Assembly (NCBI GenBank): GCA_018065305.1 | Contig: JAGHTO010000026.1 | Coordinates: forward strand, 1-64,000 | Direction: 5' to 3' | DNA length: 64,000 nt | From: Candidatus Cacconaster scatequi | Lineage (GTDB): Bacteria > Bacteroidota > Bacteroidia > Bacteroidales > UBA932 | Shown here: piece after piece, positions 1-64,000 of the stretch | Layout of the letters: every line of letters begins with the position of its first letter | Numbering within the stretch: the first letter of the stretch is position 1 | Notes under the pieces: generated by a model | What the model saw: only the letters and a program-made list of their open reading frames with translations | Told to the model about the DNA's origin: nothing | The model's database searches: none | Made by a program: the position numbers and the translations under genes

Positions 1-90
1 TGTGCACCTGCTGCGTTGCCGTGCATGGTACCTGCCCCTAACCGCCCGTAACCAACCGTCCCACCCCGTGTCAAACACACCAAAACTACC
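1..90. other. Unreliable sequence at the window edge
   Basis: These bases lie where the central part of tuf should be, but no frame gives the expected EF-Tu residues. The tuf frame meets a TAA at 49-51, and the stretch is unusually C-rich with many short ACC/CCC runs. The gene becomes recognisable only from about base 91-100. The simplest reading is low-quality or misassembled sequence at a contig end, possibly because duplicated or conserved tuf sequence collapses there. Confidence 0.7.
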
Positions 91-615
91 ACAGGGGGTG
101 CAACTGTTTTTACTGGCCGAATCGAGACAGGTGTCGTAAAGACAGGTGATGAGGTTCAGATCATCGGTCTCGGTGAAGAGCCTAGGAAGTCAGTTGTTAC
201 CGGTGTCGAGATGTTCCGCAAGATTCTTGACCAGGGTGAAGCAGGCGATAACGTAGGTCTTCTCCTCCGTGGTATCGACAAGAAGGAAGTAAAGCGTGGT
301 CAGGTTATCGCACACCCTAACACAATCACTCCTCACAAGAAGTTCGAAGCAGCTATCTATGTACTGAAGAAAGATGAAGGTGGTCGTCACACTCCATTCC
401 ACAACCACTATCGTCCTCAGTTCTTCATCCGTACACTCGATATCACTGGTGAGATCGAGCTACCGGAGGGTGTTGAAATGGTTATGCATGGTGATAACGT
501 TAAGTTCACCGTTGAACTTATCTACCCTGTGGCATTGAACGAAGGTCTCCGCTTCGCAATCCGTGAAGGTGGTCGTACCGTTGGTTCAGGTCAGGTAGTC
601 AAGATTGTTGACTAA
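91..615 (+). CDS. tuf: Elongation factor Tu, 3' part (5' end missing)
   Basis: EF-Tu delivers aminoacyl-tRNA to the ribosome as a GTP complex in the cytoplasm. Only domains II (most of it) and III are present; the GTPase domain is outside the window. The match is clear from TGRIETG (about base 115) through [15 protein letters not shown] to the end [15 protein letters not shown]. Before base ~100 the frame loses similarity and has a stop at 49-51, so the boundary at 91 is approximate. Two residues differ from what is usual in this conserved region: MHGDN where MPGDN is expected, and HNHYRPQF where HNKYRPQF is common. Both may be real or may reflect the poor contig edge. The gene lies directly before trnW and the secE-rpoC operon, the normal Bacteroidota order. 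Confidence 0.93.
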
Positions 616-643
616 TCAGACTTCTTATACCTAATATAAATAA

Positions 644-675
644 GTGGTCGGGCTGCTGCCGAAGCGTCCGACCAC
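644..675 (+). terminator. Hairpin after tuf
   Basis: GTGGTCGG (644-651) pairs with CCGACCAC (668-675) across a 16-base loop. The following ATTTA is only weakly T-rich, so this could be a terminator for tuf, a pause site, or a processing hairpin just before tRNA-Trp, which starts 5 bases later. Confidence 0.5.
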
Positions 676-679
676 ATTT

Positions 680-750
680 AGGGGAATAGAACAAGGGTAG
701 TTCAGCGGTCTCCAAAACCGTCGATGTGGGTTCGAATCCTGCTTCCCCTG
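680..750 (+). tRNA. trnW: tRNA-Trp (anticodon CCA)
   Basis: A full cloverleaf can be folded. The acceptor is AGGGGAA/TTCCCCT, the D stem GAAC/GTTC and the anticodon stem GCGGT/ACCGT, with loop CTCCAAA carrying CCA. The T stem is GTGGG/CCTGC (two wobble pairs) with loop TTCGAAT. The discriminator is G and the 3' CCA is not encoded (CAA follows). A GC-rich hairpin, CCGGTG/CACCGG at 756-773, follows directly and may help 3' processing. A trnW between tuf and secE is usual in Bacteroidota. Confidence 0.95.
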
Positions 751-833
751 CAAATCCGGTGGTTACGCACCGGAGTGTTATTAACCGGCAGAGACATTCG
801 CTTCCAACCGTTTCTGTCAACAATAAAATAACA

Positions 834-1022
834 ATGAGCAAATTTGGAACTTACGTAAAGGAGTCTTACAAGGAGCTTACAACAAAGGTCACCTGGCCTA
901 CTTGGGACAAGCTTCAAAGTTCAGCCATACTCGTTATGGTTGCGACTCTTATCCTTGCAGTCATAGTCTGGGTGATTGATCTGATCATCCGTACAGTCAT
1001 GACCGGTATCTACCAATTTTAA
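834..1022 (+). CDS. secE: Preprotein translocase subunit SecE
   Basis: SecE clamps the SecY channel and is essential for Sec-dependent export at the inner membrane. The 62-residue protein has the short single-span form: an amphipathic N-terminal part with the conserved ELTTKVTWPTW segment (about residues 14-24), then one membrane helix at about 28-55. The frame is open further upstream through the tRNA, but the ATG at 834 gives the standard MSKF start and length. It is followed 8 bases later by nusG, the almost universal secE-nusG pair. I see no TAnnTTTG box of its own, so transcription probably comes from tuf or the tRNA promoter. Confidence 0.95.
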   Translation: MSKFGTYVKESYKELTTKVTWPTWDKLQSSAILVMVATLILAVIVWVIDLIIRTVMTGIYQF

Positions 1023-1030
1023 TTATTGCC

Positions 1031-1579
1031 ATGAGTGAAGTTGCCAAAAAGTGGTATGTAGTACGTACGGCTGGAGGTAAGGAGAAAAAGGCCAAGGAGT
1101 ATATCGAGAAAGAAATCGATGCCCGCGGTCTCAACAGCTATCTTACTCAGGTCCTCATCCCTACCGAGAAGTATTATCAGGTAAAGAACGGCAAGCGTGT
1201 TCTCGCTGAGCGTCTCTTCTACCCGGGTTATCTTCTTGTAGAGGCTGTGATGACCGGTGAGATTCAGCACGTTCTCCGTAACATCACGTACGTGGCCGGC
1301 TTCCTCAGCGAAGGAAAGAACCACGAGCCTGTTCCTGTCCGCGAGTCAGAGATGAACCGGATTATGGGTCGTGTCGATGAATTCGCTGACCAGGAGGTAG
1401 AAACGGAAAATCCTTTCGTTATCGGCGAAGCCGTAAAGATTATCGACGGTCCGTTCAACGGATTCGACGGAACAATCGACGAGATTACCGCAGACAAGCG
1501 CAAGCTCAAGGTGATGGTTAAGATTTTCGGCAGAAAGACTCTTCTCGAACTCAATTTTGCACAAGTAACAAAAGAATAA
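1031..1579 (+). CDS. nusG: Transcription termination/antitermination factor NusG
   Basis: NusG binds the RNA polymerase clamp, affects pausing and Rho action, and couples transcription to translation. The 182-residue protein has the usual two domains: an NGN domain (about 1-115, with WYVVRTAGGKEKK near the start and the FYPGYLLV strand at about 63-70) and a C-terminal KOW domain (about 130-182, with the loop IDGPFNGFDGTIDEI). The start is fixed by the ATG at 1031. It sits between secE and rplK with a 12-base gap to rplK. Confidence 0.96.
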   Translation: MSEVAKKWYVVRTAGGKEKKAKEYIEKEIDARGLNSYLTQVLIPTEKYYQVKNGKRVLAERLFYPGYLLVEAVMTGEIQHVLRNITYVAGFLSEGKNHEPVPVRESEMNRIMGRVDEFADQEVETENPFVIGEAVKIIDGPFNGFDGTIDEITADKRKLKVMVKIFGRKTLLELNFAQVTKE

Positions 1580-1591
1580 ATCATTTAAACT

Positions 1592-2038
1592 ATGGCTAAA
1601 GAAATTGCCGGGTTTATTAAATTGCAGATCAAGGGTGGCGCTGCCAACCCTTCACCTCCAGTAGGACCGGCACTCGGTTCAAAGGGTGTCAACATCATGG
1701 ATTTCTGCAAGCAATTTAATGCCCGCACTCAAGACAAAGCCGGCAAGGTATTGCCAGTGATTATTACGGTTTACAGTGACAAATCTTTCTCGTTCATCGT
1801 AAAGCAGCCCCCCGTTGCAATCCTTATCAAGGAGGCGGCGAAGATTCAGACTGCCTCAGCCGAGCCCAACAGGAAGAAAGTCGCATCAATCACTTGGGAT
1901 CAGGTTCGCGAAATTGCGAAGGAAAAGATGCCCGATCTGAATGCTTTCACTGAAAAATCCGCAATGAAACTGGTAGCCGGCACAGCCCGTAGTATGGGCG
2001 TGTCAGTTAATGGGACTTTTCCCGCCGATGTTCAATAA
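1592..2038 (+). CDS. rplK: 50S ribosomal protein L11
   Basis: L11 forms the base of the ribosomal stalk in the GTPase-associated centre on 23S rRNA. The 148-residue protein has the N-terminal domain with the proline-rich [16 protein letters not shown] segment (about 21-36, the region contacted by thiopeptides) and a C-terminal rRNA-binding domain (about 75-148) ending in the typical [10 protein letters not shown] helix region. Length and order (nusG-rplK-rplA) are standard. It lies 12 bases before rplA and is surely cotranscribed with it. Confidence 0.97.
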
Positions 2039-2050
2039 AATCGCAACGTA

Positions 2051-2752
2051 ATGAGTAAGTTAACCAAAAATCAGAAAGTAGCTGAAGCTAAAGTTGATGC
2101 TCACAGGCAGTACAAGTTGGCTGAGGCGTCCGCACTGGTTAAGGAAGTAACCTTCACCAAGTTCGACGCATCAGTGGAACTCTCCGTACGTCTCGGTGTC
2201 GACCCCAGAAAGGCGAACCAAATGGTACGTGGCGTTGTGACTTTGCCTCACGGAACAGGAAAAGTTACCAGAGTCCTGGTTCTCTGTACTCCTGACAAGG
2301 AGAATGAAGCCAAGGAAGCTGGCGCCGACTACGTTGGTTTGGACGAATACATCGAGAAGATCAAAGGTGGCTGGACTGATGTCGATGTCATCATCTGTAC
2401 CCCCTCCGTTATGGCGAAGGTAGGTGCAATCGGCCGTATCCTTGGTCCTCGTGGTCTTATGCCTAACCCTAAGACCGGTACTGTTACTATGGAAATCGGT
2501 AACGCCGTTAAAGAAGTAAAGGCAGGTAAGATCGACTTCAAGGTAGACAAGCAGGGTATTGTCCATACCGCCATCGGTAAGGTTTCCTTCTCTGCACAGC
2601 AGATCGCCGAAAATGCAGTCGAACTTATCAACACTATCATCAAACTGAAACCTCAGGCATTGAAGGGTACTTATGTCAAGAGCATATTCATGTCCTCCAC
2701 TATGAGTCCCGGCATTTGCATTGACACAAAAACAATCAGTGCTGCTGAATAA
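2051..2752 (+). CDS. rplA: 50S ribosomal protein L1
   Basis: L1 forms the mobile stalk at the ribosomal E site and in many bacteria represses its own operon by binding the L11-L1 mRNA. The 233-residue protein is of normal length and carries the family signature around [22 protein letters not shown] (about 124-145). The ATG at 2051 follows the rplK stop by 12 bases. The sequence shows no obvious copy of the L1 rRNA target upstream that I can point to, so autoregulation is a family expectation only. Confidence 0.97.
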
Positions 2753-2763
2753 CAATCACGATT

Positions 2764-3261
2764 ATGAGAAAGGAAGAAAAAGCTCAAATTATTGAAAGTC
2801 TGGCAGCACAGATTGCGGAGAATCCCAATTTCTACATTGCAAACCTTGAAGGTCTGAACGCAGAAAACACTTCGGATCTCCGTCGTGCATGCTTTGAAAA
2901 GGGTGTAAAACTTCTTGTTGTCAAGAACACGTTGCTCACCAAGGCAATCGAGAAGAACGGCAACGAAGGAATCAAGGCCCTTTGCGAAACGCTGAAAGGT
3001 TCCACCGCAGTAATGTTTACCACAACGCCCAATGCTCCCGCAAAAATCATCAAGGAGTTCGGCGCGAAGATTGGCAAGCCCGAGTTCAAGGCCGCCTTCC
3101 TTCAGGAATGCAGCTACGTTGGGGCTGAACACCTCAATACACTGGTGAACATCAAGTCTCACGATGAACTTGTCGGTGACATCATCAGTCTACTCCAATC
3201 ACCTATCAGACGAGTTGTTTCCGCTCTTGAAAATGCAAAGAAAGAGGACAGCGCAGAATAG
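2764..3261 (+). CDS. rplJ: 50S ribosomal protein L10
   Basis: L10 links the L7/L12 dimers to the ribosome. The 165-residue protein has the N-terminal rRNA-binding part beginning MRKEEKAQIIESLAAQI and the conserved VVKNTLLTKAIE stretch (about 52-63). A C-terminal helix rich in charged residues is where L7/L12 dimers bind. It follows rplA by 11 bases and is separated from rplL by a 48-base A/T-rich spacer. Confidence 0.96.
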   Translation: MRKEEKAQIIESLAAQIAENPNFYIANLEGLNAENTSDLRRACFEKGVKLLVVKNTLLTKAIEKNGNEGIKALCETLKGSTAVMFTTTPNAPAKIIKEFGAKIGKPEFKAAFLQECSYVGAEHLNTLVNIKSHDELVGDIISLLQSPIRRVVSALENAKKEDSAE

Positions 3262-3309
3262 GCATACCAATTTTAACACAGTAACAAAAAATTTTTAAAA
3301 AAAATAATT

Positions 3310-3687
3310 ATGGCAGATATTAAAGCTCTTGCGGAAGAACTCGTAAATCTAACCGTAAAAGACGTGCAGGAACTTGCACAGATTCTCAAAGATGAATACG
3401 GCATTGAGCCTGCAGCTGCAGCAGTCGTAGTAGCCGAAGGTGGCAATGGCGGTGCTCAGGCAGAGGCTGAACAGTCAGCATTCGATGTAATCCTCGTTTC
3501 AGCCGGTCAGGCTAAACTTCAGATGGTCAAAGCCGTGAAGGAACTCACAGGCCTCGGACTCAAGGAAGCTAAAGACCTCGTAGACCAGGCTCCTAACGCC
3601 AAGATTAAAGAGAAAGTTTCTAAAGCTGAAGCAGAACAGATTAAGGCAGCCCTTGAGGAAGCTGGTGGAGAAGTTGAACTTAAATAA
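3310..3687 (+). CDS. rplL: 50S ribosomal protein L7/L12
   Basis: L7/L12 is the multicopy stalk protein that recruits translation GTPases. The 125-residue protein has an N-terminal dimerisation domain (about 1-45), a short alanine/glycine-rich hinge (about 40-55) and the C-terminal factor-binding domain with [17 protein letters not shown]. The spacer before the ATG at 3310 is almost pure A/T, a common strong translation-start context in Bacteroidota and in keeping with the need for several copies per ribosome. It is followed by a strong hairpin with a T-tract before rpoB. Confidence 0.97.
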
Positions 3688-3728
3688 GCCGTCAACTGTC
3701 CCCTTCTCGTTAGGGTAACACAGTATCG

Positions 3729-3763
3729 GGTTTAGAGCCGACAAAAAGGCTCTAAACCTTTTT
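3729..3763 (+). terminator. Intrinsic terminator or attenuator between rplL and rpoB
   Basis: GGTTTAGAGCC (3729-3739) pairs perfectly with GGCTCTAAACC (3748-3758) over an 8-base loop, followed at once by TTTTT (3759-3763). This is a textbook Rho-independent terminator, yet rpoB starts only 39 bases later and I see no TAnnTTTG box in that gap. Partial read-through is therefore likely, as at the known rplL-rpoB attenuator of enterobacteria. Confidence 0.88.
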
Positions 3764-3801
3764 GTCGTTTTCAAAGTTTATTTTCACCCATCTTCACAAC
3801 A

Positions 3802-6800
3802 ATGCCGCAAAAAATTAATAATCAAAGGGTTACATTTGCTACCTCAAAGACACTCCTCGATTATCCCGATTTTTTGGAAGTTCAGCTGAAATCTTTCAAG
3901 GATTTCTTCCAGCTCGAAACAACTGCTGAAAATCGTAAGAATGAAGGACTTTACAAAGTCTTTCAGGAGGTTTTTCCAATAGTAGATACTCGCAACAACT
4001 TCGAACTTAATTTCATCGACTACTTCATCGACCCTCCCCGTTACACAATGGACGAGTGTCTTGACAGAGGTTTGACCTATTCAGTGCCCCTCAAGGCCAA
4101 GTTGAAGTTGCAATGCAATGACGAAGAACACGAAGATTTCGAGACCAAGATACAGGACGTCTATCTGGGAGCCATTCCATATATGACCCCCCGCGGAACG
4201 TTCATCATCAACGGTTCCGAACGTATCGTCGTCTCCCAGCTGCACCGTTCTCCCGGAGTCTTTTTCGGACAGAGCATGCACGCCAACGGGACAAAGCTGT
4301 ATTCAGCGCGAATCATTCCTTTCAAGGGTTCCTGGATTGAGTTTGCAACAGACATCAACAATGTGATGTACGCATACATCGACAGGAAAAAGAAGCTCCC
4401 CGTGACGACTCTTCTCCGTGCCATCGGATATGAGTCCGACAAGGATATCCTTGACATTTTCGGACTGGCGAACGAGGTAAAGGTCAACAAGACCAACCTG
4501 AAGAAGTGCATCGGATGCAGACTTGCCGCCAAAGTCCTCAAAACATGGAATGAAGACTTCGTGGATGAAGACACGGGCGAGGTCGTTTACGTTGAACGTA
4601 ACGAATCCGTCGTGGAACGTGAGACCATCCTCGAAGAAGAACACATTGAGAAAATTCTTGAGTCCGGAGCAAGCACCATCCTTCTTCACAAGGAAGATGC
4701 GAACGCATCGGATTACGCAATCATATACAACACGCTGCAGAAAGACCAGACTAATTCCGGTGCCGACGCCATCACATACACTTACAGGCAGTTGCGAAAT
4801 TCCGAACCGCCAGATGACGCGACAGCCAGAGAGGTTATCAACAACCTGTTCTTCTCCAACAAGAGATATGACCTGGGTTTGGTGGGCCGCTACCGCATCA
4901 ATCGCAAACTGGGCTTGTCAACACCCTCCGATGTCCGCGTCCTTACAAATGAGGACATCGTCGAAATCATCAAATATCTCATACAGCTGATCAACTCGAA
5001 GGCCACCGTCGATGATATCGACCACCTGAGCAACAGACGTATCCGTACAGTCGGGGAACAGCTCGCAAACCAGTTCAGCGTAGGACTGGCGAGAATGGCG
5101 CGTACCATCCGTGAGAGGATGAATGTCCGCGACAACGAGGTATTCACTCCCGTGGATCTGATCAATGCAAAGACTTTGTCGAGCGTCATCAACAGTTTCT
5201 TCGCGACCAGCCAGCTGAGCCAGTTCATGGACCAGACCAACCCTCTGGCGGAGATGACACACAAACGTCGTCTGTCCGCACTGGGTCCCGGCGGTCTCTC
5301 CAGAGACAGGGCAGGATTCGAGGTACGAGACGTGCACTATACACATTATGGCCGTCTGTGCCCTATCGAAACCCCTGAAGGTCCGAATATCGGTCTTATC
5401 TCCTCACTCTGCGTTTATGCAAGTATCAACGATCTCGGATTCATAGAGACACCCTACCGCAAGGTAGAAGGCGGTAAGGTTGACCTGAGTGATAACGGCA
5501 TCGTGTACCTGAGTGCCGAGGAGGAGGAGAACAAGAACGTCGCCCAGGCAAGCGTGCAGCTTGCTGATGACGGAGAAATTCTTGACGAGAGAGTCAAGTG
5601 CCGCCGTGAGGCCGATTTCCCCGTTCTCACCAAGGATGACGTGAACCTTGTGGACGTGGCGCCCAACCAGATAGCATCAATAGCGGCATCCCTCATTCCG
5701 TTCCTGGAGCACGACGATGCCAACCGCGCATTGATGGGATCCAACATGATGAGGCAGGCTGTCCCCATCATCAAGCCTGAAGCTCCTATCGTGGGAACCG
5801 GTCTCGAAGGTCCCGTCGCCCGCGATTCAAGGACACAGATTACCGCAGAGGGTGACGGTGAAGTGGTATTCGTGGATGCCCGTGAAATCCATATCCGCTA
5901 CAACAGGACGGAGAGCGAGAAATTCGTAAGTTTCGCTCCCGAAGTCACCGTTTATACTCTGCCTCAATACCGCAAAACCAACCAGAGCACTTCGATACGC
6001 CTTACCCCTATCGTCAGAAACGGCCAGAAGGTCACCAAGGGCCAGATTCTTACCGAAGGATATGCCACCCAGAACGGTGAACTCGCGCTCGGAAGGAACC
6101 TCAAGGTCGCCTTCATGCCCTGGAAGGGTTACAATTATGAGGATGCCATCGTTCTCTCCGAAAGAATTATCCGGGAGGACATTTTCACCTCAATCCATGT
6201 GGATGAGTACATTATGGAGGTCCGCGACACCAAACGCGGAATGGAAGAGCTTACCAGCGATATCCCCAACGTAAGCGAGGACGCCACCAAGGATCTGGAT
6301 GACAACGGTATCATCCGCATCGGTGCTCACGTCGAGCCGGGTGATATCCTGATTGGAAAAATCACTCCCAAGGGAGAAAGCGACCCTTCACCCGAGGAGA
6401 AACTCCTCCGCGCAATCTTCGGCGACAAGGCCGGTGACGTGAAGGATGCTTCCCTCAAGGCATCTCCGTCCCTTTCCGGTACCATCATAGGAAAGAGCCT
6501 CTATTCAAGAGTGACCAAAGACAATACGAAGAAGGGCAAGCAGAAGATGAAAGACCAGCTTGATGCTGCCCAGGCGGATTTTGACAAGAAGGTAGCCGAC
6601 TTGAGAAGCATCTTCATCGACAAGCTCGCCACGCTGGTATGCGACAAGAAGAGTTCTGGAATCAGCGACCTGTACGGCACTGAGGTCATTGCCAAGGGAG
6701 AGACCATCACCAGAAGTCAGATTGAGGCCATCAATTATGAAGACATCAATACGATGAAGTGGACCTCCGACAAGAAGACCAACGACATGGTCAAGAACCT

Positions 6801-7635
6801 TGTCAACAACTTCCTCATCGCCTGCAAGGAACTGGACGCCCAGTACAAGAGAGTGTGCTACAACCTCTCAATCGGAGATGAACTCCCTTCAGGCATAATG
6901 CAGATTGCAAAAGTATATGTCGCCAAGAAGCGTAAAATCCAGGTGGGTGACAAGATGGCAGGACGCCACGGAAACAAGGGTATCGTTGCCAAAGTCGTCC
7001 GTGACGAAGATATGCCGTTCCTCGATGACGGAACTCCCGTTGACATCGTCCTCAACCCTCTCGGTGTGCCTTCCCGTATGAACCTCGGTCAGATATACGA
7101 AACCGTACTCGGATGGGCAGGACGCGAACTCGGGCTGAAATTCAGCACTCCGATATTCGATGGAGCAAGCCTTGAAAAGATATGCGAATATACTGACAAG
7201 GCAGGCCTTCCGAGATATGGCCGCACCCGTCTGCGCGACGGCGGTACCGGAGAATATTTCGACCAGCCTGCAACAGTCGGTGTAATCTATATGATCAAGC
7301 TTGGTCATATGGTTGACGACAAGATGCACGCCCGCTCAATCGGTCCCTACTCACTCATCACCCAGCAGCCTCTCGGCGGTAAAGCCCAGTTCGGAGGCCA
7401 GCGTTTCGGAGAGATGGAGGTCTGGGCACTTGAAGCCTTCGGAGCATCCAACATACTTCAGGAAATACTGACAATCAAATCGGATGACGTTACAGGCCGT
7501 AGCCGTGCTTACGAGGCCATCGTGAAGGGAGATCCCATGCCACAGGCCGGAATCCCCGAATCACTGAACGTGCTGCTTCACGAAATGCGCGGTCTCGGTT
7601 TGAGCATCAATCTTGACAAAGTAAACGAAAACTGA
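3802..7635 (+). CDS. rpoB: DNA-directed RNA polymerase subunit beta
   Basis: This is the beta subunit of RNA polymerase, forming one side of the active-site cleft. The 1277-residue protein is complete and of normal Bacteroidota length. The rifampicin-binding region runs from [17 protein letters not shown] (from residue 466) to LSALGPGG. The residues equivalent to E. coli D516, H526 and S531 are the wild-type D477, H487 and S492, so no classic rifampicin-resistance change is present. Conserved blocks [17 protein letters not shown] and, near the C terminus, [24 protein letters not shown] are intact. The start at 3802 follows the terminator-like hairpin. rpoC begins 26 bases after the stop. Confidence 0.98.
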
Positions 7636-7661
7636 TTGTTGGACAATTAAACATTACAGAT

Positions 7662-10600
7662 ATGTCTTTGAATAAAGATACTAAGGTAAAAACCAATTTC
7701 AACCAGATAACGATTGGCCTTGCATCTCCCGAAGAGATACTGGCCCGTTCTTCAGGCGAGGTCCTCAAACCCGAGACCGTCAACTACCGTACCTACAAAC
7801 CGGAACGGGACGGCCTTTTCTGCGAGAGAATTTTTGGTCCGACAAAAGATTACGAATGCCACTGCGGTAAATATAAAAGAATCCGCTACCGCGGCATAGT
7901 TTGCGACAGGTGCGGTGTGGAAGTTACCGAGAAGAAAGTACGCCGTGAGCGTATGGGTCACATCAACCTTACGGTTCCCGTTGCCCACATCTGGTATTTC
8001 CGTTCCTCCCCCAACAAGATTGGGTATCTGCTCGGCATTCCCGCAAAGAAACTCGAGGCTATCATATATTATGAAAGGTATGTGGTTCTCAATGCGGGCT
8101 GTGCGAAAGAACTCGGAGTGAACAATATGGATCTTCTGTCAGAGGAAGAATACCTGAACGTAATGGAGCATCTCCCGAAGGAGAACGCCTCCCTCGAAAA
8201 TGACAATCCTGACAAGTTCAGGGCTGGAATGGGAGCAGAAGCCATCTATGAAATGCTTCAGGCCATCGATCTTGACAAACTGTCATACGATTTGCGCAGC
8301 GCCACTGAGAAGGAGACTTCCCAGCAGCGCAAGACCGAGGCTCTCAAGAGACTCAGCGTCATCGAGGCTTTCCGCGAATCAAAGGACACCAACCGTCCCG
8401 AATGGATGATAATGAAGGTCATACCTGTCATCCCGCCGGATTTGCGTCCTCTCGTTCCGCTTGACGGAGGCCGTTTTGCGACAAGCGACGTAAACGATCT
8501 CTACCGTCGTGTAATCATCCGCAACAACCGTCTGAAGAGGCTGATTGAAATCAAGGCTCCCGACGTGATTCTGAGAAACGAAAAGCGTATGCTTCAGGAA
8601 GCTGTCGACAGTCTGTTCGACAACAGCCGCAAGTCAAACGCAGTCAAGTCGGAATCCAACCGTACACTGAAATCCCTGTCCGACAACCTTAAAGGCAAAC
8701 AGGGCCGTTTCCGTCAGAACCTGCTCGGAAAACGTGTGGACTATTCCGCCCGTTCCGTAATCGTCGTGGGTCCGGAACTCCAAATGCACGAATGCGGTCT
8801 TCCGAAATATATGGCTGCCGAGCTCTACAAACCCTTCATCATCAGGAAACTGATAGAGAGAGGTATTGTCAAGACAGTCAAATCGGCGAAGAAAATCGTC
8901 GACCGCAAGGATGCCGTAATCTGGGACATCCTTGAGAACGTGATGAAAGGTCATCCCGTTCTGCTGAACCGTGCCCCTACCCTTCACAGACTCGGTATTC
9001 AGGCTTTCCAGCCCCGAATGATTGAAGGAAAGGCCATCCAGCTTCACCCTCTCGCCTGTACGGCATTCAACGCCGACTTCGACGGTGACCAGATGGCAGT
9101 GCATCTTCCTCTTGGCAACGCCGCCATTCTCGAGGCCCAGATTCTGATGCTCGGATCGCACAACATCCTCCATCCTGCAAACGGAGCGCCTATCACGGTT
9201 CCTTCTCAGGATATGGTTCTCGGTCTGTACTACATCACCAAGGAACGTCCGGGAGCAAAAGGCGAAGGACTCAAATTCTATGGTCCCGAAGAGGCCATCA
9301 TAGCATATAATGAAGGCCGTGTCGAATATCAGACGAAGGTTACTGTACGCGTACCGGTGGACAAGAAGGACCTGAGCAAAGGATATCAGACAGTGGATAC
9401 AACCGTAGGACGTATCTACTTCAACCAGTACGTACCGGATGAGGTTCCGTTCATAAATACTCTTCTCAAGAAGAAATCTCTGCGAGACATCATCGGAGAG
9501 GTCTTGAAGTACACCTGCGTGGCACGTACTTCCAAATTTCTGGATGACATCAAGAACCTCGGATACCGGATGGCATTCGAAGGAGGTCTTTCGTTCAACC
9601 TGGGAGACGTGATTATTCCCGATGAGAAGAAAGGCCTTGTCAATGACGGATACCAGGAGGTGGAGAACATTCAGGCCAGCTTTGATATGGGTCTGATTAC
9701 CAACAACGAGCGTTACAACCAGATCATCGACGTGTGGACAAAGACAAACACCCGTCTGACCAACATCGTCGAGCAGCAGATCAAGAACGACAAGCAGGGA
9801 TTCAACCCTGTATATATGATGCTTGATTCCGGTGCCCGTGGATCAAAGGAGCAGATCCGTCAGCTTTGCGGTATGCGTGGTCTGATGGCAAAACCCCAGA
9901 AATCCGGTTCAACAGGCGCCGAGATTATCGAGAACCCTATTCTTGCAAACTTCAAGGAGGGATTGAGCGTTCTCGAGTACTTCATCTCAACCCACGGTGC
10001 ACGTAAAGGTCTTGCCGATACCGCATTGAAGACTGCGGATGCAGGTTATCTGACCCGCCGTCTGGTAGACGTAAGCCACGACGTAATCATCAACGAAGAG
10101 GATTGCGGCACTCTCCGCGGTCTGGTGGCGACAGCCATCAAGGACAAGGACGAGGTTGTCGAGACTCTCGGTGAAAGGATTCTCGGACGCACCACGGTAC
10201 ACGACATCTACAATCCTCTCACAGGCGAGAAGATTCTGAGTTCCGGTGAACAGATTACGGAAGATATCGCCGACCTCATCGAACAGCTTCCCATCGAACA
10301 GGTGGAAATCCGTTCCGTCCTCACCTGCGAGTCAAAGAAGGGCGTATGCGCGAAATGCTACGGAAGGAATCTTGCCACGGGCCGTATGGTCGAGAAGGGC
10401 GAGGTTGTCGGAGTCATCGCCGCCCAGTCAATCGGTGAGCCGGGTACTCAGCTGACCCTCCGTACATTCCACGTCGGTGGTGTTGCCGGAAGTAAGGTAT
10501 CGGAGAGTGAAATCGTCTCCAAGTATGAAGGCCGCCTCGAATTCGAGGAACTCCGTACCATTGTCAAGAACGACGAAAACGGAGAACACACCATCGTTGT

Positions 10601-11921
10601 CAGCCGTGCTACCGAAATGAGGATAGTCCACCCCACTACAGGCATCACACTTGGACAGTACAACATCCCTTATGGTTCAGAACTGTTCATACAGAATGGT
10701 GAAAATGTTGTCAAGGGCGACAGAATCTGCTGCTGGGATGCATACAACGCCTTGACCATTACCGAAATAGACGGTACTGCCGTTTACGACAGCATGGAAG
10801 ACGGCGTTACCTTCAGAGAGGAAGCTACGGATGAATTCTCCGTACACCGCGAGAAAGTCGTCATCGAATCCCGTGACAAGTCCAAGAACCCTACCATCAG
10901 GGTGCTGGATGCCAACGGAGAGGAGCTCAAGCAGTACAACCTCCCTGTCGGTGCACACGTGATGATAGAAGACGGCCAGCAGATCAAGGCCGGTGACATT
11001 CTGGTCAAGATTCCCCGCGCCATCGGCAAGGCCGGTGACATCACGGGAGGTCTTCCCCGAGTCACTGAGCTCTTCGAAGCCCGCAACCCCTCCAACCCCG
11101 CCGTGGTCAGCGAAATCAACGGTGAGGTCAAGATGGGCAAGAACCGTCGCGGTAATCGCGAAATTATCATCAAGGCTAAGAGCGGAGACGAAAAGTCTTA
11201 CCTCGTTCCCCTCTCCAAACAGATTCTCGTTCAGGAAAATGACTATGTCCGTGCCGGAATGCCACTTTCCGACGGAGCCGTCTCCCCGACCGACATTCTC
11301 AACATCCTCGGCCCCATCAAGGTTCAGGAATACATTGTCAACGAGGTTCAGGGCGTCTACCGTATGCAGGGTGTGAAGATCAACGACAAACACTTTGAAG
11401 TCATTGTCCGCCAGATGATGCGCAAGGTTGAAATCGTGGATCCCGGTGACACACGCTTCCTGCCCGAACAACTTGTCGACAAGATTGAATTCAACGAGGA
11501 GAACGATGCGATATTCGACAGGAAAGTCGTACTTGATGCAGGAGATTCGACAAATCTCCACGCAGGCCAGATTGTCACGGTACGCCAGCTGCGCGATGAG
11601 AACTCTCTCCTCAAGAGACAGGATCTCAAGACAGTGGAAGCCCGCGACGCTGTCCCCGCAACTTCGAACCAGATACTTCAGGGTATCACGAGGGCTGCAT
11701 TGAGGACCAACAGTTTTATGTCCGCCGCATCATTCCAGGAAACCACCAAGGTATTGAGCGATGCCGCTATCCGCGGAAAGGTTGATACTTTGGAAGGACT
11801 GAAGGAAAATGTCATTTGCGGACACCTGATTCCTGCCGGTACCGGACAGCGCGAATATGACAAGCTTATCGTCACCTCCAAAGAGGAGTACGAGAAGATG
11901 CTCGCGCGAAAGACCAGATAA
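7662..11921 (+). CDS. rpoC: DNA-directed RNA polymerase subunit beta'
   Basis: This is the largest RNA polymerase subunit and holds the catalytic magnesium. The 1419-residue protein carries the invariant NADFDGDQM motif with D472, D474 and D476. The N-terminal zinc ribbon has C66, C68, C81 and C84, and the second zinc site has C815, C889, C896 and C899, matching the spacing in E. coli. The bridge-helix and trigger-loop regions are present ([16 protein letters not shown]). It ends the operon and is followed within 20 bases by a strong terminator. Confidence 0.98.
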
Positions 11922-11938
11922 CAATTAACCCCGATATC

Positions 11939-11969
11939 AAGGGCGGTGATGCATTCGCCGCCCTTTTTA
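11939..11969 (+). terminator. Rho-independent terminator of the rpoBC operon
   Basis: AAGGGCGG (11939-11946) pairs with CCGCCCTT (11958-11965), and the 3' arm runs into a T-tract (11964-11968). It lies 18 bases after the rpoC stop and 12 before the next start codon. Confidence 0.9.
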
Positions 11970-11980
11970 TTTATCAAACT

Positions 11981-12487
11981 ATGGCTATAATACGTGAACT
12001 CAACGGCATAATGCCGAAAATAGGCAAAAATTGTTTCATCGCAGAAAATGCGGCTATCATAGGTGATGTGGAGATAGGTGACGATTGCAGCATCTGGTAC
12101 GGTGCCGTCCTCCGCGGAGACGTGAACTCCATCAGGCTCGGCAACCGCGTCAACGTACAGGACAATGCCAGCATCCACACGACATACAAGACATCTGTGT
12201 CAATATTGGGCGATGATGTTTCAGTAGGGCACAATGCCGTCATACACGGGGCGAAGATAGGAGCCGGCTCCCTGATAGGTATGGGATCCGTCGTCCTTGA
12301 CAATGTGGAGATTGCCCCGGGCAGCATCGTTGCGGCTGGCGCAGTCGTGCTCGGAGGGAGCAAATTGGACCAGGGCGTCTACGCCGGAGTACCGGCAAAG
12401 AAGGTCAAGGAGGGAAGTCCGAAGGTTACGGAAACTGCCGGACACAATGCCCGGCAGTATATGATGTACAAGGACTGGTACAAATAG
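11981..12487 (+). CDS. Gamma-carbonic-anhydrase-like hexapeptide-repeat protein
   Basis: The 168-residue protein folds as a left-handed beta helix, shown by repeated hexapeptide turns such as IGDVEIGDDCSIWYGAVLRGDV and a C-terminal helix. It keeps the gamma-class metal ligands: H66, H84 and H89, with R45, D47 and Q60 in the positions usual around the active site. The closest named relatives are the CamH/YrdA/PaaY group, trimeric proteins with zinc or iron between subunits. Some hydrate CO2 and others have thioesterase or unknown roles, so activity is likely but unproven. It follows the rpoC terminator closely and its own promoter is not evident. It converges with the cyclophilin gene over a 169-base gap filled mainly by a large palindrome. 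Confidence 0.8.
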   Translation: MAIIRELNGIMPKIGKNCFIAENAAIIGDVEIGDDCSIWYGAVLRGDVNSIRLGNRVNVQDNASIHTTYKTSVSILGDDVSVGHNAVIHGAKIGAGSLIGMGSVVLDNVEIAPGSIVAAGAVVLGGSKLDQGVYAGVPAKKVKEGSPKVTETAGHNARQYMMYKDWYK

Positions 12488-12507
12488 CCTCGCTGTGGCT
12501 CTCGCAT

Positions 12508-12624
12508 CGGCGTGGTTGACTTGCGTCCGGACAGCGTCCATTCTCGCCATCTGCGTCATTTGCTACGCAAATAACTTGCTGTCTGCGGCTGAGTCTGTCC
12601 TTTGACGCAATGTCAACCACGCCG
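12508..12624. repeat. Large imperfect palindrome between convergent genes
   Basis: The arm CGGCGTGGTTGAC-TTGCGTC (12508-12527) is mirrored by GACGCAA-T-GTCAACCACGCCG (12604-12624), with a single extra base. The pairing continues inward with GGACAG (12529-12534) and CTGTCC (12595-12600). At the apex ATTTGC-TAC-GCAAAT (12558-12572) forms another perfect hairpin. The element fills most of the 12488-12656 gap between two converging genes, and no coding potential is visible in it. It could be a bidirectional terminator-like structure or an extragenic palindromic or MITE-like element; its sequence is unrelated to the palindrome at 13347. Confidence 0.75.
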
Positions 12625-12631
12625 ACAAGTA

Positions 12632-12651
12632 TCATCCGTCCGGGCGGATGA
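12632..12651 (-). terminator. Hairpin just after the cyclophilin stop codon
   Basis: TCATCCG (12632-12638) pairs with CGGATGA (12645-12651) around a 6-base loop, starting 5 bases past the stop of the - strand cyclophilin gene. There is no T-tract on the - strand side, so termination by this hairpin alone is uncertain. Confidence 0.4.
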
Positions 12652-12656
12652 CGCAC

Positions 12657-13322
12657 CTATTTCTGCACGGGAGCGATTGAAAGTATCTCCACTTTCTTCA
12701 GGGGACGGTCACGCTGGTCGGTGGGTTCCGCAGCTATGACGTCGATTACCGGAAGTCCTTCGACCACTTCACCGAAGATGGTGTATTCACCGTCAAGATG
12801 GCTGCATCCTGCTTCACTCTGTACGATATAGAACTGGGAGCCTGAAGACTCTTTCGCAGGGTTGACCGCATCACCCCTTCTGGCTGCGGCAACAGCCCCC
12901 TTCTTGTGAGTGAATTCGGGCTTTATCTCTGCGGGAATCGTGTAGCCGGGGCCACCGGTGCCGAATCTGGCGACTTGTGTGGAATCCTTCGTCAGGGGGT
13001 CTCCGCACTGAATCATAAAGCCGTTGATGATGCGGTGGAAGAGGATGTTGTCATAAAAGCCCTTCCTTGCCAGTTTGACGAAATTGTCACGATGGAGGGG
13101 TGTCTCCTTGTAGAGTTTGATTACCATATCACCGTCAGTGGTCGATATCTTCAACAGGGGCTCCTCGCCCAGATTTGTCCAAAGGTTCGTATTTTCTTCT
13201 TTCATATCGGTTTGTGTTTGTTCCTCTTCTTCCGCAGGTTCCGCCACGGACTGCGCGTTGTTTTTACAGGCGCCGACAATCGCCGCGGCGGCAAACAAAA
13301 TGACTAAATATTTTCGTTTCAT
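12657..13322 (-). CDS. Cyclophilin-type peptidyl-prolyl isomerase, lipoprotein
   Basis: This protein speeds cis-trans isomerisation of proline bonds during folding of exported proteins. The 221-residue protein starts with a lipoprotein signal (MKRKYLVILFAAAAIVGAC, lipidated C19), a glutamate-rich linker (about 25-45) and a cyclophilin domain from about residue 55 to the end. The catalytic arginine is in FHR (R97), followed by GFMIQCGDP and the later GSQFYIV and YTIFGEVVEG blocks. It is therefore predicted to be anchored in the envelope facing the periplasm. The gene stands alone, with large palindromes on both sides. I found no clear TAnnTTTG box upstream. Confidence 0.92.
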   Translation of the reverse strand: MKRKYLVILFAAAAIVGACKNNAQSVAEPAEEEEQTQTDMKEENTNLWTNLGEEPLLKISTTDGDMVIKLYKETPLHRDNFVKLARKGFYDNILFHRIINGFMIQCGDPLTKDSTQVARFGTGGPGYTIPAEIKPEFTHKKGAVAAARRGDAVNPAKESSGSQFYIVQSEAGCSHLDGEYTIFGEVVEGLPVIDVIAAEPTDQRDRPLKKVEILSIAPVQK

Positions 13323-13346
13323 AACAGTGTTTGATTATTATTCCTT

Positions 13347-13478
13347 TTCCATCGGATTGTATGTCAATTAAGTCGGACTTCGCTTCGCTCACCCTCCCAC
13401 TGCGCTACGTTTGTGGGCCCCTCCCGCTACTAAGCGCGGGTGCTAAGGTCCTTTTAATTGACATACAATCCGATGGAA
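13347..13478. repeat. 132-bp element bounded by a 25-bp perfect inverted repeat
   Basis: The arm at 13347-13371 (TTCCATCGGATTGTATGTCA, then ATTAA) is exactly the reverse complement of 13454-13478. The 82 bases between them are GC-rich and contain CCCAC/GTGGG and CCCGC/GCGGG stems and a copy of the 47-bp dispersed module. The element fills the gap between the divergent cyclophilin and flippase genes, starting 25 bases before the cyclophilin ATG and ending 28 bases before the flippase -7 box. It has no ORF or transposase. It could be a small non-autonomous mobile element, an extragenic palindrome or a structured regulatory region. Confidence 0.85.
13411..13457 (+). repeat. Dispersed 47-bp GC-rich module, copy A
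   Basis: The module begins TTGTGGGCCCCTCCCGCTA and ends near AGGTCC followed by a T/A run. It matches 38842-38888 at 43 of 47 positions; the differences are at module positions 20, 21, 35 and 43. CCCGC can pair with GCGGG, and outer GGGCC with GGTCC. Its 3' end overlaps the right arm of the 13347-13478 inverted repeat. Confidence 0.85.
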
Positions 13479-13505
13479 TCAAGTCCAAAATTAGTCATTT
13501 TTTAA

Positions 13506-13513
13506 TAAATTTG
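13506..13513 (+). promoter_or_regulatory. -7 box of the flippase operon
   Basis: TAAATTTG fits the Bacteroidota sigma-factor -7 consensus TAnnTTTG exactly and lies 19 bases before the ATG at 13533. No convincing TTTG -33 element is present at the usual 19-base spacing. Confidence 0.65.
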
Positions 13514-13532
13514 CATAGTCCTGATTCCACTT

Positions 13533-15035
13533 ATGGCAAATCCTCTGAAACAACTTGCGGGAGAGACCGCGATTTACGGGCTGAGTACAATTCTGGCGCG
13601 CGTGATCAATTTCATGCTGCTACCCCTCTATACCAGAGTCCTCACCACCTCCGACTACGGAGTTTTCACGGAATTGATGTCATATATCGCAGTCCTTCAG
13701 GTTGTTCTGGTTCTAGGTCTGGAGACGGGATGTTTCCGATACGCCAGCCGTGAAGGAGTGGACAAGAATTCCGTTTTTTCAAACGCATTCATCTGCACCG
13801 GATTAATGTGCCTGCTGTTCTTCGGCACAGTCGTTCTGTTTCGTGGGGGAATTTCAACCGCGCTCGGGTATCCCGGGCACGGCAAGATGATGGTCTATAC
13901 CGGGTTGATTCTGGCACTGGACTGCCCGATGTCCATAATCTTCGCCAAATTGCGACACGAGCACAAGGCACTGAAATTCGCCCTTGTCAAGACTGCGAAA
14001 ATTTTGACTGAGGTAGGGGCCAACCTGGTCTTCTATCTGATTCTCCCCGCCCGTTTCATCGCCAATCCGGGACACTGGATGACCAATCTCATCAGTTCAA
14101 CTCCCGATTTCACCTATCCCATCTTCGCCATACTGACAAGTTGCGTTCTGTGCGGTGCACTGCTGATTCCCGAAATACTCAAACTTCATATCAGGGTCGA
14201 TTCCAAACTGACCCGCGAGATGCTGGTATACTCCCTGCCGCTGATGATAGCAGCTCTGCCGGGAATTATGAACGACCTGGTGGACAGGATTCTGATGCGG
14301 TTTGCAAATGCAGACCCGGTCAACTGGAGGGCGGATCTCGGCGTATATCAGGCCGGTGTAAAAATAGCCGTCATAATGCAGCTGTTCTCCCAGATGTTCA
14401 GATATGCAGCGGAGCCCTTCTTCTTCCAAAGGGAAAAAGAGGACGGGAGCAGGACCATCTATGCGGACGTGCTCAATTATTTCACGGCATTCTGTATGCT
14501 GGGATTCCTGATGATAATGCTCTTTATGGACCAGCTAGGGCTTATCGTCGGGCGCAATTTCAGGGACGGCCTGTCAATAGCCCCGATAATGCTGATGGCC
14601 TACATTCTGACAGGAATGCTTTTCAACGTCAACATGTGGTACAAACTTTCAGGCAAGACGATGTACGCGCTCTGGATAACTCTGGCGGGACTGGCGGTAT
14701 CCTGTGTGATAGATTTCTCGCTGATGCCCGTATATTCCTACCACGCGGCCGCCTGGGGACACATCGCAAGTTACCTGACGATGCTGATACTGACAGCGGC
14801 GTTGGGAAGAAAATATTATCCCGTCCCGTACAATTGGGGACTGCTGATGCTCGTGATAGCCTCCGGCATAGGGTTGTGGTCTGTATCCACCCTGATTCCC
14901 CAAATGTCACTTTGGCCGGAATTATTGATGAAGACAGCTTTTGTAATAGCATATATTACCATATTATTTGCTATTTTTGTTATACATAAAAGAGTGAAAA
15001 ATGACCGTAAGAATCGTAAACCGTTCAACATTTGA
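13533..15035 (+). CDS. Wzx-like oligosaccharide/lipid-linked sugar flippase
   Basis: The 500-residue, highly hydrophobic protein looks like a member of the MATE/MVF (polysaccharide transporter) superfamily, which moves undecaprenyl-linked sugars across the inner membrane. The N terminus ([30 protein letters not shown], about 8-37) is typical of Wzx-like flippases, and about 12-14 membrane spans can be drawn. Its 3' end overlaps dut by 35 bases in another frame, and murF follows, so it is cotranscribed with a cell-wall gene. That context allows a role with peptidoglycan or O-antigen/capsule intermediates; the sequence does not decide which. It has its own -7 box at 13506. Confidence 0.85.
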
Positions 15036-15435
15036 CAATCCCGCCTATGCCACGGAAGATTCAGCCGGCATGGACCTGAAGGCAAACATCGACCAGCCCG
15101 TTGTTCTGGGGCCTCTGGAGAGGGCTATCGTTCCGACCGGCATCTCCATCGAGCTTCCCTCAGGATTCGAGGCACAGATAAGGCCCAGAAGCGGGCTTGC
15201 GGCCAAACACGGGATTTCAATAGTGAATTCACCTGGAACGATTGATGCCGATTATCGGGGAGAAATCAAGGTTATTCTTGTGAATCTCTCCAACGAGCCG
15301 TTTTCCATCAACCCCGGAGAGCGTATCGCGCAGATGGTCGTCGCCAGATATGAAAAGGTGCAGTGGCAGACGGTTGATGCACTCGGAGAGAGCGGAAGAG
15401 GCGAGGGAGGTTTCGGTTCCACAGGAATAAAATAG
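15001..15435 (+). CDS. dut: Deoxyuridine 5'-triphosphate nucleotidohydrolase
   Basis: This enzyme hydrolyses dUTP to dUMP and pyrophosphate, keeping uracil out of DNA and supplying dTMP synthesis. The 144-residue protein is a standard trimeric dUTPase with all five motifs in order: AGMDL (22-26), PRSGLA (62-67), [10 protein letters not shown] (79-88, catalytic aspartate region), GERIAQM (106-112) and the C-terminal lid [10 protein letters not shown] (133-142). The ATG at 15001 lies inside the end of the flippase gene, so the two are translationally close-coupled. murF starts 7 bases after the dut stop. Confidence 0.97.
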
Positions 15436-15442
15436 ATGAGTT

Positions 15443-16759
15443 ATGGTTACTATCCAGGATCTTTACAGTCTGTATAAAGAGTGCTCCGGAGTATGCACGG
15501 ACACACGGAAGGCGGTTGAAGGAGCAATGTACTTCGCACTCAAGGGTGACCGCTTCGACGGGAACGATTATGCGGTGAAGGCTCTTGAAGCCGGTGCGAA
15601 ATATGCAATAGTGGACAGACCGTCCCTCAACGGTGTGATTTGCAACAGAACACACAAATGCATATTGGTTGAGGATGCCCTTCAAACACTTCAGCAGTTG
15701 GCCGCCTATCACCGGTCACTATTCGACATTCCTGTCCTCGGCATAACAGGAACCAACGGAAAGACAACCACGAAAGAACTTATTGCCGCCGTCCTCGGCA
15801 AAAAATACAATGTCCTTTTCACTCAAGGGAACTTCAACAACGACATAGGCGTGCCCCTCACCCTTCTGAACATCTCATCAAGAACCCAGTTCGCGGTCAT
15901 AGAGATGGGGGCAAGCCATCCCGGTGATATCGCAAGGTTGGTCCGGATAACCGACCCGACGTGCGGGGTAATCACCAACGTGGGGAAGGCCCATCTTCAG
16001 GGATTTGGATCTTTTGAGGGTGTCATCAGGACAAAAGGGGAGTTGTTTGATTACCTGCGCCAGAAAGGTGGCGTCTCGTTCTACAATTCCGACAGCAACC
16101 ATCTGTGCAAGATGGTCAAAAACCGCCCGGGATTGGTCGCCCGACCCTACGGAATGACCGTCCTGAACGCCTCTGTCGAAAAACCGACACCGGAACATCC
16201 GTATCTCACGTTAAATATGGCCGAGAGAGGTGTGATTTCCACAAAACTGACAGGAAGATACAATGCCGACAATGTCCTGTGCGCTCTCTTCATCGGGGAA
16301 TTTTTCGGTGTAACTTCTAAAAATATCATCTCTGCCATAGAGTCATACGACCCTTCCAACAGCCGGTCACAATTCGTACGGACAACCGAAAACAGCCTGA
16401 TTGTCGACGCCTACAATGCAAATCCGACGAGTATGGCGGCAGCGCTAGCCGCTTTCAAGGAGATAGAATTCCCTGAGAAAACGATAATCCTCGGAGATAT
16501 GCTCGAACTTGGAGATTCTTCCACCGAAGAACATCAGAACATTCTCAAAAGCGCTACTGACATCACGACATCAATATTCACGGTAGGAGAGGAATTTGCA
16601 CGGGCCACATCAGAACTGAGCCTTTCCGGGACAGTAAGGAATTTCCCCACGGTGGAAGCGCTGAAGGAATCTCTGGTATATACTCCCCTGAAGGGACACA
16701 CCATTCTCATCAAAGGTTCCAACGGAACTCACCTCCAGGAAATCGTCAACAGCCTATAA
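15443..16759 (+). CDS. murF: UDP-N-acetylmuramoyl-tripeptide--D-alanyl-D-alanine ligase
   Basis: MurF adds D-Ala-D-Ala to the UDP-MurNAc-tripeptide using ATP, the last cytoplasmic step of the peptidoglycan precursor. The 438-residue protein has an N-terminal UDP-binding domain (about 1-90), a central ATPase domain with P-loop GTNGKTT (103-109) and a C-terminal domain with NPTSMAAAL and LGDMLELG (about 315-355). These last motifs separate MurF from the other Mur ligases. The gene lies outside any dcw cluster, 7 bases after dut. Its last 6 bases overlap the end of convergent ribF, leaving no room for a separate terminator. Confidence 0.95.
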   Translation: MVTIQDLYSLYKECSGVCTDTRKAVEGAMYFALKGDRFDGNDYAVKALEAGAKYAIVDRPSLNGVICNRTHKCILVEDALQTLQQLAAYHRSLFDIPVLGITGTNGKTTTKELIAAVLGKKYNVLFTQGNFNNDIGVPLTLLNISSRTQFAVIEMGASHPGDIARLVRITDPTCGVITNVGKAHLQGFGSFEGVIRTKGELFDYLRQKGGVSFYNSDSNHLCKMVKNRPGLVARPYGMTVLNASVEKPTPEHPYLTLNMAERGVISTKLTGRYNADNVLCALFIGEFFGVTSKNIISAIESYDPSNSRSQFVRTTENSLIVDAYNANPTSMAAALAAFKEIEFPEKTIILGDMLELGDSSTEEHQNILKSATDITTSIFTVGEEFARATSELSLSGTVRNFPTVEALKESLVYTPLKGHTILIKGSNGTHLQEIVNSL

Positions 16760-17641
16760 CGACTCTCTGACTGTCAGTATGTCTTTCTGGAGGCGCAACT
16801 TGAGTTCCTCAAGATTGTCAAACTTCCGTTCCGGACGAATATGCCGGAGGAAATTTATCCTGATGTCAAGGCCGTAGATATCCTCGTTGAAATCGAGGAT
16901 ATGGGTCTCTATCACACGTGTCCCGCCGGTGCCTATGGTCGGACGGACTCCTATGTTGCAGACACCCTTGTAGGAATTTCCGCAGACACTGACATCCACC
17001 TGATAGACACCGTTACCGGGAACAGCCTTCAAAGGGTCATATAATTCCATATTGGCTGTCGGGAATCCGAGTGTCCGTCCGATTCTGTTGCCGGACACAA
17101 CCACACCCGAAAGAGAATAGTCGTAGCCCAGCATCTTTCCGGCATCCTTCACCCGGCAACTGTCCAAAGCCTTGCGGATTTCAGTGGAACTGACCGCAGT
17201 GCCGTCCGGCATAACGTATCTGCCGCAAATCACCGGCTCTATTCCGCAGGCAAGAACTCTGTCGGCCAGAAGACGGACATCCGAAGGGGCATCATGCCCG
17301 AATCGATGATCATATCCGAGAACCAACGTGGAGACTCCATATCTTTCAATCAGCACCTTCCTGATGAAATCTTCGGAGGACAAGGTGCTGAAAGTCCTGT
17401 CGAAAGGGATGACTTCCACCCTGCCAATACCAATACCGCGCATCAAATTCCGCTTCTCCTCTAGAGAGGTCAGAAGCCTGAGACGGTCAGCATCCTGCTG
17501 AAGGACGGTCCTGGGATGAGGCCAAAAAGTCACCACGGAACTTTTCCGTCCCGTATCAACGGCAATGGAGCGCACCCTGTCCAGAATGATTCTGTGTCCG
17601 AGGTGCACTCCATCAAAGAAACCGGTTGCCGCTACAACCAT
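16754..17641 (-). CDS. ribF: Bifunctional riboflavin kinase/FAD synthetase
   Basis: RibF phosphorylates riboflavin to FMN and adenylylates FMN to FAD. The 295-residue protein has an N-terminal nucleotidyltransferase domain with GFFDGVHLGH (about 7-16) and a second conserved block VLGYDHRFG. The C-terminal flavokinase domain has GRTLGFPTANM and GVYQVDVSV. The start codon overlaps the end of glgP by 10 bases, so ribF is the last gene of the glycogen operon. I know of no metabolic link between the two, so the coupling may only give steady low-level expression. I see no FMN riboswitch. Confidence 0.95.
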   Translation of the reverse strand: MVVAATGFFDGVHLGHRIILDRVRSIAVDTGRKSSVVTFWPHPRTVLQQDADRLRLLTSLEEKRNLMRGIGIGRVEVIPFDRTFSTLSSEDFIRKVLIERYGVSTLVLGYDHRFGHDAPSDVRLLADRVLACGIEPVICGRYVMPDGTAVSSTEIRKALDSCRVKDAGKMLGYDYSLSGVVVSGNRIGRTLGFPTANMELYDPLKAVPGNGVYQVDVSVCGNSYKGVCNIGVRPTIGTGGTRVIETHILDFNEDIYGLDIRINFLRHIRPERKFDNLEELKLRLQKDILTVRESL

Positions 17642-20205
17642 TTCACCAGTTCGAAATCCTGACGGTGAGGCATTCCGTCATATTTCGCATAGATTCTGGT
17701 GGCAAGCTGGTATGAACCGGCCGTTTCGGGGTCTACAAGAGCACGGTATATGACCTTGTCCTCTTCAGTTCCGGAATACTTGAATGCGAAGGTATCCGCG
17801 ATATGGTATTCGCCCTTTGCATTCTGTTCCGCCAATATTATTTCTGCACCTATTTCCTCAGGTTTGAAATCACCTGCCTTCAACACCAGTTCAGCATTGT
17901 AATCCTTGTTGGTGGCGACAGCTTCGGCTATATTTTCAGGCCTTGTCAGGGAAACGACCTCTATCCCCTGCCAGATGCTGCGCATCCTGTTCTTCCATAC
18001 TGCGATTTCACGGGCCTTTGCAAAATCGTCTTCGCTGAGCAATGCGTAGCGCAGTGCAAGTTTGTTATAATATTTCTCGCAATATTCGCTCAACATTCTG
18101 TTCGTCGTGAAGTTGCAGGCTACCTGGGCCACGGTGTTCTTGATTGTCTGAATCCACTCACGTGAGATGCCGCGCATATTCTTGTCATAGAACATCGGGG
18201 CGATTTCATTCTCAATTATGTTGTAGATTGTAGCCGAGTCAAGCTCATCCTGGAAGTTCTGGTTGTCATAGGTCCTTTCCATTTTCAGATACCACCCTGC
18301 ACCGGGTTTGTAACCTTCGACCCACCAGCCGTCAAGGACGGAGAAGTGCATCACTCCATTCATCACGGCTTTCTCGCCGCTCGTACCGGAAGCCTCAAGA
18401 GGCCTGGTCGGATTGTTCATCCAGACATCCACGCCCTGAACGAGAGTCTTGGCTATCGTAATGTCATAATTGGGTACGAAAACTATCTTGCCGATAAACT
18501 GCGGCATCTTGGAAATCTCGGTGATACGTTTGATAAGACCCTGTCCTCCACCGTCGGCGGGATGCGCCTTTCCGGCAAAAAGGAACTGTACCGGACATTC
18601 AGGATTGTTGACTATCTCGCTTAGACGGTCAAGATTGCTGAAAAGGAGATGTGCACGCTTGTATGTCGCGAAACGGCGGGCAAAACCGAAAGTGAGCACG
18701 TCGTCACGAAGCGTCTTGCGAATCTTGACGATTTCCTGAGGAGAATAGTGACTGCTCGCCGAGGTGTCAGCTATCGCCTCCTTGACCTTTTCGATGAGTT
18801 TCCTGCGGAGATTCTGTCTGGTAACCCAAATTGTCTCGTCCGGCACTGAGTAGATTCCGCTGAAGCAGCTCTTGTCATAGTGGTGGGTACGGAATGCATC
18901 TCCGAACACCTCCCTGTGGATGACCTTCCATTCAGGAGCTGTCCAGGTAGGATAGTGAACACCGTTTGTCACTGAACTGATATAAAGCTCTTCGGGCAGA
19001 TATCCGGGATACATCGAAGCAAATATTTTCTGGCTCACCTTGCCGTGCAGCCAGCTCACGCCGTTCACCTCCTGGGAGAGGTTGGCCGCTATCACGCTCA
19101 TCGAGAATTTCTCTGCCGGGTCGTCAACATTCACCTTACCGAGCTGCATAAAGTTGCGCCAGTCAGTCTTGAGTATGTCGGTATACCTGTAAAGGTATGT
19201 CCTGAGCATATCCTCGGAGAAGGAGTCGTGTCCGGCAGGAACGGGTGTGTGAGTCGTGAACAGGGACGATGACCTGACGGCCTCGATGGCCGCCGAGAAG
19301 GGCATATCGTTTACATTGACATACTCTCCGAGCCTTTCCAGAAGGCTGAACGAAGCGTGCCCCTCATTGCAATGATAGACATCGATCTCTATGCCGAGCT
19401 TGCGGAGAAGGCGGACGCCGCCCATTCCGAGCAGTATCTCCTGCTTGAGCCTGTTGTCCCAATCACCTCCGTAAAGCTGATGGGTGACCTGACGGTCTTC
19501 GGGACGGTTGTCCTCAAAATCGGTATCCAGCAGATAGAGGTCGGTACGTCCGACAGCCACGTGCCAGATGCGGGCATACATCATTCTTCCGGGAAGTTCT
19601 ATGCCTATCTTGAGCCACTGCCCCTCCTTGTCCCTGAGAGGAGTTGCCGGTATCTTCATAAAGTCCTGAGGGACATAATCCGCAATCTGGTCTCCCTGAG
19701 CGGAGATTTTCTGGGTGAAATATCCATAACGGTAGAGAAGACCCACCGCCGTCATATTGACCTTCATATCCGAAGCTTCCTTCAGATAGTCTCCCGCCAG
19801 AATTCCCAAACCTCCGGAATATATCTTGAGGGAGGTGTCTATACCGTACTCCATACAGAAATAGGCGATACGCGGTCCCTTCCTCTCCAGTTTCTGGGCC
19901 ATGTAACCGGTATAATTGGCATATACTGCATCCAACCTGCCGAGAAAATCGGAATCCTTGGCAAGTTCGCGATATTTTTTCAGGGGAATTTTGTCCAGAA
20001 GCAGCAGGGGATTGCCGTTCACAGCTCTCCATAAATCCTTATCAATGCTTTCGAACATATCGATGGCATCCTGATGCCAGCACCACCAAAGGTTCATCGC
20101 AACTTCTTCAAGACGCACCAGACGCTTGGGTAGCTGACGCTTGATGAACACTGTCGACCAAACCGGAGTATTCAGAGGAACTCTCTGTATTGAATCAAAT
20201 TCCAT
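17632..20205 (-). CDS. glgP: Alpha-glucan (glycogen) phosphorylase, GT35
   Basis: This enzyme releases glucose-1-phosphate from the non-reducing ends of alpha-1,4-glucan in the cytoplasm, using pyridoxal phosphate. The 857-residue protein has the extra N-terminal domain (about 1-110, DUF3417 type) of the TIGR02094 subgroup rather than the classical muscle/E. coli form. The catalytic core follows, with CMEYGIDTSLKIYSGGLGILAGD (about 117-139) and the PLP-lysine segment ASGTSGEKAVMNG (K612), where classical enzymes have GNMKFALNG. It is the fifth gene of the glycogen operon, 12 bases after the GH57 gene. Confidence 0.93.
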   Translation of the reverse strand: MEFDSIQRVPLNTPVWSTVFIKRQLPKRLVRLEEVAMNLWWCWHQDAIDMFESIDKDLWRAVNGNPLLLLDKIPLKKYRELAKDSDFLGRLDAVYANYTGYMAQKLERKGPRIAYFCMEYGIDTSLKIYSGGLGILAGDYLKEASDMKVNMTAVGLLYRYGYFTQKISAQGDQIADYVPQDFMKIPATPLRDKEGQWLKIGIELPGRMMYARIWHVAVGRTDLYLLDTDFEDNRPEDRQVTHQLYGGDWDNRLKQEILLGMGGVRLLRKLGIEIDVYHCNEGHASFSLLERLGEYVNVNDMPFSAAIEAVRSSSLFTTHTPVPAGHDSFSEDMLRTYLYRYTDILKTDWRNFMQLGKVNVDDPAEKFSMSVIAANLSQEVNGVSWLHGKVSQKIFASMYPGYLPEELYISSVTNGVHYPTWTAPEWKVIHREVFGDAFRTHHYDKSCFSGIYSVPDETIWVTRQNLRRKLIEKVKEAIADTSASSHYSPQEIVKIRKTLRDDVLTFGFARRFATYKRAHLLFSNLDRLSEIVNNPECPVQFLFAGKAHPADGGGQGLIKRITEISKMPQFIGKIVFVPNYDITIAKTLVQGVDVWMNNPTRPLEASGTSGEKAVMNGVMHFSVLDGWWVEGYKPGAGWYLKMERTYDNQNFQDELDSATIYNIIENEIAPMFYDKNMRGISREWIQTIKNTVAQVACNFTTNRMLSEYCEKYYNKLALRYALLSEDDFAKAREIAVWKNRMRSIWQGIEVVSLTRPENIAEAVATNKDYNAELVLKAGDFKPEEIGAEIILAEQNAKGEYHIADTFAFKYSGTEEDKVIYRALVDPETAGSYQLATRIYAKYDGMPHRQDFELVKWL

Positions 20206-20217
20206 TCTGTAACAAGA

Positions 20218-21426
20218 TTATTTTGAATTTTTATTCTGTTTTACTGCATCTTTTACCCTTATCTCGAAATCGCCCAGCACGTTCATATAGTTTATAAATG
20301 CCTCGTACGGGCTGTCATAAGGGTTGAAATAGCTGTGCACGCTTCCGTCGGAGAAGAACTTGGTACACATATAGTAGAAATGGTCGCTCTCCTGAAGCTT
20401 CCGGAAGGTGTTGATCAGTTTGTCTTGCTTTGTCTTCATCACTTCGGCTTCAAGAGCGCAGACCTTGTTGAACGCCTCCTCCTGAAGTTCGTTTCCAAGC
20501 CAGGCGCTGGTGTCACGCTCCTCATCGGCCCACGAAGTGGGATAGTTCACGTTCAGAGGTGCCACGGGCTGGTACTTGGAAGCCACTTCGGTCGGAGTGG
20601 AGAACTCAAGACCCTGTGCAAGAACGGCTGAAGGGAGATTTGCCATAAAGTCAAAGATGCCTGTGGATGCCTTCTGATGTTCTCCGAAAGTCTCGTAATC
20701 CATAAAGAGGTTCACGACATCCTCCTTCGCCAGTGACGAGCTGAGCCAGGAAGCATATTTGTCGGCAGTCAAAGGCCATCCCTCCCACGACTTGTTGCCA
20801 AAGCGGAAAGCAATGTCATCACTCAGTCCGAAATTGCGGAGAAGCACCTTCACACGCGGATTGAGCGCATTCGCATAGACAAAATTGGGGCTTTTCCAAC
20901 CGAGTACGTGTTTGGCGCCCTCCGCCAGAACCACGTTGTATCCCAACTGACCCACCAACTCTCCTATTGAATCGGAATATATCAGCTCGGTGTTGCGGAA
21001 CGCTGTCGGCTTGACTCCGAACAATCCCTGTATCATCTTCTGATGCTCCTTCACCTGCTTCTTGAACTCGGAAGGGGAGGACAGGGATGCAAGCGAGTGG
21101 GAATAGGTCTCCGAAAGGAACTCCACACACCCGGTGGCGGCCAAAGCCTTAAAACTGTCCAACACATCCGGAGCGTATTTTCCGAACTGCTCCACGGCAA
21201 CGCCTGAAATCGAGAAAGCCACCTTGAAAGCACCATTGTGCGCCTTTATCTGTTCCAACAGAAGCTGATTCATAGGGAGATAGCACCTATCGGCAATTCT
21301 CCTTATGATAGTTCTGTTGGTAAAATCATCAAAATAGTGGAAATCATTGCCGATATCAAAGAACCTGAACTGACGGAGTCTGTCAGGTTGATGGACCTGA
21401 AAATAAAAACAAACTGATTTTCCCAT
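20218..21426 (-). CDS. Glycoside hydrolase family 57 alpha-glucan enzyme
   Basis: GH57 enzymes cleave or transfer alpha-glucan chains by a retaining mechanism. The 402-residue protein shows the family's conserved blocks: VHQPDRLR (11-18), the ETYSHSL block (106-112), nucleophile region FRNTELIYSD (E147) and acid/base region MDYETFGEH (D243). There is no signal peptide, so it acts in the cytoplasm. It is shorter than many archaeal GH57 amylopullulanases. Its place between a GT4-type synthase and glgP fits a role in trimming or remodelling stored glycogen; alpha-amylase and 4-alpha-glucanotransferase are both possible, and the sequence does not choose between them. Confidence 0.88.
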   Translation of the reverse strand: MGKSVCFYFQVHQPDRLRQFRFFDIGNDFHYFDDFTNRTIIRRIADRCYLPMNQLLLEQIKAHNGAFKVAFSISGVAVEQFGKYAPDVLDSFKALAATGCVEFLSETYSHSLASLSSPSEFKKQVKEHQKMIQGLFGVKPTAFRNTELIYSDSIGELVGQLGYNVVLAEGAKHVLGWKSPNFVYANALNPRVKVLLRNFGLSDDIAFRFGNKSWEGWPLTADKYASWLSSSLAKEDVVNLFMDYETFGEHQKASTGIFDFMANLPSAVLAQGLEFSTPTEVASKYQPVAPLNVNYPTSWADEERDTSAWLGNELQEEAFNKVCALEAEVMKTKQDKLINTFRKLQESDHFYYMCTKFFSDGSVHSYFNPYDSPYEAFINYMNVLGDFEIRVKDAVKQNKNSK

Positions 21427-21427
21427 A

Positions 21428-22714
21428 TTATTTACTGTTGTCTATTGCTGATTGATATACTTTTTTCACTTTGAGGGCGGCAGAATCCCATTTCAGGTTA
21501 TCCACTTCCCTGCGGCCCTTTTCAATGGCCATTCTGGAAAGATTGGGATACCTCAACAGACCGTACATCGCATCTGCAAGCGCATCGATATCCCAGAAAT
21601 CCACCTTAATGGCATATTTGAGAACTTCGGCCACTCCGCTCTGCTTGGAAATGATGGTAGGCACGTCGGATTTCATCGCCTCCAACGGAGAGATACCGAA
21701 AGGCTCGGAAACCGACGGCATCACATACACGTCGGACAGGGCGAACATCTTCTGCACGTCATCTCCGCGAAGGAATCCCGTGAAATGGAACCTGTTCGAA
21801 ATGCCGAGACTCGCCACGTGTCTGATACACCTGTTCATCATATCACCGCTGCCGGCCATCACGAACCGCGCCTCGGGGCATCTCTTGAGCACTTTGGCAG
21901 CCGCTTCGATGAAATATTCCGGACCTTTCTGGAAAGTGATGCGGCCAAGGAAGGTGATGACTTTGTCATTCACGCCCCTCTTGACTTCTATCTCCTCGCG
22001 ACCGGAAAAATCCACAGCGTTGTGCACCGTCACAACCTTTGACGGGTCGATGCCATATTTGTTGATTACTATATTCCTTGTAAGATTGCTGACCGTTATC
22101 ACCTTGTCAGCCTCCTCCATACCCATCTTCTCCAGACGGAACACCTCGGGGTCGATACTGGTCGCCCTGTCGAAGGCAGTCGCGTGAACGTGGATGACCA
22201 ACGGCTTGCCCGAAACCCTCTTAGCGGCGATTCCGGCCAGATATGTCAGCCAGTCGTGCGCATGTATCACGTCAAACTGCTCGTCCGCCGCGATTGCGCC
22301 CGCCACCATTGCATAACGGGCTACCTCCTCCATCAGATTTTTCCCATACTTCCCGGAGAAACGGTACTTCTGGCGGAAGTAGAATTTGAACTCCTCACTC
22401 TGCGACTTTTTCTCCTTCTCCACGAGTTCCGAGAAGTCAGAAGGGTCTATATACGGATGCAGGTTGGAACCCACCCGGAGGAACTTCACCCTGTCCAGAA
22501 ATTCATTGATGTTCCAGCCGGAATCCGATGCAGCGACATCACTGGCATTGATGATTCTGACAGAACTCTGGTCCTCGTCACCGCTTGCGCTGGGCATAAC
22601 GAACAGGACATCCACGTTTGCGTGGGCCAACCCCTTGGTCATACCATAGCATGCTGTACCAAGACCTCCCGCGATATGAGGCGGGAACTCCCATCCGAAC
22701 ATCAGAACTCTCAT
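21428..22714 (-). CDS. Glycogen-synthase-like glycosyltransferase (GT4 fold)
   Basis: The 428-residue protein is a GT-B glycosyltransferase. It starts with MFGWEFPPHIAGGLGTACYG (about 4-23), the glycine-rich sugar-nucleotide entry loop seen in glycogen and sucrose synthases. It also has VIHAHDW, the VTVHNAVD block and the retaining signature SEPFGISPLEA (E-x7-E). It resembles the GT4-type enzyme of Bacteroides glycogen clusters more than E. coli GlgA. No glgC (ADP-glucose pyrophosphorylase) lies in the window, so the donor, ADP- or UDP-glucose, cannot be read from context. Its ATG overlaps the stop of the debranching gene by 4 bases and GH57 follows 1 base after its stop, indicating tight coupling. 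Confidence 0.88.
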   Translation of the reverse strand: MRVLMFGWEFPPHIAGGLGTACYGMTKGLAHANVDVLFVMPSASGDEDQSSVRIINASDVAASDSGWNINEFLDRVKFLRVGSNLHPYIDPSDFSELVEKEKKSQSEEFKFYFRQKYRFSGKYGKNLMEEVARYAMVAGAIAADEQFDVIHAHDWLTYLAGIAAKRVSGKPLVIHVHATAFDRATSIDPEVFRLEKMGMEEADKVITVSNLTRNIVINKYGIDPSKVVTVHNAVDFSGREEIEVKRGVNDKVITFLGRITFQKGPEYFIEAAAKVLKRCPEARFVMAGSGDMMNRCIRHVASLGISNRFHFTGFLRGDDVQKMFALSDVYVMPSVSEPFGISPLEAMKSDVPTIISKQSGVAEVLKYAIKVDFWDIDALADAMYGLLRYPNLSRMAIEKGRREVDNLKWDSAALKVKKVYQSAIDNSK

Positions 22715-24636
22715 TGTTCAGCCTCCTTGTATTTATTGATCAAATGCTTGACCCTCAATATCTCCCCGACACTCAGTGCGGAACAGATTGCGCCGTGGGC
22801 GGCATATTGGGGATCTCCGTCATATATTTCCGCTACACAGCCGATGCCGTGTACGTTCATATCCTCCTGAAAACCGTCGATCAGATCCTGGGCGCTTCGG
22901 GTGAACGACCCGCCGTACAGCCTGAACGAAGCATCTATGTAGGAACCCAGAAGCCAGGGTCTGTTGCACCCGTTATGGGTGGCAGTGTCACGCTGGGTCT
23001 GGTTCCCCTCATAATGTGACCTGTATATGGGATTCTTGGGGGAAAGTGTCCTGATTCCACGGGAAGTGACAAGTTCCCTGCCGACAGCCTTCAATATCAT
23101 TGAGCGGACCTCCTCGCTTACCGGACTGTTGGGGAGGGAGCAGGCGTAAAGCTGATTGGGCCGTGTGAAGACGTTCTTGCCCTCGGAATTGACGAAATCC
23201 GCCAGATGATGGCGTTCCTCCACCCAGAACATATCCATAAAGGTCTCTTCAATCTTCTTCTTTGTCGCAGCGCACATTTTTCCCAACGCCGAGGCGGGTT
23301 CCATCTGTGCGACGAAAGACAGAGCGTTATACCAGAAACAGTTGGTTTCCACCTGATAGCCGCAGCGCTCTGTCACGGGACGACCTTCGACATAGGCATT
23401 CATCCAGCTGAGGGCCACTCCCGTCTTGTACGACCAGATATACCCGTTGTCGTGGCATACAGATTCGGGACGCCCGTTGAAATAACTCTTCACTATCTCC
23501 CTGACAACCTTGCCGTATTTCTTCCACACCCTTGCCTCCTGGCCGGTGAAGGATATCAGATGCTGTACAAGCTCTATTATGCGCAGGGGCGATTCCGATT
23601 GGTTGCAACCTTCGAAGATGTCGGTATGCTTGTCGGAAAGGAGGCCGTCAAGCACCTTTTCGAACAACATAACATCCCCGTTGTTGTATATGGTGAGTCC
23701 GGGAAGGGCTATGCAGGTCTCCCGGAGACCGCCTATTTCGTGCCAGGAGAAACCCGTGCAGACGCAGATGTTCCCGTTCTCATTCTCCGCGAACATGCCT
23801 GAGGCGGCCGCCTTGAGGCAGGCATCGTAGTCGTTTCTCGGAGCCGCGGCATTCTCAAGTCTTGTAAACTGTGCCTTGAGCGAAGCTGGATTGATTTCAT
23901 CCGTGCTAGCCGACAGGATAACGCTCTCCCCTTTCCTGACGGAAAGTTCAAAAAAGCCGGGAACCATCAGGTCTTCCGCACATTCGAACCCGCGACGTGC
24001 CTCTTCACCATACACCACGTTCTTGTACCAGTCCGGACAGTGGACATATTCCGCCGCCTTTGAAAGTTGGAGATTTAGGTCAGGAAATCCTTCATAAAGG
24101 CAGAAGGAGACGCCGCCTTTTATCTCCCTGTATCTGGTGTTCGCATCAGTGTTGGCATGAGTAAGTTCGTGGATGCTTCGGAAAGCGAGAAAAGGCTTGA
24201 GCCTAAGTACTGCCTCTCCCTGAGATTCCATCAGGGTGTATCTGATAAGGAGTTGCTCACCCTTGGCACCCAAAATCATCTCCTTCCTGAAAACCATACC
24301 TCCCACGCTGTATGTAACGGTGGGAATGGGGTCCATCTGGAAGTCGACGATGTATTTGTGCCCTCTCGGTTCATAGACATCCCCATAACAGTGGATACCC
24401 AGATTGAACGGCTTGTTGTGCTGAAAAAGGGTTTCGTCCACTGCAGAGAGCAACATATAGCGGTGTCCTCCGAAACGATAAATCGGCACTGCAAGAAGAC
24501 CGTGATACTTCCTGGTATTGCAGCCGACAATGGTGGTGTTAAGGTAACCGCCACCGCTGTTGGTGGAAAGTAGCTCTCTCTTGAGAGAATACTCCAGGTT
24601 GACCAATTCCGCCTTGTTGAATCTCAAATATGCCAT
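22711..24636 (-). CDS. Glycogen debranching enzyme (amylo-alpha-1,6-glucosidase, GH133)
   Basis: This enzyme removes alpha-1,6 branch points of glycogen. The 641-residue protein has the bacterial N-terminal domain with TNSGGGYLNTTIVGCNTRKYHGLLAVP (about 25-51) and the C-terminal (alpha/alpha)6-barrel domain with GYIWSYKTGVALSWMNAY and, near the end, DTATHNGCNRPWLLGSYIDA. No signal peptide is present. It begins 6 bases after glgB and overlaps the synthase gene by 4 bases. Length and order match debranching genes in Bacteroides glycogen clusters. Confidence 0.92.
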   Translation of the reverse strand: MAYLRFNKAELVNLEYSLKRELLSTNSGGGYLNTTIVGCNTRKYHGLLAVPIYRFGGHRYMLLSAVDETLFQHNKPFNLGIHCYGDVYEPRGHKYIVDFQMDPIPTVTYSVGGMVFRKEMILGAKGEQLLIRYTLMESQGEAVLRLKPFLAFRSIHELTHANTDANTRYREIKGGVSFCLYEGFPDLNLQLSKAAEYVHCPDWYKNVVYGEEARRGFECAEDLMVPGFFELSVRKGESVILSASTDEINPASLKAQFTRLENAAAPRNDYDACLKAAASGMFAENENGNICVCTGFSWHEIGGLRETCIALPGLTIYNNGDVMLFEKVLDGLLSDKHTDIFEGCNQSESPLRIIELVQHLISFTGQEARVWKKYGKVVREIVKSYFNGRPESVCHDNGYIWSYKTGVALSWMNAYVEGRPVTERCGYQVETNCFWYNALSFVAQMEPASALGKMCAATKKKIEETFMDMFWVEERHHLADFVNSEGKNVFTRPNQLYACSLPNSPVSEEVRSMILKAVGRELVTSRGIRTLSPKNPIYRSHYEGNQTQRDTATHNGCNRPWLLGSYIDASFRLYGGSFTRSAQDLIDGFQEDMNVHGIGCVAEIYDGDPQYAAHGAICSALSVGEILRVKHLINKYKEAEQ

Positions 24637-24642
24637 ATTGTT

Positions 24643-26625
24643 CTATATTTTTTTCATTACCTGTGCACTGCGGCAAGGCAGATACAGATACAATTCATCG
24701 TGGCCGTCACGCGAAACCGTGATATGTCTGGCATCGCTGTCGTTCCGGCCAAAACCACCATACAAGAAACTGTCACTGTCCAAAACAGTGACGTATTCTC
24801 CTGACGGAACCTCGAATCCGTAATCAGCAAATGAATGCTCCGGATTGAAATTCAGCGCAAAAATAAACTCTCCGCGCATTAAAACCAAAACTTTTTTCTC
24901 CTCGTCCGCACGCACGCACGAGGGCGTGACCCCAAATATCTGATTCTCAGAGAATAACCGTATCATATCCTTGTCGAACATCAGAAGGTCACGATACCTC
25001 AGCAAATCGGAATCGGCCAGGGACCACTGCCTCCGGGCGTAAAAGTATGACCATCCGTTCCCCTCTCTGGGAAAATCTATCCATTCCGGGTGGCCGAACT
25101 CATTGCCCATGAAGTTGAGATAGCCGTCACCGGCCGTGGCAGCCGTCACCAGACGTATCATCTTGTGGAGGGCGATTCCCCTGTCAATCACAAGATTCCT
25201 GGATTCCCTGTTCATCGAGAAATACATTTCCTTGTCCATCAGCCTGAAGATGATGGTCTTGTCCCCAACAAGAGCCTGGTCGTGGCATTCGGCATAACTG
25301 ATTGTCCTCTCCTCCACCCTCTTGTTGGAGAGTTCATAATATATCTCCCCCATACTCCACTCCCAATCGCTCTTCTCCTTGATCCACTTGATCCAATGGT
25401 CGGCAATCCCCATACTCATCCTGTAGTCGAACCCCGTCCCGTATTCACTGACCGGGGCGGCCAGCCCGGGCATTCCGGACATATCTTCCGCAATGGTGAA
25501 AGCACGTCCGTTCAACTCCTTGACCAGAATGTTCGCCAGACCGAGATAGACAAGGGCATCCTCATCCTGACCTCCGTCAAAGTAACAGTCATAGCTTGTG
25601 AAATCACGTTCTAGCCCGTGGTCATAATAGAGCATACTTGTCACACCATCGAAACGGAAACCGTCCAGACAGTACTCCTGCATCCAGTATTTCAGGTTCG
25701 AAAGAAGGAAATGAACCGTCTCGTTCTTGCCGTAGTCAAAGCAGCGGCTGTTCCAGGCGGGATGCATCCCCCGAGCCCCTTCGTGGAAATAGGTGGTATA
25801 CGAGCCGTCCAGCCTTCCTATCCCCTCGACTTCATTGCTCACGGCGTGACTGTGGACGACATCCATTATCACGGCTATACCGGCCTTATGTGCGGCATCC
25901 ACGAGGGCCTTGAATTCCTCGGGGGTTCCGAATCTGCTGCTCAAGGCATAGAAATTGGACACCTGATATCCGAAACTCCCGTAGTACGGATGCTCCTGCA
26001 GAGCCATTATCTGGATGGTGTTGTAGCCCCCCTCCTTTATCCGGGGAAGCACATTCTCCCTGAATTCGGTGAACGTCGCCACCTTCTGCTCCTCACTGCA
26101 CATCCCGATATGGGTTTCATAAATGATGGGATTCTCTATCTTCGGGCCACGCTTCCGACGCCACCTGTACGGCTTTTCCGGATTCCACACCTGAGCAGAA
26201 AATATCTTGGTCTCAGGGTCCTGAACACACCTCGTAGCGTATGCGGGAAGCCTCTCCCCACCTCCTCCGGGCCACTCGACATACCATTTGTAGAGGTCTC
26301 CGTGCGATATCATCCCTTCATCCACCGCCAGTTCCCAGTTCCCGCCTCCGACGGGCGTCAGAGCCCATTCGGGACTGCGTCTCCACCCGTTGAAACTGCC
26401 GATAAGATATATCCTGCTGGCATTGGGAGCCCACTCTCTGAACATATACTTCCCGTTCTCGCGGTGAAGGCAATAATACATCGCCCCGTTGACGGCAAGC
26501 GAAAGACGTCCGTCCCCGGCCAGCTCCTTTTTCTTGCCGATGAGTTTTGCAGCCCTCCGCTCTATCACATCCCTGTAGTTCCCAAGCCAGGGGTCCCTGT
26601 CATATATCCTGATTTGCTTTTTCAT
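24643..26625 (-). CDS. glgB: 1,4-alpha-glucan branching enzyme (GH13)
   Basis: GlgB makes alpha-1,6 branches by cutting and re-attaching alpha-1,4 chains. The 660-residue protein has a CBM48 N-terminal domain (about 60-160) and a GH13 barrel with VIMDVVHSH, DGFRFDGVTSM (nucleophile D326), TIAEDMSG (acid/base E380) and ECHDQ, and a C-terminal beta domain. Features such as NEFGHPEWIDFPREGNGWSYFYARRQW place it in the eukaryote-like GH13_8 group. It is the first gene of the glycogen operon, with a TAAATTTG -7 box 30 bases upstream. It is divergent from engB. Confidence 0.94.
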   Translation of the reverse strand: MKKQIRIYDRDPWLGNYRDVIERRAAKLIGKKKELAGDGRLSLAVNGAMYYCLHRENGKYMFREWAPNASRIYLIGSFNGWRRSPEWALTPVGGGNWELAVDEGMISHGDLYKWYVEWPGGGGERLPAYATRCVQDPETKIFSAQVWNPEKPYRWRRKRGPKIENPIIYETHIGMCSEEQKVATFTEFRENVLPRIKEGGYNTIQIMALQEHPYYGSFGYQVSNFYALSSRFGTPEEFKALVDAAHKAGIAVIMDVVHSHAVSNEVEGIGRLDGSYTTYFHEGARGMHPAWNSRCFDYGKNETVHFLLSNLKYWMQEYCLDGFRFDGVTSMLYYDHGLERDFTSYDCYFDGGQDEDALVYLGLANILVKELNGRAFTIAEDMSGMPGLAAPVSEYGTGFDYRMSMGIADHWIKWIKEKSDWEWSMGEIYYELSNKRVEERTISYAECHDQALVGDKTIIFRLMDKEMYFSMNRESRNLVIDRGIALHKMIRLVTAATAGDGYLNFMGNEFGHPEWIDFPREGNGWSYFYARRQWSLADSDLLRYRDLLMFDKDMIRLFSENQIFGVTPSCVRADEEKKVLVLMRGEFIFALNFNPEHSFADYGFEVPSGEYVTVLDSDSFLYGGFGRNDSDARHITVSRDGHDELYLYLPCRSAQVMKKI

Positions 26626-26655
26626 CCCTATACAATTGCAAGATTCGTATCAAAA

Positions 26656-26663
26656 CAAATTTA
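26656..26663 (-). promoter_or_regulatory. -7 box of the glycogen operon
   Basis: TAAATTTG on the - strand matches TAnnTTTG exactly and ends 30 bases before the glgB start. A -33 TTTG at the normal spacing is not evident. It lies back-to-back with the engB promoter about 33 bases away. Confidence 0.6.
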
Positions 26664-26696
26664 ACAATTATTTTTCTCTTTTTTCCCCATAGTTTG

Positions 26697-26704
26697 TACT
26701 TTTG
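26697..26704 (+). promoter_or_regulatory. -7 box of the engB-prs-nadE operon
   Basis: TACTTTTG fits the Bacteroidota -7 consensus TAnnTTTG and lies 20 bases before the engB ATG. The region upstream is T-rich without a clear -33 TTTG. Confidence 0.6.
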
Positions 26705-26724
26705 CACGAGGATTCACAACCAAA

Positions 26725-27324
26725 ATGATAGTAAAGCAGGCCACATTCGCAGGAGGAAGCACAAACGTCTCCCAGAAACCCGGACAGCGTCTCCCCGAGT
26801 TCGCATTCATCGGACGGAGCAACGTCGGCAAATCCTCACTGATAAACTGCCTGTGCAGCCGCAAGGGGCTTGCCCACACTTCCTCCACCCCGGGAAAGAC
26901 GCAGGAGGTGAACCATTTTCTCATAAACAACAGCTGGTACCTTGTCGACCTTCCCGGATACGGCTATGCCAAAATCAGCAAGACCGGCCGCGAGAAACTC
27001 GAAAAGACCATCAACAACTACATTTCCCTCTCAGCCGAGATGATGCTGCTGTTCGTACTGATAGACAGCCGCCACGACCTGCAGAAAATCGACCTTGATT
27101 TTCTGATATCGCTGGGAGAGAACGGAATTCCCTTCTCCATAATCTACACCAAGTGTGACAAATCGGGAGTCAACGCCCTGACAAACCGCATAGCGGGGAT
27201 AGAGAAGGAACTTCTGGAATATTGGGAGACTCTCCCGCCTCGCTTCAGAAGTTCCGCCGAGACTGGGACGGGCCGCGAGGAGATTCTGTCATACATCGAA
27301 TCTATTCTTAAAAACATACCTTAA
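26725..27324 (+). CDS. engB: Ribosome-biogenesis GTPase EngB (YsxC/YihA)
   Basis: EngB is a small GTPase needed for late assembly of the 50S subunit. The 199-residue protein has the G motifs in order: G1 GRSNVGKS (30-37), G2 around TPGKTQ (T59), G3 DLPGYGYAK (75-83) and G4 TKCDK (about 141-145). Length is typical of the single-domain TrmE-Era-EngA-YihA group. It is the first gene of a + strand operon and prs starts 4 bases after its stop. Confidence 0.95.
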   Translation: MIVKQATFAGGSTNVSQKPGQRLPEFAFIGRSNVGKSSLINCLCSRKGLAHTSSTPGKTQEVNHFLINNSWYLVDLPGYGYAKISKTGREKLEKTINNYISLSAEMMLLFVLIDSRHDLQKIDLDFLISLGENGIPFSIIYTKCDKSGVNALTNRIAGIEKELLEYWETLPPRFRSSAETGTGREEILSYIESILKNIP

Positions 27325-27328
27325 ACCT

Positions 27329-28276
27329 ATGGAACAATTTGAGCACAAATTCAAGATTTTCTCCTGCAGAGGGTCCAGATATCTTGCCGAAAAGATAGCC
27401 GCTTCCCTCAAGACGGAATTGGGGAAGACGGAAGTGACCGTTTTCAGTGACGGGGAATTCCAGCCGGCATACAACGAAAGTGTCCGCGGCGCCACCGTAT
27501 TCATTGTCCAGAGCACCTTCCCTCCCACAGAAAATCTGATTGAGCTGTTGCTGATGATTGATGCGGCAAGACGCGCATCCGCATACAAGGTGATTGCCGT
27601 GATGCCCTATTTCGGATGGGCCCGCCAGGACAGAAAAGACCGTCCCCGCGTATCCATCGGAGCGAAACTTGTGGCGAACCTTCTCTCCGCAGCCGGGTGC
27701 GACCGCGTGATGACCTGCGACCTCCACGCCGACCAGATTCAAGGATTCTTCGACTTCCCCGTGGACCACATCTACGCAAGTTCCGTATTCCTCCCCTATC
27801 TGAGAAGCCTCAACATCGAAAATCTCTCGATTGCATCCCCCGATATGGGAGGAGCGAAGAGAGCGAATGCATATTCCCGTATTCTTGGCGTGCCGATGAT
27901 TATCTGTCACAAATCGCGCGCGAAAGCCAACGTAGTCGATTCGATGACCGCCATCGGAGAGGTCGAGGATCGCAATATCGTCATCGTCGATGATATGGTA
28001 GACACCGCTGGAACAATCACCAAGTGCGCCGATATGCTCAAGGAGAAGGGCGCTCTGAGCGTTCGCGCCGTGTGTACACATCCCGTCCTCTCCGGCAAGG
28101 CCTACGAAAGGATTGCGGCGTGTTCGCTTGAGGAGTTCATCGTCACCGACACTATTCCTCTGCGCTCCGACGTCGACACTTCCAAGTTCTCCGTCCTTTC
28201 AATCGCCCCCATCTTCGCCGAAGTCATCGATAAAGTATATCATTTCAAGCCCATCAGCGACTCATTTGTATTCTAG
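27329..28276 (+). CDS. prs: Ribose-phosphate pyrophosphokinase
   Basis: Prs makes phosphoribosyl pyrophosphate from ribose-5-phosphate and ATP for nucleotide, histidine, tryptophan and NAD synthesis. The 315-residue protein has the usual pair of phosphoribosyltransferase-like domains. The flexible loop region ARQDRKDRPRVSIGAK follows the metal-binding area, with CDLHADQIQGFF (about 130-141), and the PRPP-binding loop VDDMVDTAGT lies at about 218-227. It lies between engB and nadE, and its product feeds NAD synthesis, the role of the next gene. Confidence 0.96.
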   Translation: MEQFEHKFKIFSCRGSRYLAEKIAASLKTELGKTEVTVFSDGEFQPAYNESVRGATVFIVQSTFPPTENLIELLLMIDAARRASAYKVIAVMPYFGWARQDRKDRPRVSIGAKLVANLLSAAGCDRVMTCDLHADQIQGFFDFPVDHIYASSVFLPYLRSLNIENLSIASPDMGGAKRANAYSRILGVPMIICHKSRAKANVVDSMTAIGEVEDRNIVIVDDMVDTAGTITKCADMLKEKGALSVRAVCTHPVLSGKAYERIAACSLEEFIVTDTIPLRSDVDTSKFSVLSIAPIFAEVIDKVYHFKPISDSFVF

Positions 28277-28279
28277 AAT

Positions 28280-29125
28280 ATGGTACTTGACAACTCAATC
28301 TCCATCGAGACCGCATACGAGACCATTGTCAGCAAATTGAAGGCCTTCTTCAAGGATTGCGGCAGGACCAAGGCGGTGCTGGGACTCTCCGGCGGCATTG
28401 ATTCCGCGCTCGTTGCAGCCCTTGCCGTAGATGCCCTCGGGGCAAAAAACGTCCACGGAGTACTGATGCCGTCACAATTCTCGTCTCTCCATTCAGTATC
28501 CGACTCCATCGACCTTGCGAACAATCTGGAAATCTCCACTCATCTGATTCCCATCGACAAGATTTACAATCTGATGACTTTCGAGATGCACAACTTCCTG
28601 GAAAAGAACAAATGGAGCGTGGCAAAAGAGAATCTCCAGGCAAGAATCCGGGGTGACATCCTTATGGCCTATTCGAACCGCTTCGACGCCCTGCTGCTGA
28701 ACACTTCCAACAAGAGCGAACTGTTCGCAGGCTACGGAACCCTCTACGGGGATCTCTGCGGAGCGATAATGGTGATTGCCGACCTCTACAAGACCCAGGT
28801 GTTCGAATTGTCGGAATTCATCAACAAAAAGGCTGGACGCACAGTGATTCCCGAAGCCATCATTGAGAAGGAACCTTCCGCGGAACTGCGTCCGAATCAG
28901 AAAGATACGGACTCACTGCCTTCATACGACCTTCTCGACCCGGTGCTTTACGCCCTCAACGAAGGTGGTTTCTCGGCGGAAGACGTCATCTCTCACGGGG
29001 TATCGAAAGAACTGGTGGAGAGAGTGCTCAAGTTGAAGAAAGGCTCCGCGTTCAAGCTGATGCAGATTCCTCCCGTTCTGACCATTGGAAATCACCCCAT
29101 AGTCCCGGCATACAAATGCATCTGA
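28280..29125 (+). CDS. nadE: NAD+ synthetase, ammonia-dependent form
   Basis: NadE amidates nicotinic acid adenine dinucleotide to NAD+ using ATP. The 281-residue protein contains only the synthetase domain, with the pyrophosphatase-type P-loop LSGGIDSAL (36-44), NTSNKSE (about 135-141) and GDLCGAIMVIADLYKTQVF. The N-terminal nitrilase-like glutaminase domain found in larger glutamine-dependent NadE proteins is absent, so free ammonia is the likely nitrogen source. It starts 3 bases after prs. Confidence 0.93.
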   Translation: MVLDNSISIETAYETIVSKLKAFFKDCGRTKAVLGLSGGIDSALVAALAVDALGAKNVHGVLMPSQFSSLHSVSDSIDLANNLEISTHLIPIDKIYNLMTFEMHNFLEKNKWSVAKENLQARIRGDILMAYSNRFDALLLNTSNKSELFAGYGTLYGDLCGAIMVIADLYKTQVFELSEFINKKAGRTVIPEAIIEKEPSAELRPNQKDTDSLPSYDLLDPVLYALNEGGFSAEDVISHGVSKELVERVLKLKKGSAFKLMQIPPVLTIGNHPIVPAYKCI

Positions 29126-29144
29126 GACTCTGAAACCTGTTTGA

Positions 29145-29405
29145 ATGAAAGTCTTCCTGATATCTGCAATATTGCTTGCCCTGGCCGTGGCGGGGATGGC
29201 AGTCACCATCATCGTCAAGCCGGGAGGCAAGTTCCCGGACGGGGAGATATCACACAACAAGGAACTTCGGAAGCGCGGAATAATATGCGCGAAAGAAGAG
29301 GAACTCCGCAGGTGGGGGAAGAAGAGGAAGCGCATCCATCCCACCGGAGAGTGCCCCGAAGGCGGATGCGAGGGGTGCAGTTTCAGGGAAGAGCCGGGAA
29401 ACTGA
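29145..29405 (+). CDS. Small membrane-anchored protein with a C-terminal cysteine cluster
   Basis: This 86-residue protein has one N-terminal membrane helix (about residues 2-23), followed by the KPGGKFPDGEISHNKELRKRGI segment. The charged tail ends in CPEGGCEGCSF, three cysteines within ten residues, with another cysteine in IICAKEEE. Small proteins beginning with one helix and a K-x-GG-x-FP motif recur in Bacteroidota, but I know no tested function. The cysteines could bind a metal or form disulfides, which is inference. It is the last gene of the engB-prs-nadE operon, 19 bases after nadE. Confidence 0.75.
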   Translation: MKVFLISAILLALAVAGMAVTIIVKPGGKFPDGEISHNKELRKRGIICAKEEELRRWGKKRKRIHPTGECPEGGCEGCSFREEPGN

Positions 29406-29448
29406 TTTGTTATTTACGGGCATAATTGGTACATTTGCTTGTCCGAAA

Positions 29449-29534
29449 GCCCAGGTGGTGGAATAGGTAGACACGCGGGACTTAAAATCCCGTGGCCAGC
29501 AATGGCCGTACGGGTTCGATTCCCGTCCCGGGCA
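29449..29534 (+). tRNA. trnL: tRNA-Leu (anticodon TAA)
   Basis: This is a class II tRNA with a long variable arm (TGGCC/GGCCG region). The D loop contains GGTAGACAC, the anticodon stem CGGGA/TCCCG encloses loop CTTAAAA (TAA at 29483-29485), and the T arm is ACGGG-TTCGATT-CCCGT. The acceptor GCCCAGG/CCCGGGC has an A-C mismatch at positions 5-68, where a G would pair perfectly. Discriminator A is followed by CGA, so CCA is not encoded. Confidence 0.93.
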
Positions 29535-29543
29535 CGAGGAATT

Positions 29544-29582
29544 AATGCCAATTGATTGTTTTTCAACCAATTGGCATTTTAT
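29544..29582 (+). terminator. Rho-independent terminator after tRNA-Leu
   Basis: AATGCCAATTG (29544-29554) pairs perfectly with CAATTGGCATT (29568-29578), and the 3' arm runs into TTTT (29577-29580). It starts 9 bases after the tRNA. Confidence 0.88.
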
Positions 29583-29596
29583 ATCGCTAATTTAAT

Positions 29597-29604
29597 TAAA
29601 TTTG
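29597..29604 (+). promoter_or_regulatory. -7 box of the LOG-family gene
   Basis: TAAATTTG matches TAnnTTTG exactly, lies just after the tRNA-Leu terminator and ends 22 bases before the ATG at 29627. Confidence 0.65.
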
Positions 29605-29626
29605 CTTCTAATTGATAGAATCTGTT

Positions 29627-30199
29627 ATGAAATCTGTTGCAGTATATCTCGGTTCGGCAGCGGCCGCCGCAAAGTGGCGGAGCCTTGCCTATGATTTTGG
29701 AAAACGTTTGGCAGAGGGTGGAATAAAGGTTGTTTACGGTGGTGCGGATGTCGGAACAATGGCTTCTCTTGCCGACGGAGTCCTTGCAGGGAACGGACAT
29801 TTGACAGGTGTATTTCCGGTTGGATTCGGTGGCAAGCGTGAAGTTGCGGCACAACACCGCAATATTCTGAGAAATGATGTCACGGAGAAGGTCGAAGTTC
29901 TCGATCTTTCGGAGAGAAAAACGATGATGCGCTTGTTGTCAGACTGTTGCGTGATACTTCCGGGCAGTTTCGGTACGATGGATGAACTCTTCTGCTATGC
30001 CGTTGAGAATGAGGTGGGCATCCACGACAAGAAAGCATATATCCTGAACATCGACGGTTATTACGATGGCCTTGAGATGCAGGTGAACACAATGAAAAAG
30101 GAAGGATTCATCGCCGGAATTTCTTCAATAATGGTCTTTGTCCACAGCGTCGAAGAATTCTTCAGGATTATGGAGGACTCCTCTACGAGTAGCCGTTAA
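29627..30199 (+). CDS. LOG-family nucleotide 5'-monophosphate nucleosidase
   Basis: LOG proteins hydrolyse the N-glycosidic bond of nucleoside monophosphates; in plants and some bacteria the substrate is a cytokinin riboside phosphate, in others AMP or related compounds. The 190-residue protein has the Rossmann-like fold with VYGGADVGTM (about 36-45), ERKTMM (96-101) and the active-site block PGSFGTMDE (112-120), where most relatives read PGG-x-GT-x-x-E. The frame also opens with a TTG at 29612, but ATG 29627 gives the family's normal MKSVAVYLGS start and fits the -7 box at 29597. Its stop overlaps the end of the convergent phosphoesterase gene by 4 bases. Confidence 0.87.
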   Translation: MKSVAVYLGSAAAAAKWRSLAYDFGKRLAEGGIKVVYGGADVGTMASLADGVLAGNGHLTGVFPVGFGGKREVAAQHRNILRNDVTEKVEVLDLSERKTMMRLLSDCCVILPGSFGTMDELFCYAVENEVGIHDKKAYILNIDGYYDGLEMQVNTMKKEGFIAGISSIMVFVHSVEEFFRIMEDSSTSSR

Positions 30200-31050
30200 A
30201 GGCGCACGAATTCGACATCAATGTCCCGGCCGACATTCACCACAGCATAGCCGGCATGGTCCGTCTTTTCCTCCAGCGCATCGACAGTGACATACTCGAC
30301 ACCCTTGAATACGGTCTGTTCCCGATAATGATCGTGGCCTGTAAGCACGAGGTCCACGCCGTATCTTGAAAAAAGATCAGCCAGGTCATAAGTCTCTTCC
30401 AGCGGGTAATTGCTGGTATGACCCTGAGAAGTGTCCTTCATAAAGAAATGGGTATGGGTGAAGACTATGACATTCCTGTAACCGGAACTTTTGGCCTTGA
30501 GAATCTCTTCCAGCCACTCGCGCTGCCGCACACCGAGTGTACCGCCACCGGACTCCACAGAAATGTACAGGTCTTTTGCATTCGGTGTCACAACCTCGAA
30601 CCAGTAGGTGGAGGAGCCAAAACTGTTACAGTACTCTTTCCACCTGCCCCAGTACAGATCGTGATTCCCGGCTGTAATAAAAAGTTTCCGCCCGGCATCC
30701 TCAATAGGAGCAGTATGGGTGATGAACTCCGTGAAAGGCTTGTCTCCGTCCACAAGGTCGCCCAGACAGATAACGAACGGAGAGACTCCGTTATTCCCTA
30801 AATAATCGTTCACGAACCGGTCCAGATTCCCTGTCTCACCCGCAAGATGGCTATCCGTGAAAACGTGGACCGCATAGAGGTCGGAAATTGTCCGTATCGT
30901 CTGATAACCGTGCAGTTCATTGAACTCCATCGACTGCCGAAACCTCTCGTCAACATTCTCCCCCGCAGGTGCTACCATTCCCGCGAAATAGTATTTTTCA
31001 CAGGAAGCAAGGCACAGCGAAACAACAAATATGCATAAAAATCTCTTCAT
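30196..31050 (-). CDS. Calcineurin-like metallophosphoesterase, lipoprotein
   Basis: The 284-residue protein starts with a lipoprotein signal ending LASC (C17), so it is exported and membrane-anchored. The metallophosphoesterase motifs are complete: D-x-H in FTDSH (D66, H68), GDLVDG (97-102), GNHD (128-131), THTHFF and TGHDHY. The substrate is unknown. It starts 5 bases after the outer-membrane-protein gene and is the last gene of the glycan-degradation operon, which could hint at dephosphorylation of sugar phosphates or phosphorylated glycans. Confidence 0.88.
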   Translation of the reverse strand: MKRFLCIFVVSLCLASCEKYYFAGMVAPAGENVDERFRQSMEFNELHGYQTIRTISDLYAVHVFTDSHLAGETGNLDRFVNDYLGNNGVSPFVICLGDLVDGDKPFTEFITHTAPIEDAGRKLFITAGNHDLYWGRWKEYCNSFGSSTYWFEVVTPNAKDLYISVESGGGTLGVRQREWLEEILKAKSSGYRNVIVFTHTHFFMKDTSQGHTSNYPLEETYDLADLFSRYGVDLVLTGHDHYREQTVFKGVEYVTVDALEEKTDHAGYAVVNVGRDIDVEFVRL

Positions 31051-31055
31051 AGAAT

Positions 31056-31763
31056 TCAGAATTTATAGCTGACTCCCAATCTGGTGTCAATCCCGTAAAA
31101 TGAAGCTATCTGATGGAACGTACCGGTCGGCTTGATTCTGACGCAGGCCAGCAGACTGACTCTCTCATTCAGGTCATAATGTCCGTTTATGAAGAATATC
31201 GGCTGCCACATACGTTCATATTCGTATTCGTCATAATTGGAGATTCCACCCCCTACGTTCCATCTGCATTCCAATGGTCTGACGCGGAATGCCACGCGAT
31301 AGACCAGATTCAAGGGCGTCTCCCGGAGGGAAAATTTCTCCGGAGAATCCCCCGTATCGAACATCCCTCTGCCGAACAGACCGGCCTGGACACTGATATA
31401 ATTCATTCTGTAGCCGGCGCTGGCAGCAAACACCAGTTCCGATGAGCCGTATTTGTATAGGTTTCTGAAACTGACTGTTCCGTCTATGAAAATTTCTCCG
31501 ACAGGGAGCAGGAATTTCGGTCTTGCAGTGACGGAAGACGAGAATACCCCCGAGGTAAGAATCTCGGCGTTGGCTGTCATCTCGAAATGCCGGGCCAGAG
31601 GGAGAAAGCCGCGGACATCAACCCCTCCGTAGTTCTTCCATGAGGAATTGTATCCGTAGTTGGCATATGCGGAGACAGTGTACCTGTCGCTGCCGTAGGT
31701 CTGCGCGTTCAGTGCGCCACCGACCAGCAGAAAAAAAGCGAGTATAATGATTTTATTCTTCAT
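31056..31763 (-). CDS. Putative outer-membrane beta-barrel protein
   Basis: The 235-residue protein has a Sec signal peptide (about 1-20, ending LNAQ) followed by many alternating strands rich in aromatic residues. It ends in ...RLGVSYKF, the terminal phenylalanine typical of BAM-inserted barrels. I do not recognise a named family. Its start overlaps the GH92 stop by 4 bases and the phosphoesterase follows by 5 bases, so it is translated with the glycan enzymes. It may be a small outer-membrane pore or structural protein of this locus, which otherwise has no SusC-like transporter. That role is inference. Confidence 0.7.
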   Translation of the reverse strand: MKNKIIILAFFLLVGGALNAQTYGSDRYTVSAYANYGYNSSWKNYGGVDVRGFLPLARHFEMTANAEILTSGVFSSSVTARPKFLLPVGEIFIDGTVSFRNLYKYGSSELVFAASAGYRMNYISVQAGLFGRGMFDTGDSPEKFSLRETPLNLVYRVAFRVRPLECRWNVGGGISNYDEYEYERMWQPIFFINGHYDLNERVSLLACVRIKPTGTFHQIASFYGIDTRLGVSYKF

Positions 31764-33934
31764 CGGGCCATATTAAAATGCAGGATGCCTCCATCCACCA
31801 GATCTTCGTGCATTATGAACGGCTCCTTGAGACGCCTTGCGCCCAATCTGACACTGGAAGCCGTGAAGCAACCGCTTGAATTGCCGGGAGCCTCGATATT
31901 AAAATCCCCGCCTGGCAGATGCAGCGCAACCTTCTTGAAGAGAGGAATTCCAAGTGCATACTGGCAGGAAGCCGGGCAGACAGGATAGAAGCCAAGAGCT
32001 GAAAAAACATACCAAGCGCTTGTCTGGCCGTTGTCCTCATCCCCGCAGTATCCGTCAGGAGCGGCGCTGTAGAATTTCTCCATGACTTCGCGCACTCGCT
32101 GCTGCGTCTTTTCGGGGCGGTCACACCAGTCATAGAGATAGAGCATATGCTGAATCGGCTGGTTGCCGTGTGCGTAATTGCCCATGTTCATAATCTGCAT
32201 CTCCCTTATTTCGTGGATTATACCCCCATAATAACTATCGTCGAAGTCGGGCGGCATATTGAAGACTCCGTCAAGCGCCGCCTCAAACTGAGCCTTTCCG
32301 CCCATCAGTTCCACAAGACCAGGAATATCGTGGAAAACTGACCATGTGTAGTGGAGGGAGTTGCCCTCGGTGAAATCGCCTCCCCATTTCAGGGGATTGA
32401 AATTTCCGGGGAATGAACCGTCCTCATTGCGGCCTGACATAAGCGACCAGTCCTTGCGGAACAGATTGCGATAGTTCTGCGCGGATTTTCCGTAAGGGGC
32501 AATCTCCGCCTCGGGTTTTCCGAGAGCCTTGCCGAGAGTGTATATGCACCAGTCGTTATAGGCATATTCCAAAGTGCGGGCGGCACTCTCCCGAATGCCT
32601 ACATTGCAAGGCACGAAGCCAAGTGAATCATAGTACTGCCATCCGAGACGGCCGGTGGAGGAGATTTTCGGATGCACGTTGTGAGCCCCGTGAACCACGG
32701 CTTCCCAGAGGGTTTCGATGTCATAACCCCTGATCCCCTTGAGGTAGGCTTCGGCCACTACCGAAGCGGAGTTGTTGCCCACCATACACTGTCTGTGTCC
32801 GGGGCTTGCCCATTCGGGCAGGAATCCGCTCTCAAGATAGGTGTTGACAAGGCCCTCCTGCATCTTTGCGGCCTGTTCGGGATAGAGCAGGTCCACAAGG
32901 GCGAAAAGGCAGCGGAAGGTGTCCCAAAATCCGGTGTCGCCGAAAAGATAACCTTCGTGAACCTGTCCGTCAAAGGGGCTGTAGTGCACCCTTTTCCCTT
33001 CAGGAGTCACCTCGCTGAGGTCTCTCGGGAAAAGGACGGAGCGGTAGAGGCAGGAGTAGAATGTCCTCAGATGGTCGATGTTACTGTCTTCCACCTCCAC
33101 ACGGGAGAGGACTTCGTTCCAGCGGTTGCGGCCCGCTTCCCTGAGCCGGTCAAAGTTTCCGTCTCCCAGTTCAGTCAGGTTGGACACCGCCTGTTCCTCA
33201 CTTATGAATGAGGCTGCAACTTTCAGGTTCACCTGACTGCCCTTTGAAGTGGGAAAAGAGACAAGGAGGCGGTCAGGCGCTCCGGAGTCCTCAACGGTAA
33301 AGTCGGTGTCGGCGTCAATCACGAACCAGAGTCTGAAATTGTTGCTCACTCCGCCGTGGTTGTTTGTGGTTGAACCGATGATTCTGCGTCCGTCCAACCG
33401 CAATGTGGCCTTTTCGGCATCGAATGCATCTATCACAAGATAGGAGGAGTCCCTTTCCGGATAGGTGATGCGGAATGCGGCGGCCCTTTCCGTCGGCGTC
33501 AGTTCGAGATATGTGTCGTGGTCTGCAAGATACACTCCGTAATAGTACGGGGTAGCGGTCTCGGCCTTGTGGGAGAACCAGCTGGCGCGGGCAGGTCCCT
33601 CAGATACCGGCCCTGTCGTCACGGGCATTATGCTGAACTGTCCGTAGTCGTTGATCCAGGGGCTCGGCTGGTGCGTCATCTTGAAGCCCTGTATCTTGTC
33701 ATCGGTATAGACGTATGCCCAGCCGTTGCCCATTTTTCCGGTGTGGGGTGTCCAGAAGTGTGTGCCCCAGGGCAGGGCCACTGCGGGATAGGTGTTTCCT
33801 GTGGAGAGCTGAAATTTTGAAAGGGTACCCACAAGAGTACTCACATAGTCCACGGGTTCGGATGTTTGTGGGGTTTCGGTGGTGCAGGCCGATGCACACA
33901 GCAGCGCCGCAATAATGACGGACAGATGCTTCAT
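31760..33934 (-). CDS. Glycoside hydrolase family 92 (alpha-mannosidase), lipoprotein
   Basis: GH92 enzymes are calcium-dependent, inverting exo-alpha-mannosidases that act on N-glycans and yeast mannan. The 724-residue protein starts MKHLSVIIAALLCASAC (lipobox, C17), then VDYVSTLVGTLS and GNTYPAVALPWGTHFWTPHTG. Near the C terminus it carries IHEIREMQ, YAHGNQPIQHM and GDEDNGQTSAWYVFSALGFYPV, which hold the catalytic acid and base regions. The reading frame is open to 34213, but that extension runs antisense-like through the upstream gene in another frame and has no GH92 similarity. ATG 33934 gives the signal peptide and lies 1 base after the upstream stop. The gene appears intact, unlike its two upstream neighbours. 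Confidence 0.93.
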   Translation of the reverse strand: MKHLSVIIAALLCASACTTETPQTSEPVDYVSTLVGTLSKFQLSTGNTYPAVALPWGTHFWTPHTGKMGNGWAYVYTDDKIQGFKMTHQPSPWINDYGQFSIMPVTTGPVSEGPARASWFSHKAETATPYYYGVYLADHDTYLELTPTERAAAFRITYPERDSSYLVIDAFDAEKATLRLDGRRIIGSTTNNHGGVSNNFRLWFVIDADTDFTVEDSGAPDRLLVSFPTSKGSQVNLKVAASFISEEQAVSNLTELGDGNFDRLREAGRNRWNEVLSRVEVEDSNIDHLRTFYSCLYRSVLFPRDLSEVTPEGKRVHYSPFDGQVHEGYLFGDTGFWDTFRCLFALVDLLYPEQAAKMQEGLVNTYLESGFLPEWASPGHRQCMVGNNSASVVAEAYLKGIRGYDIETLWEAVVHGAHNVHPKISSTGRLGWQYYDSLGFVPCNVGIRESAARTLEYAYNDWCIYTLGKALGKPEAEIAPYGKSAQNYRNLFRKDWSLMSGRNEDGSFPGNFNPLKWGGDFTEGNSLHYTWSVFHDIPGLVELMGGKAQFEAALDGVFNMPPDFDDSYYGGIIHEIREMQIMNMGNYAHGNQPIQHMLYLYDWCDRPEKTQQRVREVMEKFYSAAPDGYCGDEDNGQTSAWYVFSALGFYPVCPASCQYALGIPLFKKVALHLPGGDFNIEAPGNSSGCFTASSVRLGARRLKEPFIMHEDLVDGGILHFNMAR

Positions 33935-33935
33935 A

Positions 33936-34607
33936 TTATTTGATGATGTTCGTTTCCTTGGTGAATTTGATGATTTCGGGGAGGTAGCCGAAAGCCAGGC
34001 CGGTGACGGTGTCGGCGCAGCCGTAGTAGACAGCCACCTTGCCTGTCTCCTTCTCATAGAGGGCTGCGCAGGGGAATGTGACGTTGGGGACGTCTCCTGT
34101 GCACTCGTAAATCTCCCTCGGGGAGATGAGATATGCCCCGCTGCGGGCCAGAACCTTCCAGGCCCTGTCGGTATCCTTCGGATTGTTAAGAGTTCCATCA
34201 TAACTGACCGCAAGTTGCAGTCCCTTGCAGTCCCAGTTCATAATGAACACTCCCCCGTCGCTGTACGGGTCTATGAAAACCTCAAAATCATGGTTTTTCC
34301 AGATTATGTCATCCCTTTTCGTGATGTCTCCCGTGATTTTTTTCTCTTCAATGCGGGCTCCGATATAGAGACATTCATTGTCCCAGAGCATCTTGACATT
34401 GGTTTTCATCGCCGGAGTCGGGAAGTTCAGTCCACGGATGTCGGTGAAGTCATCACTGAAAGGGGCGGATTCCCAGGACTTCTCAGTCAGGTATCCGTCA
34501 ATCTTCATCTTCTCACCTGTACGCGGTGCATCATAAATGCGGGGCAATGTCTCTGATATCGCGAGAATCGGAAGGAACAGAGCCAGAATCAAAGCAAATC
34601 TCTTCAT
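33936..34607 (-). CDS. Chimera: CBM9-like N-terminal half fused to a GH130 C-terminal tail
   Basis: The 223-residue frame has a signal peptide (about 1-20) and then a CBM9-like domain: [18 protein letters not shown] and HDFEVFIDP. The domain jumps directly to YSDGG, without the ~25 residues (the YYE-x-E-x-NA region) that normally separate these blocks. It continues to [14 protein letters not shown] at about residue 148. The rest, [20 protein letters not shown] to [19 protein letters not shown], is the C-terminal end of a GH130 mannoside phosphorylase. The junctions are near 34263-34268 and 34150-34160. The GH130 catalytic part is absent, so that activity should be lost. It lies 12 bases after the truncated GH29 gene and 1 base before GH92, so its frame is kept within a working operon. 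Deletion between a CBM9-like and a GH130 gene is the likeliest origin; an assembly error is the alternative. Confidence 0.75.
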
Positions 34608-34619
34608 ATATTCTGGATG

Positions 34620-35279
34620 CTAATAATTGTTGAAACTCATCACCTGACCGGAACCCCTGTAAAGATTCAGCGGGCCTTCCAGTTCGAGTGCAAGGACTGT
34701 GATATGCTCGTCGAGAATATCCTCCGGGACATTGATGTAATATACTCCCGGAACTTCGCTCCAGTCAATGTCATTGTACAGATTCCAGTCAAGAGTACGG
34801 TCGGTTCCCACTACCCTCACCTTCTTGATATGGGTCTTGAGGCCACCCTGCCGGCGTACCTCATCGACAAAAGGGGTGAGGACGTCGCGTCCTGCCGCAC
34901 AACTCTTTACCGTGCTGACATCTCCGGCCTTCGTGTCCCACAGGGCGACTCCGTCGTGATGTTTGGTGGTGATTACGGTATATTTCGCACCGCTCTCACG
35001 GATAAGGGAAACCCACTCCTTGGGGTCATATTTTTCTGCGGTGAAATCCTTCTTCTGGTCGAAATAATCCTCCAGGCTCACGCGCTTGTTGTGGAATGCC
35101 CAGCTTTCAGACCAGTCCCCGCGGGAATAGATGCCCCAGTGGATGAAAATTCCCAGTTTTGCATTGGAGAACCATTCCATACGCGCGGCTTTCTGCTCGG
35201 GTGTCTCACTCCGGACAGGCTGCCCATAAGAGAGTGCCGAAACAGTCAATGCAATGACAATCAATAGGTATCGTTCCAT
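34620..35279 (-). CDS. Internally deleted GH29 alpha-L-fucosidase
   Basis: The 219-residue protein has a signal peptide (about 1-19) and a clear GH29 N terminus: KLGIFIHWGIYSRGDWSE, the block YDPKEWVSLIRESGAKYTVITTKHHDG and LTPFVDEVRRQGGLK at about residue 145. Full GH29 enzymes are about 420-500 residues, and the segment with the catalytic nucleophile (W-x-D region) is missing. After the junction near 34831-34850 the chain resumes with KKVRVVGTDRTLDW and ends PLNLYRGSGQVMSFNNY. This tail resembles the C-terminal beta-sandwich of a glycosidase, but I cannot say whether it comes from the same gene. The frame is preserved, with the next gene 12 bases downstream. An active fucosidase is unlikely. 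A near-consensus -7 box (TAAATTCG) lies about 30 bases upstream. Confidence 0.75.
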   Translation of the reverse strand: MERYLLIVIALTVSALSYGQPVRSETPEQKAARMEWFSNAKLGIFIHWGIYSRGDWSESWAFHNKRVSLEDYFDQKKDFTAEKYDPKEWVSLIRESGAKYTVITTKHHDGVALWDTKAGDVSTVKSCAAGRDVLTPFVDEVRRQGGLKTHIKKVRVVGTDRTLDWNLYNDIDWSEVPGVYYINVPEDILDEHITVLALELEGPLNLYRGSGQVMSFNNY

Positions 35280-35336
35280 AATGGAAGAATGATATATTTT
35301 CCGAATTTACATAAAATATCTCAATTCCACGCCCGT

Positions 35337-35474
35337 TTATAAAAGAAGCATCATAAAGGGGTATTCTACTACGGTGATGTTGTCATAATATACTCCGTGC
35401 ACTCCGGATTCCCCTGTAACTTGAGAGACGGCAGCCTTGGTTTCACCACCGATATTATTGTCAATGGGAATCTT
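35337..35474 (-). pseudogene. Possible gene remnant after the GH106 stop codon
   Basis: Directly after the GH106 TAA the same frame stays open for 45 codons before another TAA at 35337-35339. It reads as ordinary protein, including SQVTGESGVHGVYYDNITVVEY, a strand pattern like the C-terminal end of a beta-sandwich domain. There is no start codon or signal. It may be the leftover tail of a deleted neighbouring gene. The remaining bases to 35280 hold only A/T-rich sequence before the GH29 start. Chance openness over 45 codons is possible. Confidence 0.35.
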
Positions 35475-38400
35475 TTACCTTTTCAACAAAATGCGAACAG
35501 GGCCTATCAATCCGGAACGTGGAGTACCCCGGTACGGAGAGGGAATTGTGCGGTAGTGGTTTGCCAGGGTGCTGTAGACAAGAACTTCCACACTGTTCAG
35601 TCCGGGATGGACAAAATCCGTGATATCCGTACGGTACGGTTCCCCTATCAGGACCTCAACGGGCGCACCGTTCACGGTCACTTCACAGGTGGCATCCACT
35701 TCTCCGAGATCCAGAATCACCTGCCCGTCAACATCCCGCAAATCGATTTCTTTTGCATATTTGACGGCTCCGGAGAAGAAACCCAGAGCTCCGAACTGTG
35801 TCCAGTCACCTTCAGGCATACGCCCCAGTCCGCAATCAATCCGAACAGGTGTCTCAAAAAATGCAGGGCCCGGGAAGCCTTTGTCCGGGATTGCCCTGAC
35901 ATTCACCAAGCTCACTCCGGGGTTGACTGTCTCCGGAACCACCACGCACTGCCCGTCCGAAATGGAGTACGCCGCCTTCTTCCCGTCAATAAGAATCTCC
36001 CTGACAGCACCTTTGAAAGCAAAGGTCATCCGCTCCGTTCCGGGAGCCGTCCCGAACTGGTAGTTCCACTCCCTGTCGTCAGTATGTATGTCATACGGCA
36101 GAAATTCTGTTCCATACCACTTGGAAGCCACTATGGAGTCATACATTCCGCGGGGCTGCGGCTGCGGGGCGGAAGACGGATAGAGCATCACCATACTCCT
36201 GTCCCTGCGGTCAATGGAGGAACTTCTCATTCCGACAAGAGAATAATCGGTCCTGACCGTGTTTGCGTATGCGACCACAAGACGATGCCAACCCGCCTTG
36301 AGGACAATCCTGTCCTCGCTGCATACCTTTCCGTCTACAAATACCTTATATGGAGTCTTCCCCTCGACACACAGGCGGTACTCCCCTTTTGCCGGAGCAT
36401 ACACGTTCGTCCTGAATATCTGGTGCATACCCTTGTCCAATATGAGGAACCTGTCGTCCACCCGGCTCTTGAGCCCGTGCCAGCCCTGGCTGCCGGGACT
36501 GTCCGGCACACCATACTGCCAGGACCATACATACGGCCTCCACGCAGCCTTGTCCATCCCTTCCGCAAGGAAAGAATCAATATCTTCGGAAGAATCCGCC
36601 TCACAAGTCTCCATATAGGGCCCGTAACCATATATGTCATTGGGGAAGTTACCCCAATCGACGGAATTTACATCGGTGAAGTATCTCATCTCCCGTGCCT
36701 CGACACCAATATACTCTTCCGCTGCCGGCAGACGGAAATCCCCCCACTTGTTGTTCATCGTAGGAATGAAGGTCACGTTCCAATCACCGGAAACGCGCTG
36801 CGTCCCGACAACTTTCATCTCCTTTTCCTCACCGGCAACGACCGGCTCGCCCGGAGAGAAAACGACGAGCATCGACCCGTCGGACGGGCCGTCGTACCTG
36901 AGCCAGCTGCCTTCCGCATCCCTTTCCAGAACAGGAAGAGGAGCCACGGTCCCTTTCATCGCATCCCATTTCTCGGCTTTACCGAGAGAACGGAAATAGA
37001 CTTTTTCCCCGTTTTCCACATCCATCACCATATAAACGTCACGGTCTCCGATACGTCTGTGCAGCACACGGCCCGTCCCCCGCCCCGACCGGAAATCCGT
37101 ATCAATCAATGAACTTATCGCATCGGGAACGGCAGAAGCGGACCTGACAGCAACCGCACCGGCCTCCCGGACGGCGGGCATCACATACCCCACAGCCACC
37201 ACTATTCCTCCGTTCTTCAGGAACTCACGGATTTTGTCAAGTGTCTCCCCGTGCATTGCCCGTGTATCCGCAAGCACAAGGACTTTGTAGCTTTCACCGG
37301 CGACGGAGATTTTTCCATCCTTGACCTCAGCCTTCTGAAGTGACTGATAATCAATAAAGTCATAATCAAGACCATGCGTGCTCAACTCATCGGACACCGC
37401 GAAGGTACTCTCCGCATCGGTCCCCGGAACAGCCTGCATTGTCTCCGTGGGATACAGCAAGGCTATGTCGCATACGTGATTCCCCTGACTGAGGAGGAAA
37501 CACATCCTCTCGGCATACTTGAGCCACAGTTTCATATGGGGCCAGTAGGGCATCCTGAAATGGAAACAGGGAGGGGCCCATTCCCACCAGCCGCCGTGGG
37601 TGCTGTAATAGAGGCCGTGCATACAGAGAAGATTGCCTCCGGCGATTATATGATGGTCCAACTGTCTTTTCAAGAGAGCGCCGTTGGCATCCCATCCCAT
37701 ACTGTGGAACGCCTCAAGCCAGGTTCTCGGTCTGCCATACAGGTGTGCGATGCTGCTGGAGACTTTGGTCTGGCGGAAACTGCTGCCCCTTGCCGGAGCA
37801 TCGTTGCCGGGAGCCGTGAACCAGCTGGTTGCCCGGAAATAGTCGAGATATTGCAACGGACGGAGGCCCCGGCCTTCCGGGTCACATCCGTAAATGAGTC
37901 CTTTGGAGGCGTGCCAGTCATATATCGGCTTGAAATATCTCTCCTCGGCAAGCTGGGTGAGAACCTCCGCATAGTCAAGGCGGTATTTTGCGGTTTCTTC
38001 ATCTATCAGCGAGGCATCCTCGACGAAAAGGGCGAAAAGATGCGGAACTATGTCATATCCTTTTCTTTTCAGGAACTGCTCAGGCATATCCTCGCACCAG
38101 GACCTGAGCTGCAGACCATACTGAAGTTCGTCCTGAAAGAAATAGTTCATCCCCTTCATGGCCTCTTCGTCCATATGGTCCACAAAGGGCTGGAAATATT
38201 TCTCCACTATCTGATTCCCGAAATCTGGATGGAGCCAGGGCGCGGGCTCGGTGCGGACGGCACCGGTGCTGTCCTGCACCAGCAATCCCTGATAGTCGCG
38301 GAAAGAGGGCTGGTTAAGAATGCTGTCTATGAACTCCCCGTTCTTAGGCCAGGCGATGACATAGTCGTCCATTCCGAGCCCTATGCCTTTTTTCGCACAT

Positions 38401-38798
38401 TCGGCGGAAAACTCATTCCAGATTTTCCACCACTCCGGAGACATAACTCTCGGTGAACCGCCGCTCACCCTGCCACAGGGGCCGTGACCGGCGGCATTCA
38501 GTTCCACCTCGACATCGGAGTGCGTATGATTATAACTGACATTCAATCCATCAGTGGATGCATCGGAGAGTATCTCAAGCTGTTCCTTGAGCCGCTCCAT
38601 ATCCAGAGGATCACCCGTCCACCAGTAGAAGGGCACGTTGCCGTAGCCTTTCGGCGGATTGAGGAAACATTGTTCCAGATTCGAGATGTCATCGTGCCCG
38701 GGCCATCCCTTGAATGCCTGGGACTGGGCGAAGGACGAGGATGCCATCAGCGCAATGGCGCCCAGACACAGAAAAATGCGTGAAAACCTGTGTTTCAT
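35475..38798 (-). CDS. GH106-like alpha-L-rhamnosidase family protein, secreted
   Basis: The 1107-residue protein has a signal peptide (about 1-24, SSFAQ) and the length and layout of GH106. An N-terminal barrel begins at FLNPPKGYGNVPFYWWTGDPLD (about 45-66) and includes YFFQDELQYG. A middle region with GATase-like features (VLVLADTRAMHGETLDKIREFLKNGGIVVAVG) follows, and the C-terminal jelly-roll has DLGEVDATCEVTVNGAPVEVLIGEPYRTDITDFVHPGLN. GH106 enzymes remove alpha-L-rhamnose from pectin (RG-I/RG-II) and other plant or bacterial glycans. Here it heads an operon with mannosidase-type genes, so the target could be a mixed glycan. The ATG at 38798 lies 43 bases from repeat copy B. No exact -7 box is visible; TACTTGTG is the nearest. 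Confidence 0.85.
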   Translation of the reverse strand: MKHRFSRIFLCLGAIALMASSSFAQSQAFKGWPGHDDISNLEQCFLNPPKGYGNVPFYWWTGDPLDMERLKEQLEILSDASTDGLNVSYNHTHSDVEVELNAAGHGPCGRVSGGSPRVMSPEWWKIWNEFSAECAKKGIGLGMDDYVIAWPKNGEFIDSILNQPSFRDYQGLLVQDSTGAVRTEPAPWLHPDFGNQIVEKYFQPFVDHMDEEAMKGMNYFFQDELQYGLQLRSWCEDMPEQFLKRKGYDIVPHLFALFVEDASLIDEETAKYRLDYAEVLTQLAEERYFKPIYDWHASKGLIYGCDPEGRGLRPLQYLDYFRATSWFTAPGNDAPARGSSFRQTKVSSSIAHLYGRPRTWLEAFHSMGWDANGALLKRQLDHHIIAGGNLLCMHGLYYSTHGGWWEWAPPCFHFRMPYWPHMKLWLKYAERMCFLLSQGNHVCDIALLYPTETMQAVPGTDAESTFAVSDELSTHGLDYDFIDYQSLQKAEVKDGKISVAGESYKVLVLADTRAMHGETLDKIREFLKNGGIVVAVGYVMPAVREAGAVAVRSASAVPDAISSLIDTDFRSGRGTGRVLHRRIGDRDVYMVMDVENGEKVYFRSLGKAEKWDAMKGTVAPLPVLERDAEGSWLRYDGPSDGSMLVVFSPGEPVVAGEEKEMKVVGTQRVSGDWNVTFIPTMNNKWGDFRLPAAEEYIGVEAREMRYFTDVNSVDWGNFPNDIYGYGPYMETCEADSSEDIDSFLAEGMDKAAWRPYVWSWQYGVPDSPGSQGWHGLKSRVDDRFLILDKGMHQIFRTNVYAPAKGEYRLCVEGKTPYKVFVDGKVCSEDRIVLKAGWHRLVVAYANTVRTDYSLVGMRSSSIDRRDRSMVMLYPSSAPQPQPRGMYDSIVASKWYGTEFLPYDIHTDDREWNYQFGTAPGTERMTFAFKGAVREILIDGKKAAYSISDGQCVVVPETVNPGVSLVNVRAIPDKGFPGPAFFETPVRIDCGLGRMPEGDWTQFGALGFFSGAVKYAKEIDLRDVDGQVILDLGEVDATCEVTVNGAPVEVLIGEPYRTDITDFVHPGLNSVEVLVYSTLANHYRTIPSPYRGTPRSGLIGPVRILLKR

Positions 38799-38841
38799 GT
38801 CAGATTCTTATTTTATGTTTCACAAGTATTTCAGTTGTCGC

Positions 38842-38888
38842 TTGTGGGCCCCTCCCGCTATCAAGCGCGGGTGCTTAGGTCCTCTTAA
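38842..38888 (+). repeat. Dispersed 47-bp GC-rich module, copy B
   Basis: This copy matches copy A (13411-13457) at 43 of 47 positions, in the same orientation relative to the + strand. It lies inside short inverted repeats, GTTGTCGCT (38834-38842) and AGCGACAAC (38913-38921), that are unrelated to the arms around copy A. It occupies the 140-base gap between the stop of the transglutaminase-like gene and the start of GH106. A folded transcript on the - strand could serve as a terminator for the upstream operon, but there is no T-tract. Confidence 0.85.
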
Positions 38889-38938
38889 GTAACAGATATT
38901 CCGCCAATTGTCAGCGACAACCCTTTGCGGAACCTGTA

Positions 38939-41242
38939 TCATTTCACTGTCTGTGAAAGGCCTATTTCAAGGGATGTGTTATATCCCTGGGAGAAATAGA
39001 GCGCCTTCCCGGATGCGTCATTCAACACCACGAAAGGAAGATACCGCACGTCACCCTTGCATTTCCTTTCGATTTCCTTGAGGACAGAGTTGTCGGCATC
39101 GACCTGATACGATACATTTTTCAATTTGGATATGAATCCCTTATAAAAGTCAAGGCTCGCTTCGGTGGGTCCGTAGAGAAGTATCTTTCCTCCCCAGGCG
39201 TTGAGTGTTTCAGCGGCTGACTCCATCTGTCGCAGAGCGTGGGTGGTGGGTTCCCCGTTCTCGGCGAGACGGGCGACTATGTAACTTCCCTTTCCGGCCT
39301 TCTCACCTTTGCCCTCTGCTGGCCATACCACAAGTTTCTGGGAGGCTGTCCTGTCCGCCTCCACGTTGAAAGTCTGGACGTGGCTCAGCACGCTGCCGTC
39401 AGAAAGGCGTGTGCCTGATACCGCCATATAATAGCCCTCCTCCAAGGGAATCTTGCCGGTCGGCTGGTCCTCGGAATATTCATAATCCATAAGGTGGCAA
39501 ACACCGTCTTCTATTTTGCTGAGGGTGAAACGTCCGAAATAGGCTGAAGCGGCGTCAAGTCCGGTATCGGAGAGGTCCAGATCGAGGAATCCCTTCGGAT
39601 TCGCCTTTGCCACCTCTTCCTCAAGATTAACGTCAAGCCACTGACCTTCAGACTGAACCTGCACGTTTCCGTTGTGCCAGGAGATACGGGCGGGAACACC
39701 GATTGAACGGCAGAGCGCCACATAGAAGATTCCGAGCGAATTCCTGTCGCAGACCTTTCCGCGCCACACCGCCACGGGAGGAATCCTCAACTTCATAGGA
39801 TTGCGGTTCTCCACTATCCTGATGTTTTCCTTGACCCAGGAGAGAGCCTCCTGATAACCGGTCACTTTTCCCTGAAGACCTTCTCGTATCTCCTTGTGGA
39901 AAGGAATCTGCTTCTCCAGTTCAATTCTGGAGGAGAGGACATTCCTGTCCGGATTTGAAATGTCGCTGACTGCATCCACGAGAACGTCATAGGGGATATC
40001 TCTCAAATCCTTGGGAGTGATGTTTTTAAGAACAATCTCCCCGGCCTTTTCAAGTTCCGGAGAGGCTTTGCAATACTCCTTGAATGCGTCGAGCGTCTCC
40101 TGATTGACGACACCGGGGTGCATTGCAGCCCTGATGGAGTCCTCCTGCTTCAGGCGAAGCGCATTTGCGGCAATCTGCTCCTCCGTGGCATTGGACGGCA
40201 GAGGATTGTCAACCGGAGGTATTATATGAAAATCCATACTGACACTCTCTCCGAAAGTGTGGTCAAGAGCGACCTCGGCACTTTCCGAACCGACTTTGGC
40301 AAGTCCGAACTTACCGTCCTTGTATGCCCATACCATTATGTCGCCGAGGCCTGTGCGGAGCGATGCCTTTCCGTCAGTGCCGGTCGTATATCTTGCGACA
40401 GTGTAGAATTCGGCATAGTTGTATATCTTGAACTCGACCGTGGCGCCCTCGACCGGTTTGCCTTCGGCATCGGTTATGGTAACGGTGTTCACTCTCGACG
40501 GTACGTAATTGCTTATGAGATTTATTTCAGTATAGAGGTCGTTCTTGCGGATGACGCCCTCAGGCCCCTGATAGTCTCCATAAACGTTTGTATGGAGAAG
40601 CATCGCGCGGGAGACGGGAGAGTTGAACCAACCCATATCCAGAACCGGTTCGGGCTCGCAGGCGCCGAGGAAGTGCCATTTGCCGTCAACCCAGGCTTCG
40701 ACCCAGGCATGGTTGTCGTCGGTATGCGCCCACCTCGGTGTATAGACCTGACGGGCAGGAATTCCGGCAGCCCTCAGGGCGGCCACGGTAACGACCGACT
40801 CCTCACCGCAACGTCCGAAGCCGTAGCGGATTGTGGACATAGGCGCTGACGTGCGGCCGTCCGAAGGCTGGTAAGTCACCCTCTCGTGGCACCAGTGGTT
40901 GATTTCAAGAACAGCCTCCTCCATTGTCATACCACTGACTCTAGAACAGAGGGAATCGGCATAGACGGTGCGGAAATCGTCAAGTCCTTCATTGTTCACG
41001 CGGAGCGGAAGCACAAAATGGACGAATTCCCTCTCAGGGACTCCCCAGTTCATTTTCTCCCTGACTTCCAAGGTCTTATCCACATTCGCCTCCCACCAGC
41101 TCCGGGAATATACAAGGCTGTCGGGCAGAGGCATCGTGCTGTAGAGGAATTCCAGATACTTCTCCTTCGGTGTCATCTCAGGAGCACAGGCGGAAGCCAG
41201 CAGAAGGACAGGCAATATCGCATAGAGAATCCGTTTTTTCAT
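38939..41242 (-). CDS. Transglutaminase-like domain lipoprotein
   Basis: The 767-residue protein has a lipoprotein signal ending ASAC (C19). A transglutaminase/protease core at about 110-200 keeps the catalytic cysteine in GRCGEES (C145) and histidine in DDNHAWVEAW (H178), followed by GACEPEP. A beta-sandwich segment at about 255-340 (DAEGKPVEGATVEFKIYNYAEF) resembles a carboxypeptidase-regulatory-type repeat. A second transglutaminase-like module at about 495-550 contains VCDRNSLGIFYVALCRSIGVPAR. Such proteins occur widely in Bacteroidota envelopes and may be peptidases rather than cross-linkers; the substrate is unknown. It is the last gene of the envelope operon, 23 bases after the M13 peptidase. 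Confidence 0.85.
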   Translation of the reverse strand: MKKRILYAILPVLLLASACAPEMTPKEKYLEFLYSTMPLPDSLVYSRSWWEANVDKTLEVREKMNWGVPEREFVHFVLPLRVNNEGLDDFRTVYADSLCSRVSGMTMEEAVLEINHWCHERVTYQPSDGRTSAPMSTIRYGFGRCGEESVVTVAALRAAGIPARQVYTPRWAHTDDNHAWVEAWVDGKWHFLGACEPEPVLDMGWFNSPVSRAMLLHTNVYGDYQGPEGVIRKNDLYTEINLISNYVPSRVNTVTITDAEGKPVEGATVEFKIYNYAEFYTVARYTTGTDGKASLRTGLGDIMVWAYKDGKFGLAKVGSESAEVALDHTFGESVSMDFHIIPPVDNPLPSNATEEQIAANALRLKQEDSIRAAMHPGVVNQETLDAFKEYCKASPELEKAGEIVLKNITPKDLRDIPYDVLVDAVSDISNPDRNVLSSRIELEKQIPFHKEIREGLQGKVTGYQEALSWVKENIRIVENRNPMKLRIPPVAVWRGKVCDRNSLGIFYVALCRSIGVPARISWHNGNVQVQSEGQWLDVNLEEEVAKANPKGFLDLDLSDTGLDAASAYFGRFTLSKIEDGVCHLMDYEYSEDQPTGKIPLEEGYYMAVSGTRLSDGSVLSHVQTFNVEADRTASQKLVVWPAEGKGEKAGKGSYIVARLAENGEPTTHALRQMESAAETLNAWGGKILLYGPTEASLDFYKGFISKLKNVSYQVDADNSVLKEIERKCKGDVRYLPFVVLNDASGKALYFSQGYNTSLEIGLSQTVK

Positions 41243-41265
41243 ATTGACTGAATTATCAGTTTTTA

Positions 41266-43287
41266 TTACCAGATAACCACACGTTCACATTCAGGGCGCC
41301 ACATCGCATCACCCTCCCCGATGCCGAATGCATCGAAGAATGTCTGGAGATTGCGGACAGAAACGTTGACACGGTTCTTGCCAAGAGAGTGTACGTCAAT
41401 CAGAGTCCTGTGTTGAATCTCCTCGTCAGTTATGTTCTGGGCCCATACCGTCGCGTATGCGAGGTAGAAACGCTGCTCTGCTGTGAAGCCGTCAATGGGC
41501 TCGGGGTGTTTTTCACCGAAGGAATTCTGCATTGCGGTGTACGCAATCCTCAAACCTCCCTGGTCCGCAATGTTCTCACCGAGGGTGGCGGCACCGTTTG
41601 CAAAGACGCCGGGAAGAACCTCGACCTGATTGAACTGGTCCACAAGTTTGGCTGTCCTTGACTGGAAGGCGGCTGCATCTTCTTCCGTCCACCAGTTGTT
41701 CATATTGCCGACCTTGTCAAACAGACGGCCCTGGTCATCGAAGCCGTGGGTCATCTCGTGGCTGATGACAACTCCGATTGCACCGTAGTTCACGGCATCG
41801 TCGGCATCAGGATTGAAGAACGGGGGCTGAAGTATGCCCGCAGGGAAACAGATTTCGTTTGTGGTGGGGTTGTAGTATGCATTGACTGTCTGAGGTGTCA
41901 TATGCCAGAGGCTTCTGTCAACAGGCTGGCCCAACTTAGACATATTGTCGGCGAAATACCACCTTGAAGCATTGAGGATATTCTCAAAATAACTCCTTCC
42001 GGCATCGATTCTGAGGGTGGAATAATCTTTCCATTTGTCGGGATATCCGATTTTGACCGTGAATGCGGCAAGTTTTTCCTGAGCCTTGGCCTTGGTCTGT
42101 TCGCTCATCCAGTCGAGATTGTTGATGTGTACGGAGAGAGCGGCCTGTATGTTCTTGACAATCTGAAGCATCTTCTCCTTGTCTGCTTCGGGGAAATATT
42201 TCTTTACATACATTTCGCCGACAGCTTCACCGAGAAGTCCGTTGGGAACTCTCATCGCACGTTTCCAGCGGGGCTTCTGCTCCTGAACACCGGCCATCTG
42301 ACGTGAGAAGAAATCGAATGAGGCCGCATAGAGATCGTCGCCCGTGCTGCCGACAGCCATACCCAATACGGAGGACTGAAGATAATGTCTGAGTTTCACA
42401 GGATCCGTCTGTCCGACCAGTTTGTTCAAAGCCTCGAAATATGACGGTTGCTCAACGATTATCTTCTTCTGGGAGGGAATTGAAAGCGCCTTGAAATAGA
42501 CGTCCAGATGGAGATTGGGAAACGCCGCCACCACTTGCTCCGTGGTGAAGGGGTTGTACTGGGCCTCAACGTCACGCTGCTGTACCATCGACCAGAAGGG
42601 AACAGCTATCGCCATCTCGACTTCATACACGTCAGATGCCCTCTGCGCGGCGTCTTCATAACCCGCAATCGTGAAAATCTTCTCCAGATATTCCTTGTAA
42701 CCCTTTCTCAGAGCCTCGTGCTGCTCCAGAAGATAGTAATCCCTGTTGCCCATCGCAAGACCGTCCTCTCCGAGATAGAGAATCTGGTTATCGCTGTCCT
42801 TCATATCGGATGACACGTAGACTCCATAGAGGCTCCCTACGCGTGCCTCTGCACATTTTGCGCTCGCATAAGCGAAGTCGGAGAGTGTGTTAAGCTGTTC
42901 AAGCTGATTGAGATACGGCTTGACGGGAGCCAGCCCTTCCGTGTTGAGCCTCGTTGAATCCAAACCCATAAGGTAGAGATCGGCTATTTTCTGTTCAACG
43001 GTTCCCTGCTCAGTCTTGAGCTTGGTCAGCCCGTTGAAAAGGTCGTTCAGCCTTATCTCATTGTTCTCGGCAAGGACATCGAACGCCCCGTAACGGGAGA
43101 ATTCGGGTTTGAGAGGATTGTTCTTCTGCCAACCTCCGGTTGCATATTGGTAGAAATCCGCCCCGGGGGTGACAGAAAGGTCGAAATTGTCGGCATTGAT
43201 TGCCGGAACTTTTTCCCGCTGGCTGCAGGAGGAGAGGACAAGTGTCATCATAGAACAGATAATCAGTTCTTTAACCAAAGTTTTCAT
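41266..43287 (-). CDS. M13-family (neprilysin/PepO-like) zinc endopeptidase, lipoprotein
   Basis: M13 peptidases cut small oligopeptides. The 673-residue protein begins MKTLVKELIICSMMTLVLSSC, a lipoprotein signal with C21. The catalytic zinc site HEMTH is at 510-514 within VISHEMTHGFDDQG. The third ligand motif GENIADQGG follows about 55 residues later, and the usual NAYYNPTTNEICFPAGIL block precedes it. The frame opens earlier at a TTG (43308) overlapping the kinase gene, but ATG 43287 gives the signal peptide. It is predicted to act outside the cytoplasm, facing the periplasm or surface. It lies 10 bases after the lipid kinase and 23 before the transglutaminase gene. Confidence 0.95.
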   Translation of the reverse strand: MKTLVKELIICSMMTLVLSSCSQREKVPAINADNFDLSVTPGADFYQYATGGWQKNNPLKPEFSRYGAFDVLAENNEIRLNDLFNGLTKLKTEQGTVEQKIADLYLMGLDSTRLNTEGLAPVKPYLNQLEQLNTLSDFAYASAKCAEARVGSLYGVYVSSDMKDSDNQILYLGEDGLAMGNRDYYLLEQHEALRKGYKEYLEKIFTIAGYEDAAQRASDVYEVEMAIAVPFWSMVQQRDVEAQYNPFTTEQVVAAFPNLHLDVYFKALSIPSQKKIIVEQPSYFEALNKLVGQTDPVKLRHYLQSSVLGMAVGSTGDDLYAASFDFFSRQMAGVQEQKPRWKRAMRVPNGLLGEAVGEMYVKKYFPEADKEKMLQIVKNIQAALSVHINNLDWMSEQTKAKAQEKLAAFTVKIGYPDKWKDYSTLRIDAGRSYFENILNASRWYFADNMSKLGQPVDRSLWHMTPQTVNAYYNPTTNEICFPAGILQPPFFNPDADDAVNYGAIGVVISHEMTHGFDDQGRLFDKVGNMNNWWTEEDAAAFQSRTAKLVDQFNQVEVLPGVFANGAATLGENIADQGGLRIAYTAMQNSFGEKHPEPIDGFTAEQRFYLAYATVWAQNITDEEIQHRTLIDVHSLGKNRVNVSVRNLQTFFDAFGIGEGDAMWRPECERVVIW

Positions 43288-43297
43288 ATTTGTTAAT

Positions 43298-44170
43298 TTA
43301 CGGAACAATCACTTTGAGGGAGGAATGCCATATGCTGAATCTCAGCTCCCGACCGGGATTCGATATCGGGTCCCCATCTATATGCGCAGGGCCCTCTTCC
43401 GAAACAGTTATCCTCACCTTCTTCGAACGGTAGAGGTGATATTTGCTGGCCTTGTCGATTTTCCTTGCAAAAAGCAAGGCCACCAGAGCGGAGGCATTGA
43501 TGATGTTCAGGATATCGAAGCCTATCTCATCCACCACCACAACGTCAAGGAGTCCGTCCTGAAGACTGGCTCCCGGTGCGATTCTGCCATTGTTCCCCCA
43601 CTGGTTGGAATTGGCCACGGTGACGAACATCGCCCTGCTCTTCACCGTGCAGTCATCCATCTCGATTGTATATGTCGCGGCCTTGTAATTCTTCCACGAC
43701 TTGAGAGCCTCCTCAACGTATGTCTTGAAGCCGCGCTTGCCCACCTGGGCAAACCTTTCGCTCACGAAGGCGTCATATCCCACACCGCTGGTGCAGAAAA
43801 AAGGATGTCCGTTGAACTCGGCGCTGTCGATTGTCTGCACCTTCCCGGCGTTGATTGAATCGACCGCCCTGCCTGGAATGAGACTGTATCCCAGATGGAG
43901 GGCAAGGCCGTTACCGCTTCCCCGGGGGACGATGCCCAAAACCTTTCCCGTCCCTACAAGAGCTCTCGCCACCTCATTCACAGTCCCGTCACCCCCGACA
44001 GCCACGATGATGTCGGCATCACTGCTTCGGGCCAGTTCATATGCGTGTCCGGGATACTCTGTCTGAACGGAGGTCCAGTCAAAACGGCACCGAGAGAAAG
44101 CCGAACTCAAATCGGATTTCACGATTCCCTTTCCCGCAATGGGATTTACTATGAAGAGCACCCTTGTCAT
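43298..44170 (-). CDS. Diacylglycerol-kinase-family lipid kinase
   Basis: The 290-residue protein is a soluble DAGK-catalytic-domain protein of the YegS/DgkB type, which phosphorylates diacylglycerol or sphingoid/other lipids at the membrane surface. It has the N-terminal NPIAGKG motif (9-15), GGDGTVNEVARAL (59-71) and PRGSGNGLALHLG (82-94), then the beta-sandwich domain with GAS-x-x-DGLLDVVVVDEI. It begins 1 base after the phosphoglycerol-transferase gene. That pairing matters: LtaS-type enzymes release diacylglycerol when they use phosphatidylglycerol, and a DAG kinase would recycle it. The functional link is inference from known Gram-positive biology. Confidence 0.88.
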   Translation of the reverse strand: MTRVLFIVNPIAGKGIVKSDLSSAFSRCRFDWTSVQTEYPGHAYELARSSDADIIVAVGGDGTVNEVARALVGTGKVLGIVPRGSGNGLALHLGYSLIPGRAVDSINAGKVQTIDSAEFNGHPFFCTSGVGYDAFVSERFAQVGKRGFKTYVEEALKSWKNYKAATYTIEMDDCTVKSRAMFVTVANSNQWGNNGRIAPGASLQDGLLDVVVVDEIGFDILNIINASALVALLFARKIDKASKYHLYRSKKVRITVSEEGPAHIDGDPISNPGRELRFSIWHSSLKVIVP

Positions 44171-44171
44171 A

Positions 44172-45860
44172 TCATCTGCAATCCCTGAACAAGTTGTTTC
44201 TCACCGATTTGTTTCCGAGCCGCATCGCACGCTCCTCCGACACCTTGCGGACAGCCCCTTCATCCGCCAGATTTATTCCGAATCCGTCCCATACAGGATC
44301 GGGATTTCCGAGGATCCCCATCACCGTGGGGTAGATGTCCATCTGATAGCATTCCCCCTCCACCTGCCTGTTGGCCTTTATGTGCGGAGAGTAGATGACC
44401 AGCGGGCAATAAGGGTCTTCGACCCTGTACGGAAGGCCTGTGTGGGAGCAATATCTTTTCATCGACTTGCGTCTGTCCTTGTAGAAAATCGTATGGTCAC
44501 CCGTTATCACTATGGTGGCATTGTGGAGCAAACCTCCGGCCTCCGTCTGTTCAAGTATGGCACGCATGTTTTCGTCGGTGTAATTCATACACTTGACATA
44601 GTTCGCCATCAGAAGCGGCATATCCGGAGATGTCTGCAGGGAAGACTCGGCGGCTCCGGCGGTAAACGGGACGTGGGAGGAAAGTGTCAGCGAGTGGACG
44701 ACTTTGAATCCCTTCCTCACGTGTTCCAACACGCAATCGAATATCTCATCATCGTCCTTTCCCACCTGTACCGTAGTGCCATATCCTTCCGCCGGGGACA
44801 TCTGTTTCTGATTCCACACCTCATCGCTGTGAGGTATTATCATCACTGCATCTCCATCCGAATTGGAAGCTATCGACGGATAGGTCTGTTCGGAATAAGT
44901 GAAACATACCGCACCGTGATCTATCGGGAGAATCCCCGTGTTTATTATGAACTGGCCGTCAGATGACGTCCCGGCAAGAATCTGCGGCTTCAGACTGTCG
45001 GAATAAAGTACGTTGTCCTTATGGGTGAACGCCTCCAGATTCGGCATTATCTCCTTGTGCACCGCCCAGGATTCAAGGGATTCTATCAGAAGTATTATCA
45101 CCGTATCGGAAAAAGACTTCCTTTCCCCCTTAAGCTCGGGATGGTACAACAAAGCCATATCCGCCGTCTCATCGGGGCGGAACGACGCGTCCAGATTCCT
45201 CTCATCTTTTCTCAGGATGCGGGCCACATCGCTCATATCATATATGAAGAGATGGGATACGGAGATCTCCCGGCAATAGTCGTTGATATACGGGAATATG
45301 TTGTGCATCTTCGCGCTGAAGGGGTTGAAGCATCTGTATTCCTCCGGCACCGTACGGTTGACCATCGCCATTCCGGGGAAGTGAGCCGCAAGACAGAGAG
45401 CAAACGTAATCAATGCCCGCAGAGGACTTGCCCCGGATTTGATTCCCAGAAGGAAGGCCGCCACGGCATATAATACGGGTACGGCCAGATACCACAGGTC
45501 AAACCATTCGAAAAGACCCATTATCCCACCTCCGAACCCCTTCAGATTACCCATCAGAGTGGACGAATACCCATCGAAGCAAAGGCCGTTCGATCTGATA
45601 TAAACCTGATTGGAACAAATCCACAGTGAGAAGAGGAAAAGGAACACCACAGTCCATTTCCTGTTTCCGAACAAATATGCGAAGCCCGTGAAGAAAAGGC
45701 AGGCTGAGACTTTCAACAGAAGATATGAAACCGGTTCGGACGGAACGCCCGGCCAGTTGTGCAGCGTGAAAATCAGAATGTCAGCCAGCATTGCCAGAAA
45801 AAACAATCCCGGGACAAGCCATTTCCGACCGGTTACTCTATGATTTCCCGAATTTCGCAT
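44172..45860 (-). CDS. LtaS-like membrane phosphoglycerol transferase (alkaline phosphatase/sulfatase superfamily)
   Basis: The 562-residue protein has about five N-terminal membrane spans (to about residue 165) and a large extracytoplasmic catalytic domain. In it, VIILLIESLES (metal-binding E), AGTSSDGQF (catalytic threonine), LSSHVPF and VITGDHT match the LtaS/OpgB/EptA-like layout. Substrates of this family include phosphatidylglycerol and phosphatidylethanolamine; which is used here cannot be told. The frame opens at a TTG (45869), but the first ATG is 45860. A consensus -7 box TATATTTG ends just 6 bases before that ATG, which would give a nearly leaderless transcript. The DAG-kinase-family gene follows after 1 base. 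Confidence 0.85.
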   Translation of the reverse strand: MRNSGNHRVTGRKWLVPGLFFLAMLADILIFTLHNWPGVPSEPVSYLLLKVSACLFFTGFAYLFGNRKWTVVFLFLFSLWICSNQVYIRSNGLCFDGYSSTLMGNLKGFGGGIMGLFEWFDLWYLAVPVLYAVAAFLLGIKSGASPLRALITFALCLAAHFPGMAMVNRTVPEEYRCFNPFSAKMHNIFPYINDYCREISVSHLFIYDMSDVARILRKDERNLDASFRPDETADMALLYHPELKGERKSFSDTVIILLIESLESWAVHKEIMPNLEAFTHKDNVLYSDSLKPQILAGTSSDGQFIINTGILPIDHGAVCFTYSEQTYPSIASNSDGDAVMIIPHSDEVWNQKQMSPAEGYGTTVQVGKDDDEIFDCVLEHVRKGFKVVHSLTLSSHVPFTAGAAESSLQTSPDMPLLMANYVKCMNYTDENMRAILEQTEAGGLLHNATIVITGDHTIFYKDRRKSMKRYCSHTGLPYRVEDPYCPLVIYSPHIKANRQVEGECYQMDIYPTVMGILGNPDPVWDGFGINLADEGAVRKVSEERAMRLGNKSVRNNLFRDCR

Positions 45861-45866
45861 ATCTGG

Positions 45867-45874
45867 CAAATATA
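45867..45874 (-). promoter_or_regulatory. Possible -7 box before the LtaS-like gene
   Basis: TATATTTG on the - strand fits TAnnTTTG exactly. It ends 6 bases before the ATG at 45860, so a transcript from it would have almost no 5' leader. It lies in the 25-base gap after the histidine kinase stop and could start a separate unit of four genes. Confidence 0.45.
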
Positions 45875-45894
45875 TGAATTTTTCAGCAATATCC

Positions 45895-48800
45895 TCAGGA
45901 GGCAGGAAGCTTTATCGTAAAGCAGGCTCCTCCGAGAGAAGACTTCGAATAGGATATCTCCCCTTTCGCCTGCTCTATTATATTACGGCTGATTGCAAGG
46001 CCCAGTCCGTTTCCTCCGCTCTTGGTAGTGAAATTCGGGGTGAACAGTTTCGGAAGATTCTCTTCACTTACGCCGGGGCCGTTGTCCTCTATCATCACCA
46101 CATATCCCGTGTCGGGGTTTCCGTCCAGAGTGATTTTTACCTGCCCGTATTCAGTGCCGGAGCCCTCTATTGCCTGAATGGAGTTCGTGATGAGGTTGAC
46201 AAACACACGCGACAGCTGGCTCCTGCGAGCCTCAACCAGCGCATCTTCAACATTCTGAAGATATCTCACGGAAATATTCTGCCTGTTGTCGAAAAGCACG
46301 GCGGACTCCCGTATCACCTGATCGAGGTCCACGGTTGAGATTTGTTCGGAGAATGACTTCGAGAAGGAGGAGAACTCCGTGGCCGTTTCTGAAAGGGTAT
46401 CTATCTGCTCAAGAAGAGATTTGCTGATTTTCTCCAGTTTCTCCTCCCACCCGGGGACATTTTCATTCTTGAGACGCATCAGATACTGTATGCTGAGCCT
46501 CATCGGGGTCAGAGGGTTCTTGATTTCGTGGGCAATCTGGCGGGCCATCTCCTTCCAGGCCTGCTCCCTTTCCTGCTGCGCAAGCCTTCTGGTACTCTCT
46601 TCCAGTGCATCGACCATATTGTTGTATGACTTTATCAACACTCCGAGCTCGTCCTTCGTGTTTTTGTATTTGATATGTCTGTTTGTTCCGGAAAGGGCCA
46701 GCCTGTCAATCTTGCTCTTAATCTCCGCAAGCGGTCTGGCAATCGAGTTAGCCATGAAAGAGCCTATCAGAATGGCGGCAATCAGGAGAACGAGATATAT
46801 GTTGACAATGGTCGATATGGTGGATACGGCTGTTTCCCGCACGTCTCCGGTCTGTTTCGTGTAAGGAATGTTGACAACCGCCACCATATCCCCGTCAGCA
46901 TTGAACAGAGGAGCATAAAGGGAATAATATGTCATTCCGGCAAGACTCTCAACCGTCATATAGCTGGTGGACCTGTTAAGGCATATCTCCCTGAATGCCT
47001 TGTGATTCATCCTCTTTCCCGCTATCAGCTGCTCATAGATTTCCGGTTTGGTCGTGGTCAGCAGGGAGCCTTTCGTATCATACAGGCTGACGTCGCTTCC
47101 GCTGATTCCGGATACTTGGGCTATGGCGGCGGAAAGCTCCGGCGTGAGCACTTCATTGTACAGCATTGCATACTGACAATGCTCGGAAAGCGCTTTACAG
47201 ACCATATTCAGTTTGTCCTGAGCCGTTTCATTGGTATTCTGTATGTTCAGCCTTGCGACATAACTCACGCTTCCGATTCCCATACTGAGGAACGCCACCA
47301 CCATCGACCCTATGATAAGGAACGTCACCTTGCGGCGGAGAGAATGTTTGGGGAGGAGGATCTGCTTGCTCTGACGGGCCCATCTGGTGAACAGGAGGAC
47401 AAAGAGGCCCAGGAATATGACCAGATAGGAGAAAGAGACCACGTGGGTGAAAAGGGGCTGCCGCATGTGCGAAAGAATCACCACATCCTCACCCGATATC
47501 TTGTTTACGAAATGGGTGTAGCCCCCCAGATTGGTCTGGTAATAACCCTCTTTCGTTCCGAATGATTCCGGGGATACGGGATAACTGTAGGCCCCGTCGC
47601 TTGTGACCAGCCTTCCGTTATGATACTTTGCGAATGAATACCGGCTCGGGACGTATGTGTTCCGGGGTTGCTGCATTCCCAGAAGTTCGAGGGAGTTTCC
47701 CGCCCTTGCATTCTGATACTTGGAGGTGAACAGGATGAAAAGTCTGGAAACCACAAGTTCGTCGGAATCTATGAAAGAAAATGTTCCGAGATATGTCGTC
47801 TTCCCGTCAAAGTTGTTTATGAATGATATGTTGGAACCGGAGAAAAGAGGGACTCCGTACTGGGCCAGCATATCGTCATAGAACTGGAAGCAGCCTACGG
47901 GTTCGGCTCCTGTGCGGAGATCAAGCAGATTGCCCGGAGCGCAAACGGTTATCTCAATGTCATACTGCTGCACTATATTGGCAGATATGTATCTGTCCAG
48001 GAGCCTGTTGCGAATCAAATCCGTAGCCTTGACACTGGTAAGGACCCCTATGAACGAATCGTTGTTTATCTGCTGCTCGATATCAATCAGTTCCACCTCC
48101 ATCGAGAGGTCCCTGTCCACTGCAAGTTTGGTCGTCCTCACTCTGTTGCTCTCGAAAGCCTTTTCCCTCCCGTAGAGTCCGATTGTCACCACACTGGAAA
48201 GAGCCACGAGAACGATATACCCTATCATATTCTTCCACGCGAACATACTGGAATGTCTCCATCTGGACGAAAAGAAGAGTATCAACTGAATCATCTGCAG
48301 AAGAGCCAGAACAAGCATCGCATAACTGAAATAACACAGCAGCGAATAGAGGGACAGTTCGCTCAGTTTGAACAGTTCAAGGTTGATGTTTGAATTCAGG
48401 GCCAGGGATTTCAGGAAATAGAAGCAGTAGAGGATCAGCAGAATGGCAACAGCAACCAGTCCCGCCATCGCGGCCGCCCCGGACTTGCGGGAAGCCTTCT
48501 GCAATTTACGGTACATATTGTACCTCAACGTAAAGAACGAATAGGCGGCAAGTGATATCAGCGTGCTGTTTATCAGAAGATTGCCAAGAGAGTTGAAGAA
48601 AGCTGTATCGGCATAATATATCGGGGAGAATATTTCTCCCGGATTTGCCGTGGTATTGACATAGACTGCGGATGCAATCCGGACAAGAGCCAGAGCCGCC
48701 AGAGTCCACAGAAAACTCGTTCTGTCGTGCCTCCGGAAATGATTGAAGAAAGCGGCAATGAGCAGAAGAAGGAAAGAGACCCATATCAACGGGGTGCCCA

Positions 48801-49455
48801 CTCCGGAAAACGAGGTGAGGTCCTCCGAAACAATCGAGAAAAGGGGCTCCCCTTCTATTCCGTACACGATTGCCGAATCGTCATTGTGTATGCTTTCGGT
48901 CGTGAAGCCATCCCCTATATGGAGATGCCTGTTCACACGGTCTTTCAGATAATTGGACGGATATTCCGTCCGGACCAGGATACCCGTCACCACCTTGACG
49001 GAGAAATCATTGGAAATCTGCGTATTGACTATATACCACGAGGATCCCAGATTCACATACTGCTCCTTGACGCCTATATATGCGAGAGGGGTGGAATATA
49101 CGTTACGGTCATTTCTGTACTGTAGACGGTAACTGAACGAATAGGCTCTGATGGCATCATTGGATATCGGGAACTGGTGCGTCCAGGAACATAGGGAGTC
49201 GTTCCTGTAGCAATAGATGACCATATCTTCCGGCAAGTCATCCATATCTGTCCATTCGCCATTCGCTTCGAGAGCCTTTATCGCATACTGCTCGATGATT
49301 CTCTGTCTCTTATGCAGGGCGCTTTCGACTTTGCCCACCTCGTTGGAAAGCCTCCTCCCATAGTTGGAAGAGAGGAAAGAGAGGGCAAAGACCACGACTG
49401 CGGCGACGAGCAGTCCCCGCAATACAACCTTTGAATATGATGATATCCTGCTCAC
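45895..49455 (-). CDS. Large NtrY-like membrane sensor histidine kinase
   Basis: The 1186-residue protein has an N-terminal membrane helix (about 10-30), an extracytoplasmic region, a central cluster of about six spans (roughly 215-430), a second extracytoplasmic sensor region, and two further spans. A HAMP-type linker follows (RPLAEIKSKIDRLALSG), then the kinase core. The phosphorylated histidine is H976 in AHEIKNPLTPMRLS, the NtrY-type H-box. The N-box has NLITNS (about 1087-1092) and the G boxes are DNGPGV (1124-1129) and GGNGLGL (1147-1153). It starts with GTG overlapping the rlmH stop as GTGA. No response regulator is encoded nearby, so it is an orphan in this window. Envelope-enzyme neighbours suggest it senses an envelope signal, which is inference. 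Confidence 0.9.
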   Translation of the reverse strand: MSRISSYSKVVLRGLLVAAVVVFALSFLSSNYGRRLSNEVGKVESALHKRQRIIEQYAIKALEANGEWTDMDDLPEDMVIYCYRNDSLCSWTHQFPISNDAIRAYSFSYRLQYRNDRNVYSTPLAYIGVKEQYVNLGSSWYIVNTQISNDFSVKVVTGILVRTEYPSNYLKDRVNRHLHIGDGFTTESIHNDDSAIVYGIEGEPLFSIVSEDLTSFSGVGTPLIWVSFLLLLIAAFFNHFRRHDRTSFLWTLAALALVRIASAVYVNTTANPGEIFSPIYYADTAFFNSLGNLLINSTLISLAAYSFFTLRYNMYRKLQKASRKSGAAAMAGLVAVAILLILYCFYFLKSLALNSNINLELFKLSELSLYSLLCYFSYAMLVLALLQMIQLILFFSSRWRHSSMFAWKNMIGYIVLVALSSVVTIGLYGREKAFESNRVRTTKLAVDRDLSMEVELIDIEQQINNDSFIGVLTSVKATDLIRNRLLDRYISANIVQQYDIEITVCAPGNLLDLRTGAEPVGCFQFYDDMLAQYGVPLFSGSNISFINNFDGKTTYLGTFSFIDSDELVVSRLFILFTSKYQNARAGNSLELLGMQQPRNTYVPSRYSFAKYHNGRLVTSDGAYSYPVSPESFGTKEGYYQTNLGGYTHFVNKISGEDVVILSHMRQPLFTHVVSFSYLVIFLGLFVLLFTRWARQSKQILLPKHSLRRKVTFLIIGSMVVAFLSMGIGSVSYVARLNIQNTNETAQDKLNMVCKALSEHCQYAMLYNEVLTPELSAAIAQVSGISGSDVSLYDTKGSLLTTTKPEIYEQLIAGKRMNHKAFREICLNRSTSYMTVESLAGMTYYSLYAPLFNADGDMVAVVNIPYTKQTGDVRETAVSTISTIVNIYLVLLIAAILIGSFMANSIARPLAEIKSKIDRLALSGTNRHIKYKNTKDELGVLIKSYNNMVDALEESTRRLAQQEREQAWKEMARQIAHEIKNPLTPMRLSIQYLMRLKNENVPGWEEKLEKISKSLLEQIDTLSETATEFSSFSKSFSEQISTVDLDQVIRESAVLFDNRQNISVRYLQNVEDALVEARRSQLSRVFVNLITNSIQAIEGSGTEYGQVKITLDGNPDTGYVVMIEDNGPGVSEENLPKLFTPNFTTKSGGNGLGLAISRNIIEQAKGEISYSKSSLGGACFTIKLPAS

Positions 49456-49925
49456 TCGTGATGATAGGGTTCACCCTTTATTATTGTCATAGCCCTGTAC
49501 AGCTGTTCTATGAAAAGCAATCTCACAATCTGGTGGGAGAAAGTCATCTTCGAAAGGGACAGCATCCCGTCCGCGCGGGCATAGACCTCATCCGAAAAGC
49601 CGTAAGGGCCACCGATTACAAAAACCATATCTTTTGACAGATGCGTGGTTTTCCGCTCCAAATCCCGTGCCCATTCAATCGAAGAGAAAGAAGTCCCCCT
49701 TTCGTCCAGCAGAACGGCATATTCACCCGGTCTTATGGATTTCAGTATATTCTCACCCTCCTTCTGCTTTATCTGGTTGCGGGACAACGAGGAAGCCTGC
49801 CTGATATCGGGAATCTCCACCATCTCGAAAGAGATGTAATGCCTGATTCTTCCGGCATACAGTTCCAGTCCGGTCCGGATGTACTGTTCCGCTGTTTTTC
49901 CCACCGTAATCAGCCTGACTTTCAT
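49452..49925 (-). CDS. rlmH: 23S rRNA (pseudouridine1915-N3)-methyltransferase RlmH
   Basis: RlmH methylates pseudouridine 1915 in helix 69 of 23S rRNA at the subunit interface, using S-adenosylmethionine. The 157-residue SPOUT protein carries the trefoil-knot SAM-binding segments YAVLLDERG, FVIGGPYGF and the C-terminal KMTFSHQIVRLLFIEQLYRAMTIIKGEPYHHE, all standard. It is the first gene of the - strand block and is divergent from the DUF4783 gene. Its TGA overlaps the GTG of the histidine kinase. Confidence 0.96.
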   Translation of the reverse strand: MKVRLITVGKTAEQYIRTGLELYAGRIRHYISFEMVEIPDIRQASSLSRNQIKQKEGENILKSIRPGEYAVLLDERGTSFSSIEWARDLERKTTHLSKDMVFVIGGPYGFSDEVYARADGMLSLSKMTFSHQIVRLLFIEQLYRAMTIIKGEPYHHE

Positions 49926-49971
49926 AATGGCTCAATTTTTGTAACTTTACACTTTTACAATTCAATTCATT

Positions 49972-50364
49972 ATGAAGAAACTTCTACTTGCCGCCGTCAT
50001 TCTCTTCTCTTCAGTCCTGATCAATGCCCAAAACAAGGACCAGGACGTGTTCACTCCCATCGGGAAGTATATCAATGCCGGTGATTATGAAAAACTTTCC
50101 GCCTGGTTCGCCGACAACATCGAGCTGGACATACTCGGAGCAATCAACAACTGCACCCGCAATCAGGCCAAACTCATAATGAAGAACTTCTTCAACAATC
50201 ACACCCCGAAGAAATTCTCAATCATACACAAGAGCGGCAAATCGCCCATGAAGTACGCCGTAGGCAAGCTGGATGCCGGCGGAGAGAATTTCAGAATCAT
50301 CCTTTACGTCAAGTCGACCGAGACCGACAATTACATCGAACAGATCAAGGTCGAGAGAGATTGA
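49972..50364 (+). CDS. Secreted DUF4783 protein
   Basis: The 130-residue protein has a Sec signal peptide (about 1-19, ending NAQ). A compact domain follows with VFTPIGKYINAGDYEKLSAWFADNIELDILG and NNCTRNQAKLIMKNFFNNHTPKKFSIIHK, the pattern of DUF4783, a Bacteroidota-specific small domain with an NTF2-like feel. Its role is unknown. It stands alone on the + strand between two - strand blocks. A near-consensus -7 box TAACTTTA lies about 23 bases before the ATG. Its last 20 bases overlap the 3' end of the convergent nucleotidase gene. Confidence 0.85.
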   Translation: MKKLLLAAVILFSSVLINAQNKDQDVFTPIGKYINAGDYEKLSAWFADNIELDILGAINNCTRNQAKLIMKNFFNNHTPKKFSIIHKSGKSPMKYAVGKLDAGGENFRIILYVKSTETDNYIEQIKVERD

Positions 50365-51190
50365 TTTCAAACTTCCCGACTACCACCCCCCTGCCTGAAG
50401 CCTGAACCACAGGCACCGCAATCCCGTCCAGATTTTCAACTTCCTTCGCCTCTTTCAGATAGGTGTGGCTGTGTCCCCCAACAATTATGTCAATGTTCCT
50501 GGAATTTGCGGCCACCACCAGATCCGACGGGTCTTTAATATCTCCCCCGCTGTATCCCAGATGTGAAAGCAGAATCACCAAATCACACTTTTCCTGATTC
50601 CTGAGATATTCGGCCCACCTGTTCACCTCTTCTATAGTGTTCAACTTTTTCAACCCCTTCTGGCTGGACTTCATCACAAGGCTGCTCAGCCCGGTCGGGG
50701 CGACGCCTATTATACCGATTTTCTGACCCGCACGCTTCACTATGGTGTAAGGCTTGACAAAATCCTTGAGCACCGTCTCCGAAAAATCATAGTTGCAGGT
50801 CACAGTCGTGTGTCTTACATTGCTCAGACGGCGTGCCAGTTCCTCCTGCCCGTTGTCAAACTCGTGGTTGCCGAGGGTCGCCACGTCATATCCGAGAGCA
50901 TTGCACAGTTCTACCTCAAGGTCGCCCTTCGCGACGGTGAAATAAGGTGTCCCCTGATTGTAATCACCCCCGTCCAGAAGGAGGACGTTATCCTTTCCGT
51001 ACTCCTTGCGGACACTGTTGATGAATTGCAGACGGCGGTCCACGCCTCCCAGACCTGCATCCCTGCCCACACGGAGGGGTTCGATCTGGCTATGGGTGTC
51101 GTTGGTATGCAGAATGACAAGCTTCCGGGACTGCACCTGGCAGGAACTCAGAATCATCAACGCGAATACGATATATTTCTGTCCTTTCAT
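50345..51190 (-). CDS. 5'-nucleotidase-type metallophosphoesterase half, lipoprotein
   Basis: The 281-residue protein corresponds to only the N-terminal metal-binding half of UshA-type 5'-nucleotidases. It begins with a short lipoprotein signal ending SSC (C17). The motifs HTNDTH, LLDGGDYNQGTP, LGNHEFDNG, LLSHLG and GGHSHTYL are all present, giving a complete dinuclear metal site. The missing C-terminal substrate-binding half is encoded by the gene just upstream, 13 bases away, so the pair is a split nucleotidase. It is expected to act outside the cytoplasm on nucleotides or related phosphoesters. Confidence 0.9.
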   Translation of the reverse strand: MKGQKYIVFALMILSSCQVQSRKLVILHTNDTHSQIEPLRVGRDAGLGGVDRRLQFINSVRKEYGKDNVLLLDGGDYNQGTPYFTVAKGDLEVELCNALGYDVATLGNHEFDNGQEELARRLSNVRHTTVTCNYDFSETVLKDFVKPYTIVKRAGQKIGIIGVAPTGLSSLVMKSSQKGLKKLNTIEEVNRWAEYLRNQEKCDLVILLSHLGYSGGDIKDPSDLVVAANSRNIDIIVGGHSHTYLKEAKEVENLDGIAVPVVQASGRGVVVGKFEINLSRP

Positions 51191-51203
51191 CGTTTTCTCC
51201 TCC

Positions 51204-51941
51204 CTATTCGATTATTTTCACTCTGCCGTCGATGGCAAGTTTCAGTTTTTCTCCCTTTGCGGTCTTGTCCTTGATATAGCCGACAAAAGCATCCCTGAGA
51301 TAGACGCCGCTTGACACCTGATTCTGTGCAACCTTGGACAATGCCAGTCCGTCGCCCCCTTCCATCAGAAAGTTGATTGTCGCCAGCCTGTAGACCCTGC
51401 TGTCATCCAAGGGGGAACCGGCGACGTTCAGTTTGGATATTTTCCTTCCTTCCACCACCAGCTCGACGTTGCTCCAGGCCTGCATCTTTCCGGATTTTAC
51501 CATTCTTTCAAAAATGGCGCGCAGGTCGGAACCCTTCACGTCAAACCAGACAATATCGTTGTTGAAGGGGAATATAGAATATATGTCGTACACCCTGACA
51601 GCTCCCTTGGGCATTGAACTGCGTATGCCTCCGAAATTTGTCAAAGCGACATCCACATTGCCGCCCGAAAGGCTGATTGCACACTCCCGCAGGGCATCCG
51701 CCGCAAAGTTCGAAAGCGGGCTTTCCGGGTAGCGGCCGCTGTATTCATCCTCGGCATAACCGATGATTTCCTGAAGGGGAGCCACCAGCGAATCATACTT
51801 TTCAATGATTTTCGTGACAGTATAGTCCTTGCCGTTGTCAAAAGTGGAATCAATCCTGACCACTTCCCATTTGTAATCCAGCTGCGCGAATGAAAGCGCG
51901 GGAAGCATACAGGCCAGGACTAGAATAGCTGATTTCTTCAT
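51204..51941 (-). CDS. 5'-nucleotidase C-terminal (substrate-binding) domain protein, secreted
   Basis: The 245-residue protein has a signal peptide (MKKSAILVLACMLPALSFAQ) and the UshA-type C-terminal domain: NFAADALRECA, DVALTNFGGIRSSMPKG, YDIYSIFPFNNDIVWFDVKGSDLRAIFE and NFLMEGGDGL. These provide nucleoside stacking and specificity in the one-piece enzyme. The frame is open to 52145, but that region belongs to the permease in another frame. ATG 51941 gives the signal peptide and lies 2 bases after the permease stop. The partner metal-binding half follows. The order, C-terminal half before N-terminal half, is the reverse of the domain order in UshA. Confidence 0.9.
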   Translation of the reverse strand: MKKSAILVLACMLPALSFAQLDYKWEVVRIDSTFDNGKDYTVTKIIEKYDSLVAPLQEIIGYAEDEYSGRYPESPLSNFAADALRECAISLSGGNVDVALTNFGGIRSSMPKGAVRVYDIYSIFPFNNDIVWFDVKGSDLRAIFERMVKSGKMQAWSNVELVVEGRKISKLNVAGSPLDDSRVYRLATINFLMEGGDGLALSKVAQNQVSSGVYLRDAFVGYIKDKTAKGEKLKLAIDGRVKIIE

Positions 51942-51943
51942 TT

Positions 51944-53314
51944 TCAATTGTTTTTCATCCATTTGAACAAATCCTTGAAAGTGGATTTCTTGCCGAAAGA
52001 CAATATTCCTCTTCTGTATATTCTTGCCGACAGATAAGCCGTCGCGACAAACGCCAGCAGAAGCAGTCCGATAGAAAGGATGAGCTCCCACGCCGGAACG
52101 ACCCCGAAAGGAATTCTTGACAGCATCACCATAGGAGAGGTCCATGGAATGATTGACCCCCAGAATGCTATCGGACTTGACGGATGCTGGAACACGTGCA
52201 ACATCATAAAGAGACCCACGAGCATAGGTATGGTTATCGGCATCTGGAGCTGCCCGGTATCGGCAGCATTGTCAACGGCGGCTCCCACCGCTGCGAACAT
52301 TGATGCATAGAGCAGGTATCCGAGGATGAAGTAAATCAGGAAGCACCCTATGATGTAGAGCCAGTTCAGATCGGATATCTGTCGGAGAATTTTCACCATC
52401 CCGACATTCTCCCCATCCTGGGAGGTGGCTTCGACCAATGACGCTATGTTGTCGATGCTTCCGTTCCCCTCCGCTGCCATAATGCTGGCAACAGCCTCCG
52501 GTTGCTTTTCAGCAAGTTTCTGAGAAGCCACGCTGCCGAAGGCCACCACTATTACGAGTGTGAGAGCCACCCACATCACGAACTGGGTCAGCGCGACCAG
52601 CGCAACTCCGATTATCTTGCCCATCATCAGTTCCACGCTTCTGACGGAAGATACCACAACCTCCACGACACGGCTGCTCTTTTCCTCTATGATACTCTGC
52701 ATCACCGAGTTGCCGAACAGGAACACGAACAGGTAGATTACGAAGCCCATCAGATATGCCAGTATCATATAGAGTTCGGCGGAGTCCTCCTTCGCTTCTC
52801 CGCTCTCGGTCATAGTCATCGTGTTGATGCGGATGTCGGTACGGACTGCATCCATTATCTTGTCCAGGTCGTTTATATTGTATGCCGTCAGTTTACGGGC
52901 CTCCACCGCCTTGTTGACAGCATGCTTGACGTTGCCCTTCACATCCACATTCAACGGTTCGTCGGAAAATGCATCCACCGTCACGTTGCCGTCCGCATCG
53001 AGCGCAGAAATGCGAACCACCGCATACAGGCCATTTTCCTTGAGGGCTTTGCTCAAGGCCACGGCATCCTCTCCCGAGGTAATTTGATAAGTCGTGGCAT
53101 CGTCATTCTCGAAAAACGGCGCGCATATACCGGAATCGTCAATCACTTTGACGTTGTAGTGCTCGCTTCCACCTGCAAGCATTATCAGGGCCGGGATGCA
53201 GAAGCACAGACCCAGAAGAAGAGGCGTGAGAAGAGTTGTGAGCAGGAATGTCTTCTTGCGGACGCGGGTAACGTATTCGTGGCCTACGATTATGCCTATT
53301 TTATTGAATTTCAT
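51944..53314 (-). CDS. ABC-2 type transporter permease (NatB-like)
   Basis: The 456-residue protein begins with a cytoplasmic segment, KIGIIVGHEYVTRVRKKTFLL, and one membrane span (about 25-47). A large extracytoplasmic domain follows (about 48-180), then five or so further spans, the pattern of NatB/YhaP permeases. The conserved cytoplasmic EEKSSRVVEVVVSSVRS segment follows the second span. Substrates of such exporters range from sodium to lipids and antibiotics; nothing here decides. It pairs with the ATPase gene 12 bases upstream, and the split nucleotidase follows immediately. Confidence 0.9.
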   Translation of the reverse strand: MKFNKIGIIVGHEYVTRVRKKTFLLTTLLTPLLLGLCFCIPALIMLAGGSEHYNVKVIDDSGICAPFFENDDATTYQITSGEDAVALSKALKENGLYAVVRISALDADGNVTVDAFSDEPLNVDVKGNVKHAVNKAVEARKLTAYNINDLDKIMDAVRTDIRINTMTMTESGEAKEDSAELYMILAYLMGFVIYLFVFLFGNSVMQSIIEEKSSRVVEVVVSSVRSVELMMGKIIGVALVALTQFVMWVALTLVIVVAFGSVASQKLAEKQPEAVASIMAAEGNGSIDNIASLVEATSQDGENVGMVKILRQISDLNWLYIIGCFLIYFILGYLLYASMFAAVGAAVDNAADTGQLQMPITIPMLVGLFMMLHVFQHPSSPIAFWGSIIPWTSPMVMLSRIPFGVVPAWELILSIGLLLLAFVATAYLSARIYRRGILSFGKKSTFKDLFKWMKNN

Positions 53315-53326
53315 CGTCGTTTCCTC

Positions 53327-54226
53327 CTATTTGCCTCCGACAAGGCTTATGAATATGTCGTTCATTCTGGGAATCAGCTCCTTATATGACACGATGTCAA
53401 CTTTGTCCAATATTGCAGGAAGGACATCCCTGGAACCGAAGCCGTCATTTACGTTAAGAACTGCTCTGTGTCCGGCCTTGTGGTCCTCCGTCAGGAACAG
53501 GCTGAAAGCTTCGTTCTCATGCAGCGGGGTCTCGCCGCGATAAATCACCTCGACCTGATTGGTCCCGTATTTTCTTCTCACCTCGTCCGTATTGCCGCTG
53601 ACAATCAGTTTCGATTTGTTCAGCAGCATTATGTTGTCACACAACTCCTCGACGGATTCCATATTGTGGGTGGAAAGGATGATGGTCGTACCCTCGTCAC
53701 GGAGTCTCAGAATTTCGTTGCGAATCAGCTGGGCATTCACCGGGTCGAAGCCGGAAAAAGGTTCGTCCAGAATCAGAATCTGAGGTTTGTGGACTACAGT
53801 CGTAATAAACTGGACTTTTTGGGCCATACCCTTCGAGAGTTCTTCGATTTTCTTGTCCCACCAGCTCTGGATTCCGAAGCGGATGAACCATTTCTTGAGT
53901 TCCACGATTGCCTGGGTCGTAGACATGCCCCTCAGCTTTGCCAGATAGATCGCCTGTTCCCCTACTTTCAATTTCTTGAAAAGGCCTCTTTCTTCGGGGA
54001 GATATCCCAAGCTACGTACATCTTCATCCGACATTTCCTTGCCGTTGAGGAGAATTCTTCCCTCCGTGGCGGGGATGATTCTGTTTATGATTCTGATGAG
54101 GGTGGTCTTGCCCGCCCCGTTAGGACCAAGAAGACCGAAAATTGTCCCCTCGGGAATTGTCACGGAAACACCGTCAAGAGCCTTGAAGTTCCCGAAACAT
54201 TTGGTAACACTTTCACATTGCAACAT
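53327..54226 (-). CDS. ABC transporter ATP-binding protein (NatA-like)
   Basis: The 299-residue protein is the ATPase partner of the downstream ABC-2 permease. It has Walker A GPNGAGKTT (34-42), a Q-loop region with LGYLPEERGLFKKL, signature LSKGMAQKVQ, Walker B ILILDEPFSG and the H-loop STHNM. A C-terminal extension of about 75 residues (from about 225) is typical of the NatA/DUF4162 group. It is the first gene of a four-gene operon with the permease and the two nucleotidase halves. TATATTTA, one mismatch from the -7 consensus, lies about 20 bases upstream. Confidence 0.93.
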   Translation of the reverse strand: MLQCESVTKCFGNFKALDGVSVTIPEGTIFGLLGPNGAGKTTLIRIINRIIPATEGRILLNGKEMSDEDVRSLGYLPEERGLFKKLKVGEQAIYLAKLRGMSTTQAIVELKKWFIRFGIQSWWDKKIEELSKGMAQKVQFITTVVHKPQILILDEPFSGFDPVNAQLIRNEILRLRDEGTTIILSTHNMESVEELCDNIMLLNKSKLIVSGNTDEVRRKYGTNQVEVIYRGETPLHENEAFSLFLTEDHKAGHRAVLNVNDGFGSRDVLPAILDKVDIVSYKELIPRMNDIFISLVGGK

Positions 54227-54263
54227 AACGCGCTGAAGTTTAACTTGTAAATATACAAATTTT

Positions 54264-55112
54264 CTACTTCAGATATACCCGGAGTCGGGAAATCTGTTCT
54301 TCATCGAAGATATGTTCTTTCAGCAGGTTGTCTGTGGACCAGTGGGTGGAGTCATAGACCGTCCTAAAACGCCCGATGCGCCGGGCTCCCTTCTCCCCGA
54401 TGTACGGGTGCCGGGCAAGCAGGGCCACGCTGTCGCGCCAGATGTCGATTTTCACTATCCGCGCCGTGTCCACGGATATGTCATCCCGGAAGCCGGAAAA
54501 ACGGACCGAATCGAGCCCTTCCATCTCCATCATCTGCCTGATGTCAGAGAAACCGCCCAATCTCTCCCTGTAGGAGATAATCCTGCGGGCATAGAAGGGG
54601 CCAATCCCCTTCAATCGGACAAGAGCCGCACTGTCAGCCGAATTCAGTTCCAGCTTCGGAATGTCGATGTACGGCTCCAGCCTCGCATAGAGGGTGTCAG
54701 ATACCACATACATCTTCGCGAAATCCTCCTTCTTGCGGAAACACCCTCCCTTGGAACGGTAATTCCCGATAGAAGCGGCCTGTTTGGGACTCAGTCCAAG
54801 TCGGACAAGGTCCTCCTCCGACACGGTATTGGGGTCGAACCGGAAACTCTCAATGCGACGCTTCGGCGCAGGAACAGAAGTCCCCGCACCCTTGTTCCGC
54901 CCTGACTTCTTCACGTCCGCCTTAAACGAACCGGGCTCCATAACAACAGCATCCGGAGAGGCACCCCCGGCCTCCGCCACAATCGCTCCGACCTTTGCGG
55001 GGCGCTGCAGCACCTTCGTCACGAACAGTGCCAGTTGAAACCCCAGTATCAAAAAAACAAGCGCCACCATTCCGGAGGCGGCACTTTCAGACAATTTCTT
55101 TCTTCCCTTCAT
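54264..55112 (-). CDS. Helix-hairpin-helix (ComEA-like) membrane-anchored protein
   Basis: The 282-residue protein has one membrane helix near its N terminus (about residues 15-35) and a linker. It then has tandem helix-hairpin-helix motifs: LVRLGLSPKQAASIGNYRSKGG, ELNSADSAALVRLKGIGPFYARRIISYRERLGGF and HPYIGEKGARRIGRFR. These resemble ComEA, which binds incoming DNA during transformation, but many Bacteroidota proteins of this kind are untested. The frame is open to 55166, yet that would place the start inside a terminator hairpin. ATG 55112, preceded by AGGAAAGG, is preferred. No com gene lies nearby. Confidence 0.8.
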   Translation of the reverse strand: MKGRKKLSESAASGMVALVFLILGFQLALFVTKVLQRPAKVGAIVAEAGGASPDAVVMEPGSFKADVKKSGRNKGAGTSVPAPKRRIESFRFDPNTVSEEDLVRLGLSPKQAASIGNYRSKGGCFRKKEDFAKMYVVSDTLYARLEPYIDIPKLELNSADSAALVRLKGIGPFYARRIISYRERLGGFSDIRQMMEMEGLDSVRFSGFRDDISVDTARIVKIDIWRDSVALLARHPYIGEKGARRIGRFRTVYDSTHWSTDNLLKEHIFDEEQISRLRVYLK

Positions 55113-55128
55113 CCTACCTTTCCTCAGA

Positions 55129-55168
55129 TAAAAAAGAATGTCTGAAAACACAATGTTTCCAGACATTC
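55129..55168 (-). terminator. Rho-independent terminator of the 55184-56005 gene
   Basis: On the - strand a 14-bp stem (55155-55168 with 55136-55149, one G-T pair) closes a 5-base loop and is followed by TTTTTT (55135 downward). It begins 16 bases after the lipoprotein stop codon. Confidence 0.9.
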
Positions 55169-55183
55169 CAGTATGTGTTTCAA

Positions 55184-56005
55184 TTATTTCAGCATGAACG
55201 CACGTGCAACGCCGATTTCACCCTTGAGCTCGGTGAGCTGGCTGCGAAGCTGGTCAACGCTGATGGCATTGATGACATAAAGCGGCTCAAGAACCTCATT
55301 GAGGGGCTGGAGCTCAGGATAGAACTCAACAAGCTGACGGAGATTCTCGTGTACCAGAATGAAGTTGTAGGTAACGTCAGATGCGCTCTGGTCATCGAAC
55401 ATAGGCATAAACTTCTCGATGTTCTGGGTGCAGATGAAAATCTGCTCCACGAGCATACCGACAGTACACTCCCAGAAGTAATTGACGCGGTTGGCCTCAA
55501 CTTCGGCATCGTAAATGGAACCGAAAGCAGTGATAGCCTGACTGTCCTTGCCCTTCTGAGCCTTTGCATAATCGTTCAGCACGGGGTCATTGATTTCTGC
55601 CAGAAGTTTGGAAATGGCGGCATTGTATTCAGTCACCGGAATATCGTAGTACGTTGCAATGGCGCGGTCAACGAACAGAACTCCCAAAGCACGATATTTC
55701 TGAGACAAAGTCACGAAATTGTCCACATTGCCGGGTTTGAAAAGATAGTCGGGCTTGACCATCTTCTCCTTGTCTGTCAAGGCATATTCACTGTCGTTGA
55801 CTTTTCTGACAAAGCCTGCAGGACGCAATTTGCTGACGCTCTCAGCGAGAGCTTCCGCATTGAGTTTGAGTTCACCTGTGATGTACTGCTCTTTCTGGGA
55901 AACCTCCTTTGAAACAGGATCTTCCGCAACAGCCTTTTTCTGATTCTTGCAAGAAGGGAGCATGACAAACGCCGCTGCAAGAAGGATGATAGCTAACTTT
56001 TTCAT
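55184..56005 (-). CDS. Unrecognised lipoprotein, mostly helical
   Basis: The 273-residue protein starts with a lipoprotein signal ending LPSC (C19), a lysine/glutamate-rich linker and a long, apparently alpha-helical domain with no motif I recognise. Visible features are NVDNFVTLSQKYRALGVLFVDRAIATYYDIP (about 93-123) and WECTVGMLVEQIFICTQNIEKF. It stands as a single transcription unit: an exact -7 box TACATTTG lies 39 bases upstream and a strong terminator follows. No function can be assigned. Confidence 0.8.
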   Translation of the reverse strand: MKKLAIILLAAAFVMLPSCKNQKKAVAEDPVSKEVSQKEQYITGELKLNAEALAESVSKLRPAGFVRKVNDSEYALTDKEKMVKPDYLFKPGNVDNFVTLSQKYRALGVLFVDRAIATYYDIPVTEYNAAISKLLAEINDPVLNDYAKAQKGKDSQAITAFGSIYDAEVEANRVNYFWECTVGMLVEQIFICTQNIEKFMPMFDDQSASDVTYNFILVHENLRQLVEFYPELQPLNEVLEPLYVINAISVDQLRSQLTELKGEIGVARAFMLK

Positions 56006-56043
56006 TCGTATAAGATTATTTGATATTTTACAAGCAATTTGTG

Positions 56044-56051
56044 CAAATGTA
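56044..56051 (-). promoter_or_regulatory. -7 box of the lone lipoprotein gene
   Basis: TACATTTG on the - strand matches TAnnTTTG exactly. It lies in the 57-base gap after the ABC transporter stop and ends 38 bases before the start codon at 56005. No clear -33 TTTG at standard spacing. Confidence 0.6.
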
Positions 56052-56062
56052 GCAATTTATTT

Positions 56063-58972
56063 TTAATTACGCTCCTGCCTTACAAATTTTCCAGGAAAAT
56101 CCTTCAGAAGGAATATTGTGAGAACCACACACATACAGAGCAACACGGCCATATTGAACCATAGAGTATCAATCTCATACCATCCCAGCACCTTCACCCC
56201 ACTGTAGAAAGGAGCCCTGCCGTTGCGGCTCTGCGGGGTCAAAAACACATATCCGCACCGCGGAACTATATGATTTCCCCTCACCACATACAGTTTCTCC
56301 GCCTTCCTGTTGAGAACAAGGTTCTCAAGCTGCAGGTTATGGTTGTCGCGCTTGAGCGCCAGCATCTTTTCCGAGCCGTTTTCGGCAATGAACGCATTGA
56401 CCTGCCTGTCCATTGCAAGGGTGGTGCGGTTCCCCCTGTCTTTCAATATCTTCTTGGCCTCCCCGATATATTCGGACAGGGATTCGTATGAATCGTCGCC
56501 CGCATAATCCTCTATCCCGCATATCCGGGCAAGCTGACCGAACTCGGTATGGATTATCTTCAGATGCCCGGGGTCCTCCTGACCTTCCTCCTGACGGAAC
56601 ATCTCGTCATATCTGGTCTCAACCTGCGATTCAAGTTCATAGAGGAATGCCTCGGCATAGTACATACAGGTATATTTGTCCCTGTCAGCCTCGTAGAACT
56701 GCTTTTCAAAATCATTCTTTGAGAAACTTGCAACGGCAAGAGCCTCGTATGCCCATCTGGAAGGAATCACGTCCCCTATCACAGGCACATTCCCCGTCTC
56801 GCTGCCAGAATTGAGATCATCGAAATCCACAACCAGACCACACAGGAGAATCTGCGGAATCAGCAGAAGAGGGATTGTAATGTAGATTGCCACGACTGAG
56901 TTCAGACACTGCGAAAGAAGCAGTCCGGTAAGACTTGCAAGGAAAGCGGAGATGAAGAGTATCATCCACCACTCCCAGAACAATCCGTGTACACCGATGA
57001 TAAGATTGCCGACCACTATGAAAAGGAGGGTCTGGACAAGGCATACGCCTGCCATATAGACTATCTTCGACCAGATGTACCCGGCGTAGGAGAGATTCAA
57101 GAACTTCTCCCTCTTGAGCAAAGCCCTGTCCTTGATGATTTCCTCCGCACTGCCGCTCATTCCGAGGAAGATCGCCACGATGATTGCCATAAAGAGATAA
57201 GAGGTGAAATTCTTGTTCTCCATCAGGCAATATATGCCGCTTTCAGGGACATAACGCGTGAGAACGGCGCTGATTGCCGCCAGGAGAGGTGCCTCTATCA
57301 ATGTGACAAGTATGTACTGTAGGTTCGTCAGCTTGGTGCTGCAATTGCGGCGAAGGAATATCAGGAACTGTCTCAAAGCGGAGGGACGGCGCTGGTCTGT
57401 CGGAGGAACGTCCGACACCCTGGCCGACTCCATCTCCGGTCTGCTGTTCAGATACATTTCGTGCCACTCCTTCGGCTGTATCCGCCTCTTGTCGGTCAGC
57501 TGCCCTGTAGCGTCGAGAGCCCGGTCGTCTATGATGTTGAGAATCACTTCGGGGTTGACGTTCCCGCAGGTCGGGCAGGCGGAAATGTCAGCATCGGCGA
57601 AATTAGCGGCACTCTTGAAGTATGACACAGCTTCGATGGGGTTGCCGTCATAGACCGGATATCCGCCCTTGTCAAGAAGCCACAGACGGTCAAACAGTTT
57701 GTAAACATCGGAAGAGGGCTGATGGATGTTCACTACTATCAGCTTGCCCTTTCCGGTCTGCTCCTTGAGAAGGTTTATGACCTTTTCCGTGTCGGATGAC
57801 GAAAGTCCGCTGGTGGGCTCGTCAAGGAAGAGCACTGCCGGCTCCCTGATAAGCTCAAGGGCGATGTTGAGTCTCTTTCTCTGGCCGCCGGATATGTATT
57901 TGTTGATGGGTGAACCCACCTTCAAATCTTTTGCGGCATCCAGCCCGAGCTGCGTCAGCATCCTGAGAACCCTGCGGTCAATCTCCTCCTCCGGCATATC
58001 GGCAAAACAGAGTTTTGCAGTATACCACAGATTCTCATATACTGTAAGTTCTTCAATCAGAAGGTCATCCTGAGGGACAAACCCTATCAGGGCCTTAGCG
58101 GCGGGCTCGGTGATATCGTGCCCGTTGATGGTTATGGAGCCTTTCTGCGGTCTGAGGCTTCCGTTGAGAAGCGACAGGAGCGTTGACTTGCCGACTCCGC
58201 TGCCGCCCATTATCGCTATCAGCTGGCCGCTGTGAAGGGTAAAGCTGAGGTTATGCATACCCACGTCACTGCTTTCATCGAATCGGAAGTCCACGTCACG
58301 TCCGCAGAATTCCACGTAAGTCCCGCTCTGCTCGTTGTCATAAAGCGAAACTATGGTCGAATAGTAATAGGGTTGGATATGCTTGCCCTTGAGGACTCCG
58401 CTCTGAAGCCACTGCTGGAAAGACCCGCTCATCACAGGCCTGTCATTCATCCTGATGTCGGAATGTCCGCAATATGTAAAATAGAGTATATTCTCCTCCC
58501 TCTGATACAGGGTCTTCAGTTTGCCCTGCCCTTCACCGAGGTCGATGACCTTCACGCCGTCATCCTCCTTGCCGGCCACAAAATTCACATAGTTCGAATA
58601 TCTGGCATCAGGTATCTCAAAGACCCGGGCCACTTCCCGGAATATGGGATAGTTCGGGTTGTATTTGTCCTCATTTGTACTGCAGAATTCCAACAGACGG
58701 AGAACCATAGCCCCCTGGCCCGTTTTGTCCAGGCTCCCTTTCAACTTTCCGCAGATTCCTTCCGCAATTGAATCCTTGTCAAGGTCAGGAACGTCATCAT
58801 AATAATCCCGGAGAGTCGTATAGAGATTGATATATGACTGAAGGTCCTTCACTCCGAAATTCGTCCTGAGATAATCGGAAATCAGAAGAAGGGATTTCTC
58901 ACGGTCAAGCCCGTTGTCCGAACCGAAGATTGCGAACAGATTGAGCAGACTTGATAATACGATGTCGTTCAT
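56063..58972 (-). CDS. ABCG-like transporter with fused ATPase and permease
   Basis: The 969-residue protein combines four parts. The first is an N-terminal helical region (about 1-130) with a TerB-like feel. The second is a beta-rich segment (about 140-235) that looks like a regulatory or FHA-like domain. The third is an ABC ATPase with Walker A GGSGVGKST (256-264), signature ISGGQRKR (360-367) and Walker B VLFLDEP (380-386). The fourth is an ABC-2 permease with about six spans from roughly residue 560 onward, split by a large charged loop at about 740-890. ATPase-before-permease order and TSGLSS-x-D after Walker B are ABCG-type. It follows the carrier-protein gene by 10 bases and is the last gene of the thiD-to-exporter block, so it probably handles the product or a partner of that pathway. 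Confidence 0.87.
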   Translation of the reverse strand: MNDIVLSSLLNLFAIFGSDNGLDREKSLLLISDYLRTNFGVKDLQSYINLYTTLRDYYDDVPDLDKDSIAEGICGKLKGSLDKTGQGAMVLRLLEFCSTNEDKYNPNYPIFREVARVFEIPDARYSNYVNFVAGKEDDGVKVIDLGEGQGKLKTLYQREENILYFTYCGHSDIRMNDRPVMSGSFQQWLQSGVLKGKHIQPYYYSTIVSLYDNEQSGTYVEFCGRDVDFRFDESSDVGMHNLSFTLHSGQLIAIMGGSGVGKSTLLSLLNGSLRPQKGSITINGHDITEPAAKALIGFVPQDDLLIEELTVYENLWYTAKLCFADMPEEEIDRRVLRMLTQLGLDAAKDLKVGSPINKYISGGQRKRLNIALELIREPAVLFLDEPTSGLSSSDTEKVINLLKEQTGKGKLIVVNIHQPSSDVYKLFDRLWLLDKGGYPVYDGNPIEAVSYFKSAANFADADISACPTCGNVNPEVILNIIDDRALDATGQLTDKRRIQPKEWHEMYLNSRPEMESARVSDVPPTDQRRPSALRQFLIFLRRNCSTKLTNLQYILVTLIEAPLLAAISAVLTRYVPESGIYCLMENKNFTSYLFMAIIVAIFLGMSGSAEEIIKDRALLKREKFLNLSYAGYIWSKIVYMAGVCLVQTLLFIVVGNLIIGVHGLFWEWWMILFISAFLASLTGLLLSQCLNSVVAIYITIPLLLIPQILLCGLVVDFDDLNSGSETGNVPVIGDVIPSRWAYEALAVASFSKNDFEKQFYEADRDKYTCMYYAEAFLYELESQVETRYDEMFRQEEGQEDPGHLKIIHTEFGQLARICGIEDYAGDDSYESLSEYIGEAKKILKDRGNRTTLAMDRQVNAFIAENGSEKMLALKRDNHNLQLENLVLNRKAEKLYVVRGNHIVPRCGYVFLTPQSRNGRAPFYSGVKVLGWYEIDTLWFNMAVLLCMCVVLTIFLLKDFPGKFVRQERN

Positions 58973-58982
58973 TTATAATGAC

Positions 58983-59213
58983 TTATTTGACTGAATCCTG
59001 TATCAGAACTATGAAATCATCCAGCGTCTTGAGGGTCCTGAGGCTTTCGTTGGGGATTGATATCCCGAACTTCGACTCAATTGATGAAACCATCGACAGG
59101 AGAGCGAAGGAGTCAAGACCGGCGAACTGCAACCCCTCTGACGTGTTAATCTTCTCTGCGGGGAGGTCCACATATTCGCAGACAATGTCAAGCAATTCTT
59201 TTCTTATGTCCAT
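58983..59213 (-). CDS. Acyl/peptidyl carrier protein
   Basis: This is a 76-residue free-standing carrier domain. The phosphopantetheine attachment site is S35 in FAGLDSFALLSM, within the usual four-helix layout (IRKELLDIVCEYVD; IESKFGISIPNESLRTLKTLDDF). The sequence is divergent from fatty-acid AcpP, whose site reads DSLD/DSLDTVE. Placed 3 bases after the AMP-forming ligase and 10 before the transporter, it should carry the unit that the ligase activates. No phosphopantetheinyl transferase is encoded in the window. Confidence 0.93.
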   Translation of the reverse strand: MDIRKELLDIVCEYVDLPAEKINTSEGLQFAGLDSFALLSMVSSIESKFGISIPNESLRTLKTLDDFIVLIQDSVK

Positions 59214-59216
59214 TTA

Positions 59217-60944
59217 CTAATAGATTTTTATCCCATTGCCTGAACATTTCACGGGGAGGTTTGTCCTTTTCACCTTTTTCGAAGAGGTCTTCTGGTATTC
59301 CTCATCGGGCAGTTCCACGTAACTAATGTTCTTGTATGAAGGCAATATCTTGTTAATCATTTGAATGTCCCTGGTTATGGCATCTCTCTGGCGGCGTTTT
59401 TCCTCATCCTTGATGTAGAGTCCGGCGCAAAGCACCTTCTTCTGGGTATCCCCGTATTTTGCTGGATAGACCACAACGTCGGTCACATAGTCAAGATGGA
59501 CCTCGATTATGTTCTCCACCTCCTCCGGGCTGATGTTCTTGCCGCTGTCTAAGATAATGGTGTTTTTCTTCCTGCCGACAAGTATCAGTCTGCCTTGAGC
59601 GTCGATATATGCGATATCGCCCGTGTGGAAATAGCCGTCCTCGTCAAATACCTGAGCCGTGGCTTCCGGATCCTTGTAGTAGTTATTGAAAACGCTGGGC
59701 CCTTTCACGCAGAGTTCTCCGACTCCGTCAGCGCTGTGTCCGTCTATCTTTATCTGGAATGAAGGACAGGGTTTGCCCACGCTCCTGTATTCGTCTATAG
59801 GGTCACTGTTCATCGAAATCAGAGGCCCGCATTCGGTGATGCCGTATCCGTTCTCGATACGGATTCCCAAATCCTTCATTCCCTTGACCACAAACGGATT
59901 GAGCATCGCGCCTCCGCAGACTATCATCTCCAGATTTCCTCCGAATGGCTCGTACACATCCTTGAACATTTCGTGCGTCCTGTCGATTCCGAAGAAGTTG
60001 AGGAAACGGCAGAGGCCTATCCCCTTCTTCAGCTTGTCCGCCTTTCCGGCCTTCGTCGCCCCGGCCCAGATGGACTTGTAGAACATATTGGCAATCATCG
60101 GAACTATGGTGATGCAGGTAGGCTTGAATATCTTGATATTCGTCATCATATTCCTCATATTGCCGTTGATGTAGGTCAACTGTCCAAGTCCGAGACGGAC
60201 CATTATATGGCTGTTGATTTCGGTGGCGTGATGGAACGGGAGGACACTCATAGCGGTATCATCCGGCTTGCCCATTATGACGTCATACCCGTTGATGATG
60301 TTCGCGGCCAGATTGGCGTTCGAAAGGACCACCCCTTTGTTGGCGCCGGTGGTACCGCTGGTAAAGAGAATTTTCGCGGGAGCCTCTCCATCGAGCTTGA
60401 TGTTGCGGTATACGCTCTCCTCCCTCAATGCTTCGCCCTTCTGAAGGATATCGTCATAGAACAGGTATCCGTCGACTCTTTCGTCAACGGTGATGATGGC
60501 CGTCACTTTCGGGCAAGTGGCGCAAGCGGCCTTCACAGTTTCAAGGCATCGCACCGCACACATTACCGCAGTCGTGTCGCTCTTTGCAAAGAGCAGAGCC
60601 AAAGTTTCGACGGGCGCATCCGCATCTATGGGTATAAAAACGCCGACACCGCTTGAAACGGAAATGTCGGCGATAATATATTTCAGACAGTTGTCGGACA
60701 CCATTGCGATATGGGCATCCTTCAGTCCCTGCGCAATGAGGCCGTCTCCAAGATTCATCACATCCTCATATACCTGATGCGCAGTGTGGTATTTCAAATC
60801 ATTGTTCCTTTCAAGATAACCGAACACCTTTTTGTCAGGAACAATTCTGTTGATTCTTTCCAAAAGGTCCCTGATATCCTTGTACATACCCTCCTTGAGG
60901 ATGGTATGGGCAAACGCCTCACTTAATCTTATGAATTTTCCCAT
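59217..60944 (-). CDS. AMP-forming acyl/aryl/aminoacyl ligase (adenylation enzyme)
   Basis: The 575-residue protein belongs to the acyl-CoA synthetase/NRPS adenylation superfamily, which makes an acyl-adenylate and passes it to CoA or a carrier thiol. Core motifs are intact: A3 LFTSGTTGANKG (193-204), FHHATEINSH (237-246), A5 NGYGITECGP (365-374), A7 YFHTGDIAY (438-446), A8 LVGRKKNTIILDSGKNISPEEVE and the C-terminal lysine in SSKKVKR (K557). The overall look is closer to fatty-acyl/AMP ligases than to amino-acid-specific A domains, but substrate specificity cannot be read reliably. It is 3 bases upstream of the carrier protein, which is the likely acceptor. Confidence 0.92.
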   Translation of the reverse strand: MGKFIRLSEAFAHTILKEGMYKDIRDLLERINRIVPDKKVFGYLERNNDLKYHTAHQVYEDVMNLGDGLIAQGLKDAHIAMVSDNCLKYIIADISVSSGVGVFIPIDADAPVETLALLFAKSDTTAVMCAVRCLETVKAACATCPKVTAIITVDERVDGYLFYDDILQKGEALREESVYRNIKLDGEAPAKILFTSGTTGANKGVVLSNANLAANIINGYDVIMGKPDDTAMSVLPFHHATEINSHIMVRLGLGQLTYINGNMRNMMTNIKIFKPTCITIVPMIANMFYKSIWAGATKAGKADKLKKGIGLCRFLNFFGIDRTHEMFKDVYEPFGGNLEMIVCGGAMLNPFVVKGMKDLGIRIENGYGITECGPLISMNSDPIDEYRSVGKPCPSFQIKIDGHSADGVGELCVKGPSVFNNYYKDPEATAQVFDEDGYFHTGDIAYIDAQGRLILVGRKKNTIILDSGKNISPEEVENIIEVHLDYVTDVVVYPAKYGDTQKKVLCAGLYIKDEEKRRQRDAITRDIQMINKILPSYKNISYVELPDEEYQKTSSKKVKRTNLPVKCSGNGIKIY

Positions 60945-60950
60945 AATTTC

Positions 60951-62300
60951 TTAAAACAATTCTGAGAGTTTGGAACCGGGGTTATCCAGAACCGTCTCGA
61001 TGTTATGGACCAGCTCGCTCTGGAAATCAATGAGTTGCTCCGGTGTAAGCATCACGGTCTGAACGTCATATACCACTTCTATCTCCCCGCTTACCGTATC
61101 GTGCATCAACGCAACGTATGCCGGAAGGGCGCCCTTCCTGTTGCTGTAAAGCTGCAGTTCCACACCCGGAGTGTTCAGGAAGGGAATATACGAGAAACAG
61201 AAACTGGATGTCTGCGACAGCATCGAATGGCCCCAGACCTTGTGCTGCATATCGTTCAGTTCGGTATATTTCAATTTGGTATGGCGGTACTGCTCATTCT
61301 GTTCGGCGTACATCAGCGCCACGTTGTCATTGAAAGACTTTTCATAATCAACCACCGTGTAGAGGCCGATTGACTGGACCATCGTTCCTCCGCACTTGCG
61401 CTCGGAGACCGTCGCCCTGGAGCTGAGCAGCATCAGAGGCATTGTGTAAGGCTTCCGCCCGTTGATCAGAGAACAGGTCAGGGCGTAAGAGAAGAAGAAG
61501 AACGATGCGGGAGGTATGTTCTGTCCGGCGCTCCACTCCATCACACGCTTGCCGACGGATGCCGGAATCCTGAAGCGGTAGCCCCTTGTGTCACAGCGAA
61601 CAAAAAGATACGGAATCGAGAAATTCCCTTTCCTGAGGCTCTTTTGCCAGAAATCGCTCCTGTTGCCGTGAAGCCCCTGATATACAGGATGCTCCGGATG
61701 TTTTTCCGTATAGAATGAATTCCAGTATTCACGGTCTTTCTGCAGTTCCTCCTCACTTGTGAGATATGCGTCATTCTTTGCGAGGACATTCTCAAAACTG
61801 GTGGGTGCGGGAGGCATCGGAGTCCCCTCCTTCAAGGATTTGTAGATTCCCACAAGGTCATTGACAAGGACGCCTATGGCGAAATCATCGGCCACGAAGT
61901 GGCTTATCTTGAAGCATACGAGTTGCTTGCCCTCAGGATCCGTGACGAACATAGGGCGCAGGACATCTCCCTTGAAGATATTGGTAGCTCCGTGTGACCA
62001 CCTTTCCAGAAACTTGTCAAAGGCCTTGAAAGAGGTAAACGTTTTCTCGGGGACGGGCCCGACTTTTCTTTCGGTTTCGAAGAACTGCATCGTCTTTCCG
62101 TCCTTCTTGACGAACCGGATACGGAGGCAGTCGTTCCTTTCTATCAGTATATTGATGGCATCGGTCATCAGTTTCCGATCGAAGCCATCTTCAAAGGTCA
62201 GGGAGAACAGGATGTTGACAACTCTCTTGAAGAGAGTGAAAAGCGTCTGCATCCTGACGACTTCCTGTGAGGGGTTAAGATTGTAATATCTGGGTTCCAT
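60951..62300 (-). CDS. Stand-alone condensation-domain-like acyltransferase
   Basis: The 449-residue protein has the size and two-lobed layout of the NRPS condensation/PapA5/WS-DGAT superfamily, which joins a carrier-bound acyl group to an amine or alcohol. The active-site motif HHxxxDG is present as SHFVADD (133-139): the catalytic second histidine (H134) and the structural aspartate (D138) are kept, while the first histidine is serine and the glycine is aspartate. Such changes are seen in enzymes that use free acceptors. It begins with NLNPSQEVVRMQTLFTLFKR, like the substrate-entry start of C domains. It lies 6 bases before the ligase gene, so the three proteins form a split activation-carrier-condensation set. 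Confidence 0.83.
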   Translation of the reverse strand: MEPRYYNLNPSQEVVRMQTLFTLFKRVVNILFSLTFEDGFDRKLMTDAINILIERNDCLRIRFVKKDGKTMQFFETERKVGPVPEKTFTSFKAFDKFLERWSHGATNIFKGDVLRPMFVTDPEGKQLVCFKISHFVADDFAIGVLVNDLVGIYKSLKEGTPMPPAPTSFENVLAKNDAYLTSEEELQKDREYWNSFYTEKHPEHPVYQGLHGNRSDFWQKSLRKGNFSIPYLFVRCDTRGYRFRIPASVGKRVMEWSAGQNIPPASFFFFSYALTCSLINGRKPYTMPLMLLSSRATVSERKCGGTMVQSIGLYTVVDYEKSFNDNVALMYAEQNEQYRHTKLKYTELNDMQHKVWGHSMLSQTSSFCFSYIPFLNTPGVELQLYSNRKGALPAYVALMHDTVSGEIEVVYDVQTVMLTPEQLIDFQSELVHNIETVLDNPGSKLSELF

Positions 62301-62322
62301 TGGTATTTATTAAAGATGATTC

Positions 62323-63117
62323 CTATTTCCAGCCTGAAATCATTTCATTGAGCATCTTGAAGTACTTGGTGTCGTACTCCGATTTGTTTGCCGTATGCTC
62401 ATAAATGCCTTTGGCGTAAGCCACAAGTGCGCGGGCCTCATCCCTGTCGGACATTGCCCCTATTGTCTTTCCTGACCATGGGCAAATATAGTCCACCCCG
62501 AGGGCACCGTCGAAAAAGGCATATTTGTCAAAATTGGATTTGTATTTTTTGGCATACTTTTCAACGTCTTTTTTTTGTGCGGACGAACGCTTGTCGGCAC
62601 TCCAGTTCCTGTCATACAGCATTTCGGCAAGAAGCGTATAGGTCTGCAACCAGTTTTCATCCTTGGGGATGCAGGTGATGGCCTTTCTGGTGAAGTTGAC
62701 CGCCGCATCGGTTGATTTGAAGGGGTGGCGGAAGTATATCTCAGCCAGTGCGTGCCAAGCGGCGGCATACTCGGTGCAATTGAGTTTGTCAAGAATCGTG
62801 GCGATATCATCCAGCATCTTGCCGACCGCTGAATTCTGCTCCATCATACTGCGGGTCTGACATTCGCGTCCCACGTTGCCGCATCTCCACATATATCCGT
62901 CGGGCTTGTTCGGGTCCAGCTTGATGGCCTCCTCGGCGTATGCAATGCCTTTGTTGAAGGCGTCCCTTTTCGCCTTGACGTCGGTTGCCGTCTCCCCCTC
63001 CTCAACCTGGTTCATTGCCCTAAGGCAGAGTTCCTCATAGCTCTGCGCAAAAGAAATTGCCGGCAGAAGCATCAGAGCCGCCGCGATAATCATTGATTTT
63101 CCGAAAATATTTTTCAT
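62323..63117 (-). CDS. Secreted helical-repeat (TPR-like) protein
   Basis: The 264-residue protein has a signal peptide (about 1-24, ending SFAQ). The rest looks like paired helices of a TPR-type solenoid, for example AFNKGIAYAEEAIKLDPNKPDGYMWRCGNV (about 52-81) and AAWHALAEIYFRHPFKSTDAAVNFTRKAI. It resembles the regulator-of-microtubule-dynamics-type TPR proteins of Bacteroidota more than any enzyme. It starts 15 bases after thiD and ends 22 bases before the condensation-like gene. It may be an envelope partner of the pathway or only a neighbour. A near-consensus promoter (TAATTTG) sits at the end of thiD. Confidence 0.75.
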   Translation of the reverse strand: MKNIFGKSMIIAAALMLLPAISFAQSYEELCLRAMNQVEEGETATDVKAKRDAFNKGIAYAEEAIKLDPNKPDGYMWRCGNVGRECQTRSMMEQNSAVGKMLDDIATILDKLNCTEYAAAWHALAEIYFRHPFKSTDAAVNFTRKAITCIPKDENWLQTYTLLAEMLYDRNWSADKRSSAQKKDVEKYAKKYKSNFDKYAFFDGALGVDYICPWSGKTIGAMSDRDEARALVAYAKGIYEHTANKSEYDTKYFKMLNEMISGWK

Positions 63118-63132
63118 AAATCCACAATCTCG

Positions 63133-63987
63133 TCAAATTACATTTTTCAAAGTTAATGGATTTTTTTTCAATAGCCAAAAATGATTGACGGGGCCGTGTC
63201 CGTGGCCTGTTTCGTAGCCGGCACCGGAAGCCAGGGCTTTTTCCAGATAATTTTTGGCAAGCCCCGCCGATTCGTCAAGACCGAATCCCTGAGCAAGATA
63301 TGACGCAATGGCAGAGGAGAGAGTGCAACCCGTGCCGTGGGTGTTGACAGTCCGCACATAGGGCGAGGCAAGTTCGACGAAACGGTCTTCCTCCGCATTG
63401 TAGAATATGTCTGTAAGCACCTCTTCATCCAGATGCCCGGCTTTCATATAGACGGAGACCATGCGGGACTCCGGAGCCGAGATCTTTTCCGATATGTTCC
63501 GCGCAAAACGGGGAAGGTCGTCCCGTGAACGGAGCTTCTCTCCCAGAATCACTTCTGCTTCAGGTATATTGGGAGTAATCACTCTCGCAAGAGGGGCCAA
63601 CCTCTCCTTAAGCATCCCGACCGCCTCATCCTCTATCAGCTTGTCGCCGGAAGTGGCGACCATAACGGGGTCAAGGACGATGTTGTCAATGTGAAATTTC
63701 TGAATCGCACCGAATACGGCGGCAACCGTGCCGGCTGTGCCCAACATTCCGATTTTGACGGCATCGGCGCCTATGTCTCCGAGCACCGCCTCTATCTGAC
63801 CGACGATTATCTCGGGAGGCACAATATGGACGGCTGACACTCCCAGAGTGTTCTGCACCGTGACCGCGGTTATGGCACTTGCAGCATAACCGCCCGTGGC
63901 GCTGATTGCCTTTATGTCGGCCTGGATTCCCGCGCCACCGCCGGAATCACTGCCCGCTATCGTCAAAACCCTTGGATAACGTTTCAT
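63133..63987 (-). CDS. thiD: Hydroxymethylpyrimidine/phosphomethylpyrimidine kinase
   Basis: ThiD phosphorylates hydroxymethylpyrimidine twice to give the pyrimidine half of thiamine. The 284-residue ribokinase-fold protein is complete. It has the N-terminal TIAGSDSGGGAGIQADIKA (about 9-27), TAVTVQNTLGV and the C-terminal nucleotide-site block NTHGTGCTLSSAIASYLAQG (about 215-234) with the anion-hole GTGC. Only 13 bases precede it in the window, so its promoter and any TPP riboswitch lie outside. No other thi genes are present, and the next gene follows by 15 bases. Confidence 0.95.
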   Translation of the reverse strand: MKRYPRVLTIAGSDSGGGAGIQADIKAISATGGYAASAITAVTVQNTLGVSAVHIVPPEIIVGQIEAVLGDIGADAVKIGMLGTAGTVAAVFGAIQKFHIDNIVLDPVMVATSGDKLIEDEAVGMLKERLAPLARVITPNIPEAEVILGEKLRSRDDLPRFARNISEKISAPESRMVSVYMKAGHLDEEVLTDIFYNAEEDRFVELASPYVRTVNTHGTGCTLSSAIASYLAQGFGLDESAGLAKNYLEKALASGAGYETGHGHGPVNHFWLLKKNPLTLKNVI

Positions 63988-64000
63988 CTCTAAGAATCTA

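Follow-up and report, generated by a model that had tools for sequence, protein, structure and literature searches.

The genome of Candidatus Cacconaster scatequi (Bacteroidales) encodes a conserved unit composed of a secreted TPR protein, a stand-alone condensation enzyme, an AMP-forming ligase and an acyl carrier protein. This unit is read here, with a probability of about 0.7, as a branch, within the Bacteroidota, of the fatty-acid-amide (FAA) pathway, whose NRPS-like proteins are free-standing; the enzymes, the TPR protein and a LytTR regulator would have the roles proposed below. Judged from sequence, an FAA-type acyl-amide pathway is probably present in a lineage from which it has apparently not been reported. 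The FAA pathway of gut Clostridia consists of OaaA, OaaACP and OaaC and has been described for Coprococcus eutactus (Chang et al., as cited in PMC13142362); OaaC is its stand-alone condensation domain, with a solved structure, PDB 12KH (PMC13142362). The sequence-only reading had proposed a candidate new pathway, but its scheme of activation, tethering and condensation has already been described for FAA synthesis in gut bacteria (PMC13142362), and the condensation enzyme falls in that branch of C domains.

Gene organization and conservation

The window, i.e. the whole stretch analysed, comprises 64,000 nt of contig JAGHTO010000026.1. All genes discussed are located on the minus strand, successively: secreted TPR-like protein (62323..63117, 264 aa), condensation enzyme of the FAA/OaaC type (60951..62300, 449 aa), AMP-forming acyl ligase (59217..60944, 575 aa), acyl carrier protein (58983..59213, 76 aa) and, as a neighbour outside the conserved unit, an ABCG-like ATPase/permease (56063..58972, 969 aa). 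The order of the last four genes, with gaps of 6, 3 and 10 bases, agrees with that first noted, and activation, tethering and condensation are indeed distributed over separate genes, with no modular NRPS fusion. The four-gene grouping of the sequence-only reading stood only in part: condensation enzyme, ligase and carrier are conserved, the transporter lies outside the unit, and the upstream TPR gene had been left out.

The true conserved unit, in the order TPR protein, condensation enzyme, ligase and carrier, is kept in 18 of 19 loci from five genera of one family. The TPR orthologue immediately precedes the condensation gene in 18 of the 19; in the window it possesses a signal peptide, MKNIFGKSMIIAAALMLLPAISFAQ (judged by eye), and most TPR proteins of the loci have an N-terminal hydrophobic stretch. 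Among 399 genomes, TPR protein and condensation enzyme occur together in 18, the enzyme alone in one and the TPR protein alone in two; one genome has its TPR orthologue next to an RND efflux operon instead, coupled to that operon. The ligase orthologue (53-61% identical) adjoins the condensation gene in 18 of the 19 loci; in the remaining one it is the carrier gene that adjoins it, the ligase orthologue being found on another contig. In the neighbourhoods of the 19 loci, genes for glycosyltransferases or for lipid or wall functions are not conserved next to the unit.

The condensation enzyme

The Pfam Condensation domain (PF00668, E 3.5e-26) covers residues 6-448 of the enzyme, and the length of 446-455 aa in all 19 members lies inside the range of 300-520 aa used for stand-alone FAA domains. 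Its closest relative in the PDB is OaaC, matched over the full length (profile E 1.8e-35, single-sequence 5e-26) at about 23% identity; PvdL follows far behind (1e-18 and 4e-13, respectively). A tree of 49 C domains, which contains OaaC as the sole FAA reference sequence and long branches flagged by the tree program, places OaaC as sister to the 19 enzymes of the window family (support 100/99). Three starter-like NRPS C domains form the next branch, and the larger group is likewise supported at 100/99. The alternative topology, grouping OaaC with these three domains, was rejected (p-AU 0.0077). When one reference-genome collection was searched with the enzyme, the only match was an NRPS starter domain from a Clostridia MAG. 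Single-sequence AlphaFold models of the condensation enzyme (pLDDT 33) and the TPR protein (pLDDT 44) were poor and were set aside.

Two further features bear on the kinship with OaaC: (i) the stretch bounded by residues 189 and 243 of the window enzyme comprises 54-55 residues in the 19 members and 55 in OaaC, whereas most of the 29 NRPS C domains have 37; (ii) the active-site motif, SHFVADD (residues 133-139, 61884..61904, minus strand), stands in place of HHxxxDG. The former reflects an insertion of 18 residues, common to OaaC and the window family and absent from NRPS condensation domains; OaaC is known to carry a 17-residue insertion (PMC13142362). As for the motif, the catalytic residues are intact, H134 and D138 being invariant in the 19 enzymes, and the family pattern is SHxxAD[T/D/S/L], with Ser at the first position (Cys once), mostly Thr at the last, and the final Gly lost in all. 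FAA enzymes have the motif (D/H)HxxxDS, in which the second His is present in >99%, the Asp is conserved and the final Gly is usually lost (PMC13142362). By sequence comparison, the change resembles that of FAA enzymes in that the Asp and the second His are retained and the first His and final Gly lost, but the first and last positions of the family pattern differ from the reported FAA motif.

Starter (lipo-initiating) C domains of NRPSs, such as that of PvdL, have in common with the family an acyl donor and the C-domain fold besides the next-nearest position in the tree. In contrast, they belong to multidomain proteins, keep HHxxxDG and take an acceptor bound to a carrier.

Ligase and carrier

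The ligase contains an AMP-binding domain (PF00501, 2.7e-53). Its top NCBIfam model is a long-chain-fatty-acid-CoA ligase subfamily, with a score below the model cut-off. The solved proteins nearest to it in a PDB search are luciferases and acyl-CoA ligases, so that, from sequence, loading of the ACP by this enzyme is putative. The carrier (PP-binding, PF00550, 2.3e-9) possesses a phosphopantetheine site at Ser35 (59109-59111), invariant in all 19 loci, and a phosphopantetheinyl transferase is encoded in the window's genome. Dlt D-alanylation likewise uses a separate AMP ligase (DltA) and a small carrier (DltC). However, the conserved unit lacks DltB and DltD, has a condensation enzyme, and its carrier is closer in score to general acyl carrier proteins than to DltC (NCBIfam); the likeness to dlt drawn in the sequence-only reading adds nothing.

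LytTR regulator and direct repeats

A membrane LytTR regulator is encoded divergently from the unit in 12 of the 19 loci, and all 12 contain paired 9-bp direct repeats with a 20-bp spacing. The operator-like pairs number 16 in 11.8 kb of upstream sequence, compared with one in 594 kb elsewhere, the pattern being derived from the same sequences in which the pairs were counted. The arrangement that defines a LytTR operon, namely the gene and tandem repeats of about 9 bp roughly two helical turns apart at a shared promoter, is found in these 12 of 19 loci. The window copy has neither the regulator nor paired repeats; it starts 15 bases downstream of a thiamine (thi) operon, near which an Rfam scan for a riboswitch returned tRNAs only.

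Proposed pathway

In the proposed sequence of events, the ligase would adenylate a carboxylic acid, with a fatty acid as the likeliest substrate, before loading the acyl group onto the phosphopantetheine of the carrier. The condensation enzyme would then transfer the carrier-bound acyl group to a small, freely diffusing amine, and the resulting N-acyl amide would be released without a thioesterase. An acylated amine had been among the outputs suggested earlier, and is the likely one. A role for the secreted TPR protein in handling or moving the product within the envelope is probable. The divergent LytTR protein, with four transmembrane segments, probably controls the unit of most relatives by way of the paired direct repeats; such control would be missing from the window's genome, where the unit follows the thi operon.

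Alternative readings

The condensation enzyme might instead acylate an alcohol or a larger acceptor (an aminolipid headgroup, an envelope sugar or a peptide), with the TPR protein serving in envelope delivery. The TPR gene, present in all loci but one and mostly encoding an N-terminal hydrophobic stretch, its coupling to an RND efflux operon in one genome, and the departure of SHxxAD[T/D/S/L] from the reported FAA motif would all suit such a role. This reading is nevertheless rather unlikely, as kinship and the common insertion speak for a link with OaaC, an enzyme that uses free amines (PMC13142362), and no conserved gene for glycosyl transfer, lipid or wall synthesis adjoins the unit. Still less probable is a scheme in which the ligase is a conventional acyl-CoA ligase and fatty acid synthesis charges the carrier, with condensation drawing on acyl-CoA or on acyl-ACP of the fatty acid synthase. 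The nearest solved ligases and the NCBIfam match are consistent with it, but ligase and carrier are tightly coupled to, and co-inherited with, the condensation gene, and OaaC gives no product from oleoyl-CoA (PMC13142362).

The model first suggested, in which the condensation enzyme, the ligase and the carrier form a new pathway served by an ABCG exporter of its own, is very improbable despite the gap of only 10 bases between carrier and transporter genes in the window. The transporter contains ABC_tran (6.5e-35) and ABC2_membrane (1.1e-16) domains, and the NCBIfam model nearest to it, TIGR00955 (ABCG 'pigment precursor permease', 3.2e-75), is matched below its cut-off. An ABCG gene adjoins the carrier gene in only one of the 19 genomes with the condensation enzyme, that of the window. 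Of the 18 others, 16 lack a full-length homologue (E 1e-60) and two have one away from the unit. The transporter is thus not co-conserved with the other three genes, an outcome that the sequence-only reading had itself named as refuting. Among 198 genomes sampled from the order, 86 contain such a homologue, nearly all in lineages without the pathway. The protein, 38-50% identical to fused ABCG-like exporters elsewhere in the order, is one of the Bacteroidota fused exporters of 969-1050 aa, a group without linkage to the pathway, and is a chance neighbour of the pathway genes.

Relation to the Clostridia pathway

The unit resembles the Clostridia pathway in its three free-standing proteins, the full-length homology of the condensation enzyme, the insertion and, within the motif, the retained second His and Asp with loss of the first His and final Gly. 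The two differ in phylum, in the low identity and in the family motif. A homodimer opened by holo- or acyl-carrier is a feature of OaaC-type enzymes. The secreted TPR protein and, in most loci, the divergent LytTR gene with operator repeats are features of the window family; the TPR protein has no counterpart in the available accounts of the Clostridia pathway. The regulator with its operator is likewise not mentioned in these accounts; together with the TPR protein it opens both export and control to direct testing.

Oleoyl aminovaleric acid, an FAA of gut Clostridia, activates the human GPCRs GPR119, GPR132 and PTGER4 (PMC13142362). If this chemistry also exists in a second gut phylum, such lipids would come from a wider range of sources than assumed, and Bacteroidales genomes would be places to seek new ones. 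A bolder and unlikely reading is self-contained acyl-amide signalling of gut Bacteroidales, in which the enzymes would make the signal, the TPR protein would deliver or bind it, and the LytTR protein would sense the signal or its precursors and switch the unit through the repeats. It would amount to a quorum-type circuit built on the chemistry that gives the host GPCR ligands of Clostridia.

With regard to horizontal transfer, the G+C content of the unit is close to that of its surroundings in all loci. The genera are intermixed in the condensation tree, which hints at transfer or uneven loss.

Gene content and conservation of the unit

Pfam analysis of each protein bears out the assignments of the sequence-only reading for four closely spaced genes on the minus strand of the window: 60951-62300 encodes a stand-alone condensation protein, 59217-60944 an AMP-forming ligase, 58983-59213 a carrier protein of 76 residues and 56063-58972 a fused ABC ATPase/permease of ABCG type. 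The intergenic gaps are, in this order, 6, 3 and 10 bases. A genome search revealed a single condensation protein of this kind in the window's genome, which also encodes one phosphopantetheinyl transferase.

A profile of the condensation protein was searched against 399 genomes sampled from the window's taxonomic family, and a full-length orthologue has been identified in 19 of them, representing five genera. A weak match in another sampled genome, G552, was rejected as a twentieth orthologue, being unrelated by score. The same profile search found no orthologue of this type beyond the taxonomic family, among 295 genomes of the order and 395 of the phylum; the matches there were much weaker, partial condensation domains, nearly all within long reading frames of NRPS size.

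Inspection of the gene neighbourhoods at all 19 loci revealed the successive order TPR-like protein, condensation enzyme, ligase and carrier in 18. The exception is genome G615 (loci L070 and L093), in which the unit is split: the LytTR, condensation and carrier genes lie on one contig (the latter two adjoining), the ligase orthologue is on a different contig, and the search of the 399-genome sample gave no TPR orthologue. The ligase orthologue is absent from all three checked genomes without the condensation enzyme. Among the 399 genomes, the TPR protein and the enzyme occur jointly in 18, the enzyme without the TPR protein in one and the TPR protein without the enzyme in two (Fisher p 5e-28, uncorrected for kinship). 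The latter two are G498 and G662; the TPR gene of G498 is cut by the contig end exactly where the condensation enzyme would come next.

In the condensation-enzyme tree (loci L022, L063, L065, L066, L067, L071 and L072), the window's genus does not form a single group; two of its members, L066 and L067, join L071 and L072 from a second genus, g2, at 100/99. Such mixing hints at transfer of the gene between genera or at uneven loss.

Relationship of the condensation enzyme to OaaC

The closest solved structure to the condensation protein is 12KH (profile positions 3-448, E 1.8e-35), followed by PvdL (E 1e-18), whose best stretch is confined to the N-lobe; a single-sequence query gave 5e-26 and 4e-13, respectively. 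12KH is OaaC, a free-standing condensation domain of Coprococcus eutactus, which couples ACP-bound fatty acids with amines in the fatty acid amide (FAA) pathway (PMC13142362), first described in gut Clostridia by Chang et al. (as cited in PMC13142362). A tree of the 19 orthologues, OaaC and 29 NRPS condensation domains places OaaC as sister of the 19-member group (support 100/99), with three starter-like domains next; the published FAA tree shows the same arrangement (PMC13142362). Forcing OaaC together with the starter-like domains costs 21.8 log units (p-AU 0.0077).

The tree program flags long branches for OaaC and the 19-member group, and independent marks of kinship were therefore looked for: (i) the segment between residues 189 and 243 comprises 54-55 residues in the group, 55 in OaaC, where a 17-residue insertion has been described (PMC13142362), and 37 in most NRPS domains; and (ii) of 49 columns fixed in the group and rare in NRPS, OaaC matches 11 and the best NRPS domain at most 6. 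The active-site motif is altered in the FAA manner: the second, catalytic His and the Asp are retained by all 19 members, and neither the first His nor the closing Gly remains. However, the known FAA set reads (D/H)HxxxDS, whereas the group reads SHxxAD[T/D/S/L].

An NRPS of two modules, the last domain of which is reductase-like, is encoded divergently from an acyl ligase gene in a Clostridia MAG (L014, 3372-12642); its first condensation domain counts among the nearest NRPS relatives.

Proposed pathway

In an FAA-type scheme, the ligase would activate an acid with ATP and load it onto the carrier, the condensation enzyme would move the acyl group from the carrier to a free amine, and the product would be released as an N-acyl amide. 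Of the elements of this scheme, the relationship to OaaC, the set of genes and the catalytic residues were established here; the substrates, the product and the roles of the TPR and LytTR proteins are inferred. We give this scheme a probability of about 0.7. A related acylation of an acceptor other than a free amine is unlikely. The carrier keeps its serine at all 19 loci, and the ligase orthologues, 53-61% identical to that of the window, keep the adenylation motifs. The closest solved structures to the ligase are luciferases, 4-coumarate ligases and fatty acyl-CoA ligases, which is compatible with loading of either CoA or the carrier; a CoA-based scheme is considered very improbable.

Chemistry of this kind is already known from the FAA pathway (PMC13142362), and the earlier suggestion of a new pathway is not supported. 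A Bacteroidales example, a secreted TPR partner and LytTR control of an FAA-type pathway have not been described in the literature searched, and the text of PMC13142362, its network of roughly 300 sequences aside, does not mention Bacteroidota.

TPR-like protein and ABC transporter

Judged by eye, the TPR-like protein (62323-63117) possesses a signal peptide in the window copy and an N-terminal hydrophobic stretch in most orthologues; no Pfam family matches it above cut-off. In G662 (locus L106, contig C80, 7282-13786), which lacks the condensation enzyme, the TPR gene overlaps by 4 bases the RND efflux operon immediately downstream, which encodes a membrane fusion protein, a pump of AcrB type and an outer membrane protein. 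This coupling hints that the TPR protein may work with export.

The dedicated ABCG-like transporter of the sequence-only reading is not part of the unit. The condensation, ligase and carrier genes stay together in 18 of 19 loci, whereas the ABCG gene adjoins the carrier gene at the window locus alone. A full-length homologue (E 1e-60) is absent from 16 of the 18 other genomes with the condensation enzyme; the remaining two encode one, 60-65% identical, elsewhere in the genome. In a sample of 198 genomes from the order, 86 encode at least one homologue, typically 38-50% identical over most of its length, in lineages without a detected condensation enzyme. For the transporter, this distribution corresponds to the refuting outcome that the sequence-only reading had itself named. 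Residues 1-230 of the window protein form a long region N-terminal to the ATPase, without a Pfam match, which aligns end to end across many homologues of the order.

Regulation and genomic setting

A membrane LytTR gene, a putative regulator, is divergent from the unit in 12 of 19 loci, its products being 42-82% identical to that of locus L067. The sequence between this gene and the unit carries 9-bp direct repeats like ATTCGTCAC, two or in some cases three of them, spaced exactly 20 bp and followed by AAATATA in 10 loci. The repeat pair is present in 12/12 LytTR loci and 0/7 others. Spacing counts show a sharp peak at 20 and a second at 40-41. The upstream sequences, 11.8 kb in total, contain 16 such pairs, versus 1 in 594 kb elsewhere; this count is descriptive, as the pattern was derived from the same set of sequences, whose genomes are related.

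No repeat pair occurs anywhere in the window, and no LytTR gene adjoins its unit. The TPR gene of the window starts 15 bases downstream of thiD, the final gene of a thiM-thiE-thiL-like-thiD run. This run directly precedes the unit in the window (63118-63987) and in the close relative G498 (L022, 9034-12245); expression of the unit in both genomes may depend on the thi promoter. In G336, an AraC-type regulator occupies the LytTR position.
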